From IMG/VR virus record IMGVR_UViG_3300030101_004471, positions 1-45,034 of that record: 45,034 nucleotides of DNA. One strand, written 5' to 3'. A model generated the notes under the pieces. The model saw nothing but the letters and a program-made list of their open reading frames with translations, searched no databases and was not told where the DNA came from. Origin of the DNA: a virus. Made by a program: the position numbers and the translations under genes. How positions within the stretch are numbered: position 1 is the first letter of the stretch; every line of letters starts with the position of its first letter. Shown here piece by piece: positions 1-45,034 of this stretch.

Positions 1-12
1 TCAGCTGACCCG

Positions 13-75
13 GCCGGTCGATTGCGACCGGCGCGCCGCGGCTCGCGGCCCGGGCCGCTAGCAAACGCTAGCAAG
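13..75. repeat. GC-rich palindromes and short tandem repeat
   Basis: Positions 13-32 form a perfect 8-bp stem (GCCGGTCG/CGACCGGC) with an ATTG loop. Positions 45-58 are a perfect 14-bp palindrome (GCGGCCCGGGCCGC). Positions 56-65 and 66-75 are a tandem repeat of CGCTAGCAA plus A or G. No T-tract follows, so these are not ordinary intrinsic terminators. Being close upstream of terL they could belong to a packaging recognition region, but the sequence alone does not show this. Frame 1 is open from 1 to a TAA at 94-96, so part of this may instead be the end of a gene entering from outside the window. Confidence 0.5.
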
Positions 76-117
76 GGCCATGTTTCTGACAAATAATCCT
101 GTGAAAAATGATATGAC

Positions 118-133
118 TGTTTCACGTGAAACA
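118..133. promoter_or_regulatory. parS: Perfect parS-type ParB binding site
   Basis: The 16 bases TGTTTCACGTGAAACA are a perfect palindrome and match all 16 positions of the conserved bacterial chromosomal parS consensus bound by ParB/Spo0J. The site lies in the noncoding region 109 bp before terL. No parA or parB gene is present in the window, so the likely ligand is the host ParB or a phage ParB encoded elsewhere. Other CACGTG hexamers in the window lie inside genes and lack the flanking arms. The match is seen directly; binding and function are inferred. Confidence 0.85.
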
Positions 134-152
134 TTGCCTAATTATTAGGCAA
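134..152. repeat. Inverted repeat abutting parS
   Basis: TTGCCTAA and TTAGGCAA form a perfect 8-bp inverted repeat separated by TTA. With one mismatch-bulge the symmetry extends outward (ACAT/ATGT). It starts directly after the parS palindrome and ends three bases before the first GTTC of the LexA-like box. It could be an operator half-site pair for a phage regulator, or a weak hairpin in a transcript from further upstream. Confidence 0.5.
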
Positions 153-154
153 AT

Positions 155-169
155 GTTCAATACTTGTTC
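155..169. promoter_or_regulatory. LexA-like (SOS) box, alphaproteobacterial type
   Basis: GTTC at 155-158 and GTTC at 166-169 are separated by exactly seven bases, the direct-repeat form GTTC-N7-GTTC described for LexA of alphaproteobacteria. The second GTTC overlaps the predicted -35 hexamer of the terL promoter, a position from which a repressor would block transcription. An eight-base match is expected about once by chance in 45 kb counting both strands, so the support comes mainly from its location. Confidence 0.45.
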
Positions 170-192
170 ACTGCCAAATAAATGTGCATATT
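164..192 (+). promoter_or_regulatory. Predicted sigma70-type late promoter for terL operon
   Basis: TTGTTC (164-169) and CATATT (187-192) are spaced by 17 bases, as in sigma70 -35/-10 elements; each is an imperfect match. It points to terL, whose ATG is 34 bases after the -10. The -35 overlaps the LexA-like box, and the -10 lies inside the inverted repeat at 183-200. Confidence 0.4.
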
Positions 193-200
193 TTTGCACA
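183..200. promoter_or_regulatory. Inverted repeat over the -10 element
   Basis: TGTGCA (183-188) and TGCACA (195-200) are a perfect 6-bp inverted repeat with spacer TATTTT. It covers the predicted -10 of the terL promoter, so it could be an operator for a second dimeric regulator; alternatively it is a small hairpin in the leader RNA. No regulator gene that would obviously bind it is visible. Confidence 0.35.
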
Positions 201-226
201 GTATTTGACCATTTCAGGGGCCCCCG

Positions 227-1672
227 ATGGATGTATCTGATCAGGAGTTAAAGCTTAAACTCCGTCTCGCTCAGATCGAGAAAAGAGAAGCTTGTCAGGA
301 CGAGTTTCTTCCGTTTGTAAAATCTATGTGGCCGGAGTTCATAGCTGGCAGGCACCACCACATAATCGCTGAAAAGCTTGAACGTGTGGCGAGCGGCGAT
401 CTCAAGCGCCTGATCATCAACATGGCCCCGAGGCACACGAAGTCTGAGTTCGCATCCTTCTTGTTTCCGGCATGGATGATGGGCAAGAACCCGAAGATGA
501 AAATCATTCAGGCTACCCACACGACGGAACTTGCGGTTAACTTTGGACGTAAGACGAAAAACTTGATTGACAGTGACGAGTACAAGGAGGTGTTCCCGGA
601 TGTTAAATTGGCTGCTGACAGTAAAGCTTCTGGTCGTTGGGACACTGCTTCTGGCGGGATGTACTACGCCGTGGGGGTGGGATCCAACCTTGCCGGGCGT
701 GGTGGCGACTTGGTGATTATCGATGACCCGCACTCGGAGCAGACGGCCATGTCGGCCAACGGTTTTGATGATGCGTGGGACTGGTACACCGGGGGCCCCC
801 GGCAGCGTCTCCAGCCGGGCGGCAGTATAGTTCTGGTCCAGACCCGGTGGTCCGAGAAGGACATGACGGGGCAGTTGCTCCGTGCAATGGCTAAAGATCC
901 GCTAGCAGACCAGTGGGAAGTTGTAGAGCTCCCAGCCATTTTTGATGACGACAAGCCCTGTTGGCCGGAGTTCTGGTCTCTTGAGGATTTGACCGCGGTC
1001 CGCGCATCTATACCTCCGAGCAAGTGGAACGCGCAGTATCAGCAGAACCCGACGGGCGAGGAGAACGCGATCATTCCTCGTCAGTGGTGGAAGAAGTGGG
1101 AGAAGGACAACATCCCGAATCTGGAATATGTAATCCAGAGCTATGATACGGCGTTCTCGAAACGCGAGACTGCCGACTATTCGGCGATCACGACTTGGGG
1201 TGTTTTCAGGCCAGAGGAGATTGGGGGCCCTCCGGGACTCATACTTTTGGACAGCACGAAGGGGCGGTGGGACTTTCCTGATCTCAAACAAAAGGCTTTG
1301 GAGCAGTATAAGTATTGGGACCCCGACACCGTCATCGTAGAAGCCAAGGCTTCTGGTATGCCTTTGACTCACGAACTACGAAACATGGGGATTCCTGTTG
1401 TTAACTTTACGCCTAGTAAGGGTAATGATAAGGTTACGCGAGTTCATTCTGTATCGCCGTTGTTTGAAGCGGGCATGGTTTGGGCCCCCGACACCACCTT
1501 CGCCGACGAGATGATTGAGGAGGTGGCGGCGTTCCCTAACGGGGAGCATGACGACTTGGTCGATAGCATGACGCAGGCTTTGATGCGTTATCGGCAGGGG
1601 AACTTTGTACAGTTGCCCAGTGACGATTGGGACGATGAGGACACGGGAATGCAAGTTAGGGCATATTACTGA
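227..1672 (+). CDS. terL: Terminase large subunit
   Basis: ATP-driven motor and nuclease that packages phage DNA through the portal. The N-terminal ATPase shows a Walker-A-like loop APRHTKSE (about residues 67-74) and Walker B LVIIDD (162-167). The C-terminal RNase-H-like nuclease shows the acidic residues expected: D307 in SYDTAF, E372 in VEAKASG and D442/D443 in HDDLVDS. The 481-residue length is normal for the family. The ATG at 227 has an AGGGG Shine-Dalgarno six bases upstream. It heads the long plus-strand virion operon. No small terminase gene is seen beside it; upstream is noncoding control DNA. Confidence 0.97.
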   Translation: MDVSDQELKLKLRLAQIEKREACQDEFLPFVKSMWPEFIAGRHHHIIAEKLERVASGDLKRLIINMAPRHTKSEFASFLFPAWMMGKNPKMKIIQATHTTELAVNFGRKTKNLIDSDEYKEVFPDVKLAADSKASGRWDTASGGMYYAVGVGSNLAGRGGDLVIIDDPHSEQTAMSANGFDDAWDWYTGGPRQRLQPGGSIVLVQTRWSEKDMTGQLLRAMAKDPLADQWEVVELPAIFDDDKPCWPEFWSLEDLTAVRASIPPSKWNAQYQQNPTGEENAIIPRQWWKKWEKDNIPNLEYVIQSYDTAFSKRETADYSAITTWGVFRPEEIGGPPGLILLDSTKGRWDFPDLKQKALEQYKYWDPDTVIVEAKASGMPLTHELRNMGIPVVNFTPSKGNDKVTRVHSVSPLFEAGMVWAPDTTFADEMIEEVAAFPNGEHDDLVDSMTQALMRYRQGNFVQLPSDDWDDEDTGMQVRAYY

Positions 1673-2412
1673 TGGAAGAAAAGGGCATAGGTTCGTTCTT
1701 CGCGGACTTCGTAACTGGCAACGCGCCCTCTGACCAACTGAACGCGCTTCGCGAATCTGCTCGAATGGGCGACCCGATGGGGCAAGCTATTTATGGCGAT
1801 GAGCCCACTTTTATGGAGCGGTTGATAACGGAGTATAATTATCCGGCATCTATTCCCATGCAGGATGAAGAGGGTTTCGCGGTTATGGATTCGAATACCG
1901 GTCGTCAGAAAATGATGATTGCCACTGATTTTAATCTTCCGGAGTATATGAGAACGGAGCGCCCTCGGCAGGACATGCCAACTTATGGTGAGTTGGAAGA
2001 TGCGCGGTCCCATGCTCTGGCATCGGCAGAGTTGGCTCGTCGGTATGGGCCGGACACCGCTCAAACTGTTTCAACCATAAAAGAGGGCATAGAGATGCTT
2101 CCTCTTGCGGGGTCTTCTAAGTTTGGCGATGTTGCGATGGACATTCGTAACAACACCGTTGGGATACAGCTATTTCGAGAGGCGGGGATGAACAACTCTC
2201 CAAGAGAGCTTGCTCGCATGGTTGATAACAAGGTTTTCGAGCAGTTGGACATTATTTTGGGCAGGACGCCTGCTGAGCAGACCACGCCAGCGTCTGATCA
2301 ACCGGACGCTAAGTATAACTTTGAATCGCCGGAGGGCGGGATAGATGTTTATTTCCCAAGGGACCGGGAAGGGTTTTTTGACACCAGCTATATTTATGAT
2401 GGGAAAAAGTGA
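1672..2412 (+). CDS. Conserved-looking protein of unknown function between terL and portal
   Basis: Not recognised. The 246-residue product is soluble, without membrane segments or signal peptide. The central part (about 105-200) is predicted mostly helical; the N-terminal third is polar and acidic. Its start overlaps the terL stop (TGATG), so it is translationally coupled and almost certainly expressed with terL. The position between terL and portal suggests a role in packaging or head assembly, but no motif supports a specific function. A small-terminase role is possible only by position; no helix-turn-helix is evident. Confidence 0.8.
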   Translation: MEEKGIGSFFADFVTGNAPSDQLNALRESARMGDPMGQAIYGDEPTFMERLITEYNYPASIPMQDEEGFAVMDSNTGRQKMMIATDFNLPEYMRTERPRQDMPTYGELEDARSHALASAELARRYGPDTAQTVSTIKEGIEMLPLAGSSKFGDVAMDIRNNTVGIQLFREAGMNNSPRELARMVDNKVFEQLDIILGRTPAEQTTPASDQPDAKYNFESPEGGIDVYFPRDREGFFDTSYIYDGKK

Positions 2413-2456
2413 CCTACGCTCTTGTCTATGTTAGGTTGACGTAAAGGAGATTATAA

Positions 2457-4889
2457 ATGGCGCGTGAACCGATTGCCGGGATGGTAGAAACTACGGTCCC
2501 TTCGCAGCTTGATTCGGATGATCTGGCGGCAGAGGTAGAGCTGGAGCTCCCGGGTAGCCAAGAGTCTGTGGCTTTTGAAGGCATGGCCGAGGGCATGGAC
2601 ATTGAGATTGTGCCCGAGGACGACGGCGGTGTTGTAATTGACTTTGACCCGCAAGACCAGCGCGGGAAAAATGATGACTTTTATGCGAACTTAGCAGAGG
2701 AAATGCCAGATCGTGAGCTCGGGCGTATTGCCAGTGAGCTTCTGGGCGAGTTCGATGCTAACAAAGCGAGCCGACAGGAGTGGGAGGATGCTTACGCCAA
2801 CGGTTTGGAGCTTCTTGGTTTCTCCTACGAGGAGAGAACCCAGCCGTTCCGAGGAGCTACCGGTGTTACGCATCCCCTGCTCGCAGAGGCTGCTACACAA
2901 TTCCAAGCGCAAGCCTTTAACGAGTTGCTGCCAGCGTCTGGCCCAGTGCGTACTGCGATCATCGGAAGTGAAACTAGAGAAAAACAACAGCAGTCTGACC
3001 GCGTAAGACAGTTTATGAACTACTACATCACGAATGTGATGGAGGAGTACACGCCTGAACTGGACCAGATGCTGTTTTATTTGCCGTTGGCGGGCAGCAC
3101 GTTCAAGAAGATATACTATGACGAGACCATGGACCGCGCTGTAAGCAAGTTTGTGCCTGTTGAGCAGCTTGTTGTGCCGTATGAAACGTCAGATTTAGAG
3201 ACTTGCCCCAATATTACGCAGGTTTTGCGTATGTCGCTCAACGATTTGCGTAAAAAGCAGGTTGCAGGCTTCTATTTGGAAATGGATGTCCTTCCGGCGC
3301 AGTCCGATTTGGGCACCGTGACCAGTGAGATTGAGCGTATTGACGGTGTTTCGCCGTCTCAGATCGATTATGACTGCACTTTGCTCGAATGCCACGTTGA
3401 TTTGGACCTTGAGGGGTACGAGGACACCGATGAAGACGGTGAACCGACCGGGATTAAGGTGCCATACGTGGTCACCATTAGTCAGGACAACGGTCAAATC
3501 TTGTCAATTCGTCGAAATTACCGCGAGGACGACGAAAACAAGAAGAAAATCCAGTATTTTGTGCACTATAAGTTCCTTCCGGGCTTTGGTTTCTACGGTT
3601 TGGGGCTTATTCACACGATTGGCGGGCTGTCACGGACCGCCACGGCGGCACTGAGGCAGTTAATCGATGCTGGTACGTTGTCCAACCTCCCAGCGGGCTT
3701 CAAAGCCCGCGGACTACGGATCAGAGATGACGATGACCCGCTTCAGCCCGGTGAGTTTCGCGATGTGGACGCTCCCGGAGGGGCTATCCGTGACAGCCTG
3801 ATGCCGCTGCCCTTCAAAGGCCCCGATCAGACGCTATTTAACCTTCTTGGTTTCGTGGTGGACGCTGGTCGGCGCTTTGCAACCATCACAGACATGAAAG
3901 TTGGCGATGGCAACGATCAGGCGGCGGTTGGAACGACGCTTGCTCTGATTGAGCAGGGTTCTCGGGTGATGAGCGCGGTCCACAAGCGGCTTCATTACGC
4001 CATGCGGCTTGAATTTAAGATTTTGTCGCGTGTGATGGCAGAAAGTCTGCCGCCGGAGTACCCGTATGCGGTTGAAGGCGCGGAATCCGCGGTCAAACAG
4101 ACGGATTTTGATGATCGCGTGGATGTTTTGCCGGTCTCTGACCCGAATGTGTTCAGTCAGGCGCAGCGGATTACGCTGGCGCAGACCAAGTTGCAGTTGG
4201 CTGGTGCGGCTCCTGAGATGCACAACATGCACGAGGTATATCGTGACATGTACGACGCTCTGGGCGTTAAGGATGTTGATCGGATCATGCGTAGGATTCC
4301 TGATGAGGAGCCGACACCCAAGGATCCTGCACAGGAAAATATTGACGCCATGGATATGATCCCTCTGAAGGCGTTTGAGGGTCAGGAGCATCAGGCGCAC
4401 ATCATGGCGCACATGGTCTTCGGCTCCACTCCTATGGTGGCCGGTATGCCTGCCATGGCGATGGCGCTTCAGAAACACATCATGGAGCACGTGCAGATTG
4501 CTGCACGGGAGCAGGCGGCAGTTGTCTTCTTGCAGGGCAGGCAGCAGGCTGGTGGAGCTCCGGCCTCAGAGGAAGAGATGATGCAGATTGAGGGCCTGAC
4601 CGCTCAATTTGTTGCTGAGGGTATGCAGCAGGTCAAGCAGCTCTCGCAGCAGGTATCTGGTCAGGGGCCCGATCCGTTGGTCAAGCTCAAGGAGCAGGAG
4701 CTTCAGATTCGTGCACAGTCCGAGCAGGCCGACGCACAAAACGACGCGGCAAAGCTCAATCTGGAAGCACAAGGCCAACAGATGCGGTCCGATCAATTCC
4801 AGCAGCGGTTGGCGAGCCAAGAGCGGCAGACCGCGGCACGTATAGATGCTGCCATGCAGCGTGAATTTATTAAAGGAAGGGGTCAGTAA
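2457..4889 (+). CDS. Portal protein (podovirus type)
   Basis: Forms the dodecameric ring at the head vertex through which DNA enters and leaves. The 810-residue protein has an acidic N-terminus, a central conserved portal region (about 70-560, with phrases such as RQEWEDAY, PFRGATGVTHP and YLPLAGSTFKK) and a long Gln/Ala-rich helical C-terminus (about 690-810) resembling the barrel of P22-like portals. The start has a strong AAGGAG site nine bases upstream. Size and gene order after terL support the call. Confidence 0.93.
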   Translation: MAREPIAGMVETTVPSQLDSDDLAAEVELELPGSQESVAFEGMAEGMDIEIVPEDDGGVVIDFDPQDQRGKNDDFYANLAEEMPDRELGRIASELLGEFDANKASRQEWEDAYANGLELLGFSYEERTQPFRGATGVTHPLLAEAATQFQAQAFNELLPASGPVRTAIIGSETREKQQQSDRVRQFMNYYITNVMEEYTPELDQMLFYLPLAGSTFKKIYYDETMDRAVSKFVPVEQLVVPYETSDLETCPNITQVLRMSLNDLRKKQVAGFYLEMDVLPAQSDLGTVTSEIERIDGVSPSQIDYDCTLLECHVDLDLEGYEDTDEDGEPTGIKVPYVVTISQDNGQILSIRRNYREDDENKKKIQYFVHYKFLPGFGFYGLGLIHTIGGLSRTATAALRQLIDAGTLSNLPAGFKARGLRIRDDDDPLQPGEFRDVDAPGGAIRDSLMPLPFKGPDQTLFNLLGFVVDAGRRFATITDMKVGDGNDQAAVGTTLALIEQGSRVMSAVHKRLHYAMRLEFKILSRVMAESLPPEYPYAVEGAESAVKQTDFDDRVDVLPVSDPNVFSQAQRITLAQTKLQLAGAAPEMHNMHEVYRDMYDALGVKDVDRIMRRIPDEEPTPKDPAQENIDAMDMIPLKAFEGQEHQAHIMAHMVFGSTPMVAGMPAMAMALQKHIMEHVQIAAREQAAVVFLQGRQQAGGAPASEEEMMQIEGLTAQFVAEGMQQVKQLSQQVSGQGPDPLVKLKEQELQIRAQSEQADAQNDAAKLNLEAQGQQMRSDQFQQRLASQERQTAARIDAAMQREFIKGRGQ

Positions 4890-4910
4890 CCCCTCTACGG
4901 GAACGGGAAC

Positions 4911-5384
4911 ATGGTGGATCCGGTAACGGCGATGGCGACCGCTTCGGCGGCATTTGGGGCCATCAAAAAAGGGTTTGCTATAGGTCGGGACATCGAGGCG
5001 ATGGCATCCGACCTTTCGCGCTGGATGGGTGCATTATCAGACCTAGATCAAGCCGAAAAAGAGGCTAAAAATCCCCCTATTTTCAAGAAGCTATTCGGCG
5101 GCAAGACCGTCGAACAAGAAGCTATTGAAATCTTTGCATCCAAGAAAAAGGCGCAGAAACAGCGTCAAGAACTTCAGCAGTGGATTCAATTCACAATGGG
5201 GCAATCTCATTGGGACGAGTTGATACGCATGGAGGGTCGAATACGAAAACAGAGGCAGGAGACCTTGTACGCCCAAAGAGAGCGGCGTCGTAAGTTTGTA
5301 GAAATTGTCTCTATAATGTTTTTTATTTTGGCGGTCTTTGCGTTCATTTTCTTCTTGATTTGGTTATACGTTCAGCGGGGGTAG
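4911..5384 (+). CDS. Membrane-anchored coiled-coil protein, unknown function
   Basis: A 157-residue protein with a helical, charged body (about 45-128, rich in K, Q, E and R) and one clear C-terminal transmembrane segment (about 129-152, IMFFILAVFAFIFFLIW) followed by a short basic tail. The N-terminus contains an Ala/Gly-rich helix (1-25) that may touch the membrane. It begins a group of small membrane proteins leading to the holin and endolysin, so a role in lysis or membrane association is plausible, but no family is recognised. Confidence 0.75.
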   Translation: MVDPVTAMATASAAFGAIKKGFAIGRDIEAMASDLSRWMGALSDLDQAEKEAKNPPIFKKLFGGKTVEQEAIEIFASKKKAQKQRQELQQWIQFTMGQSHWDELIRMEGRIRKQRQETLYAQRERRRKFVEIVSIMFFILAVFAFIFFLIWLYVQRG

Positions 5385-5386
5385 CG

Positions 5387-5698
5387 ATGGCTAAGAAGTT
5401 TCAACCGGATACGTCATATGCTCAGTATGATCTTGATGGCGATGGTGAGATCACGGATGAGGAGTTGGCTCATGCCAAGGAGATACGACAGGCTGAGCAC
5501 GAGATGCGTAAGCTGCGGGCCCAGCGGCGTATGGCAACTGCTAGTTTGGTTGCCATGGGAGCGTTTACTGCGGCCATGTTTTTTGTGGAGATAGAGCGGG
5601 TAGAGGCTTTGTCCGACATCAGTAACTTGTTTTACATCAGTGGCGCAGGCATTGTGGGGGCGTTTATGGGCGCTACTGCTTGGATGTCTAAGCGGTGA
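5387..5698 (+). CDS. Small membrane protein with EF-hand calcium loop
   Basis: 103 residues starting at the ATG two bases after the previous stop. Residues 15-26 (DLDGDGEITDEE) form a canonical 12-residue EF-hand loop with D15, D17, D19, E21 and E26 as ligands. A basic helix follows (about 31-49), then two transmembrane segments (about 51-67 and 80-100). Calcium binding is a sound inference from the loop; the biological role is unknown. A longer reading frame starting at a TTG at 5360 exists, but this ATG fits the spacing better. Confidence 0.75.
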   Translation: MAKKFQPDTSYAQYDLDGDGEITDEELAHAKEIRQAEHEMRKLRAQRRMATASLVAMGAFTAAMFFVEIERVEALSDISNLFYISGAGIVGAFMGATAWMSKR

Positions 5699-5922
5699 TT
5701 GATGCGTTTCTTCTGTTGGTTTACCTCGGAACGGGGGAGTTTCGTAAACTAGAGTCCGGTAACATGTATTTTTACTCTGTTACCGAATGTAATTATTTTG
5801 CAAATCAGGTCTCCAAGAGATACGGCAATTATCGTTATATCCAGAACATGGACCCCAAGGACCGTGTCACAGCGTATTGTATTCCAAAACAGGTGGACCC
5901 TGAGAGAATAAAGGTTTATTGA
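5695..5922 (+). CDS. Small hypothetical protein with hydrophobic N-terminus
   Basis: 75 residues starting at a GTG that overlaps the previous stop (GTGA), suggesting translational coupling. The first about 12 residues are hydrophobic (AFLLLVYLG) and the rest is aromatic-rich with two cysteines. The position just before holin and endolysin would fit a spanin-like or other lysis accessory protein, but no lipobox or clear transmembrane span of full length is seen, so the function is left open. Confidence 0.6.
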   Translation: MIDAFLLLVYLGTGEFRKLESGNMYFYSVTECNYFANQVSKRYGNYRYIQNMDPKDRVTAYCIPKQVDPERIKVY

Positions 5923-5988
5923 TGATAATGTGGGACATGCACAATAGAACTACGCCGGAACAAGCGGAAGCTAACAGGAGAAGGCGAG

Positions 5989-6384
5989 ATGCTGCAAGCA
6001 CTGATCGGCCCCGTGACGGGGCTTCTGGACAAGTTCGTAGAGGACAAGGACCAGAAAGCGAAGCTGGCTCACGAGATAGCCACCATGGCGGAGAAACACG
6101 CTCACGAAGCGTCCATGGGTCAGATAGAGATCAACAAGGCCGAGGCTCAACATAGATCTGTATTCGTCGCCGGTTGGCGGCCTTTTCTTGGTTGGGGGCT
6201 AGCTACAGCCATGATTTGGCATTTTGTTTTAGCGCCAGTTACCATGTTTGGCTTTGCATATGCGGGCATGGAAGCCCCGGACTTGCCAACATTTGACATG
6301 GACAGCTTGATGACTGTTCTGTTAGGCATGTTGGGTCTTGGCGGTCTTAGGACTGTAGAAAAAGTCAAGGGTCTTACAAAGTAA
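5989..6384 (+). CDS. Holin, GTA-type three-transmembrane family
   Basis: Predicted to form pores in the inner membrane that release the endolysin and time lysis. The 131-residue protein has an amphipathic N-terminal helix (about 1-50), the WRPFLGWG motif (63-70) typical of the 3TM holins found in gene-transfer agents, and hydrophobic segments at about 66-91 and 105-120. Its AGGAG site lies in the 66-nt gap after the preceding gene, and it overlaps the endolysin gene by one base, giving a classical holin-endolysin pair. Confidence 0.85.
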   Translation: MLQALIGPVTGLLDKFVEDKDQKAKLAHEIATMAEKHAHEASMGQIEINKAEAQHRSVFVAGWRPFLGWGLATAMIWHFVLAPVTMFGFAYAGMEAPDLPTFDMDSLMTVLLGMLGLGGLRTVEKVKGLTK

Positions 6385-6908
6385 TGGAAGCAAACTTCTT
6401 CAAAAGTCTTGAGATGGTGTTGAAGCACGAGGGTGGTTTTGTGGATCACCCGGACGATCCGGGGGGCGCTACTAACAAAGGGATTACGCACAAGACGTAT
6501 TCCGACTTCCTTGGTCGCCCTCTTGAAGATGTGAATGAGCTCAAAAACATTCCGGACGAACATGTAGAGCTGATCTACAAGGAGGGTTATTGGGACAGGG
6601 TCAAGGGGGACCAGCTCCCTTCGGGGGTGGATTTTTGCACCTTTGATTGGGCTGTGAATAGCGGTCCGGGTCGTGCGGCCAAGGCTTTACAGAAATCTGT
6701 GATGGTTGTGCAGGACGGGGCGATAGGCCCGCGGACGTTAGCTGCGGTTGAAGAGAAAGATCCGATGCAGATTATTGAAGACATTACGGGTGAACGGGAG
6801 CAGTTCTATAAGTCGCTCAAGACTTTTGACACGTTTGGCAAGGGCTGGTTACGTCGAAACGATGAGACATGCGAGTATGCTTTGTTGCTCGCGGGAGGTA
6901 TGACATAA
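6384..6908 (+). CDS. Endolysin, GH108 muramidase
   Basis: Cleaves host peptidoglycan glycan strands at lysis. The 174-residue protein shows the GH108 signature near the N-terminus, KHEGGFVDHPDDPGG, with the catalytic glutamate E16, followed by GGATNKGIT (27-35). The C-terminal half (from about 95, GAIGPRTL around 120) matches the small peptidoglycan-binding domain usually fused to this family. There is no signal peptide, so export depends on the holin just upstream. Confidence 0.92.
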   Translation: MEANFFKSLEMVLKHEGGFVDHPDDPGGATNKGITHKTYSDFLGRPLEDVNELKNIPDEHVELIYKEGYWDRVKGDQLPSGVDFCTFDWAVNSGPGRAAKALQKSVMVVQDGAIGPRTLAAVEEKDPMQIIEDITGEREQFYKSLKTFDTFGKGWLRRNDETCEYALLLAGGMT

Positions 6909-7106
6909 GTGGATGAAGTCTTCTTTGCTGACGCTGTCCTACGAATTGTAAGGGACAGGCGGTTGACAGTTCAGGACTCGTTGGTTTACGACAACGTCAA
7001 GAACATGGAGCAGTATCGTGAGCTCATGGGCAATCTCAAAGCCCTAGATCACGTGGAACAGGAACTCAAGAGCCTGCTAGATAAACAGGAGCGCAACGAT
7101 GGTTGA
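6909..7106 (+). CDS. Small helical hypothetical protein
   Basis: 65 residues beginning with a GTG directly after the endolysin stop; it overlaps the start of the GroES-like gene by eight bases. The sequence is charged and predicted to be almost entirely helical, ending in a short coiled-coil-like stretch (about 36-62). No family is recognised. The tight packing with neighbours supports it as a real gene. Confidence 0.6.
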   Translation: MDEVFFADAVLRIVRDRRLTVQDSLVYDNVKNMEQYRELMGNLKALDHVEQELKSLLDKQERNDG

Positions 7107-7539
7107 TCTTGCTGGTGCCTCAGAGGGCGCTGAAAACTTGGCATCTGCATATGTAGATGTAACGACGGACAAGAAACTGGACCCCGAGGCCATCGGTGGT
7201 TCTCTCCTAGAAAGAATGCCAGATCCCACTGGTTGGCGGCTGCTCATTCTTCCCTATCGGGGAAAGGGCAAAACTGACGGGGGTATTTATCTTCCGGACA
7301 AGGTTGTTGAGGAAAGCACCGTGTCCACGCAGGTGGGTTACGTCTTAAAAGTCGGAAAGCTGGCATATAAGGATTCCGAGAAATTTCCGTTTGGCGCGTG
7401 GTGTAAGCAGGGCGATTGGGTCATGTTTGCGCGGTATGCGGGCTCGCGGTTTCGGATAGACGGCGGGGAAGTCAGGATTCTTAACGATGATGAGATTCTT
7501 GCACGGATCAAAGAACCCGAAGACATTCTTCATTTCTAG
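7099..7539 (+). CDS. GroES-like co-chaperonin
   Basis: Phage version of the 10-kDa lid of the GroEL chaperonin. After an N-terminal extension of about 40 residues, the Cpn10 fold is recognisable: a mobile loop with GGIYLP (61-66, corresponding to GGIVL in bacterial GroES), a beta strand VGYVLKVGKLAY, the GDWVMF strand (105-110) and the C-terminal DDEILARI (130-137). It lies directly before scaffold and capsid genes, so it probably recruits host GroEL to fold the capsid protein, as gp31 does in T4. No GroEL gene is present. Confidence 0.88.
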   Translation: MVDLAGASEGAENLASAYVDVTTDKKLDPEAIGGSLLERMPDPTGWRLLILPYRGKGKTDGGIYLPDKVVEESTVSTQVGYVLKVGKLAYKDSEKFPFGAWCKQGDWVMFARYAGSRFRIDGGEVRILNDDEILARIKEPEDILHF

Positions 7540-7548
7540 GAGTAGGTG

Positions 7549-8424
7549 ATGGCTGAAGAAAAAGCTCAGATTGAGCTCGACCTTGAGGACGAGGTCGAAA
7601 CCGTTATTGAAGTTCCCGGGGAGGAACAGGAAGAAACCAAAGTAGAGGTTTCTCAAGAAGAGGACAATTTCGAGAAGGCCGAGAGCGCCACGCAAAAGCG
7701 CATTGACCGCCTGACCAAAAAAATGCGTGAGGCAGAGCGCCAGCGTGAGGAAGCGTTGAAATATGCACAGAGTGTGCAGGCGGAAGCGCAGCAGCTCAAG
7801 CAGCGCATGGACACGCTTGATACCAGCTATGTGCAAGAGTATAGCAACCGCGTAGAAAGCCAGATGTCCTCCGCTGAAAGTGAGCTTGCTCGGGCCATGG
7901 AGGTTGGGGATACTAATGCTGTTGTGGAGGCACAACGCAAAATCACTCGCTTAGCTATTGAAAATGACCGGGCAGAACAGGCTAAAGCTCAACAAGAGCG
8001 ATCAGCTCAGGCGGCTGAAGCTCAGCCGACAGCGGAGGTTTCGCAACCTAGCCAGCAGGCCCAGCCGCGCCGACCGGATCCGAAGGCTGAATCGTGGGCG
8101 CAAAAGAATGAGTGGTTTGGTTCCGACGAGGCCATGACTTACGCGGCCTTTGGCGTACATAAAAAATTAGTCGAAGATGAAGGGTTTGACCCGAAGTCGG
8201 ATGATTACTATACTGAACTTGACAGGCGTATGTCGGAAGAATTTCCTCATAAGCTTGGCAACTCCGGGGGAAGCAAGCGGCCAGCCCAGACCGTAGCTTC
8301 TGTATCCCGCAACTCATCTGGGCGCAGCAGTGGGAAAAAGGTTAGACTCACCCCTAGCCAAGTCGCGATTGCGAAGAAATTGGGTGTGCCGCTTGAAGAA
8401 TACGCAAAGCACGTGAAGGAGTAA
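7549..8424 (+). CDS. Capsid scaffolding protein
   Basis: Predicted internal scaffold that templates the procapsid and is then removed. The 291-residue product is strongly acidic at the N-terminus (first 50 residues), has a long Glu/Gln/Ala-rich coiled coil (about 45-155) and a basic C-terminus with the helical KKLGVPLEEYAKHV, a typical capsid-binding end. Gene order (portal, scaffold, capsid) supports the call. The ATG at 7549 is preferred to the GTG at 7546 because it sits six bases after AGGAG. Confidence 0.85.
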   Translation: MAEEKAQIELDLEDEVETVIEVPGEEQEETKVEVSQEEDNFEKAESATQKRIDRLTKKMREAERQREEALKYAQSVQAEAQQLKQRMDTLDTSYVQEYSNRVESQMSSAESELARAMEVGDTNAVVEAQRKITRLAIENDRAEQAKAQQERSAQAAEAQPTAEVSQPSQQAQPRRPDPKAESWAQKNEWFGSDEAMTYAAFGVHKKLVEDEGFDPKSDDYYTELDRRMSEEFPHKLGNSGGSKRPAQTVASVSRNSSGRSSGKKVRLTPSQVAIAKKLGVPLEEYAKHVKE

Positions 8425-8427
8425 GCG

Positions 8428-8907
8428 ATGACTGAAGAAATGTTTGAAGGCTCGGTTAAGAGAACTCCTCGCGCAAAAACAACTCGGGAGAAGACGGCTA
8501 GGCGTAAGCCGTGGGCTCCCCCGTCTATGTTAGATGCACCGCCTGCACCGGATGGGTTCAAGCATCGTTGGATCCGGGCTGAAACCCGTGGTTTTGACGA
8601 TACGAAGAACGTCAGCGCAAAAATGCGTGAGGGCTGGGAACTGGTCCGTAGGGACGAGTACCCAGACTTTGAGGCCCCGGTAGTTGAATCAGGTAAGTAT
8701 CAAGGTGTGTTTGGTGTGGGTGGACTTGTTCTCGCTCGCATACCGTTGGAGACTGTTGACGAAAGGGCTGCGTACTTCCAAGGAAGGACAAAGGACCAGA
8801 TGGAAGCGGTGGACTCTGATATGATGCGTGAGAATGCTCATTCGACAATGACGATCAGTAACCCTGAACGTCAATCCCGTGTAACCTTTGGGGGTACTAG
8901 AAAGTAA
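8428..8907 (+). CDS. Probable capsid-associated protein, unknown function
   Basis: 159 residues, with a basic N-terminal tail (about 1-30), a compact central region (40-110) containing HRWIRAETRGFDD and MREGWELVRRDEYPD, and a polar C-terminus. An AAGGAG site lies seven bases before the ATG. The place between scaffold and capsid genes makes a virion or head-assembly role likely. The function is not recognised. Confidence 0.75.
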   Translation: MTEEMFEGSVKRTPRAKTTREKTARRKPWAPPSMLDAPPAPDGFKHRWIRAETRGFDDTKNVSAKMREGWELVRRDEYPDFEAPVVESGKYQGVFGVGGLVLARIPLETVDERAAYFQGRTKDQMEAVDSDMMRENAHSTMTISNPERQSRVTFGGTRK

Positions 8908-8930
8908 CCCCGCAATCTGGAGTAAAGTAA

Positions 8931-9566
8931 ATGGCAAATGCCCTTACTGGTGGCTATGGCCTTCGTCCGATTGGGATTACGGGTAGCGGTCCAAACTCTA
9001 CTGGGACAACCCAGTATGAAATCGCATCCGACAACACCGACGCGATTTATCACGGCGGTATTGTAATTCCTCTCGCGGCAGGCGTCATAGGCAAAACAGA
9101 TCAAGCGGTGGCACCGCTTGGTGTTCTAAACGGCGTTGAGTACGTTGACTCTAATACGGGTAAAACCGTGTTTAGCAACTACTGGCCCGGCGCAAACAAC
9201 GTGAGTGTTAACACGAACCATCCTGTTAAGGCTTTCGTATTTGACAACCCAATGCAGCTTTTCAGTGTTGTTGCCGACGGCACTAACACTAATCGTGCAA
9301 CCGCACTCGCGGACGTCTTTGCAAACGCTAGCATGGCATCTGTGAACAATGGCAGCACTAGCACTGGTCAATCCAGCGATATGTTGGATATTAGCTCAGC
9401 GGCTAATACTGCCACGTTAGACGTTCGTATTTGTGGTCTTTATGAAGATGAAGCCAATGAAGATTACTCAGCAGTGGGTCATCAGTATATTGTTCGTCTT
9501 TTGGGTCACTACAACTCTGGTACATGCGCCGCAGTGGGTACACTCGCGCATACCGGCATAGCGTAA
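8931..9566 (+). CDS. Probable virion structural protein (head decoration-like)
   Basis: 211 residues, low in charge and rich in Gly, Ala, Thr, Asn and Val, predicted mostly beta. Placed directly before the major capsid gene with its own GGAG site. Composition and position fit a head decoration or minor capsid protein. No catalytic or binding motif is visible, and the assignment is by context. Confidence 0.65.
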   Translation: MANALTGGYGLRPIGITGSGPNSTGTTQYEIASDNTDAIYHGGIVIPLAAGVIGKTDQAVAPLGVLNGVEYVDSNTGKTVFSNYWPGANNVSVNTNHPVKAFVFDNPMQLFSVVADGTNTNRATALADVFANASMASVNNGSTSTGQSSDMLDISSAANTATLDVRICGLYEDEANEDYSAVGHQYIVRLLGHYNSGTCAAVGTLAHTGIA

Positions 9567-9578
9567 GGGGGCTTAGAC

Positions 9579-10487
9579 ATGGCTATTTCAAGAGCACAAC
9601 TAGCTAAAGAGCTAGAGCCCGGTCTGAATGCACTCTTTGGTTTGGAGTACGACCGTTACGACAACGAACATGCGGAAATCTTTGACGAAGAGACTTCTGA
9701 TCGCGCCTTTGAAGAAGAGGTGATGCTCGGTGGTTTCGCAACCGCTCCGGTTAAGTCTGAAGGTGGAACCGTTAGCTTTGATGACGCGCAGGAGACTTTC
9801 ACTGCACGTTATACACACGAGACCATTGCGTTGGCCTTTGCGATTTCCGAAGAGGCCATCGAAGACAATCTTTATGATCGTCTGGCCTCGCGTTACACCA
9901 AAGCTTTGGCTCGTTCCATGTCTCAGACTAAGCAGATCAAAGCTGCGGCAATCTTGAACAACGCTTTTACAGCGGGTGCAAGTGCCATAGGCGATGGTGC
10001 GGCGCTTTGTTCGTCCTCTCATCCTTCGCTTACAGGTAATCAGCGTAACCTGCTGTCTACCGCGGCGGACCTGAACGAGACCTCGCTTGAGCAAATGCTC
10101 ATCGACATTGCAGGTCTCACCGATGAGCGTGGTCTCAAGATTGCTATCCGTGGTATGAAGCTCATCATTCCAAAAGAACTGCAATTCATTGCAGAGCGTG
10201 TGATGAACTCGAACCTGCGTGTAGGAACTGCGGACAATGACGCCAATGCGATCCGTAACATGGGTATGGTTCCGGACGGTGCAGTGGTTAACCACTTCTT
10301 GACCGACACGGATGCGTTCTTCATCAAGACGGATGCTCCTAACGGCTTCAAGATGTTCAACCGCTCGCCGATTAAGACTGCCATGGAAGGCGATTTTGAT
10401 ACCGGCAACATGCGCTTCAAGGCTCGTGAGCGTTACAGCTTCGGTGTATCCGATTGGCGTTGCGTTTTCGGTACGCCCGGCGCATAA
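9579..10487 (+). CDS. Major capsid protein (HK97-fold, Mu gpT-like)
   Basis: Main shell protein. The 302-residue sequence resembles the gpT-type major head subunits: an N-terminal arm, the acidic stretch EIFDEETSDRAFEEEV (about 29-44), an E-loop-like region (60-100) and the long helix followed by IRGMKLIIPKEL (about 190-201). An AGGGGG site is present. A strong intrinsic terminator follows directly, so the capsid gene ends a high-expression segment. Confidence 0.88.
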   Translation: MAISRAQLAKELEPGLNALFGLEYDRYDNEHAEIFDEETSDRAFEEEVMLGGFATAPVKSEGGTVSFDDAQETFTARYTHETIALAFAISEEAIEDNLYDRLASRYTKALARSMSQTKQIKAAAILNNAFTAGASAIGDGAALCSSSHPSLTGNQRNLLSTAADLNETSLEQMLIDIAGLTDERGLKIAIRGMKLIIPKELQFIAERVMNSNLRVGTADNDANAIRNMGMVPDGAVVNHFLTDTDAFFIKTDAPNGFKMFNRSPIKTAMEGDFDTGNMRFKARERYSFGVSDWRCVFGTPGA

Positions 10488-10512
10488 TCGAGTTGCAACA
10501 GACGACGTAGCG

Positions 10513-10545
10513 AAAGGGCGGCACTATTGCCGCCCTTTCTTTTTT
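10513..10545 (+). terminator. Intrinsic terminator after the capsid gene
   Basis: A perfect 10-bp stem, AAAGGGCGGC (10513-10522) and GCCGCCCTTT (10529-10538), with a six-base loop and a following CTTTTTT tract. This is a textbook Rho-independent terminator and the clearest in the window. The rest of the 161-base gap between capsid and the next gene shows no convincing promoter, so downstream genes may depend on read-through or on antitermination. Confidence 0.93.
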
Positions 10546-10648
10546 GTTATAAAGTGTTTTTGGGCTTAACTTTAGCTTTGTAGACAGGATCCTGCCCGCC
10601 TGACATTGCACGGACTACAAAGCGAAACCTTGTGCAAGAGGTGCTAAT

Positions 10649-11131
10649 ATGGCTTCCACCACTTTTTCGGGTCCCGTGACCTCTACTGCCGGTTTCATTT
10701 CGGGATCGGATTCTCTCGTATCTGTAGCTGCTGACGTAGCACTGACTTCTGCCGCCAACGCAGGCCGTACCATGGTCTTGGGTGTAGCGAGCGGTGCGAC
10801 TGTTACTCTCCCTGCGGCTAGCGGCACGGGCAATATTTACAGGTTTTTCGTATCAACCACGATTACATCAAACAACTACGTCATTCAGGTCGCTAACGGC
10901 GACGATACGATGGCGGGTGTGGCGATTGTCGCAAATGATGGTGGCGATACTGCGTCTATCTTTGAGACTGCTGCAACAAGCGATACGATCACGCTCAATG
11001 GAACGACCACTGGTGGGATTCTTGGGGGCACTATTGAAATTCAAGACGTAGCCTCAAACGTGTTTTCTGTCGTTGCTCGTGGTGCCGCAACCGGCTCCGA
11101 AGCTACTCCTTTCTCTGCTGCTGTATCGTAA
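10649..11131 (+). CDS. Probable decoration/head structural protein
   Basis: 160 residues, Ala/Gly/Thr/Ser/Val-rich and predicted to be all beta, with a phrase such as GATVTLPAASGTGNIYRFFV (about 49-68) typical of phage surface beta domains. It starts after an AAGAGGTG ribosome-binding site, 161 bases after the capsid gene. Likely a virion surface or head decoration protein by composition and position; no specific ligand can be named. Confidence 0.65.
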   Translation: MASTTFSGPVTSTAGFISGSDSLVSVAADVALTSAANAGRTMVLGVASGATVTLPAASGTGNIYRFFVSTTITSNNYVIQVANGDDTMAGVAIVANDGGDTASIFETAATSDTITLNGTTTGGILGGTIEIQDVASNVFSVVARGAATGSEATPFSAAVS

Positions 11132-11141
11132 GGGGCTTATC

Positions 11142-11204
11142 ATGGGTAAGCTCAACGGCGGTAAAAAGCCTGTAAAGAAGGCTGCAAAAAAGAAAAAGGG
11201 GTAA
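11142..11204 (+). CDS. Tiny lysine-rich peptide (20 aa)
   Basis: A 20-residue frame (MGKLNGGKKPVKKAAKKKKG) with nine lysines and no acidic residue. It has an AAGGGG site before its ATG, ends three bases before the next start, and its end supplies the ribosome-binding sequence of that gene. It begins a run of very basic mini-genes. It could bind nucleic acid or a head surface, but may also merely be a translational spacer. Confidence 0.5.
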   Translation: MGKLNGGKKPVKKAAKKKKG

Positions 11205-11207
11205 GCT

Positions 11208-11486
11208 ATGGCGGGCTCTGACATTAAGACAAAGCGGATTACCAGCACGGGTTCACTCGGTGTTGGCCCCACTCGTATTAGACAGATACACGTGAAAACT
11301 GGATCTGGACATCCACGGCTTACTGTTACAGATGGTTCTGGCGGCGCTACTGTCCTTGATTTGGACTTTGCTGACGCTACTGCGGACACACATTCTGTGA
11401 ACATCCCTGCTGAAGGGATTAGAGTTACCGATATTTTTGTCGGGACTCTGACCGCTATCTCGGCAGTGACGTTCTTTTTTAACTAG
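11208..11486 (+). CDS. Small beta-rich structural protein
   Basis: 92 residues, predicted almost entirely beta, with alternating Thr/Val/Gly strands and no membrane segment or cysteine. It sits within the region between decoration-like protein and adaptor genes and is the only non-basic member of this run apart from the small membrane protein. Probably a minor virion protein; function not recognised. Confidence 0.6.
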   Translation: MAGSDIKTKRITSTGSLGVGPTRIRQIHVKTGSGHPRLTVTDGSGGATVLDLDFADATADTHSVNIPAEGIRVTDIFVGTLTAISAVTFFFN

Positions 11487-11493
11487 GTGAAAC

Positions 11494-11778
11494 GTGGCTA
11501 GGCGTAAGGCAAAAATGCCGCCGCGCAACAAAAAGAATTTCCGCCCCACTAAAGCTGGGGCGGGGATGACTAAAGCTGGGGTAGCAGCGTATCGAAGGAA
11601 AAATCCCGGAAGTAAGCTTAAAACAGCGGTTACAGGCAAAGTCAAAAAAGGCAGCAAAGATGCGAAGCGTAGAAAGTCTTTCTGCGCGCGTTCTGCTGGG
11701 CAGATGAAAAAGTTTCCAAAAGCAGCGAAGAACCCTAATTCACGGCTGCGCCAAGCTCGTAGAAGGTGGAAGTGTTGA
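11494..11778 (+). CDS. Very basic protein, probable DUF6321-like
   Basis: 94 residues beginning at a GTG after a TAGGTGA site. It is strongly basic, with the block KAGVAAYRRKNPGSKLKTAV (about 27-46), then RRKSFCARSAGQMKK (about 59-73) and a C-terminal RRRWKC. From memory this pattern fits a family of short basic phage proteins labelled DUF6321; the role is not known. Nucleic-acid binding is a reasonable inference from the charge. It overlaps the next gene by one base. Confidence 0.65.
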   Translation: MARRKAKMPPRNKKNFRPTKAGAGMTKAGVAAYRRKNPGSKLKTAVTGKVKKGSKDAKRRKSFCARSAGQMKKFPKAAKNPNSRLRQARRRWKC

Positions 11779-11936
11779 TGAAGGCCGAGGACGTTTTGAA
11801 ACTTTTGGAAAAGCACGAAGAAGAGTGCACTCGACGTTATGCTGATATCCAAAAACAACTGGATAAACTGGACATGCGGTTATGGGGCATTGCCGCCTTG
11901 ATTGTAGCCGCGGCCATTGCTCAAAAGGTGTTCTAA
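11778..11936 (+). CDS. Small coiled-coil/transmembrane protein, XhlA-like
   Basis: A 52-residue frame starting at an ATG that overlaps the preceding stop (TGATG) and ending with TAATG into the next gene. Residues 1-32 are a charged amphipathic helix (KHEEECTRRYADIQKQLDKLD) and residues about 35-49 form one hydrophobic segment (LWGIAALIVAAAIAQ). This helix-plus-C-terminal-membrane layout is that of the XhlA hemolysin/holin accessory family. The double overlap with neighbours supports it as a real gene. It lies far from the holin/endolysin pair. Confidence 0.6.
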   Translation: MKAEDVLKLLEKHEEECTRRYADIQKQLDKLDMRLWGIAALIVAAAIAQKVF

Positions 11937-12169
11937 TGGGAAGTGTAGTAAATCTTGGATCGGGTGCTTGCCCTGTTCGCAAAACAAAGAAAAGCGAAGT
12001 TGTTCGCATGAAAAAAGGCGGAAAGGTGAAAAGTGGCGGCAAGATTTGTCCGAAAGGAAAAGCATGGGCTAAGCGGACGTTTGATACATACCCGTCAGCC
12101 TATGCGAATATGGCCGCGTCAAAATATTGTAAGGACCCCAACTACGCCAAAAAGTCAAAAGGTAAATAA
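11936..12169 (+). CDS. Small basic Cys-containing protein
   Basis: 77 residues when started at the ATG overlapping the previous stop. It contains a Gly/Lys stretch MKKGGKVKSGGK (about 25-36) and the block KGKAWAKRTFDTYPSAYANM (41-60) followed by CKDPNYAKK. Three cysteines are spread over the protein. The net charge is strongly positive. No function is recognised; nucleic-acid or capsid binding is possible. A longer frame begins upstream but would overlap the whole end of the membrane-protein gene. Confidence 0.6.
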   Translation: MGSVVNLGSGACPVRKTKKSEVVRMKKGGKVKSGGKICPKGKAWAKRTFDTYPSAYANMAASKYCKDPNYAKKSKGK

Positions 12170-12298
12170 ATGTTAACCGGAAGAGCCAAGACGCAAGTTA
12201 AAAAAGTTGCTAAAAAACTTAGAAAAGCTTCTAAAGCTCATGCGGGGCAGGCAAAGACTTTGTCTAAATTGGTAAAAAACGGGAAAAGTAAGAAGTAA
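12170..12298 (+). CDS. Lysine-rich 42-aa helical protein
   Basis: A 42-residue frame with an ATG directly after the previous stop (TAAATG) and a TAATG overlap into the next gene. It carries 13 lysines, two arginines and no acidic residue, and reads like a histone-H1 or DNA-binding tail (for example VKKVAKKLRKASKAH, about 10-24). The start/stop coupling with both neighbours is the main evidence for expression. Confidence 0.55.
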   Translation: MLTGRAKTQVKKVAKKLRKASKAHAGQAKTLSKLVKNGKSKK

Positions 12299-12684
12299 TG
12301 GGTCAGCTTAAAGAATGGGTAAAACAGGATTGGGTAAGGATAGGCAGCGATGGTTCTATCAAAGGTAAGTGTGGTACTTCAAAAGATAAGAAAAACCCTG
12401 ATCGTTGTCTTCCAAGAGCTAAAGCTAATAGCCTCTCGAAGGCTGAACGCGCTACGACAGCTCGTAAGAAGAAAAAAGCAGGAGCCAAAGGTAAAACCGT
12501 CGTTGCAAACACCAAGCGAGCGAAAGTCACCAACCTTAAAAACGGCGGCGCGGTCGGCTACGAAACGAAAGCCAAAAGGCCGTTCAGGGGCAAAAAAATA
12601 ACCGGGACAGCGGTCGCCCGGGGGTGTGGGGTAGTAATGGCAGACCGCAGGAAACGAACTAAGGGTTCAGTAAGTCAAGCGTAG
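12298..12684 (+). CDS. Basic protein, probable DUF5872-like
   Basis: 128 residues. The N-terminal part has KEWVKQDWVRIGSDGSIKG (about 5-23) and KNPDRCLPRAKANSLSKAE (about 32-50), a layout that from memory resembles DUF5872-type phage proteins. The C-terminal part is Lys/Arg-rich with a Gly-Gly pair (NGGAVGY) and RGCGVVMADRRKRT. Function unknown; the strong positive charge suggests contact with nucleic acid or an acidic surface. Confidence 0.6.
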   Translation: MGQLKEWVKQDWVRIGSDGSIKGKCGTSKDKKNPDRCLPRAKANSLSKAERATTARKKKKAGAKGKTVVANTKRAKVTNLKNGGAVGYETKAKRPFRGKKITGTAVARGCGVVMADRRKRTKGSVSQA

Positions 12685-12693
12685 GAGCGTAAA

Positions 12694-12993
12694 ATGGCTA
12701 AAGAATATATGACAATGGACGAGTATGCGGCCACTCTTGTTGGTGGCGGTATGAAATCTAAAGGCATGGCTAGGGGCGGTAAAGTAAAAGCCAAAGGTAT
12801 GGCCAAAGGTGGCAAGGTAAAAGCCAAAGGTATGGCCAAGGGCGGTAAGGTCGCTAAAATGGCTGGCGGCGGCATGATGAAGAAGAAGGGTTACGCCAAG
12901 GGCGGAAAAGTCAGGGCAAAGGGCATGGCCGCAGGCGGCAAAGTCCGCGGGATGAAGAAGAAGGGTTACGCCAAGGGCGGCAAGGTAAAGTAA
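12694..12993 (+). CDS. Gly/Lys/Met repeat protein
   Basis: 99 residues made largely of imperfect 11-residue units of the type GMAKGGKVKAK (24-34, 35-45, 46-56, and variants at 66-76, 77-90 and 91-99). The N-terminal 20 residues (MAKEYMTMDEYAATLVGGGM) are the only non-repetitive part. The protein is highly basic and probably disordered. An AGGAG site is present. The GGKV motif recalls Gly-Gly motifs in the ejection-type proteins further downstream. Function not known. Confidence 0.6.
   Translation: MAKEYMTMDEYAATLVGGGMKSKGMARGGKVKAKGMAKGGKVKAKGMAKGGKVAKMAGGGMMKKKGYAKGGKVRAKGMAAGGKVRGMKKKGYAKGGKVK
12763..12990 (+). repeat. Tandem 33-bp coding repeats
   Basis: Three consecutive 33-bp units (12763-12861) encode GMA-[RK]-GGKV with short Lys/Ala linkers; three more divergent units follow to the end of the gene. 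Nucleotide similarity between the first copies is high (for example AAAGCCAAAGGTATGGCCAA occurs twice), so copy number may vary between relatives by slippage or recombination. Confidence 0.7.
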
Positions 12994-12994
12994 C

Positions 12995-13672
12995 TTGCCT
13001 TATCTTCAAAGCAATATTCCGCACTTCAAGTGTTGGGTGCGGAAAGAGTACACCTGTAATCATTTGAATTATCATGGTGAGTTCATTCATGCCATGGCTA
13101 TTGCGGTGACGACCATGCCTAGTCGTTGTTTAAGCTTTCAAATGATATTTACCGGCTGTGAAGCTGACGAAACTGATCAACCCAATGTTCACGGGGGCGC
13201 GATGTGGGCAAGAATGCCCATAACCGCCCTTGTTGGAGACACCCCCCTTGAAGAATGGCCGGAACCTATGCCCGTCCATTTGGCTCAACCTTGGGACTGT
13301 ATGTCCCATACACACGCAGTTTATCGTTTAGACCGAGCTCATCCCTGCCCGTGGATTGCTAAAATAGGCCCTGAGTTTTATCCGGCTAAATACTATTTTA
13401 CCGTGGACTACACCGAGAGCGAGATCGCGGATGACCCTGCACAGCACAAGCAAAGCCACGTTTTAGAGCTTTTGGATGCTGGCCCTTATACGGGGAACAT
13501 CGTTGCCCTGCCCAACAACCGAGTGCGAGTAACGCATCCTGCTTGGTTTGAAACTGGTGAAGGACCCCCAGATTTCCTTCCATCTCAACACATACACTAT
13601 TCAAAATCGGATTTAGACTATACCATGGACGTAAATCAGATTTTTGATAATCTGTATGCGGAGAAAAAGTGA
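12995..13672 (+). CDS. Unknown virion-region protein, Trp/His/Cys-rich
   Basis: 225 residues starting at a TTG one base after the preceding stop, with AAGGT upstream; the next in-frame ATG (codon 33) would remove a well-formed N-terminus (MPYLQSNIPHFKCWVRKEY). The protein is rich in Trp, His and Pro, with an acidic C-terminal half. No membrane segment is seen. It overlaps the adaptor gene by one base (ATGA), which suggests it belongs to the neck/tail group. Function not recognised. Confidence 0.7.
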   Translation: MPYLQSNIPHFKCWVRKEYTCNHLNYHGEFIHAMAIAVTTMPSRCLSFQMIFTGCEADETDQPNVHGGAMWARMPITALVGDTPLEEWPEPMPVHLAQPWDCMSHTHAVYRLDRAHPCPWIAKIGPEFYPAKYYFTVDYTESEIADDPAQHKQSHVLELLDAGPYTGNIVALPNNRVRVTHPAWFETGEGPPDFLPSQHIHYSKSDLDYTMDVNQIFDNLYAEKK

Positions 13673-14340
13673 TGGCAACTTCGGGTAGCACAAATTTTGA
13701 GTTAGACGTTGCTGACTATGTTGAAGAGGCTTTTGAGCGATGTGGGCTTGAGGTTCGCACGGGTTACGATCTCAAGACAGCGCGACGGTCGTTGAATTTA
13801 ATGTTAGCCGAGTGGGCTAACCGCGGTTTAAATCAATGGACTATTACAGAGCGCACACAAACTGTTACGGATGGCACCTCTGCTTATTCGTTGGGAACTG
13901 ACGTAATTGACATTTTGTCGGCTGTTGTTCGCCGTAGCAGCACAGACTTTGCATTGGAGCGTATCAGTCGGGATGCTTATCAGAATATTCCCACAAAAAG
14001 CACGGAAGGTCGTCCTTCACAGTTCTTCTTGGACCGTCAGATCACCCCTTCTTTGAAATTATGGCCTACTCCAGAAAATAGCACGGATGTCATTCATTAC
14101 AACGCTTTGACCCGTATGGATGATGCAGATTCTGCCACTAATACCGTAGAGGTTCCTTTTCGTTTCTACCCCTGTCTTGCCGCGGGATTAGCTTACTATA
14201 TCTCTATGAAGCGAGCCCCAGACCGTATTCAACTTTTGAAAGCGGTGTATGAAGAAGAGTTTGAGCGAGCTATGACTGAAGATCGTGATCGAGCTTCTTA
14301 TAACGTAGTTCCAAACTATCAATATTTTAGGGTAAATTAA
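13672..14340 (+). CDS. Head-tail adaptor protein (P22 gp4-like)
   Basis: 222-residue protein predicted to bind below the portal and connect it with the tail, as P22 gp4 or T7 gp11 do. The N-terminal helical block VADYVEEAFERCGLEVRTGY and ARRSLNLMLAEWANRG (about 10-53) is typical of these adaptors; a beta region and C-terminal helices follow. The ATG at 13672 is chosen over the GTG at 13669 because it overlaps the previous TGA and is correctly spaced from GGAG. Confidence 0.8.
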   Translation: MATSGSTNFELDVADYVEEAFERCGLEVRTGYDLKTARRSLNLMLAEWANRGLNQWTITERTQTVTDGTSAYSLGTDVIDILSAVVRRSSTDFALERISRDAYQNIPTKSTEGRPSQFFLDRQITPSLKLWPTPENSTDVIHYNALTRMDDADSATNTVEVPFRFYPCLAAGLAYYISMKRAPDRIQLLKAVYEEEFERAMTEDRDRASYNVVPNYQYFRVN

Positions 14341-14843
14341 TGTCTAAGTTTGCTACGGGGAAAAATGCTTATGCCGTATCGGATAGATCCGGGCTTCGGC
14401 ATCGGTACAAAGACATGCGGCGAGAGTGGAATGGTCTTCTTGTAAGCAAGGACGAGTTTGAGCCCAAGCATGAACAGTTGGGCCCTTTTCGTTCTAGAGC
14501 AGATCCAGAAGCTTTAGCTGACGCTAGGCCGGATAGAACGGAACCCGCGCTAGAGCGCATTTTGGTAAAAGACTCGTTTACATCGGGATCTTCAGGAAGT
14601 GCAGTTATTACGGTGAGAGAGATCAGCCATGGCCGAACCACGGGAAACACCGTTCGTTTTAGAAAGGCAAATGGATTTGATGGGTTTACAAGCGTCGTTC
14701 TTCAAAATAGTTCAGGTTATTCGATCACGGTTACAGATACTGACACCTACACGTTTACGGCATCCTCCGGTACAGCCACCACGGGTGGTCAACGCGGGGG
14801 AGGTGAAAATGCGACTGCCGGGCCGGTAACCTTGGAGGCATAA
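14340..14843 (+). CDS. Virion protein with C-terminal beta domain
   Basis: 167 residues. The N-terminal half is charged (YKDMRREWNGLLVSKDEFEP, about 23-42) and the C-terminal half (75-160) is Thr/Ser/Gly-rich and predicted beta (SYSITVTDTDTYTFTASSG style). It starts in a TAATG overlap with the adaptor gene and is followed directly by the next connector gene, so it is probably a neck or tail protein. No specific function is recognised. Confidence 0.7.
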   Translation: MSKFATGKNAYAVSDRSGLRHRYKDMRREWNGLLVSKDEFEPKHEQLGPFRSRADPEALADARPDRTEPALERILVKDSFTSGSSGSAVITVREISHGRTTGNTVRFRKANGFDGFTSVVLQNSSGYSITVTDTDTYTFTASSGTATTGGQRGGGENATAGPVTLEA

Positions 14844-15491
14844 ATGGCGTATACGTTCACACAATTAAAAACAGCCATACAAGAGTACACAGATAATACT
14901 GAAACTACTTTTGTATCAAATCTTGATGACTTTATTCGTGCCGCCGAGGACCGACTGTTTTACCTCGTTGATCTAGAATATTTTCGTAAGAATGCTAACA
15001 GTGCACTTACGCAAAATGATCCGTTTTTATCTCTACCTTCAGACTTTCTGGCTTCTTTTTCTCTGTCTATCACGAACGGCAGTAATAAAGAATTCTTACT
15101 GCAAAAGGATGTTAACTTCATTCAGGAGTTCAATCCAAATTCTGCAACAACAGGAACGCCACGTTTTTACGCACGTTTCGATGTAGACAACATGATTTTA
15201 GGTCCAACGCCGGATAGCAACTATGTCTGTGAGTTTCATTATTTCTATAGACCGGCATCACTCACCGCTGGAGCGGATAGCGGTACGACATGGCTAAGCA
15301 CTAACGCTCCTAACGCGCTTCTTTACGGATCGCTATACGAAGCGTATGTTTATATGAAGGGTGAGCCTGATGTCATTCAGTTGTACGAGAAACAGTTCGC
15401 TGAAGCGGTGAGCCGGTTTAAAGATCTTGGAGAAGCTAGGGAAAACAGCGACTCCTATCGTAGAGGTCTGCCAGATCGGCCTCGAACATAA
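14844..15491 (+). CDS. Tail connector/tubular protein A-like
   Basis: 215 residues with an N-terminal helical block (QLKTAIQEYTDN and DDFIRAAEDRLF, about 7-39), a beta middle and a C-terminal helix (AVSRFKDLGEAREN). The pattern resembles the gp11/gp4-type tail adaptor family and may represent a second ring or the podovirus tail tube upper part. A strong TGGAGG site precedes the start. Confidence 0.72.
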   Translation: MAYTFTQLKTAIQEYTDNTETTFVSNLDDFIRAAEDRLFYLVDLEYFRKNANSALTQNDPFLSLPSDFLASFSLSITNGSNKEFLLQKDVNFIQEFNPNSATTGTPRFYARFDVDNMILGPTPDSNYVCEFHYFYRPASLTAGADSGTTWLSTNAPNALLYGSLYEAYVYMKGEPDVIQLYEKQFAEAVSRFKDLGEARENSDSYRRGLPDRPRT

Positions 15492-15503
15492 GGAGTAAAA
15501 ACG

Positions 15504-15983
15504 ATGGCAACAGCAAATGCAGCAACCAGTTTTTTGGAGAATAGGCTTCTTAGCTATATTTTCAAAAATGACGCCGCATCTTTTAGCTCACCGGGCGATA
15601 ACATTTTCGTTGGGCTAGCGACAGCGGTGAGCAACTTCACAGATTCTACGGGTGAAGATGCAGCTGGCCCAACAATCACTGAAGCAAACTTTACTAGCTA
15701 TGCTAGACAGCAAGTTGCGGCTTCCGGCTGGACCCTGACCGCTGACACAGCGGATACACAGACCTGCACAAACGCTGCCAACATAGACTTCCCGGCATCT
15801 GGTGGCGGCGGAACCGACGTTATTACCCATGTCTTTATCGCGACTCATGTCAGTAACACTCCCGACACGCTGGGGTCTGGCGGTAACGTCTTGTTTATCG
15901 GTGCGTTGGACGCAAGTAAATCAATCGCCACCGGAGACATCTTCCGCATCAATGCAGGAAATCTAACCATAGAGTTGAAGTAA
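15504..15983 (+). CDS. Tail fibre-like virion protein
   Basis: 159 residues. The opening LENRLLSYIFKN, then FVGLATA, SYARQQVAASGWT and VTHVFIATH fit a family of small phage virion proteins usually placed before the tail fibre. Mostly beta, low in charge. A good AAGGAG site precedes the ATG. It lies one gene before the large repeat-containing fibre and is likely to be part of the tail tip or fibre attachment. Confidence 0.7.
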   Translation: MATANAATSFLENRLLSYIFKNDAASFSSPGDNIFVGLATAVSNFTDSTGEDAAGPTITEANFTSYARQQVAASGWTLTADTADTQTCTNAANIDFPASGGGGTDVITHVFIATHVSNTPDTLGSGGNVLFIGALDASKSIATGDIFRINAGNLTIELK

Positions 15984-15984
15984 C

Positions 15985-18288
15985 ATGGCACTGGTTCTAA
16001 AGGACCGCGTCAAGGAGACGACCACTACCACCGGCACTGGCACATATACTTTGGCCGGTGCCGTTGCTGGTTTTGAGGCATTCTCTGAGATAGGTAACTC
16101 CAACACCACCTACTATTGCTGTACTGACGGCACTGACTTTGAGGTTGGTATCGGCACATACACAGCGTCTGGCACAACTCTTTCACGATCTGACGCTAAC
16201 GTCTTGCAGTCTAGCAATAGTGACAACCGTGTTGACTGGGGTGCAGGAACAAAAACAATTTTTTGCACGCAGCCAGCAGAGAAGGCGGTGTTCCTCGACG
16301 GAAGTAACAACATCTCGATTCCCGGCACGATTGATGGCCGTGATCTTGCTACTGATGGGACAAAACTCGACGGCATAGAGGCAAGTGCTACTGCTGATCA
16401 GACAGCAAGTGAGATACGCACACTCGTTGAAAGCGCGAGTGATAGCAACGTCTTTACTGATGCTGACCATACCAAGCTGAACGGTATCGAAAGTAACGCT
16501 ACCGCAGATCAGACAGCGTCTGAGATAAGGGCGTTGGTAGAGAGTGCTAGCGACAGCAATGTATTTACTGACGCTGACCACACCAAGTTAAACGGTATCG
16601 AAGCCAGTGCAACCGCAGATCAAACTGCGGCTGAAATTCGTACACTCGTGGAAAGCGCAAGTGATAGCAACGTCTTCACCGACGCTGATCACACGAAATT
16701 GAATGGCATTGAAGCCTCCGCAGACGTAACTGATACAGCGAATGTCACCGCCGCTGGCGCGTTGATGGATAGCGAGGTTACTAACCTTTCGCAGGTTAAA
16801 GCCTTCGACTCATCTGACTTTGCTACCGCAGCACAAGGGTCTACCGCAGACGCGGCCATGCCGAAGGCAGGGGGTACGTTTACCGGCGATGTAACCTTCA
16901 CTGGCGATAGTGCTAATATCGTCTTCGACAAGTCTGACGACGCACTAGAGTTTGCTGACGATGCAAAGGCAGTATTTGGTACTGGCGGCGATTTAGAAAT
17001 TTTTCACAATGGTAGTTCCAGCTTTATAAAAGACGTAGGCCAAGGCAATCTACTCATGGATGCTACTGCCATTTCTCTTAGAAACGAGAATGGGCTGGCA
17101 ATGATACAGTTCTCTGCTTCTGGTTACGCTGAAATGAAATTTGGCACCAGTTCCACAGAGACAAAAATTAGAACAAAATCTACTGGTGTAATTGTTACAG
17201 GCGAAGTAGAAGCAGGAAGCCTAGATATATCTGGCGATGTAGATGTAGACGGCACGCTAGAAGCAGACGCTATAACATTAAATGGCACGTCTTTGGCAGC
17301 TTCCGCTACAACTGACACCACTAATGCAAGCAACATTGGGTCTGGCACCCTACCCAACGCCAGACTGGACGCGCAGCTTCAAGATGTAGCTGGCCTTGCC
17401 GTGACGAACGGCAACTTCATTGTCGGTGACGGCAGTAATTTCGTCGCCGAGTCTGGCTCTACAGCCAGAACTAGCCTTGGCCTTGGTACAGCAGCCGTGC
17501 TGGATACGGGCATATCGAACACAAACGTGCCGAAGTTCACCAGTGGCGTGGCTGACAACGATTTCTTGCGAGTGGACGGTACTGCCATTGAAGGTCGTTC
17601 TGCTTCGGAAGTCCTGTCTGACATAGCGGCCATGCCGCTTGCTGGCGGTACATTTACAGGCGATGTTACGCTGACAGATACCGCTACAGGGTCTGCTGCG
17701 GGGCCGCTTTTGGTGCTGCGCCGTGATAGCTCAAGTCCTGCTGATGACGATAACCTTGGACGAATACAATTTAAAGGCGAAAACGACGCTGATGAAATTT
17801 TTGAATACGCAAGAATCACTGGAAAACTGCTTGATAACACGGACGGCACAGAAGATGGCGGCTTAGTTTTTTCTGTAGCTACAAATGGATCGGCTTCCTC
17901 GAACCGTATGAATCTGCAAGGTTCTGGCGACACTATATTTTCTAATCAAGACGTTAAACTCAACACTGACGTAGATTTAAAATTTGAAGGCGCAACCGCT
18001 AACGATCACGAAACCACGCTGACAGTCACCGACCCAACCGACGGCCGCACCATCACGTTGCCCGACGCCACCGGCACGGTTGCTTTGACATCAGACATAC
18101 CATCTTCTGGCATTTCTAGTGGAAATGTAGCTACATTCACATCTGGCGCTGCCGACAACGACTTTTTACGGATTGACGGCACTGCTGTCGAAGGCCGTTC
18201 GGCGTCAGAGGTCCTATCCGATATTGGTGCAACAACCGCCGCAGCGGCAGCAGACGAAGCCACGGCATTAGCCATTGCGCTTGGATGA
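15985..18288 (+). CDS. Large tail fibre protein with 37-residue repeats
   Basis: 767 residues. Region 1-127 is a beta N-terminal domain. Three 37-residue repeats (128-164, 165-201, 202-238) with the core TADQTASEIR and NVFTDADHTKLNGIE follow, then a fourth broken copy. Later there are GGTFTGDVT modules and a duplicated segment containing DNDFLR-[VI]-DGTA-[IV]-EGRSASEVLSDI (about 515-545 and 720-750). No S74 or lyase domain is present. Probably a trimeric host-binding fibre. It ends with an Ala-rich helix. Confidence 0.85.
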   Translation: MALVLKDRVKETTTTTGTGTYTLAGAVAGFEAFSEIGNSNTTYYCCTDGTDFEVGIGTYTASGTTLSRSDANVLQSSNSDNRVDWGAGTKTIFCTQPAEKAVFLDGSNNISIPGTIDGRDLATDGTKLDGIEASATADQTASEIRTLVESASDSNVFTDADHTKLNGIESNATADQTASEIRALVESASDSNVFTDADHTKLNGIEASATADQTAAEIRTLVESASDSNVFTDADHTKLNGIEASADVTDTANVTAAGALMDSEVTNLSQVKAFDSSDFATAAQGSTADAAMPKAGGTFTGDVTFTGDSANIVFDKSDDALEFADDAKAVFGTGGDLEIFHNGSSSFIKDVGQGNLLMDATAISLRNENGLAMIQFSASGYAEMKFGTSSTETKIRTKSTGVIVTGEVEAGSLDISGDVDVDGTLEADAITLNGTSLAASATTDTTNASNIGSGTLPNARLDAQLQDVAGLAVTNGNFIVGDGSNFVAESGSTARTSLGLGTAAVLDTGISNTNVPKFTSGVADNDFLRVDGTAIEGRSASEVLSDIAAMPLAGGTFTGDVTLTDTATGSAAGPLLVLRRDSSSPADDDNLGRIQFKGENDADEIFEYARITGKLLDNTDGTEDGGLVFSVATNGSASSNRMNLQGSGDTIFSNQDVKLNTDVDLKFEGATANDHETTLTVTDPTDGRTITLPDATGTVALTSDIPSSGISSGNVATFTSGAADNDFLRIDGTAVEGRSASEVLSDIGATTAAAAADEATALAIALG
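16366..16698 (+). repeat. Three 111-bp repeats inside the fibre gene
   Basis: Three tandem units of 111 bp encode the 37-residue repeat with few amino-acid changes but many synonymous changes, so the repeats are kept at protein level. A fourth, degenerate unit starts at 16699. Such repeats in trimeric fibres usually form a regular stalk. Confidence 0.85.
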
Positions 18289-18301
18289 TAAGGAGTAGTA
18301 G

Positions 18302-18652
18302 ATGGCTAATACATTCAAAGTAAAAACGAACGCGGCAATGCCAGCTAGTGCCGGTACGCCCCTGACCCTGTACACGGTGCCGTCAAGCACGACCAGTATC
18401 GTTTTGGGCTTGATGCTCTGTAACGTACACACGAGTCAGGTGACTGCCGACGTACAGCTTGTATCCGACACATCAGACACAGAGACCAACGAGACGGTCC
18501 TGCTGGTCAAGGACATCCCAATCCCGGCGGGATCTTCTGTTGAACTGCTGTCTGGCAACAAGGTTGTCTTGCAGACTACAGATGTTTTGAAGATCGACTG
18601 TAGTGTCGCCGCCAAGATCGACGCGGCTCTGAGTATTATGGAGATCACCTGA
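18302..18652 (+). CDS. Small tail/virion beta protein
   Basis: 116 residues, predicted all beta (TPLTLYTVPSSTTSIVLGLM; VLLVKDIPIPAGSSVEL), following an AAGGAG site. Similar small beta proteins sit beside tail fibres in many marine phages. It overlaps the next gene by one base. Function not known in detail; probably a fibre-associated structural subunit. Confidence 0.7.
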   Translation: MANTFKVKTNAAMPASAGTPLTLYTVPSSTTSIVLGLMLCNVHTSQVTADVQLVSDTSDTETNETVLLVKDIPIPAGSSVELLSGNKVVLQTTDVLKIDCSVAAKIDAALSIMEIT

Positions 18653-19101
18653 TGCCGTTTATTGGCAATCCTATAGCAACACGATTTCAGACGCGGCCAG
18701 CTACGCAAGAGTTCAACGGCAACGGATCGACCACGACGTTTACCCTAAATCAAACGGTGGCGCAGGAAGATATTATCGTGTCCGTCGATGGCGTCGTGCA
18801 GGAAAGCGTGGATGCGTTTACCGTGCCAGATGGCACAACTCTTACGTTCACAGCAGCACCGTCTAGCGGCACCGGCAACATATTCGTGATTTACATGGGT
18901 GTGGCCGAAAACTCTATAACTCCGCCAGATCAGAACAAGGGGACATTCAAGGGCGGTGCAATATTCCGCACCAATGCACAGAGCCTGACCTCTGATGTAA
19001 CAATCCTTGCAAGCGAAAACGCAAACGTGACAGGCCCGTTTACTGTAGCCAGTGGCGTGACTCTGACCGTTGAAAGTGGCGGGACATTGGTGACGCTATG
19101 A
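18652..19101 (+). CDS. Appendage protein with MP-F-IG start (first copy)
   Basis: 149 residues, beta-rich: an N-terminal domain with FTLNQTV, VSVDGVVQES and FTAAPSSGTGNIFVIY, and a C-terminal part ending VTLTVESGGTLVTL, which resembles the end segments of tail-tip appendages. It is related in layout to the protein at 21926-22384 and, like it, precedes three short GDLA cassettes. Probably a fibre anchor or base for interchangeable tips. Confidence 0.75.
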   Translation: MPFIGNPIATRFQTRPATQEFNGNGSTTTFTLNQTVAQEDIIVSVDGVVQESVDAFTVPDGTTLTFTAAPSSGTGNIFVIYMGVAENSITPPDQNKGTFKGGAIFRTNAQSLTSDVTILASENANVTGPFTVASGVTLTVESGGTLVTL

Positions 19102-19481
19102 GTACGTTGAAGGCAGATACCATCCAGAGTACCAGCGGCGGTGCGGCTACGCTGACGAAGCAACACGCTGCGAAGGCGTGGTTTAACTTAAATGCCATAG
19201 GCACAGAAGCCTATAGAGACACGTTTAATATTGGCTCCGTAACAGATAATGCTACGGGAGATTTTAGTCATAATTTTACGAATGCCATGAATAATTCTAA
19301 CCATGTTGCAATACTTGGAACAAATGGGACAGACAATACAACCGGCGTAAATAGTTACGCAACGTATTTTGACCCGACATCTACAGGGACCGGATTTACC
19401 AGAAGTCAAAATATATCACAGGGGGGAACTCCCTTAGACACTGGTTTTGTTCTTGGTGTGGTAGTAGGAGACCTCGCATGA
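19098..19481 (+). CDS. GDLA-family fibre cassette 1
   Basis: 127 residues. The layout is shared by six genes in this region: a start of the type TLKADTI, a linker with AKAW, the core DTFNIGSVTDNATGDFSHNF, a variable middle and the C-terminus GDLA. The middle differs from the other copies. Probably a small receptor-contacting beta domain assembled on a fibre, although this is an inference. It overlaps the preceding appendage gene. Confidence 0.7.
   Translation: MSTLKADTIQSTSGGAATLTKQHAAKAWFNLNAIGTEAYRDTFNIGSVTDNATGDFSHNFTNAMNNSNHVAILGTNGTDNTTGVNSYATYFDPTSTGTGFTRSQNISQGGTPLDTGFVLGVVVGDLA
19467..19479 (+). repeat. GDLA junction box 1
   Basis: GGAGACCTCGCAT encodes the C-terminal Gly-Asp-Leu-Ala and supplies GGAG as the ribosome-binding site of the next gene, whose ATG starts inside the box. 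One of six identical copies. Confidence 0.85.
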
Positions 19482-19879
19482 GTACCGTTCTTGTAAACAC
19501 GCTGACTGGTACTAGCACTGCTGGCTCTATTGCAGTCACGGGTGAAGGCAACAGCACGACCACAAACTTGCAGCAGGGGCTGGCGAAGGCATGGATTCGT
19601 TATGATGGCACTGACCCTGGAAGCGGAGCAGACAGCTTAAACATAGGCTCAATCACGGACACTGGTACAGGGGAGCAGCGGCCTGTTTTTACAAATAACA
19701 TGGCAAGTGAAAACTATGCCGTGCCTACTCTTTCTTCTCAACATCACGAACTTTTAGGCAATGCTGGTGGTACAACAGGCACAACTACATCAACTTTTGC
19801 AATTACAACAGGAAACAGTAGTCATGCTAATGCAGACACAGGTAGGGTTGGGTTGGCAGTATTTGGAGACCTCGCATAA
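19478..19879 (+). CDS. GDLA-family fibre cassette 2
   Basis: 133 residues. The head (residues about 10-39, TAGSIAVTGEGNSTTTNLQQ then GLAKAW) is almost identical in protein sequence to that of the gene at 22809, although the codons differ. The core is DSLNIGSITDTGTGEQ; the variable part contains SSQHHELLGNAGG; the end is FGDLA. It starts four bases before the stop of cassette 1 (ATGA). Confidence 0.72.
   Translation: MSTVLVNTLTGTSTAGSIAVTGEGNSTTTNLQQGLAKAWIRYDGTDPGSGADSLNIGSITDTGTGEQRPVFTNNMASENYAVPTLSSQHHELLGNAGGTTGTTTSTFAITTGNSSHANADTGRVGLAVFGDLA
19865..19877 (+). repeat. GDLA junction box 2
   Basis: Identical 13-bp GGAGACCTCGCAT, followed by AATG so the stop TAA overlaps the next ATG. It encodes GDLA and carries the ribosome-binding site for the gene at 19879. 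Confidence 0.85.
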
Positions 19880-20271
19880 TGCCTAGCTTCGGTACACTCA
19901 AAGCAGATACTCTGACGCACTCAACTGCGGGTTCGGTGACTACAAACTTTGTCGTGCATGGCAGTAATAAAATGTGGATTGCTTTTAATGGTAATTCAGC
20001 CACTGCTTACGACAGTTTAAATGTAGCAAGTGAAACAGATGGTGGTACGGGTGACTATACATTTAACTTCACCAATAATTTCAGTGCGGCGAAAGCGTAT
20101 TCTTCAGGGCAAAGTGTGGATTTAGAGTCATCAGGTTATCCGGGTTCTTACATTGCTGATGACAGCACTGTTCTCACATCTAGTATCCGAGTTTTTCCGA
20201 CACGCAACACAAGTGGCGCGATGCTTGATAATGGGTATAACAGTTTGAACTGTAGTGGAGACCTCGCATGA
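19879..20271 (+). CDS. GDLA-family fibre cassette 3
   Basis: 130 residues. The start is MPSFGTLKADTL, the AKAW position is replaced by NKMWIAF, the core is DSLNVASETDGGTGDYTFNF and the end is SGDLA. The variable region (about 70-120) is unlike the other copies. It closes the first group of three cassettes and is coupled by its junction box to an unrelated gene at 20268. Confidence 0.72.
   Translation: MPSFGTLKADTLTHSTAGSVTTNFVVHGSNKMWIAFNGNSATAYDSLNVASETDGGTGDYTFNFTNNFSAAKAYSSGQSVDLESSGYPGSYIADDSTVLTSSIRVFPTRNTSGAMLDNGYNSLNCSGDLA
20257..20269 (+). repeat. GDLA junction box 3
   Basis: Identical 13-bp GGAGACCTCGCAT at the end of the first cassette group; its ATG starts a gene that is not a GDLA cassette, so the box is kept even where the downstream gene differs. 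Confidence 0.85.
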
Positions 20272-20729
20272 CGGTAACACCAGAGTTTCAAGGCACACAT
20301 CTATGGGATAGGCTCTGCTGGGCCAAAGAGAACCTTGAAGGTGTGCAGTCAGACTATCGCGTTGTTTACGAGGACAAGGTAGATGAGTGCGCCAAGATAT
20401 TGGTGCCGGACCCCAACTGGATGGCGTGTGCGCTACAAGGTGGGATATTGCCGCCGGTCTGGGTATACTGGGAACTAGCAAAGGACGAGGCGCAGCCCGA
20501 CTTCAAGAAACATACACGCGGCTACTTGTTGCATAATACAGAACCGATGGGGCCGATGACCGAAGAAGAGGCCATCGAATACCTCATCCAGAAGGACGTA
20601 CCACAGTCTGTATGGCAGTCGTGGGACGAGGGCAACCGCCCAAAGATGGTGATCTGTCGGAAGCAACAGCTTCCGGGAACACGCGAGTGGAGAAACGCAT
20701 GGCGTATCTCTGATGAACTGGCAGCTTAG
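20268..20729 (+). CDS. Tail-region protein of unknown function
   Basis: 153 residues, Trp-rich and acidic, predicted to be mixed alpha/beta, clearly different in composition from the Thr/Ser-rich fibres around it. Phrases include WDRLCWAKENLEGVQSDYRV and PPVWVYWELAKDEAQP. It follows junction box 3 and precedes a likely tail assembly chaperone. It may be an assembly factor rather than a virion part; function not recognised. Confidence 0.65.
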   Translation: MTVTPEFQGTHLWDRLCWAKENLEGVQSDYRVVYEDKVDECAKILVPDPNWMACALQGGILPPVWVYWELAKDEAQPDFKKHTRGYLLHNTEPMGPMTEEEAIEYLIQKDVPQSVWQSWDEGNRPKMVICRKQQLPGTREWRNAWRISDELAA

Positions 20730-20740
20730 AGGAGCAAAAA

Positions 20741-21112
20741 ATGCCGACAACATACATCGTAGACAAGGACGGGAACCAGATCGAGGCTTCCAAGGCTACC
20801 GTTCCTTCTGACCGTCACTTTCGCGGTGCATGGTCATTGAGTGGCACCGTCATTAGCGAGGACATGACAAAGGCCAAGGAGATCTTCAAGGACAAAATCC
20901 GTGAAGTTCGTGCGCCGCTGCTTGAGGCAGAGGATGTTGCATATATGAAAGCCTTAGAGGCGGACGATGCGTCTGCTAAAACTGCGTCTGTAAACAAGAA
21001 GAAGGCACTGCGTGATGCACCTGCTGCATCTGCAATTACTAACGCAGACACGATTGCAAAGCTGAAGGCAGCTTGGGATACTTCCGTGCTTGGTGACTCG
21101 CCTTACGCATAA
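20741..21112 (+). CDS. Tail fibre assembly chaperone-like protein
   Basis: 123 residues. It starts with YIVDKDGNQIEASKATVPSD, then FRGAWSLSG and a long helical C-terminus ending DTSVLGDSPYA. This order (short beta part, charged helices, a C-terminus with a Leu/Pro segment) fits small tail assembly chaperone proteins found next to fibre genes. It lies directly before the S74 fibre, whose folding it could assist. The family assignment is tentative. Confidence 0.5.
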   Translation: MPTTYIVDKDGNQIEASKATVPSDRHFRGAWSLSGTVISEDMTKAKEIFKDKIREVRAPLLEAEDVAYMKALEADDASAKTASVNKKKALRDAPAASAITNADTIAKLKAAWDTSVLGDSPYA

Positions 21113-21122
21113 GGAGTAAGAG

Positions 21123-21923
21123 ATGGCATTAACTAAAGTAAATGGCGAAGGGGTTGGCACTTTATCTAGTGGACTTACTCTGACAAGTGATGACCCAACC
21201 ATCACTATGACTGATTCGTCAGGTACAAATGATATTGCCACTCTTCAAGCTACTAGCGGTGCGCTTATCATTACTGCACGGGATGGTAGTGCTGACGGTG
21301 AAATCATCTTTAAAAAGACAGATGGGTCCGCAACAGATGAAACGATGCGTATCACCAACAGCGGCCACGTCGGCATCGGGGAATCCTCCCCGACGCAAGC
21401 CCTCCATGTTGATGAGCCTACAAGTAACAATCAGGCAGCAATCATACACAGTTCACTCTCAACCTTTCAGGGACAGGTTCTTAAAGTTACATCTGCACGA
21501 GCCACAACCAACTCAAGCTATAACTTGTGCTTGATGGGTGCAGATAAATTTGCGGTTCGTGACAGCGGGAATGTTGTAAACGCTAACAACAGTTACGGTC
21601 AGCTTTCAGACCAGCGCCTTAAAGAGAACATCACAGATGCGTCGTCTCAATGGGATGACATTAAGGCTCTAAAAGTTCGCAACTTTAATTTTATCGACGA
21701 CGATTTGACACAAATTGGAGTTGTGGCGCAAGAGGTAGAAACCGCCGGAATGTCAGGGTTAGTTGAGGAAGCCAAACTTAGTGAGCCGGACAAGGATGGG
21801 AACGATGTAGTTCGCAAAAACGTCAAGTACAGCGTTTTGTACATGAAGGCTGTAAAAGCACTGCAAGAAGCAATGACTCGCATAGAAGCCCTAGAGACTA
21901 AAGTAGCGGCACTGGAGGGCTGA
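21123..21923 (+). CDS. Tail fibre with Peptidase S74 intramolecular chaperone
   Basis: 266 residues. The beta part (1-155) has the HVGIGESSPTQALHV motif common in fibre shafts. From about 158 the S74 domain begins with QLSDQRLKENI; S162 and K167 form the Ser-Lys dyad that cleaves the domain off after trimer folding. IGVVAQEVE (198-206), KYSVLYMKAV and the C-terminal coiled coil (about 240-264) complete the domain. The mature fibre would end just before S162. An AAGGAG site precedes the start. Confidence 0.92.
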   Translation: MALTKVNGEGVGTLSSGLTLTSDDPTITMTDSSGTNDIATLQATSGALIITARDGSADGEIIFKKTDGSATDETMRITNSGHVGIGESSPTQALHVDEPTSNNQAAIIHSSLSTFQGQVLKVTSARATTNSSYNLCLMGADKFAVRDSGNVVNANNSYGQLSDQRLKENITDASSQWDDIKALKVRNFNFIDDDLTQIGVVAQEVETAGMSGLVEEAKLSEPDKDGNDVVRKNVKYSVLYMKAVKALQEAMTRIEALETKVAALEG

Positions 21924-21925
21924 CA

Positions 21926-22384
21926 ATGCCATACATAGGTAAATCCCCAGAGTTCGGCGTCCGTAACCGCTTCGTGTATCAAGCCACGGCAGGGCAGACC
22001 AGCTTCAGCGGGTCAGACTCCGACTCACTGGTGCTGACATACTCCGACAGCATGTACATGGATGTGTACCAGAACGGTGTGCTGCTAAAGCCCGGCACCG
22101 ACTACACAGCTACAACCGGCACAACCGTTGTGCTGGTCACGGCGGCGTCTTTGAACGACGTTGTGGAGATGGTGGTATACGATGCGTTTTCCGTCGCCGA
22201 CAGCTACACCAAGTCCGAGGCAGATACGCGATACCCCTTCAAGGGCAACAACTCCATCATCCGTCTGAACGGTCAGACCATCAGCGCAGACATTACGATT
22301 GACAGCGACGAGAACGGTGTGTCGGCGGGGCCGATTACGCAGAGCGCCACCGTGACTGTTAATGGGTATTGGAGCATCGTATGA
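21926..22384 (+). CDS. Appendage protein with MP-Y-IG start (second copy)
   Basis: 152 residues. The beta N-terminal domain (MYMDVYQNGVLLKPGTDYTA, about 43-62, then TTVVLVTAASLNDVVEMVVYDAF) is a common fibre-attachment fold. The C-terminal segment (SADITIDSDENGVSAGPITQ) parallels the end of the 18652-19101 protein, so the two are probably paralogues. It precedes the second set of three GDLA cassettes. Confidence 0.75.
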   Translation: MPYIGKSPEFGVRNRFVYQATAGQTSFSGSDSDSLVLTYSDSMYMDVYQNGVLLKPGTDYTATTGTTVVLVTAASLNDVVEMVVYDAFSVADSYTKSEADTRYPFKGNNSIIRLNGQTISADITIDSDENGVSAGPITQSATVTVNGYWSIV

Positions 22385-22809
22385 CCAGCGTATTGAATGT
22401 AGATACCATTGTAGATAAGGCTGGCTCTGGTGGCACGAATGTCAAGATAGCAAATACCTCTGTCACTGTTGGAGAAGGCGGCACTGCGACCACTACTACT
22501 GTGCAGGGGCTTGCGAAGGCGTGGGCAAATATAGATGGTTCAGGGGATGTGTCTTTTCAGGACAGCTTTAATACCTCTGGCCTAACAGATAACGGCACAG
22601 GTGATTACACCACATCTTTTTCTACATCTTTTGGAAATGCAAATTACTCTTTCACATACTGTGGCGCGTCCGACGGAGCAGAGACAACTTATCAAATGAA
22701 ATCTGCCAGCATGGCCGTAGGGACACATCAGATTCAGTTAAAGAATGCGGCGGGTTCAGTCACAGATCGTAACTTCATTTGCGGCACCTTTCACGGAGAC
22801 CTCGCATAA
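22381..22809 (+). CDS. GDLA-family fibre cassette 4
   Basis: 142 residues from the ATG overlapping the previous stop (ATGA); an in-frame TTG 12 bases earlier is less likely. It has the usual plan: VLNVDTIVDKAGSGG head, QGLAKAWANI, core DSFNTSGLTDNGTGDYTTSF, a variable middle and HGDLA at the end. The head has an extra segment (TNVKIANTSVTVGEGG) not present in the other copies. Confidence 0.72.
   Translation: MTSVLNVDTIVDKAGSGGTNVKIANTSVTVGEGGTATTTTVQGLAKAWANIDGSGDVSFQDSFNTSGLTDNGTGDYTTSFSTSFGNANYSFTYCGASDGAETTYQMKSASMAVGTHQIQLKNAAGSVTDRNFICGTFHGDLA
22795..22807 (+). repeat. GDLA junction box 4
   Basis: Identical 13-bp GGAGACCTCGCAT; stop TAA overlaps the next ATG at 22809. Confidence 0.85.
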
Positions 22810-23192
22810 TGGCAAGCACATTAAAAGTCGATACAATCACAGGCGTAACCACGGCTGGGTCTATTGCGGTTACCGGCGAGGGCAACTCGACCACAACGAA
22901 TTTGCAGCAGGGGTTGGCAAAAGCGTGGGCTGAATGTAACAGCGCGGGAACCTCTATAAACGATAGCTTCAACATATCTTCACTTGTAGATACAAACACA
23001 GGCCAACAAACCTGTAACTACACTAACGACTTTGCGTCAGGCAGCTACGCTTGTGTAACAACAGGCGGCAGTGTGGGTTCAAATAATGCGTTTTCAGCCA
23101 CATCAGCAGGTAGCTGGATTGTTTATAGCTTTAATGGCAGTTCATACAGTGACATGGCTATGGGTACAATAGCTTCTGGAGACCTCGCATAA
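22809..23192 (+). CDS. GDLA-family fibre cassette 5
   Basis: 127 residues from the ATG overlapping the previous stop. Head TAGSIAVTGEGNSTTTNLQQ then GLAKAW is the same as in the cassette at 19478 at protein level, with synonymous differences. The core is DSFNISSLVDTNTGQQ, and the variable part contains ATSAGSWIVYSFNGSSYS. The end is SGDLA. A longer frame from 22779 would overlap the junction box and is not favoured. Confidence 0.72.
   Translation: MASTLKVDTITGVTTAGSIAVTGEGNSTTTNLQQGLAKAWAECNSAGTSINDSFNISSLVDTNTGQQTCNYTNDFASGSYACVTTGGSVGSNNAFSATSAGSWIVYSFNGSSYSDMAMGTIASGDLA
23178..23190 (+). repeat. GDLA junction box 5
   Basis: Identical 13-bp GGAGACCTCGCAT; stop TAA overlaps the next ATG at 23192. 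Confidence 0.85.
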
Positions 23193-23572
23193 TGGCTAGT
23201 GAACTTAGAGTAAACACCCTCAAAGATGCGAGCGGGAACAACAGCATTGCCACCAGCTTTGTTGCACAGGGCAGTGCGAAGGCGTGGATAGGATGGGTTT
23301 ATTCATCTAGTGATATTGTCATATCAGACAGCTTTAATATTAGTGGCTCCACGGACACGGGAACAGGAGATGCACAATTTTCGTTAAGCAACGCTATGGG
23401 GAGTTCGGGTGGCGCATCCGCTGTTGCAGGTTCAAACCATTCAGCAACCGGAAATATTCTTGTTGATAAGGACAGTGCTTCTGCTTTTGCTAACAGGTTG
23501 TTTAACAGTAGTTCAGCCGCAGAAGATTCTAGTGGGAATTTCTCAATGACTATTCACGGAGACCTCGCATGA
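23192..23572 (+). CDS. GDLA-family fibre cassette 6
   Basis: 126 residues. The head is MASELRVNTLKDASGNNS, then QGSAKAWIGW, core DSFNISGSTDTGTGDAQFSL, a Ser/Ala-rich variable part and HGDLA. It closes the second group of three cassettes and is coupled through its junction box to the larger fibre gene at 23569. Confidence 0.72.
   Translation: MASELRVNTLKDASGNNSIATSFVAQGSAKAWIGWVYSSSDIVISDSFNISGSTDTGTGDAQFSLSNAMGSSGGASAVAGSNHSATGNILVDKDSASAFANRLFNSSSAAEDSSGNFSMTIHGDLA
23558..23570 (+). repeat. GDLA junction box 6
   Basis: Identical 13-bp GGAGACCTCGCAT; the ATG inside it starts the 359-residue fibre gene, again showing that the box is kept beyond the cassette family. Confidence 0.85.
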
Positions 23573-24648
23573 GTAAGGCAGCAGAACTTGCCGCACTGAT
23601 TGGTTCTCAGACGGCGTTGTCGAACAGAAACATTATTATCAACGGTGCGATGCAGGTGGCGCAGAGGGCAACAAGCACAACTGGGTTAGGAGCATCTGCC
23701 GGTTATCATACTGTAGACCGTATTCAGATGCTTGTTGGTTCAGACGCAACCGCAGGTAGATTTACCATGTCACAGTCAAGCGTGACAGATTTGGCTGGGT
23801 TTTCAAATGCCACTAAGTTGCAATGCACCACAGCAGACACCAGCATAGCAGCAGGAGAAGCATGTATTTTTCAAACTACTTTCGAAGGTCAAAACCTCCA
23901 GAGATTATTAAACACATCGACATCTAGCAAAGCATTTACAGTTTCTTTTTATGCTAAAGCAAACGAAAGTCGTGCAGTTGTTTTAGAGGTAAGAACGTCT
24001 CACGGCACTAACAGGCAGATTGCTAAACTGTTTACCATCACATCATCGTGGCAAAGATTTACGTTTAACGTGCCAGCCGCAACAAGTGGTATGCAGTTCG
24101 GTGATGATAATACCAATGACTTGCAGCTTAACTTTTGGCAACACGCTGGCTCTACTTTTACTGGCGGTACTCTAAGTACAGACTGGGCGGCTGCAAACAA
24201 TGCCAATCGTGCAGTAGGAATAGGTAGTTTGTTTGCGTCGACTAGTAATTTCTTTGAAATCACTGGAATTCAACTTGAGGTTGGCGAACAGGCCACGCCG
24301 TTTGAGCATCGGTCCTTTGCGGATGAGTTGCAGAAGTGTAAGAGGTATTTTCAAACTTATAATGAGCCTCCTGCGAGGGGGGTAACGTCCGGTGGCAGTA
24401 CGGATAGAATGGCATTTATGTTGCCTGTAACTATGAGAGCCGCGCCATCAGTGACGATTAGTGGAACTCTTAATTGGTATGACGGCGCGGCTCTTGGGAC
24501 AATAACATCTTTTTCAGCCACCTATACAGAACCACATTCTGTAGAATTTGATGCTAATTTTGCCACCGGCAGTTCATCAGCAGGTAGAGGCATGGTCATA
24601 TACAATGCTGACGATACCGGAACTTTGAACATGGATGCGGAATTGTGA
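23569..24648 (+). CDS. Tail fibre with carbohydrate-binding-like domain
   Basis: 359 residues. The head ALSNRNIIINGAMQVAQRAT (about 16-35), GYHTVDRIQM, the long jelly-roll-like middle (LLNTSTSSKAFTVSFYAKAN; SSWQRFTFNVP) and ITGIQLEVGEQATPFEHRSF (about 232-251) are characteristic of a tail-fibre family widespread in marine phages that resembles carbohydrate-binding modules. After FADELQKCKRYFQTY a variable C-terminal domain follows, probably the receptor-contacting part. Confidence 0.85.
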   Translation: MSKAAELAALIGSQTALSNRNIIINGAMQVAQRATSTTGLGASAGYHTVDRIQMLVGSDATAGRFTMSQSSVTDLAGFSNATKLQCTTADTSIAAGEACIFQTTFEGQNLQRLLNTSTSSKAFTVSFYAKANESRAVVLEVRTSHGTNRQIAKLFTITSSWQRFTFNVPAATSGMQFGDDNTNDLQLNFWQHAGSTFTGGTLSTDWAAANNANRAVGIGSLFASTSNFFEITGIQLEVGEQATPFEHRSFADELQKCKRYFQTYNEPPARGVTSGGSTDRMAFMLPVTMRAAPSVTISGTLNWYDGAALGTITSFSATYTEPHSVEFDANFATGSSSAGRGMVIYNADDTGTLNMDAEL

Positions 24649-24650
24649 AT

Positions 24651-24833
24651 ATGAATGAGATGAGTATTACAAGCGCACAATATTTCGTGAACCTTTCAAG
24701 TGAAAATGCGGGGATTAAATGCACCGTTGATGGTGAGGAAGTGTATGTACCCCTCGCTTCGGGCAACCGTCATTATGACGAAATCATGCGACAGGTCGCA
24801 GCCGGTGAACTGACCATTGCGGACGCTGACTAA
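24651..24833 (+). CDS. Small tail-region protein
   Basis: 60 residues when started at the ATG two bases after the previous stop; a GTG at 24645 overlapping that stop is an alternative. It is a compact alpha/beta protein with TVDGEEVYVPLASGNRHYDE and the C-terminal AAGELTIADAD. Short proteins of this kind occur beside tail-fibre genes. Function unknown. Its stop overlaps the next ATG (TAATG). Confidence 0.6.
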   Translation: MNEMSITSAQYFVNLSSENAGIKCTVDGEEVYVPLASGNRHYDEIMRQVAAGELTIADAD

Positions 24834-25855
24834 TGTTTGCCGCAGGCAGCTTTTCGGAGGAGCCGTTTGGTTTCCAGTATGGCCTTGCGCCGAAATCTGG
24901 CACAGCTTCGCTTTCAGGTAATTTTACGCAGACAAGCGGCGCAATCTTCATAGGCTCTGGCGTGTCCGAGATGATTGGGACCGCCACTGCTGTAAACGTA
25001 GGCGTCGGCATTCTTGTAGGCACTTCTTCCGTATCGTCAAACTTTACCGAGTCAGCCGCTGGTATTGGCTTGTTTAGCGGAGTATCTTCGCAGCAGGCTA
25101 ACTTTACCAAGACTTCAGCAGGCACGCGGCTGCGGCTTGGAGACTCAACTCAATCCTTTAACTTTATTAAAACGTCAGCAGGCACGCGCATCCAAACAGC
25201 GGCGGCAACCAAGTCTGCGAACTTTACACAGACCTCCACGGCATCCGCTACGCTGGTAGATTCAGCTACAATGTCATCAGTGCTGGAGCAGACTAGCGTT
25301 GGCACTCGTATACAGATTGACTCTGCCACGATGTCGGCACTGCTTAATCAAACAAGCACGGGAGTTTTGATACTTAGCAATACCGCCGAGCTTAGTGCCA
25401 TATCAACCGCTCTGTATGCGGGTATTGGTATCCTTGTTGGTGTATCCACAGTATCGTCAAACTTCACGCAAAGCAGTGCTGCTGTTCGTGTTATTTCTGG
25501 AGTTTCAACACAAGACTTCAACGCAACGCAAACCAGCCAAGGCACTCGTCTTCGCACCGCTGACGCCGATCTTTCTGCGCTGTTCGAGCAAACTGGCATA
25601 GGCACCCGAATACAAACAGCCTCATCTGACCAAGAGTTCGGATTCACACAAGACACTTTTGGAGGGCTGATAATACCGGGGGCTTCAGATATTGTGTTCT
25701 TGATGGTACAATCTACAAACGGTGAATTGAAATTTGTGGAAATCAACGCCGGAGAAACTCCTGAAACGTGGTCTGATATTACGCACACTGGCGGCACTTG
25801 GACCGACGTAGATGCAAACACTAACTCACAGACTTGGACAGAAACGGTGAACTAA
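24833..25855 (+). CDS. Virion protein with thirteen exact 20-residue repeats
   Basis: 340 residues. After a 27-residue leader, residues 28-287 consist of thirteen consecutive units of exactly 20 residues with no insertion or deletion, of the type SANFTQTSxGTRIQTAxATM (Phe/Leu at position 4, Thr-Gln or Glu-Gln at 5-6, Ile/Leu at 13). The C-terminus (288-340) has Trp-containing repeats (ETWSDI, GTWTDV, QTWTE). The strict period suggests a beta-solenoid, one coil per repeat, as the shaft of a fibre or spike. No catalytic motif is visible. Confidence 0.75.
   Translation: MFAAGSFSEEPFGFQYGLAPKSGTASLSGNFTQTSGAIFIGSGVSEMIGTATAVNVGVGILVGTSSVSSNFTESAAGIGLFSGVSSQQANFTKTSAGTRLRLGDSTQSFNFIKTSAGTRIQTAAATKSANFTQTSTASATLVDSATMSSVLEQTSVGTRIQIDSATMSALLNQTSTGVLILSNTAELSAISTALYAGIGILVGVSTVSSNFTQSSAAVRVISGVSTQDFNATQTSQGTRLRTADADLSALFEQTGIGTRIQTASSDQEFGFTQDTFGGLIIPGASDIVFLMVQSTNGELKFVEINAGETPETWSDITHTGGTWTDVDANTNSQTWTETVN
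24914..25693 (+). repeat. Thirteen in-frame 60-bp repeats
   Basis: The thirteen 20-residue units occupy 780 bp. Nucleotide identity between units is low except for local blocks such as TCAGCAGGCACGCG, found twice at 25117 and 25168, so most units are old and held by structural constraint. Confidence 0.75.
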
Positions 25856-26668
25856 ATGGCTTCTACATACACGGCCAACCTTGGCATAGAAAAACCCGGC
25901 TCTGGCGAACAAGCAGGTACTTGGGGTACAACAACCAATACCAACTTTGACATTATAGATCGTGCAATTAATGGTGTTTTTGCTCTTTCTTTGTCCGGAA
26001 CTACAACTACTCTAACAACGACTGATGGGGCGCTTTCTAACGGCGGTTATAAGGTTCTCGTGCTTGGTGGAAGTCCTAGTGGCACAAACACCATCACCAT
26101 TGACCCCAATGACCAAGACAAAGTCTACTTAGTCAAAAATTCATCTGGGCAAACCGCAACTTTTACACAAGGTTCTGGCAGCGACGCATCCATCATAGAT
26201 GGCGAAACAGCGTGGATTTTTGCTGATGGCGCGGGTAGTGGGGCGGCGGTTCAAAAAGCCAGTTTCATACCTGATATTGTAGGTGACCAAACTCCCCAGC
26301 TAGGTGGAATGCTGGATGTAAATGGCAACTCAATTGGCGACGGCACTCTTGAGTTGTTGAAATTTTCTGAAACAGGCAGCGCGGTAAACGAATTTACAAT
26401 CACTAACGCTGCGACAGGCAACCCCCCGCAACTGTCAGCCACAGGCGATGACACTAACATCAACCTTAAACTAGCTGGAAAAGGTTCTGGCAAGTTAGAG
26501 CTTGCTTCTGATCTTCAGATCAACGGAACTACAAACAACTGGACTATTGAAGTGGACTCCGACGATCATCTGTTGTTCAAATACAACGGCACCGCTGTGT
26601 TTGCTCTTCAAGATAACGGCAAAGTGATCGCAGCAGAAGATATCACGGCGTTCGGCACGCCGACTTAG
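25856..26668 (+). CDS. Tail fibre-like structural protein
   Basis: 270 residues. The start STYTANLGIEKPGSGEQAGT, then TTNTNFDIIDRAING (about 28-42), is the standard opening of a fibre family common in cyanophages and other marine phages. The middle is beta and the C-terminus holds short repeats ending WTIEVDSDDHLLFKYNGTAV. Probably an accessory fibre or a tail-tip connector. Confidence 0.8.
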   Translation: MASTYTANLGIEKPGSGEQAGTWGTTTNTNFDIIDRAINGVFALSLSGTTTTLTTTDGALSNGGYKVLVLGGSPSGTNTITIDPNDQDKVYLVKNSSGQTATFTQGSGSDASIIDGETAWIFADGAGSGAAVQKASFIPDIVGDQTPQLGGMLDVNGNSIGDGTLELLKFSETGSAVNEFTITNAATGNPPQLSATGDDTNINLKLAGKGSGKLELASDLQINGTTNNWTIEVDSDDHLLFKYNGTAVFALQDNGKVIAAEDITAFGTPT

Positions 26669-26677
26669 GGGGCATAG

Positions 26678-27484
26678 ATGGGTGTTAATGGCGGAGCAGG
26701 AAACGAGATTTCTTTCTCGGATTTACAAACTTTTTACGGCGGATCAAACCCGATTAGTTTGTCGGAATACTATCGCGGGGGAAGTGAGGTTCCCGGCGAA
26801 CAAGTGACGGCGCAAGCTAATACCAGTGGCACTTCGGATCAAACAATCGGCGAGTTCACTGCGGACGTGACCAGTACCAGCACCTTCACAGGCTCCTTAG
26901 GAAATGTCACTTCTAGAGCGATTGGCACTCCGCCGCAAAACTACACTGTGACTGCCGCTGATGCAGTGATACAAATAATCGGGGACACTGCTGATGGTGG
27001 GGGGACGAGCGGCGGCGGTGTGACCGTTAGGCACAAAATAAACAGCGGAACTGAAATATCGCAGAATGGTTTTGACAGCACTCAAAATGGCGCGTCTGTA
27101 AGCATCAGTTATTACACTGGCCCAGCCGCCAGCGGCGCGACAGGAAACGGAACTAACAACGGCACCCTTTCTGCTGGTGACGTAGTTAACTACACTTTTA
27201 ATTCAGGTGAGGGAGGGTCTGGCGTATACTCTCGCCGTCGAGCTTCTGTCACAACACATGATGTGGACTTTACTAACAATAGCTCTGTAACTATTACCAC
27301 AACATCTGGCTCGACGGGCGGCGCACAATCTTATACGGCGGGGCAAACTCGCAAAGTCAAAAACGACGAATCTACCAATAGCTATGTGCTTGGATATGAC
27401 GCCGTCAACGGTAACACCAACGTGCCAGCATCCGGCACAATCAACATGGATGTGTTCAATGCGCCGGGGACGCCCACGCCATAA
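26678..27484 (+). CDS. Beta-rich virion protein with GGSNPISLSEYYRG motif
   Basis: 268 residues. The N-terminal motif ISFSDLQTFYGGSNPISLSE followed by YYRGG (about 11-35) is a recognisable opening of tail-associated proteins in marine phages and probably docks the protein to the tail. The rest is a low-charge Gly/Ser/Thr/Asn-rich beta protein with variable sequence. An AGGGGG site is present. Its stop overlaps the next gene's start. Confidence 0.7.
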   Translation: MGVNGGAGNEISFSDLQTFYGGSNPISLSEYYRGGSEVPGEQVTAQANTSGTSDQTIGEFTADVTSTSTFTGSLGNVTSRAIGTPPQNYTVTAADAVIQIIGDTADGGGTSGGGVTVRHKINSGTEISQNGFDSTQNGASVSISYYTGPAASGATGNGTNNGTLSAGDVVNYTFNSGEGGSGVYSRRRASVTTHDVDFTNNSSVTITTTSGSTGGAQSYTAGQTRKVKNDESTNSYVLGYDAVNGNTNVPASGTINMDVFNAPGTPTP

Positions 27485-29811
27485 TGCCACTAACTAAGCT
27501 ACAATTCAGACCCGGCATTAACCAAGAGGTTACTTCGTATTCTAACGAGGGTGGCTGGCGTGACTGTGACAAAATCCGTTTTCGTATGGGCTATCCAGAA
27601 AAGCTAGGCGGCTGGGAGAAGCTAACATCGTCAACATATCTTGGATCTGCACGGGCGCTGCATAACTGGATCGCGCTGGATGGCTCGAACTACCTTGGCG
27701 TCGGAACACATCTGAAATACTACATTGAAGAAGGTGGTGGCTTTAACGACATTACGCCCCTTCGCTTGACCACTAGCGCGGGTGATGTGACATTCTCTGC
27801 CTCTACCAGCAAAAACTTTAAATCAGTATCAACGGCTGGAAGCAACGATAGCACAATAGTTACTGTTACAGAGATTGGACACGGTGCGGTTGAAAATGAT
27901 TTTGTCACATTCAGTGGTGTTGATGCCGCCGGTCTTGGTAGTGGCGGTAATATTACTAAAGATATCCTAGAGGCAGAACATAAGATAACGGCAGTTATCG
28001 ACGCTAGTACCTATGAAATAACGCTGGGTGTAGCGGCGGGTTCTACGTCATTAATTGCAAGTTCGAGTGATTCTGCAAATGGAAACACGGGGAGCGGCAC
28101 TGTTGCAGCTTATCAAATTAATGTCGGCCTAGACGCGACGGTTGGCGGCACAGGTTGGGGCGCAGGTTTATACGGTGGTGTGTCAGCGGGAGCTTCAGAG
28201 GCCGCCATCAACGAGGGTGGAACTTTTTCAAATTCCGATACAACTTTAACAGTAAGTGGCGGCCACGGAATTGTTGCTAGCGATTTTATTCTTGTCGATA
28301 GCGAAATTATGAAGGTCACCAATGTATCGACTAATGATTTAACCGTTGTTCGCGCTCATGCGGGCACAGGGGCGGACAGCAATGTAAACACAGCAGGTCA
28401 CGGTGGCAGTAACGACGTTCTCACTCAAGCTGACGGCACCACCATAACAGTGAATACGGTAACTTCAAATGTCGCAACAGACGCTGTTACACATGCCGAC
28501 AGTTCTACGGTGACTCTTGTTAAAGGCAACGCCAGCGCAGCTAACGATTATTTTGGCTGGGGTGATGCGGCATCTGGTGGCCTGACAACAACTACACAGA
28601 TACGTCTGTGGTCACACGATAACTTCGGTGAAGATCTGCTGATTAATGCACGAGACAGCAATATCTTCTATTGGGACCGTTCTACCAATTTGTCTAGTCG
28701 AGCGGTGGAACTTAGTGCATTTGGCGGAAGTGGTTCTCGTAGTGTCCCCAGAGTAGCAAAACAAATACTTGTTTCTGATCAGGACCGTCATGTAATTGCT
28801 TTTGGGTGTGACTCCAAAGGTGGGTCTAGTGATACTCAAGGTGATGGAGTACAAGACCCCCTTTTAATCCGGTTTTCTACTCAAGAAAGCGCAACCTTGT
28901 GGTTCCCAGACACTACAAATACCGCGGGTAGTCTCAGGCTTGGCGCGGGCTCCACTTTTGTTCAAGCGGTAGAAACAAAAAGAGAAATACTGGTTTACAC
29001 GGACACCGCTTTGTTTTCTATGCGATTCATCGGCGGAGATTTTGTCTTTGGCCTGTCTCAGCTAGCTTCAAACATAACCATAGCGGGGCCTCAAGCTGCG
29101 GCGTCCACAGAAGATGTTGTGTTTTGGATGGGTATCGACAACTTTTACGTGTATGCGGGTCGCACCCAACAACTGCCTTGCACAGTAAAAGAAAAAGTTT
29201 TCAACGATTTCAACACTTCGGAAGCGGATAAAATTGTCTCCGGTGTAAATTCAGAGTTTTCCGAGGTGTTTTGGTTCTATCCCTCTGCGTCTTCTACGGA
29301 TAATGACCGATACGTTGTATACAACTATGGAGAGAAAGTTTGGTACTTTGGTACTTTAGCTAGAACGGCGTGGTTGGACCGCGGCACGCGGTCCTTCCCG
29401 ATAGCTGCGGGCAGTCAATTTCTCTACAACCATGAGATCGGTTTTGATGATGACGGCTCCGCGATGACCGCTTTTATTGAATCTGCGGGCATAGACATAG
29501 GAGACGGGGACCAGTTTTCATTTATTCGACGGATAGTTCCTGACTTAACTTTTATCGGCTCTACCTCGTTAAGCGCTCCACAAGCTGTGTTCACCATAAA
29601 ATCAAGGCGCTTCCCCGGAGCGGATTTTAGCGACACTTCGTCAGGCACCACGGTGCAAACAGCTAGCGCCCCGGTTGAAACTTACACGGAACAATTACAC
29701 GTGCGGTCAAGGGGCCGGTCTTTTGCTCTACGTGTAGAGAGCACGGCTCTCGGCACTAAATGGAAACTGGGAAGCCCAAGGGTAGACTTGCGGCCTGACG
29801 GGAGACGGTAA
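27484..29811 (+). CDS. Tail nozzle/hub protein (P22 gp10- or T7 gp12-like)
   Basis: 775 residues. The opening QFRPGINQEVTSYSNEGGWR then IRFRMGYPEKLGGWE (about 7-45) is the signature of podovirus tail nozzle proteins of marine phages; a beta-propeller-like body follows, including FWMGIDNFYVYAGRTQQLP (about 547-565) and VYNYGEKVWYFGTLARTAW. An inserted Thr/Ser-rich domain occupies about 95-330. The protein would close the lower end of the short tail. It overlaps the preceding gene and has no clear ribosome-binding site. Confidence 0.82.
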   Translation: MPLTKLQFRPGINQEVTSYSNEGGWRDCDKIRFRMGYPEKLGGWEKLTSSTYLGSARALHNWIALDGSNYLGVGTHLKYYIEEGGGFNDITPLRLTTSAGDVTFSASTSKNFKSVSTAGSNDSTIVTVTEIGHGAVENDFVTFSGVDAAGLGSGGNITKDILEAEHKITAVIDASTYEITLGVAAGSTSLIASSSDSANGNTGSGTVAAYQINVGLDATVGGTGWGAGLYGGVSAGASEAAINEGGTFSNSDTTLTVSGGHGIVASDFILVDSEIMKVTNVSTNDLTVVRAHAGTGADSNVNTAGHGGSNDVLTQADGTTITVNTVTSNVATDAVTHADSSTVTLVKGNASAANDYFGWGDAASGGLTTTTQIRLWSHDNFGEDLLINARDSNIFYWDRSTNLSSRAVELSAFGGSGSRSVPRVAKQILVSDQDRHVIAFGCDSKGGSSDTQGDGVQDPLLIRFSTQESATLWFPDTTNTAGSLRLGAGSTFVQAVETKREILVYTDTALFSMRFIGGDFVFGLSQLASNITIAGPQAAASTEDVVFWMGIDNFYVYAGRTQQLPCTVKEKVFNDFNTSEADKIVSGVNSEFSEVFWFYPSASSTDNDRYVVYNYGEKVWYFGTLARTAWLDRGTRSFPIAAGSQFLYNHEIGFDDDGSAMTAFIESAGIDIGDGDQFSFIRRIVPDLTFIGSTSLSAPQAVFTIKSRRFPGADFSDTSSGTTVQTASAPVETYTEQLHVRSRGRSFALRVESTALGTKWKLGSPRVDLRPDGRR

Positions 29812-30041
29812 TGGCGCAGATTGAAGTTCCCGCTCCAAGACTTCCAGAGGCTCCCGAAGAGTACGATTCGGCATATATGCAGGATCTGATTCGAGCCTTG
29901 GAAGTTTTTATCTCCCAAGAAAGAACTCCGGGGCAAATTCGTGGAACGGCCATAACTTTGACTAACCTGCCCACCAGCTCCGCGGGTTTGGAAACTGGAG
30001 CCTTGTTCAACGATAGTGGAACAGTGAAGATTGTTACTTAA
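29811..30041 (+). CDS. Small conserved tail-region protein
   Basis: 76 residues: a Pro-rich N-terminus (EVPAPRLPEAPEEYD), a helix (YMQDLIRALEVFISQE, 22-37) and a beta end with TNLPTSSAGLETGALFND. It overlaps the nozzle gene by one base and carries a GGGAG site. Proteins with this plan recur after nozzle genes in marine podoviruses; the precise role is unknown. Confidence 0.72.
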   Translation: MAQIEVPAPRLPEAPEEYDSAYMQDLIRALEVFISQERTPGQIRGTAITLTNLPTSSAGLETGALFNDSGTVKIVT

Positions 30042-30065
30042 TAAAAAGTAAGGTAAGATTCGGCC

Positions 30066-31718
30066 ATGGGACAATCTGCTCAGAAACAAGACATGCTCAG
30101 CGTACCGTCAGGTGGTATCGCTGATTTTTACATGTCCGACGAAGATATTGCTATAATCGAGCAGGAAGAGGCGCAAAAAGCCTTTGGTTCTGAAGGGGTT
30201 GCCGCTTTTGACGATGTGGCCAAGAAAATGGCCTCTTACGGTCGTTTCGGCGATGATCGCATCGTGCACGTTGAAAGCGGCGAGATCGTCGTGCCGCGGG
30301 CCCTGATCGAACAAAGCCCTGAACTGAAAGAGTCTATCTTTTCGCACCTTCGGGAGCAGGGCGTTGAGGATCCCGAGCGGTATGTCGTGGGTTCGTCGGC
30401 CAACAGCTTGAACCCTGAGACGGGCCTGCCGGAGTTCTTTTTGAGCAAGATCGTAAAAGGCGTGAAGAAGGCTATTGGCAGCGTCGGCAAGGTTTTGAAG
30501 AAAGTCGCGCCGGTTGTCCTGCCGATTGCATTGTCGATGACGCCCCTCGGCCCTGTATATGGCGCAGCCGTGGGTTCAGGCATTGGAACTTTAATGCAGG
30601 GCGGCAACGCAGAAGACGCCTTGAAAAACGCTGTTATCGCAGGCGGTACAGGTGCGCTGTTTAAAGGATTTACTGGGAAGGGGTCCTTTGGCGAGAACGT
30701 CAGCGCAGCCTTTTCTGACCCTGCGGGACGTTTTAGTCAGACACTTTCCGGGGACGGGGGTTTCTTTGGCGACTATAAGCCCGTGACCGCTCCGTCCACT
30801 GATGCTGGGCCTTTTGCAAGCGTTGACACGAATCAACCCCCAAAGATCTCGGCCCTCGAATCTATACAACAGACCATAATGCCGGATAAGGTCACCACGG
30901 CGGATGCTCTCAAACAGATGGGGGTTAATCCGGCAGAAGCCAATGCTACTCAACTTGAAATTGCTAAGGAGATGGCCGCAGAACAGTCCCCGGGCTTCAT
31001 CCGTCGTTTCGGCCCTAGCATAGCTTTGGCCGGTCTCGCAGCGGGTTCCGCAGGATTCTTTGACGCCCCCGAGGTAGAAGAGGTGGAGTATGATACGGGC
31101 GCTGACCTTCTAGCTCAAAATCGAGAGAAGTATGGATCTCCGGCAGAGCAGTTGAGATATATCACGGATTACAACCCGTTTGTACCACCCCCGGCTAGAA
31201 GAGAACCCGTCATTCAAGCTGCTGAAGGCGGCGTCATAGGCGGGTTACGCGGCCTTGCAGAGTATTCTGAAGATGTAGTCGGCAATTTAAACGACATGAT
31301 GTATGGCGGGCAGGGGACAAGCGGGAATGTCTTCAACCGACCGACTCTTGGCGTAGGATTTGGTAATATACCAATGCCCGTGAGGCCCGGAGGTGAAACG
31401 GGAATACAGCCTCGGCCCCTGATGGGCGGGGGTCCTGACACGATGTTAAAAGGTCTGGGCTCTCTGGGTTCCAATGTCTTCACTGATGCGCTCTACGCCG
31501 CAGAGGGCGGTGAGATATTCCCCCGCCGCACCGGCGGTATCATGCCAGACGAGGGCGTTCCAAACGAGGACAGCGTCAGGGCCATGCTAATGCCGGGTGA
31601 GTTTGTGATGACCACCGATGCCGTCAAAGGTCTTGGAAACGGAGACAATGAGCAAGGCATCCGCAAAATGTACGATATGATGCGCGGTCTTGAGGCTAAA
31701 GGAAGGGCGATGGCGTAA
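30066..31718 (+). CDS. Internal virion/ejection-type protein
   Basis: 550 residues. A charged N-terminal region (1-120) is followed by an amphipathic and hydrophobic block (about 128-177, VLKKVAPVVLPIALSMTPLG then GAAVGSGIGTLM) that could insert into the host membrane, then a Pro/Gly-rich middle and the C-terminal EDSVRAMLMPGEFVMTTDAV (about 501-520). Gly-Gly motifs AAEGGVIGG and AAEGGEIFP occur. The position after the nozzle and before three other large proteins fits a DNA-ejection complex. Function inferred from context. Confidence 0.68.
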   Translation: MGQSAQKQDMLSVPSGGIADFYMSDEDIAIIEQEEAQKAFGSEGVAAFDDVAKKMASYGRFGDDRIVHVESGEIVVPRALIEQSPELKESIFSHLREQGVEDPERYVVGSSANSLNPETGLPEFFLSKIVKGVKKAIGSVGKVLKKVAPVVLPIALSMTPLGPVYGAAVGSGIGTLMQGGNAEDALKNAVIAGGTGALFKGFTGKGSFGENVSAAFSDPAGRFSQTLSGDGGFFGDYKPVTAPSTDAGPFASVDTNQPPKISALESIQQTIMPDKVTTADALKQMGVNPAEANATQLEIAKEMAAEQSPGFIRRFGPSIALAGLAAGSAGFFDAPEVEEVEYDTGADLLAQNREKYGSPAEQLRYITDYNPFVPPPARREPVIQAAEGGVIGGLRGLAEYSEDVVGNLNDMMYGGQGTSGNVFNRPTLGVGFGNIPMPVRPGGETGIQPRPLMGGGPDTMLKGLGSLGSNVFTDALYAAEGGEIFPRRTGGIMPDEGVPNEDSVRAMLMPGEFVMTTDAVKGLGNGDNEQGIRKMYDMMRGLEAKGRAMA

Positions 31719-32545
31719 TGGCTACAGATACTATTATTCAAAGATCAGCGCCCGAGTTTGAAGCCTACATCTTAGGTCTCATGGAGCGGGCGAAGGGGCT
31801 CTCCGAGCAGGAAAAAGAACTGCCCGGCTTTGAAGTCGCCGGTATGACCGACCTACAGTTGGCCGCGCTCAACCGGGCGGGGACCGGCATTGGAGCGTAT
31901 CAAGACTATTTGGACCGTGCAGATGCCGCAGTGACAGGTGCAGGTCGGAAACTTACTCAAGATGAAATATCTGAGTATATGAATCCGTTCCAAGACACGA
32001 TTCAAAAAGAAATTATGCGAGCTTATGATGAGCGACAAGCTCAACAGGGCCTTGCAAATGTCCTTCAAGGTGGCGGGGCCGCTGCTTTTGGAGATAGAGG
32101 CCAACTTCTTCGGGGGAAGGTTGAGCAAGGAAGGGCGGATGCTTTAGCTCGCGCTGCGGCAGAGAACTACATGAACGCTGCGGGCATGGCAGAGCGCCAG
32201 CTTGGCAGAGAGGCTGCTATGGGCCAAGGGATTGCATCCTTGGGCCGGATGGGTCAGGAGCTAGGCCAAGATCAAACGCGGTTTATGTTTGACGTTGGAG
32301 AGCTGGAGCGTATGTATAATCAGGCGGGCTTGGATGCCACCCGTCAGACGCAGTTGGCACAACTGTTTGAGCCAGAGCAGCGCGTATCTTATCTTTCAGA
32401 CATTTTTAGAGGGGTTCCGTCCGGTTCGCAGACAGTAAGCACTTCTGCGGATCCGTCTGTTTCTCCCTTCCAACAATATGCTGGTTTAGGAATTGCGGGC
32501 TTGTCCGCAGCGGCTGGCGCACAGAAAGCGGGGCTTTTCGGATGA
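31718..32545 (+). CDS. Internal virion protein, helical (P22 ejection-like)
   Basis: 275 residues, mostly helical and Ala/Gln/Glu-rich. EYMNPFQDTIQKEIMRAYDE (about 87-106), the segment GGGAAAFGDRGQLL and AAENYMNAAGMAE are typical of ejection proteins in P22-like and marine podoviruses. The Ala/Gly-rich C-terminus (YAGLGIAGLSAAAGAQKAGL) may contact membrane. Start and stop overlap the neighbouring genes. Confidence 0.72.
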   Translation: MATDTIIQRSAPEFEAYILGLMERAKGLSEQEKELPGFEVAGMTDLQLAALNRAGTGIGAYQDYLDRADAAVTGAGRKLTQDEISEYMNPFQDTIQKEIMRAYDERQAQQGLANVLQGGGAAAFGDRGQLLRGKVEQGRADALARAAAENYMNAAGMAERQLGREAAMGQGIASLGRMGQELGQDQTRFMFDVGELERMYNQAGLDATRQTQLAQLFEPEQRVSYLSDIFRGVPSGSQTVSTSADPSVSPFQQYAGLGIAGLSAAAGAQKAGLFG

Positions 32546-35307
32546 TGAATCGAGGTGTACTTAGCCGCCAGATGTTCGCCAAGGGTGGAGCGGCGTTCCC
32601 GGACCTGAACAAAGATGGTGAGATCACACAGGCCGATATCCTGATGGGCCGTGGCGTAGAGTTCAAGCAAGAGGGTGGCATTGCCGGTATGATGCCCCCG
32701 CCTGCCGCAGAACAGCTTGACCCGCAGGTTGTCGATCAAATGCTGGCAACAGCTAGCCAGACCACAGGTGACCTTGAGGGCGCTCAAGACTACGAGCAGA
32801 TGATGAACATGGTTCGCGGTGACGATGCTACTATGGGCGAGCGCCGCGAGGAACTCGCAGGCGTGGTCGGCCCAGAAGACGCCATGCAGACACCAGAGTC
32901 GGTTCTGGCTCTTGTGCAGCCGGTCATGCAGATCGCTGCTGTAGATCAAGGTATTGGTGAGTTGGCGCAGCAGGAAATGCAGCAGCCGATGGAGGGCCCA
33001 ATGGCGCAGGGCATCATGGAGAACGTCGCGCCACCTGAGCCGATGGGAGGGCCCCCGCCCGTAAATTTTAAGGATGGCGGGCTGGTCCGCCGAGGCGATA
33101 ACCAGCCGGTCAAAATGATGCAGTTGGGTGGCGATCCCTTTGCAAGCACCCCGGGTCGTCTGGGAGAACTTGCAAGAGAGCGGTATGCTGCTCGTGAAAA
33201 CCTTTTGGGTGACCCCGAAGGACGTTTGCGGGAGCAAAAAGAGCTTACACAAGCCCAGATGCTGTTTGATCTTGCGAATACCGGTCTTGCTTTTGCTGCC
33301 CCTATGCAAGGAGAAAGAGCCGGGTTGTCTCCTGCGGAGCGTTTGGCCATGGCAGCGCAGCAGACTAAGCTGTTCCCGACCATTGGCGCACGTGCCCAGC
33401 AGCAGTTTGAGGCAAAAAAGGCGATTGACAAAGAGCGTCAAGGTCTACAGCTCGCGGCTCTCGGGTCTGCGGAAACTGCTTTGGCCGCAGAACAAAAGGC
33501 TGCGGCAGAACTAGCACAAGAAGAGGCGCGACAGGCTGGTGCGATTGCTCAAATTGAACTCAAAGACAAACTTGGCCTAAAGACTCAGACTGCGCTATCT
33601 AACCTCGGGTTAGCAAACAAGCTCAAGCTGGCGGAAGTTGGTCAGGGCTACGCCATTGATTTGGAGAACCTTCGCAACACCAATCAGATTACTCGTGACG
33701 AATATAACGCGACGAAAAAAGAAGAGCTCCTTCTTGTGCAACAAGAAGGTCAGAGGGCCTTGGCTGTTCTTCAAGGCCAGATTGATTTTAAAAGCCGCAC
33801 TGATTTACAGGCTCAAGCCGCAGCCATTAGCAAAGAGCTTGAAACGGTTAAAAGCGAGTTACGCATACAAGAAAAAGGCGTGGATCTGGAGAATCAACTT
33901 GAACTGGCTGGTGTTCAACAGGCGTATCAGATTGAGCGTATGGGCATTGGTCAGGAGCAAAATATCGCCTTGGCAGACCATAATGCAGCCTTGTCCGCGA
34001 CGGCTCAGGAGCGCACACAAGCGTTCACCGCAGCGCAGGCGGCACTTGATCGAGCACAGAGAGAAAATCTGCAACTTAGTGATCAAACTTTCCGTCAGCT
34101 CATGCAAGAGGAGATGCAGAAATTTACGTCTGATCAAAGCGACATTGACCGGGCCATTGCTCAATCTCAGCGCGACATTGAAAATGCGTTGGCTGAACGT
34201 GGCATGGACATAAAGCTGGAGCAGCTTAACCTCGGTCTGGCGGCACAAGCTCTGGACGAACAGTATAAGCTGGGCATGTTGGCAGTAGCAGAGGCCGCAG
34301 AAAACGCAACTAAGTTGGGAAGCAAGGCCAAGACAGCGCAACTGACGTATCTCACGGACAAGGAACGCCTTGAAGCATATGCGTCAGGTACGCTGGGAGA
34401 CGACACTGCTCTGTTTGAGCAAACTCTTATCGAATATGCCAAGCCGTCTTACACGTGGACAGGTAGCAGCTACGTAAAGAACCCAACGCCGCAGCTTGCC
34501 CCAGCCATTCAGGAAGCTCTGAAGACCAGAAAAGCGGGTGGTTTTGTAACGCCTACAATTCCGGGTGTTTCAATGCCCAAGCCCAAAGATGATACCGCAA
34601 CGGGTGACGGCCCTGTGGATGTAAATTCTACAGAGTTCAAACAGAGCCTGTTCACCCCAGAGGGCGAATTGGATTTATCCTCTAGCTCTTGGGAGAAAAT
34701 TCCAAATACCGTTATCGACCCAAGCATTGAATATCAACGTGCTACGGGCCTTGGAGAATTAACTCAAAGAATCTCTAATTACTTCACTGAAACATTCCGT
34801 GAAACTGGTCTGGCCGGGCCTATGAGTGAAGAAGGTAAAGAGCTTACACGCGCAGATCGGGACATCATGTCCCTGCGTGAAGAGTTGCTTCGGGCTATCA
34901 ACAATATGAGTGACGACCGCGTCCTTAAAAATGATCAAGATGCCATGCGTGAGCTAACCGCAGGATTTGCTCCGGGCTTGTTTAAAACTGACGAAACAGC
35001 TTTAAGCACTCTGCGTGGTATGCGAGCACTTCTTCAGAGGGCCTTTACGAGCTACGCCTCGACAGATCCCGAATACTTCCCAGAATCTCGGGGTATGTAT
35101 GACGACGACATTGTTACAAAAGATCGTCGCACCGCACTGCGCTTGAGAAGCCTTCTTAAAGATGTCATCACGTTGGAGCAAAACTACAACACTTACCTTG
35201 GTGGTGGATCCAAGGCATCTAGGCGAGATGGCAGGAAAACTGACAGATCAACCACGAATGAGACGCGTAGCATCATTAATGAACTAGCGGAAGGTAAGGA
35301 CAAGTAA
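32542..35307 (+). CDS. Large coiled-coil internal virion protein with Ca-binding-like loop
   Basis: 921 residues. Near the N-terminus residues 21-32 (DLNKDGEITQAD) form a dockerin/EF-hand-like calcium loop, then Gly-Gly motifs (KQEGGIAGMM; FKDGGLVRRG). Region about 270-600 is a long Gln/Ala/Glu-rich coiled coil. The C-terminal third is mixed helical with GMYDDDIVTKDRRTALRLRS (about 851-870). It probably lies inside the head or tail and is ejected with DNA. Two adjacent ATG codons exist at the start; the first overlaps the previous stop. Confidence 0.7.
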   Translation: MMNRGVLSRQMFAKGGAAFPDLNKDGEITQADILMGRGVEFKQEGGIAGMMPPPAAEQLDPQVVDQMLATASQTTGDLEGAQDYEQMMNMVRGDDATMGERREELAGVVGPEDAMQTPESVLALVQPVMQIAAVDQGIGELAQQEMQQPMEGPMAQGIMENVAPPEPMGGPPPVNFKDGGLVRRGDNQPVKMMQLGGDPFASTPGRLGELARERYAARENLLGDPEGRLREQKELTQAQMLFDLANTGLAFAAPMQGERAGLSPAERLAMAAQQTKLFPTIGARAQQQFEAKKAIDKERQGLQLAALGSAETALAAEQKAAAELAQEEARQAGAIAQIELKDKLGLKTQTALSNLGLANKLKLAEVGQGYAIDLENLRNTNQITRDEYNATKKEELLLVQQEGQRALAVLQGQIDFKSRTDLQAQAAAISKELETVKSELRIQEKGVDLENQLELAGVQQAYQIERMGIGQEQNIALADHNAALSATAQERTQAFTAAQAALDRAQRENLQLSDQTFRQLMQEEMQKFTSDQSDIDRAIAQSQRDIENALAERGMDIKLEQLNLGLAAQALDEQYKLGMLAVAEAAENATKLGSKAKTAQLTYLTDKERLEAYASGTLGDDTALFEQTLIEYAKPSYTWTGSSYVKNPTPQLAPAIQEALKTRKAGGFVTPTIPGVSMPKPKDDTATGDGPVDVNSTEFKQSLFTPEGELDLSSSSWEKIPNTVIDPSIEYQRATGLGELTQRISNYFTETFRETGLAGPMSEEGKELTRADRDIMSLREELLRAINNMSDDRVLKNDQDAMRELTAGFAPGLFKTDETALSTLRGMRALLQRAFTSYASTDPEYFPESRGMYDDDIVTKDRRTALRLRSLLKDVITLEQNYNTYLGGGSKASRRDGRKTDRSTTNETRSIINELAEGKDK

Positions 35308-38300
35308 TGACTGAACCGCTTCTTTCTTTTTCAAATGACGAGTTTCAAAGTTTGATACGCGAGCGTGGGCTTAATGATACTACACGGGGCGTTGTTGGAT
35401 TCGCTCAAGACAAAATTGGTCAGGACCGAATTACTTACGAAGGTCTGAAAGATGGCACTGCGCCCATCTTAGACCTTTTGCCTAATTACAAGGATGCCGC
35501 GCCAGAAGATAGGATGCTGGACGACGAAGAAATCCTAACATTGTTTACCAATGTTGAAGACTACGGCAAATATGACCCGGAAGCTCCATCGGGAGAGCGT
35601 TTTCGAGCTTTCACCTCTGGTATGGCTAGAGAAGCTCCCGAGGCTATCGCTGGAGGATTAGGATTTAGTGCGGGTGTAAAACTTGCCGCTCCCGTAGCAA
35701 ATATGATCCCACCTGCCGGTTTACCGGGCTTGGCGGCAAAAGGCGTTGTTCTTCTTGGCGGCGGAGTTATCGGTGCGATTTCGGCTGCTTTTGCCGCAGA
35801 AGAGACAGAGAAGGCTCTTATTGGCGAGCAGGACCCGACTCTTCCATCTTTGCAGGGAGCTCGTAACTGGGGCGAAACCACAACATTAGGTTTGTCCATG
35901 CTTCACGCGCCGTGGACCTTGGCCTCTAAAACACCAACTGTGCCAAAAAGTGTTCAGTTTTTAGATAATTTTAAGGACGTAGCCAGTGGTCGATTCGCGG
36001 CCAGTTTAGATGACGCCGCAGAATTTACCGCAAAGAATGCTGGTTTGTCTGAGAAAGCTTTTAAAGCGGCACAAGAAGCGGGAGAGAATCTGGCGACCCG
36101 AGGCAGGATTTTTGGGCAGGGCGCTGGGCTTGCGATTCCCGAAGGGGTTCAAAAGGCGACCGGGATTGGATTTAAGAAGTTTAACCCGTCTGGGCTTTTG
36201 TTTGACCCGACAAAAGGTCCGATTGGGTCAAGAGCCGCAGCGGCCATTGAAAAAGGGGTGGCGGGCTCGCTACAGGCGGCGCGGGAAAAACCTATTCGTT
36301 TTAGCTTGATAGAATTAGGCGCGGCTGCCGGGGGTGGCGTAGGCGCTGCCGTGGCACAAAACTTGGACCCGTATGATCCGGGCTCTCGGCTTATTGGAGA
36401 AATTCTGGGATCAGCCGTCGTACCAATTCCTGCTCAAATTTTAGTTGATTCTGGCCCTGCCGCCGTAGGGAAGTTAAAAACAGCACTGTCTAATTGGAGG
36501 TCTGGAGAAAAGTCGGGGATTTTGGAGTCCAAGCTGACTAAAGAGGGTGCGGAGCGTCTTACCGCCGCCTTAAAAGCTTCAGAAGAATACGAGGGGCCTC
36601 AACAGCTAGAGGTTTTAATTCAAGGGTTGCTTAATCAACCTCGTCGTTACGATGAAGACGGCAGTATGATTTTAGAGACCCCCTCCGTGGCAGCTAAACT
36701 CTACGGTTTGCCTCTTCAAAACACACTAGAAAATATTGAAACCTCCTTGTCAAAACGAAACAGGGAGCTCGGCGTAAGTGCAGCTAAAGGTAAAGAACAG
36801 CTTTTGGCTAACGCTAAAGATGCTATCGAAACCTTAATTGGCACAGGTGAACCGGCAGCTATTCTTGCAGCAGCGCGGATTCAACAGGGTATCTTTGAAG
36901 AAGGCATTTCTGCCGATATGGCAAAAGCGTTAGACACGTACATGAGCGCACAGAAACGCGTTCGGGGCGACGTTGAAGAGGGCACTGACATTTTGGCCGA
37001 GGGGTCAAACGCCGTAAAAATTGGTGAAGACCTGTACAATCTGTTGAACAAGCAAATCGTGCAGTCCAAAAAGTATGAAAGTGAGTTATGGGGGCACACG
37101 GGCAACGTCAAGATTTCTGAGTTCACCGCTAAAAACGGGCGTAAAATCAGCCGTCCAAACTCGCTTAATATTTTTGACCGGTCTGTGGATGAGAATGGCT
37201 TGAAGTTCAGATCAGAAGCAGGCGAGGCTCGCTTTCAGAAAGCTTTGAAGGACTCCAAGCTTAGCTTGGATTTAGAAGATTTCAGGGAGTATTTTGATAA
37301 TGCGAGCGGAGCTAATCCGGTCTCTTCTAAAAAACTGTATGAAATGCGGAGCATTGCGCTAGCCAAAGCTGCGGATCTCAGGAAGGGGTTGAGCCCGGAC
37401 TCTGACCTAGCTCAATTTATGTCGCGTTTGGCGGACGCACTATACAGGGACATGATGGGGGCAGGAGACGTTTCTGTGGCATACAATACAGCACGTGCTT
37501 ACACCTATGCTCGCAACAACGTGTTTACTCGTAGCTTCTTGGGTGAGCTTCAAGTCATTGACCCTGACCGCAGTGTGCGAATGGATCCCTCTGAAATGGC
37601 AAAAGCCTTCCTACGGGGAGGTAACGCTGCGACTGCAAAACGTGTTGAAGAGGTCAATGCTGCGGTAAAGTTCGGCATTGATCATGGTCTGGATAGACAG
37701 GCTTTCGATGGATTTACCACTACCGAAACAATCGATCTTCTCATTCGAGACTCCTTGAAGAGAATGACCAAAAAGAATCCTGATGGCACTTTTGACATAA
37801 ACGAGACAATGCTTCGTAACTGGCGTAACCAGCCGGGCACAAAAGAGCTTTTCAGCATCTTCCCGCAGCTAGAAATTGACACCAGAAATGTTGCCGCCGC
37901 ACGTGCGTTAAAGGAAGCCGCGGAATCGGACATGTTGCAAAAAGGCGAAGCTCCCGACGTAATTGCTTTCAAAAACTTTGTTGAAACAGCAAACAAGCCA
38001 CTTCTGGCGATCTCCAGAGCTATTGATGACCCTGAAAATCCACGTGGGATGCTTCAAAATTATGTAAATATAATCAATCAAGCCCCCGATGAAATCACAG
38101 ACCCGACGACGGGTAACATCTTCACCAAGGCGCAAGCTCGTGAAGGGCTGCGTCGATTGATTCTAGATGAGGCTGTGCAATATGCCGGAGGTTTAGGTCT
38201 GAGTTTTAGCCCAACGAAGATGTTTAATCGTCTTAACGATCCAATAAAGGGAACACTAAGCAGAGACGATTTTACCTTGATGAATTTCATGGTGAAAAAC

Positions 38301-39035
38301 GATTTGATCGAGCCCAAACACAAAACAGACTTAGATAATGCGATTGCTCGTATGCGAGGTGTTGAAGACGCTTACGCTCGTGGCGACGTTGAGGAGGTTT
38401 TGTTCAAAGAAGTCAAGCCGGTTAGCCTGTTTCAGGCTCGCATCTTAGGTGCCACCGCCGGTCAAAAAGCTCAAGAGCAGTTCAACAATCTTTTAAACCG
38501 TTTCGGACTTGGGACTCGTGGCGGTGGTATTGGCGGGGGCATGATCGCCGCAGAAGCTGGTTCTGAGGCGGTGGTTAACTTTTTACTACGTGGCCCAGAA
38601 AAGATTCGCGTTAAGCAGATGAGTAATTTGTTCAACGACCGAGAGGTTTTGGGCGCGGCTCTACGTGACATTAAAAGCGAGAATGATGCCAAAGAAGCTT
38701 TTAACGCTTTGGGTACAGCCTTCTCCGCAGTTGCCAGACAAACTGGCCGAAGACTGCCGTATGCCGGGCGGTTTGGCTCTGAAACGATTCAAAGTGAACC
38801 GCTACCACAACCAAAACCTGCCGAAGAACCAGCCCCAGCCCCAGCCCCGGTTGTATCTACCCCGGCTCCGGCTCCACAGATGCCGGCACAAGCCTCTGCT
38901 CTTCCCACCACAGACCTTGTGTCGGTTTCCCCTAGCATGAACCCAGTAGGGCAGGGCTCGGTCAACCGCTCGCGGTTCGCGGCCCTGTTCCCTGAAGATC
39001 GTGCGCTCATCGAAGGCATAGGGAGTCTTGGCTGA
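35307..39035 (+). CDS. Very large internal virion/ejection protein
   Basis: 1242 residues, the largest product here. A hydrophobic Gly/Ala-rich region (about 112-165) may span membranes; the remainder is mainly helical. A Pro/Ala-rich linker (about 1165-1200, EPAPAPAPVVSTPAPAPQ) precedes a short C-terminal end containing RSRFAALFPEDRALIEGIG (about 1222-1240), a motif that recurs at the end of large virion proteins in marine phages. No lytic transglycosylase motif was found. Probably a channel-forming or DNA-escorting protein. Confidence 0.7.
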   Translation: MTEPLLSFSNDEFQSLIRERGLNDTTRGVVGFAQDKIGQDRITYEGLKDGTAPILDLLPNYKDAAPEDRMLDDEEILTLFTNVEDYGKYDPEAPSGERFRAFTSGMAREAPEAIAGGLGFSAGVKLAAPVANMIPPAGLPGLAAKGVVLLGGGVIGAISAAFAAEETEKALIGEQDPTLPSLQGARNWGETTTLGLSMLHAPWTLASKTPTVPKSVQFLDNFKDVASGRFAASLDDAAEFTAKNAGLSEKAFKAAQEAGENLATRGRIFGQGAGLAIPEGVQKATGIGFKKFNPSGLLFDPTKGPIGSRAAAAIEKGVAGSLQAAREKPIRFSLIELGAAAGGGVGAAVAQNLDPYDPGSRLIGEILGSAVVPIPAQILVDSGPAAVGKLKTALSNWRSGEKSGILESKLTKEGAERLTAALKASEEYEGPQQLEVLIQGLLNQPRRYDEDGSMILETPSVAAKLYGLPLQNTLENIETSLSKRNRELGVSAAKGKEQLLANAKDAIETLIGTGEPAAILAAARIQQGIFEEGISADMAKALDTYMSAQKRVRGDVEEGTDILAEGSNAVKIGEDLYNLLNKQIVQSKKYESELWGHTGNVKISEFTAKNGRKISRPNSLNIFDRSVDENGLKFRSEAGEARFQKALKDSKLSLDLEDFREYFDNASGANPVSSKKLYEMRSIALAKAADLRKGLSPDSDLAQFMSRLADALYRDMMGAGDVSVAYNTARAYTYARNNVFTRSFLGELQVIDPDRSVRMDPSEMAKAFLRGGNAATAKRVEEVNAAVKFGIDHGLDRQAFDGFTTTETIDLLIRDSLKRMTKKNPDGTFDINETMLRNWRNQPGTKELFSIFPQLEIDTRNVAAARALKEAAESDMLQKGEAPDVIAFKNFVETANKPLLAISRAIDDPENPRGMLQNYVNIINQAPDEITDPTTGNIFTKAQAREGLRRLILDEAVQYAGGLGLSFSPTKMFNRLNDPIKGTLSRDDFTLMNFMVKNDLIEPKHKTDLDNAIARMRGVEDAYARGDVEEVLFKEVKPVSLFQARILGATAGQKAQEQFNNLLNRFGLGTRGGGIGGGMIAAEAGSEAVVNFLLRGPEKIRVKQMSNLFNDREVLGAALRDIKSENDAKEAFNALGTAFSAVARQTGRRLPYAGRFGSETIQSEPLPQPKPAEEPAPAPAPVVSTPAPAPQMPAQASALPTTDLVSVSPSMNPVGQGSVNRSRFAALFPEDRALIEGIGSLG

Positions 39036-40054
39036 TGGCTACGTTTCGCACTGATCCGAGGACGGGAAGAGCTACGATTAGCTCCGGGAACATTGTCCGG
39101 GCTGATGGACGCACGGATAATGAGAGATCTCAGATGGCTTCGCAGTTCACTGCGGATCCGGGGCAGGAACAAAGCTACCGGCAGGCTGAACGAGACTATC
39201 AAGGGTTTTTGCAGTCTAGCGGGCGCTCATCTACCAACCCGTATGGGGACGCAGGAGTTTTTGGTGGAGGAGTCAACTTCAGCGGTATAATGACTCCGCG
39301 GCAAATCGAGGATGTCAATCGATTAGCTTACAATCAGTATCTTGGGCTTGCATCTGGTCGGGGCACTCAAAGAGGCGGGATAGGCGATTTCATCCCCGGT
39401 TATGCTCCCGCCCTCAAGATAGGCTCAAACACCCCTAGAGGAAGAGTAGTCGCAGCACCCACTCAACCCAAGCAGGGCGGCATATTTAGTTTGTCGCCTA
39501 CTTTGGGGATTTTACGAAACTTGTTTGGTCGCGGTAACATACTACGAACATTAGATGATGGTGGTGGTGGTGTAGATTATAGCGCCGAGGGTATCGAGAC
39601 GTTGGACGTTTCACCACTAGAAAAAACAACTCCGGGGTATGACACGCTAGCGGGGGAAAACTTATTTAACCTCGGACCCTTCGTGCAAGTTGCTCAGCAA
39701 GATTCTGAAGCCTTCGCACAAGCTCAAGCCCTCGCGGACCAAGATCGAACTCAACTTGAATATCCAACGGTTGAAGATCGGGGCAGCTTATATGGGAGAT
39801 CAAACCCGATCCCTGTACAAAGAAAATCTTTGTATGAAGGGTTAGCTGCTCCCGGCACAGGACTTCGTCTTGAGGACATTACAGGGCCCACTAGAAACAC
39901 GGACTTGTCCGACCTGTCGGATTCTGCGAGCTTTGGAAACCCATACGCGACAACCGTCGGCCCAGACGGCACGTTGATTACCGGAGCTTTCGTTCCTAGA
40001 CGAGTTGAAATCGGCCCAGACGGTACGTTAATTGAAGTCCCGGTTGGTTTCTAA
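39035..40054 (+). CDS. Last virion-operon protein, unknown function
   Basis: 339 residues, Gly/Ser/Arg-rich and probably partly disordered. It starts in an overlap with the preceding gene after AGGGAG. Notable segments are GGGVNFSGIMTPRQIEDVNR (about 76-95) and two copies of GPDGTLI near the C-terminus (about 310 and 329). It ends convergently with the helicase gene, their stop codons overlapping. Likely a minor virion protein by operon position; no family recognised. Confidence 0.65.
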   Translation: MATFRTDPRTGRATISSGNIVRADGRTDNERSQMASQFTADPGQEQSYRQAERDYQGFLQSSGRSSTNPYGDAGVFGGGVNFSGIMTPRQIEDVNRLAYNQYLGLASGRGTQRGGIGDFIPGYAPALKIGSNTPRGRVVAAPTQPKQGGIFSLSPTLGILRNLFGRGNILRTLDDGGGGVDYSAEGIETLDVSPLEKTTPGYDTLAGENLFNLGPFVQVAQQDSEAFAQAQALADQDRTQLEYPTVEDRGSLYGRSNPIPVQRKSLYEGLAAPGTGLRLEDITGPTRNTDLSDLSDSASFGNPYATTVGPDGTLITGAFVPRRVEIGPDGTLIEVPVGF

Positions 40055-40061
40055 ACCAACC
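40042..40061. terminator. Palindrome over convergent stop codons, possible bidirectional terminator
   Basis: GGTTGGTTT (40042-40050) and AAACCAACC (40053-40061) form a perfect 9-bp inverted repeat spaced by two bases. It contains both stops, TAA of the plus-strand gene and TAG of the helicase, and encodes the last residues of each protein. There is no clear T-tract on either side, so termination may be weak or assisted. Confidence 0.4.
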
Positions 40062-41499
40062 ACTCCCGAGCCTCTTCACCCAACACCTGACCAGCGAGAT
40101 TGATCTTGTTGCGTAGAGCTTTCAGGATCTTCTCGTCAATCGTGCCCGGCGACACCAGATCGATATATGTCACCTTGTTCTTTTGCCCGATGCGATGCGC
40201 TCGGTCCTCGGACTGTAGGCGCGTAGCTAGGTCATAGCTGTTGTTGTAGTAGATGACAGTTTTGGCTTCGGTCAAAGTGATGCCCATGCCACCGGTCAAC
40301 GGCTGGCCCACAAAGAAGCGCAGCTCGCTGTACGGGTTTTCAAACTGGTCAACGATGGCCTGTCGCTCGTCTTGTGGCGTTGCGCCATAATAGGTTGCGA
40401 CCGCTTCGGGCCCAAAGCGGTCGCGCAGGGCCGAAGCTATCTGTTGAATGCCGTGGGTATACGACGCCCAAATGATTGCTTTTCCCTGAAGCTCTTCTGT
40501 AATGTCCAATAATTCATTCAGCCGGTTGTTCTCGATGGGCTGTACCTCGCCCTCGTCCGGTTGCAGGAACCCACAACATATCTGTTGCAAACGCATGATT
40601 TGCGTCAGGACGCTGGCAGTCGTAGCCAGCTCACCATTGTCTAGTTTTGCCAGTGCCAGCTTTTTCATTTGTACGTACAGGCGCTTCTGCTCATCGGTCA
40701 GCGGCACATCCCGCCGCGTGTACAGCTTGTCTGGCAGGTCAAGGCAATCCTCTTTCAAGACGCGGTTGCTGAACCGGTCCAGCCTCTCGTTGAGCTCATC
40801 CAGCCTGCGGTAGCCCACAATCTCTTGGAATGCCCGGTTGCCCATCTTGCGGTTCTGCACCACGGCATACCGGTTCTGGAAAGCGAAGTAGCTCTTGAAG
40901 CTGAGCGCAGCGTCAGACAGGAAGGCGCACTGACTGAACAAGTCCATCGGGCTCCTAGTAATCGGCGAGCCTGTCAGGATGCGTTTGTATTTGGCAAAGT
41001 CCGATAACTTGATGATATTCTTCGTGCGCGTTGCTTTGCGATTTTTGATGGTCGTGCTCTCGTCTACTACCATAATGTTGTCTGGAAACTTTTGTAGAAA
41101 GGCAACCGCCGCCTTGGTGCCACGAGATGTAGACAACGCTTCGACATTCATAACGAATATCCGCAACCCGCGAAACTCGCCAAACAGGAAATCCCACATC
41201 TCGTCCTGATACTTCTTGGTGTTGACGGGCGTCCAGCGCATGATCTGCCGCTCAATGTCGTCTGGGAGATGTGTAGGAATTTCTCCTTTTACCCAGTTGT
41301 CATACACGCCCTTCGGTGCCACTATAAATGCGGCGTTGATCTTCTCCATCATGTGTAAGACGCCGATGGTATCGATGACCACCTTCGACTTGCCTGTTCC
41401 CATCTCCATGAACAGCGCATAATACTCCGCGGCCCACGAATCTGTGAGTGCCTGCCTCTGGTGATCAAACGGTTCAGTCTTGAACTTGTACTTTTTCAC
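40051..41499 (-). CDS. SNF2-type DNA helicase/ATPase
   Basis: 482 residues from a GTG at 41499, chosen because an AAGGAGGAA site (41503-41511) lies five bases before it and a promoter just upstream. Superfamily 2 motifs are clear: Walker A MGTGKS (33-38), motif II DEST (146-149, instead of DEAH), motif III LTGSPI (175-180), and motif VI EDRAHRIGQ (431-439). Phage SNF2 helicases are linked to replication or recombination; the exact role here is unknown. It is the only minus-strand gene and is transcribed away from the early operon. Confidence 0.93.
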   Translation of the reverse strand: MKKYKFKTEPFDHQRQALTDSWAAEYYALFMEMGTGKSKVVIDTIGVLHMMEKINAAFIVAPKGVYDNWVKGEIPTHLPDDIERQIMRWTPVNTKKYQDEMWDFLFGEFRGLRIFVMNVEALSTSRGTKAAVAFLQKFPDNIMVVDESTTIKNRKATRTKNIIKLSDFAKYKRILTGSPITRSPMDLFSQCAFLSDAALSFKSYFAFQNRYAVVQNRKMGNRAFQEIVGYRRLDELNERLDRFSNRVLKEDCLDLPDKLYTRRDVPLTDEQKRLYVQMKKLALAKLDNGELATTASVLTQIMRLQQICCGFLQPDEGEVQPIENNRLNELLDITEELQGKAIIWASYTHGIQQIASALRDRFGPEAVATYYGATPQDERQAIVDQFENPYSELRFFVGQPLTGGMGITLTEAKTVIYYNNSYDLATRLQSEDRAHRIGQKNKVTYIDLVSPGTIDEKILKALRNKINLAGQVLGEEAREWLV

Positions 41500-41509
41500 A
41501 ACTTCCTCC

Positions 41510-41538
41510 TTGACTATGCGAAAATATAGGCATATATA
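41510..41538 (+). promoter_or_regulatory. Predicted early promoter (plus strand)
   Basis: TTGACT (41510-41515) and TATATA (41533-41538) are spaced by 17 bases and point to the gene at 41591. The -35 lies within the ribosome-binding region of the helicase transcript. The element overlaps the opposing promoter, so both cannot easily be occupied at once. Confidence 0.5.
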
Positions 41539-41550
41539 CATGTCTGTCAA
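41523..41550 (-). promoter_or_regulatory. Predicted strong promoter for the helicase gene
   Basis: On the minus strand TTGACA (41545-41550) is a perfect -35, followed by 16 bases and TATATT (41523-41528) as -10. Transcription would start near 41516, only about 17 bases before the helicase GTG and just ahead of its strong ribosome-binding site. One of the best sigma70-type promoters in the window. Confidence 0.7.
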
Positions 41551-41590
41551 GACCCGATAGGTGTCTTTAATCACGAAAAAGGAATCACGA

Positions 41591-42169
41591 ATGAGTAACA
41601 TTTTCGATCAAATGGAGGCTGACTTTGAAAACAAGTTGGCCTCTTCCGTTGAGAAACTCGATCAGGGTGACTTAACGACAGTAGCTGGATTAGCCAAAGC
41701 TATCCGCGATCAAGAAGAGGCGATTGCAAACCTTGAGGCCGATCTCAAGCAAGCAAAGAAAAGCCTGATGAAGATGACGGATGAAGACCTGCCGACCATG
41801 TTGGCAGAGATTGGACTTTCCAGCATGACGCTTGATGATGGCTCAGAAGTCTCTGTCAAGCAGACCTACGGGGCATCCATCCTCGTAGACAACCGTCCTA
41901 AAGCATATCAATGGCTCCGTGACAACGGATTTGGCGACATCGTCAAGAACACCGTCTCATGCTCGTTTGGCATGGGTGAAGACGAGAAGGCTGAGCAGTT
42001 CCGTTCGATTGCGGAAGAGCGTGGCTATCTTGCTGAGCAAGATACGTCTGTACACTCGTCTACCTTACGCGCTTGGGTTAAGGAGCGCGTGGAAAACGGA
42101 GACGACTTCCCTATGGAGCTTTTCGGTGCATATGTAGGACAACGAGCCATCATTAGGAGGAAAAAATAA
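41591..42169 (+). CDS. Coiled-coil early protein, unknown function
   Basis: 192 residues from the ATG at 41591, placed eight bases after an AAAGGA site; an upstream in-frame ATG at 41561 would lie between promoter and site and is less likely. A coiled coil (about 40-75, EEAIANLEADLKQAKKSL) leads to a compact alpha/beta domain with ASILVDNRPKAYQWLRDNGF and a C-terminal region (WVKERVENGDDFPMELFGAY) followed by a basic end. It is the first gene of the early operon, before an SSB-like gene, so a role in DNA replication or recombination is probable. No family named. Confidence 0.75.
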   Translation: MSNIFDQMEADFENKLASSVEKLDQGDLTTVAGLAKAIRDQEEAIANLEADLKQAKKSLMKMTDEDLPTMLAEIGLSSMTLDDGSEVSVKQTYGASILVDNRPKAYQWLRDNGFGDIVKNTVSCSFGMGEDEKAEQFRSIAEERGYLAEQDTSVHSSTLRAWVKERVENGDDFPMELFGAYVGQRAIIRRKK

Positions 42170-42960
42170 TGGCTGTTAAAAAGAATGAGGTTGCAGAGAC
42201 CAAATCTGCGGAAGTAGTGCAATTCGATCCGACCATGTTTGAGGCAGACGCCGGAATGGGTTTGGAGAACATGGGCGCTGAAGATCTTGCGCTGCCGTTC
42301 CTGAAAATTCTGGGCGGCATGAGCAAGGAACTCGATGTACTGGAAGACGCTCGCAAAGGTGACATTTACAATACCGTCACTGGAGCCGTTTTAAAGGGCA
42401 AGGACGGCGTTAGAGTTGTCCCGTGTGCCTACCAGCGTCGGTTCATCCGTTGGGCCCCTCTGGGCGAAGGGACGGGCGCTCCTGTGGCCGTCTACGCACC
42501 GGGTGAGGCCATGCCAAAGACGAAGCGGTCTACCGAGGACAATAAAGACTACGTTGAAGACGGTTCCGGAGACTACATCGAAGAGACGCACCAGCACTAT
42601 GTGCTCGTGCTGCACGAGGACGGTCAGGTTGAAACCGCGCTGGTTGCCATGAAGTCTACGCAGCTAAAGAAGTCGCGTAAATGGAACAGCATGATCTCCT
42701 CCCTGACCGTGAAGGGTAAGAACGGCCCGTTCACCCCGCCGCGTTTCAGTCACGTTTACCTGTTGAAGACGCAACTGGAAGAAAACTCTAAGGGTAGCTG
42801 GCACGGTTGGGAAATGAGCCGCGTCGGTCCAATCGAGGACATGGCAACCTACCAGCGTGGTAAGGACTTTGCCGCCAGCATTGCCGCTGGAGATGTCGTC
42901 GTGAAGCATCAGGACGAGTCCGCGGGCGGGGATGTTAACCCCGACGACGTGCCGTTCTAA
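42169..42960 (+). CDS. Single-stranded DNA-binding protein-like
   Basis: 263 residues. The central part (about 40-215) is beta-rich with many aromatic and basic residues (YQRRFIRWAPLG; KKSRKWNSMISSLTVKGKNG), and the C-terminus is acidic and ends in NPDDVPF, closely like the DDIPF tail by which bacterial SSB recruits partner proteins. A very strong AGGAGG site precedes the ATG. It lies between an early gene and the primase. The SSB role is a reasoned inference from tail and context, not from a recognised OB-fold motif. Confidence 0.7.
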   Translation: MAVKKNEVAETKSAEVVQFDPTMFEADAGMGLENMGAEDLALPFLKILGGMSKELDVLEDARKGDIYNTVTGAVLKGKDGVRVVPCAYQRRFIRWAPLGEGTGAPVAVYAPGEAMPKTKRSTEDNKDYVEDGSGDYIEETHQHYVLVLHEDGQVETALVAMKSTQLKKSRKWNSMISSLTVKGKNGPFTPPRFSHVYLLKTQLEENSKGSWHGWEMSRVGPIEDMATYQRGKDFAASIAAGDVVVKHQDESAGGDVNPDDVPF

Positions 42961-43058
42961 CCAGTTGGGGCGACCAGCATCACTAACTGCGGGATGGAGC
43001 TTCGGCTTCAGTTAAGGCGGTCGGGGTGCAGGTCGTCCCATCCTTCACGGGGACAAAC
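42961..43058 (+). other. Leader between SSB-like gene and primase, with UUCG hairpin
   Basis: This 98-base gap holds no gene. TAACTG (42984-42989) pairs with CAGTTA (43009-43014), and inside it AGC-TTCG-GCT forms a cUUCGg tetraloop hairpin; TGGAGC/GCTTCA (42995-43010) is an alternative six-pair stem. No T-tract follows, so it is not an intrinsic terminator. It could stabilise or separate mRNA segments. Confidence 0.4.
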
Positions 43059-44597
43059 ATGTCTGTACAAAAGTTTTCATCCATTTTTGACGGTCTCAAG
43101 ATCGCCTATGGCACATATAAAATCGAAAAACAGCAGGCTAACGGTAAGAACACGGGCAAAGCTGCCATTATACGCGAACCGCGGGACACGGCCCTGTGGG
43201 AAGGACACCTGTCCGGTAAAGGACGGGGCATTGGCATCATCCCTATCAACGAGGACAACAAGTCTGTCTGGGGCTGCGTAGACGTTGACCAGTACCCGCT
43301 CGACCATAAGGTTCTAGTCGAGAAAATCCGCAAGCTGAAGCTGCCTCTGGTCGTCTGCCGGTCAAAGTCCGGCGGGGCGCATTGCTTCCTGTTCACCACC
43401 GAGTGGGTGGATGCCAAGGACATGCAGGCCACGCTGCAACAAATATCCGCTGCGCTGGGCTATGGCGGCAGTGAAATCTTTCCAAAACAGATCAAGCTCA
43501 ATCTTGACCGCGACGATGTCGGCAATTTTCTGAACCTGCCGTACTACGACGCCGAGGACGGGCTGCGATACGCCATTAAAGATGACGGCACCTCTGCCAC
43601 CATTGAAGAGTTTTTTGAGCTTTACGAGAGCTACAAGCAGACGCCCGAGCAACTGATGGCGCTACAGGTGGGCGATCCTGAAGAGGTATCGCCCATGAAG
43701 GACGGCCCACCGTGTCTTCAGTTCCTGCTCAAGAACAAGATATCCGAGGGTGGCCGCAACAACGGGCTGTTCAACATCGGCGTCTATCTGCGTAAGGCAT
43801 ATCCGGATAGCTGGGAATCGGAGATTCTGACCTACAACTTGCAGTATCTGGAGCCGCCGCTGCCGCTTAGCGAGGTCAACATCGTTGCCAAGCAACTTGA
43901 GAAGAAGGACTACGTCTACCGGTGTAGCGACTCTCCGATAAACGCGCACTGCAACAAGGACCTGTGCCAGACCCGCAAGCACGGCATCGGTGCAGCCATC
44001 CAAGGCGCGGCCATCGCGAACCTTCGCAAGTACAACTCAAACCCGCCGGTCTGGTTTTTAGATGTCAACGGTGAGCCCGTCGAGCTGGATACAGAAGCTC
44101 TGATGAGCCAAGCCGCATTTCAGAAATGCTGCATGGAGCAGCTTAATTTCATGCCCCGGTCTGTCAGCAAGCAGGTCTGGGAGGGACGCATAGGCGGTCT
44201 AATGAATGAGATGCGGGACAATGAGAGCGCCATCATAGATGTCGCCGAAGACGCCAGCATAAGCGGCCAGTTCTACGATTATTTAGAAGAGTTCTGCGCT
44301 CATATGCAAAAGGCAAACGACAAGGAAGAGATACTGCTCAAACGCCCGTGGACCGACGAAGAAACTAACAAAACCATGTTCCGAATAAAAGACTTTGAAG
44401 CATATCTCAAGCGTAACAAGTTCTTTGAGTACAAGCTGCACAAGATCGCCCAGCGCCTGCGGGACATGGGGGCACAGAGTCGCCTGATGAAGATCAAGGG
44501 CAGGCCCGTGCGAGTGTGGGAAATACCCGCTTTTGATAACGCAGACGTAGACATTAACACGCCATCTTTTGGCAGTGGTGAAGGAGCACCTTTCTGA
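43059..44597 (+). CDS. Archaeo-eukaryotic-type primase (PrimPol-like) with PriCT-type C-terminus
   Basis: 512 residues from the ATG at 43059; a GTG at 43026 lies in poorly conserved leader sequence. The AEP catalytic core shows the metal-binding DxD (D75 and D77 in CVDVDQ) and the SxGxH nucleotide-binding motif (S104 to H108 in SKSGGAH). A PriCT-like helical domain follows (about 225-275, EGGRNNGLFNIGVYLRKAYP), then a Cys/His cluster (CSDSPINAHCNKDLC, about 291-305) resembling a zinc-binding motif of TOTE-type primases. It should prime, and possibly extend, DNA. The end GEGAPF is acidic-hydrophobic. Confidence 0.85.
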   Translation: MSVQKFSSIFDGLKIAYGTYKIEKQQANGKNTGKAAIIREPRDTALWEGHLSGKGRGIGIIPINEDNKSVWGCVDVDQYPLDHKVLVEKIRKLKLPLVVCRSKSGGAHCFLFTTEWVDAKDMQATLQQISAALGYGGSEIFPKQIKLNLDRDDVGNFLNLPYYDAEDGLRYAIKDDGTSATIEEFFELYESYKQTPEQLMALQVGDPEEVSPMKDGPPCLQFLLKNKISEGGRNNGLFNIGVYLRKAYPDSWESEILTYNLQYLEPPLPLSEVNIVAKQLEKKDYVYRCSDSPINAHCNKDLCQTRKHGIGAAIQGAAIANLRKYNSNPPVWFLDVNGEPVELDTEALMSQAAFQKCCMEQLNFMPRSVSKQVWEGRIGGLMNEMRDNESAIIDVAEDASISGQFYDYLEEFCAHMQKANDKEEILLKRPWTDEETNKTMFRIKDFEAYLKRNKFFEYKLHKIAQRLRDMGAQSRLMKIKGRPVRVWEIPAFDNADVDINTPSFGSGEGAPF

Positions 44598-45034
44598 TGA
44601 AAGACCGTAACGATTACATTTACGAGCAGCGCGTGGTGCAGCTCCGCACATATCAATCCATCGCGGATGAGGTGGGCCTGTGCCGCGAGCGTATACGCCA
44701 AATCGTAGTTGCAGTGTCTCAGCGCATCCGCTGGGAGCAAGAGATTGAAGCCTTGCCGGACAAACCGCATAAGATGTGCCACCTCGTCCTGCCCCGCAGG
44801 GTCCGTAACTGCCTCAAGAACGAATTTCTATTCGATCTGACATTCGAGGAGTTCATCGAATACGCTGAAAATAAGAAGCTCGACAACATACCCAACCTCG
44901 GCAAGGGCAGCATCTCGTTGCTCGAAACGCGGCTCGCGGAACAAGGCCATGTCTTGCCCAAGCGGCTACGTAGCAAAGCCAGCCTACTTCGAGATGTAGT
45001 TCAATCCAAACGCGAGGCCCGATACGCCAAGTAT
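44597..45034 (+). CDS. Sigma-region-4-like and alpha-CTD-like regulator (partial at window end)
   Basis: At least 146 residues, open at the window end. The ATG overlaps the primase stop (TGATG) and follows AAGGAG. Residues about 16-46 (TYQSIADEVGLCRERIRQIV) match the sigma70 region 4 helix-turn-helix that reads -35 elements, including the RERIRQI core. Residues about 95-117 (LDNIPNLGKGSISLLETRLA) match the helix-hairpin-helix-like part of the RNA polymerase alpha C-terminal domain (compare NLG-[KR]-KSL). The combination suggests a phage transcription regulator contacting promoter DNA. If the window is joined end to start, the frame continues to a TAA at 94-96. Confidence 0.75.
   Translation, partial: MKDRNDYIYEQRVVQLRTYQSIADEVGLCRERIRQIVVAVSQRIRWEQEIEALPDKPHKMCHLVLPRRVRNCLKNEFLFDLTFEEFIEYAENKKLDNIPNLGKGSISLLETRLAEQGHVLPKRLRSKASLLRDVVQSKREARYAKY

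Follow-up and report, generated by a model that had tools for sequence, protein, structure and literature searches.

A phage genome fragment carries a perfect bacterial chromosomal parS site in front of its terminase gene, and we consider with moderate confidence that this site is a selected orphan centromere of host type, loading host ParB onto the phage DNA for positioning, separation or condensation. There are no binding data for this reading, and the benefit in cis is inferred. The whole stretch of DNA analysed, hereafter the window, is 45,034 nucleotides long and is a linear fragment from a virus; comparison with two relatives (G002, G029) puts the full genome at ~57 kb. A sequence scan places TGTTTCACGTGAAACA at positions 118-133, exact on both strands, as the single copy in the window even with up to two mismatches allowed, and as its sole perfect 16-nt palindrome. 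This sequence matches the bacterial consensus at 16 of 16 positions; it is the parS of ParB biochemistry and crystallography, preferred by all ParBs tested (PMC7383237). The Noc binding site TATTTCCCGGGAAATA (PMC7383237) was also considered as the identity of the 16-mer and did not match. Base composition predicts 9.5e-6 exact copies per window and 4.8e-8 per 226-nt leader. The site is non-coding, with 109 nt separating it from the ATG of terL at 227 (terminase large subunit, 227-1672, plus strand; PHROG 38, E 4.7e-108, and Pfam Terminase_6C). An earlier note on this DNA had claimed an exact consensus parS, a noncoding position before terL and an expectation of ~1e-5 copies in 45 kb, all of which hold. 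Its description of a late-control region is only an inference; the promoter-like element of the window is weak.

The leader around the site is heterogeneous. Before parS, at the contig break, lies a GC-rich, hypervariable stretch rich in inverted repeats (1-62, no strand assigned), and contigs of many relatives likewise stop 100-600 nt upstream of terL. The contig stops and the hypervariable stretch suggest a genome end, a packaging site or an assembly break caused by repeats. Immediately 5' of the terL start codon there is a AGGGGCCCCC motif (216-225, plus strand) that recurs in relatives; motifs of the GGGGNCCC type occupy the terL leaders of the window (216-225), HTVC027P, HTVC023P and 023Pt_psg01.

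Comparison with relatives offers the most direct view of the constraint on the site. Of 80 IMG/VR loci with close TerL relatives, 65 have the site intact or with a single mismatch, and several others are cut at the contig end. Divergence was taken from 42 distinct leaders anchored on the left-flank block CATGTTT[CT], in order to avoid selecting on the site itself; the conserved leader block GGGCCATGTTTCTGACAAATAATC (75-98, plus strand), common to clades A and B, served as alignment anchor. The per-base divergence of the 16-mer is 0.0075, as against 0.18 in the left flank and 0.26 in the right flank, indicating that purifying selection acts on the 16-mer. The anchored set excludes leaders with a clean deletion of the site, of which there are three (L022, L059, L065), all with the promoter-like block kept; single mismatches occur in L006, L007 and L071, one each. 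Anchoring replaced a MAFFT alignment of whole leaders, in which column conservation had ranked the clade A site as average; that alignment included site-less leaders, and indels and the GC-rich hypervariable stretch misplaced the site. At least one exact copy is present in all 11 clade A and B records of 40 kb or more (the window, G001-G006 and G026-G029), and the reversed 16-mer pattern has zero matches in the same records. The check proposed in the earlier note, on conservation of the 16-mer amid drifting flanks, thus came out in favour of its claim, which survives the refuting condition set there; even the variants are natural parS sequences.

Variation at the site is itself informative. 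In clade B, the sister clade with a TerL ~85% identical, the site lies at -67 to -102. Many members have a second palindrome, TGTTCCACGTGGAACA, 24 bp from the consensus site, which it may precede or follow; in some members TGTTCCACGTGGAACA is the only one of the two. It equals parS2/parS3 of P. aeruginosa, the perfectly palindromic sites that ParB binds with highest affinity (PMC4368675), and two Verrucomicrobia MAGs each have two copies of it, separated by 798 bp. The clade B change is a symmetric T5C/A12G swap yielding another natural parS; the turning of one natural parS into another is as predicted by selection for ParB binding.

The site is absent from a part of the relatives. In clade C, 70 of 80 loci have no site at one mismatch or less, many of them being truncated. 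No site was found in the cultured phages HTVC023P, 023Pt_psg01 and DSL-LC04, nor in the cultured relatives CRP-901, CRP-902, CRP-810, Pkon1, Pam1, MinM2, S0112, P2559Y and two Manatee Spring phages. A blastn search of cultured phages with the 16-mer flanked by N returned no match and is uninformative. As some relatives are site-less, the benefit of the site cannot be universal.

It is generally established that the ParB clamp loads at parS, slides along the DNA, stimulates ParA and recruits SMC. Formation of the CTP clamp at parS and engagement of ParA have been restated (PMC12704722). On the phage genome, host ParB would bind the 16-mer, close as a CTP clamp and slide onto flanking phage DNA. 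The ParB-coated genome may then engage host ParA and/or SMC, upon which the host segregation machine would position, separate or condense phage genomes in the cell. Binding by the ParB of the actual host is inferred, and so is the view that the main effect is a benefit in cis through positioning, separation or condensation, and the choice among genome positioning, ParB titration and late-gene timing is undecided.

Sites of this kind extend well beyond the relatives of the window. Exact TGTTTCACGTGAAACA occurs in at least 120 IMG/VR viral contigs, with 132 distinct flank contexts among the matches listed; 26 of these contigs, again among the matches listed, have a TerL at least 50% identical to that of the window. 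Only 5 of ~119 known positives recur among the listed matches, indicating that ~4-7% of the collection was covered, and from this recurrence the total is estimated to be probably in the low thousands of contigs. The Pseudomonas-type TGTTCCACGTGGAACA is likewise found in at least 120 contigs (113 contexts among the matches listed), so that across IMG/VR each natural parS form occurs in a large number of unrelated contexts. A composition-matched control palindrome is present in 54 contigs of the whole collection; its 25 contexts all fall within open frames. A further control, the palindrome TGTTCTACGTAGAACA, has at least 120 matches; of the 120 listed, 75 belong to one family whose flanks are almost identical, 103 fall within long open frames, and the contexts number 34. 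It is an imperfect control, dominated by one coding sequence, and comparison of total counts between palindromes is indirect, only part of the collection being covered for the palindromes with at least 120 matches. As an observation apart, TGTTCTACGTAGAACA is frequent in marine viral contigs (L528 and following loci), with a small cluster after ttgtgtaacacaa that resembles a regulatory site. ParB_N was unmatched in 46 of 50 parS-bearing viral records, many of them fragments. A second phage family (L101, L128, L133, L137, L159, L182), with TerL 27-29% identical to that of the window, has 1-5 exact parS copies, most of them in the 4 kb that precede terL, with arrays of five in L128 and L101. The balance tips slightly towards the orphan host-type parS being a widespread strategy of lytic phages, in which several unrelated lineages, abundant marine ones included, keep 1-5 copies without par genes and place their replicating genomes under host ParB, ParA and SMC.

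The number of sites per genome bears on the main rival explanation, in which the site is a decoy: hundreds of parS copies on replicating phage genomes would pull ParB, and with it SMC, off the host origin, the benefit coming from the effect on the host rather than from one on the phage genome. The two sites in many clade B members and the up to five in the second family agree with this, and the parS copies of SGI1 offer a precedent, since they stabilise SGI1 and help to drive out the plasmid that supplies their ParB (PMC10954446). However, clade A and HTVC027P have one site per genome, where arrays would be expected of a decoy. We regard titration as unlikely for the site in general, and as favoured where several sites occur.

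Position relative to terL is the second property by which explanations can be distinguished. For the majority of clade A and B members the site is within ~50-150 bp of the terL start, and its repeated return to the terL leader in both clades means that a part in regulation is still possible. A timer is conceivable in which host ParB, spreading outward from the site, would silence or insulate the terL operon until replication dilutes ParB; clamps of the ParB family can repress nearby promoters (PMC5521831, PMC11790492). The geometry is not constant, however. The window has a weak promoter-like element, TTGTTC-N17-CATATT (164-192, plus strand), absent from the output of a consensus promoter scan, and 49 of the 59 leaders of clade A have a promoter-like TTGTTAACTG-N17-CATATT whose start is 23-47 bp beyond that of the site. 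In clade A the site precedes the promoter-like element of terL, whereas in clade B it lies in the terL leader downstream of a shared TTAACTG block. Elsewhere it is kilobases away from terL: ~6.6 kb upstream in one long record (G006), 3.3-4.4 kb in the L187 subclade, and -4.06 kb in cultured HTVC027P, which has an intergenic one-mismatch site, CGTTTCACGTGAAACA, at 16412-16427. Moreover, the three leaders with clean loss of the site retained their promoter-like block. Timing of late genes by host ParB thus appears less probable again than titration.

The presence of the site is kept while its position and the promoter geometry vary, as would be expected of a clamp-loading site more than of an operator, and the promoter geometry argues against a simple fixed operator. 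A third possibility is that the 16-mer is the operator of a phage-encoded regulator which happens to recognise the same sequence. A palindrome beside a promoter is typical of operators, and a neighbouring one may be such: directly after parS, a second inverted repeat, TTGCCTAATTATTAGGCAA (134-152, no strand assigned), is possibly the operator of a phage regulator. It is found in relatives too, where it is more variable than parS; in the L030/L036/L047 group it is doubled ~42 bp apart, in an operator-like arrangement. For the 16-mer itself, the full match to parS, the tolerated symmetric swap to another natural parS and the recurrence of both forms in many unrelated contexts make recognition by a phage regulator improbable, and no HTH_ParB-type protein was found in the 19 records searched.

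Phage-plasmids carry complete par loci, and the window is a 45-kb linear fragment of a ~57-kb genome, leaving formal room for a phage-plasmid or prophage whose own ParABS lies beyond the window, an alternative raised in the earlier note. Profile searches largely refute it. ParB_N (PF02195) was not found in 12 records including near-complete relatives, nor were ParA-type AAA_31 (PF13614), HTH_ParB (PF17762) or phage integrase in 19 records; positive controls for the par and integrase profiles matched in known genomes. The searched records include 51-57 kb ones of the same clades, covering the missing part, and four cultured relatives. In the relatives, the part missing from the window encodes DNA-processing functions (a helicase and a homing endonuclease) together with terS and small genes of unknown function. 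A tyrosine integrase was not found in the window or in near-complete relatives, as judged by the integrase profile only, and HTVC027P is described as obligately lytic, with a latent period of ~18 h (PMC12753301). The carrier is apparently a lytic phage, one of a family that is abundant and water-borne. Hence the earlier statement that the window lacks parA and parB is supported by the ParB_N, HTH_ParB and AAA_31 profiles, and the search beyond the window that the same note had called for, run on near-complete relatives, returned neither gene; a self-partitioning carrier has become very hard to sustain. A chance palindrome or hitch-hiking sequence, for which only the small size of the motif speaks, is refuted by the divergence of the flanks against the kept 16-mer, the expectation of 1e-5 copies per window and the presence of the site in 11 of 11 long relatives.

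The orphan host-type centromere resembles several known systems without coinciding with any of them. It shares its 16-mer with the parS of bacterial chromosomal ParABS, and in clade B the variant has exactly the sequence of P. aeruginosa parS2/parS3 (PMC4368675), but its carrier is an apparently lytic phage that has neither parA nor parB, and its neighbour is terL instead of oriC. Another likeness is the parS that SGI1 has 'stolen' from IncC plasmids, in which a mobile element with parS and without parAB uses the partition proteins of another replicon (PMC10954446); for the phage, the use of host ParB is inferred. SGI1, in contrast, copies a plasmid parS and is kept in dividing cells (PMC10954446), whereas the phage site is of the chromosomal type and its carrier apparently lytic. 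The parABS loci of P1 and of extrachromosomal mycobacteriophages also place a centromere-like site on phage DNA, but they come with their own ParA and ParB and with plasmid-like prophages, neither of which was found for the phages of the window. In the AlpA/AlpC-alpS system of the Corynebacterium prophage CGP3, a segregation-like system positions replicating phage DNA, but every component is phage-encoded and the system is actin-based (PMC4446434, PMC5539076). No report of lytic phages with an orphan chromosomal parS was found in the open-access literature, most subscription papers and bioRxiv preprints being outside the scope of the search, and the novelty is therefore provisional.

On the host side, the SAR11 single-cell genome AG-404-L13 (G021) has one exact chromosomal 16-mer ~1.5 kb from parB and also holds a TerL relative. 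The MAG bins nearest to the terL of the window are Verrucomicrobiota (91%, 85% and 80%) and Rhodobacteraceae (85%), which is weak evidence, binning of phage contigs being unreliable; bins with terL relatives span many phyla and allow no host assignment. An alphaproteobacterial host for the window phage is thus unproven. If the centromere reading is true, it would represent a new contact between lytic phages and the host chromosome-segregation machine, common in the ocean and directly testable in the existing pair of HTVC027P and Pelagibacter HTCC1062. The 16-mer would also offer a sequence handle on the location of phage genomes in the cell, on SMC on phage DNA and on the disturbance of host segregation by phages.

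Several other genes of the window were recognised. These include a phage GroES co-chaperonin (7099-7536), an SNF2-type helicase on the opposite strand (40051-41601) and a primase with a TOTE-type AEP domain (43026-44597). Beside the primase, a truncated ORF (44597-45034) has a weak match to Sigma70 region 4 (E 4e-4, below the cut-off), and DSL-LC04 has an annotated sigma factor at the matching position, hinting at a possible phage sigma factor for late promoters.
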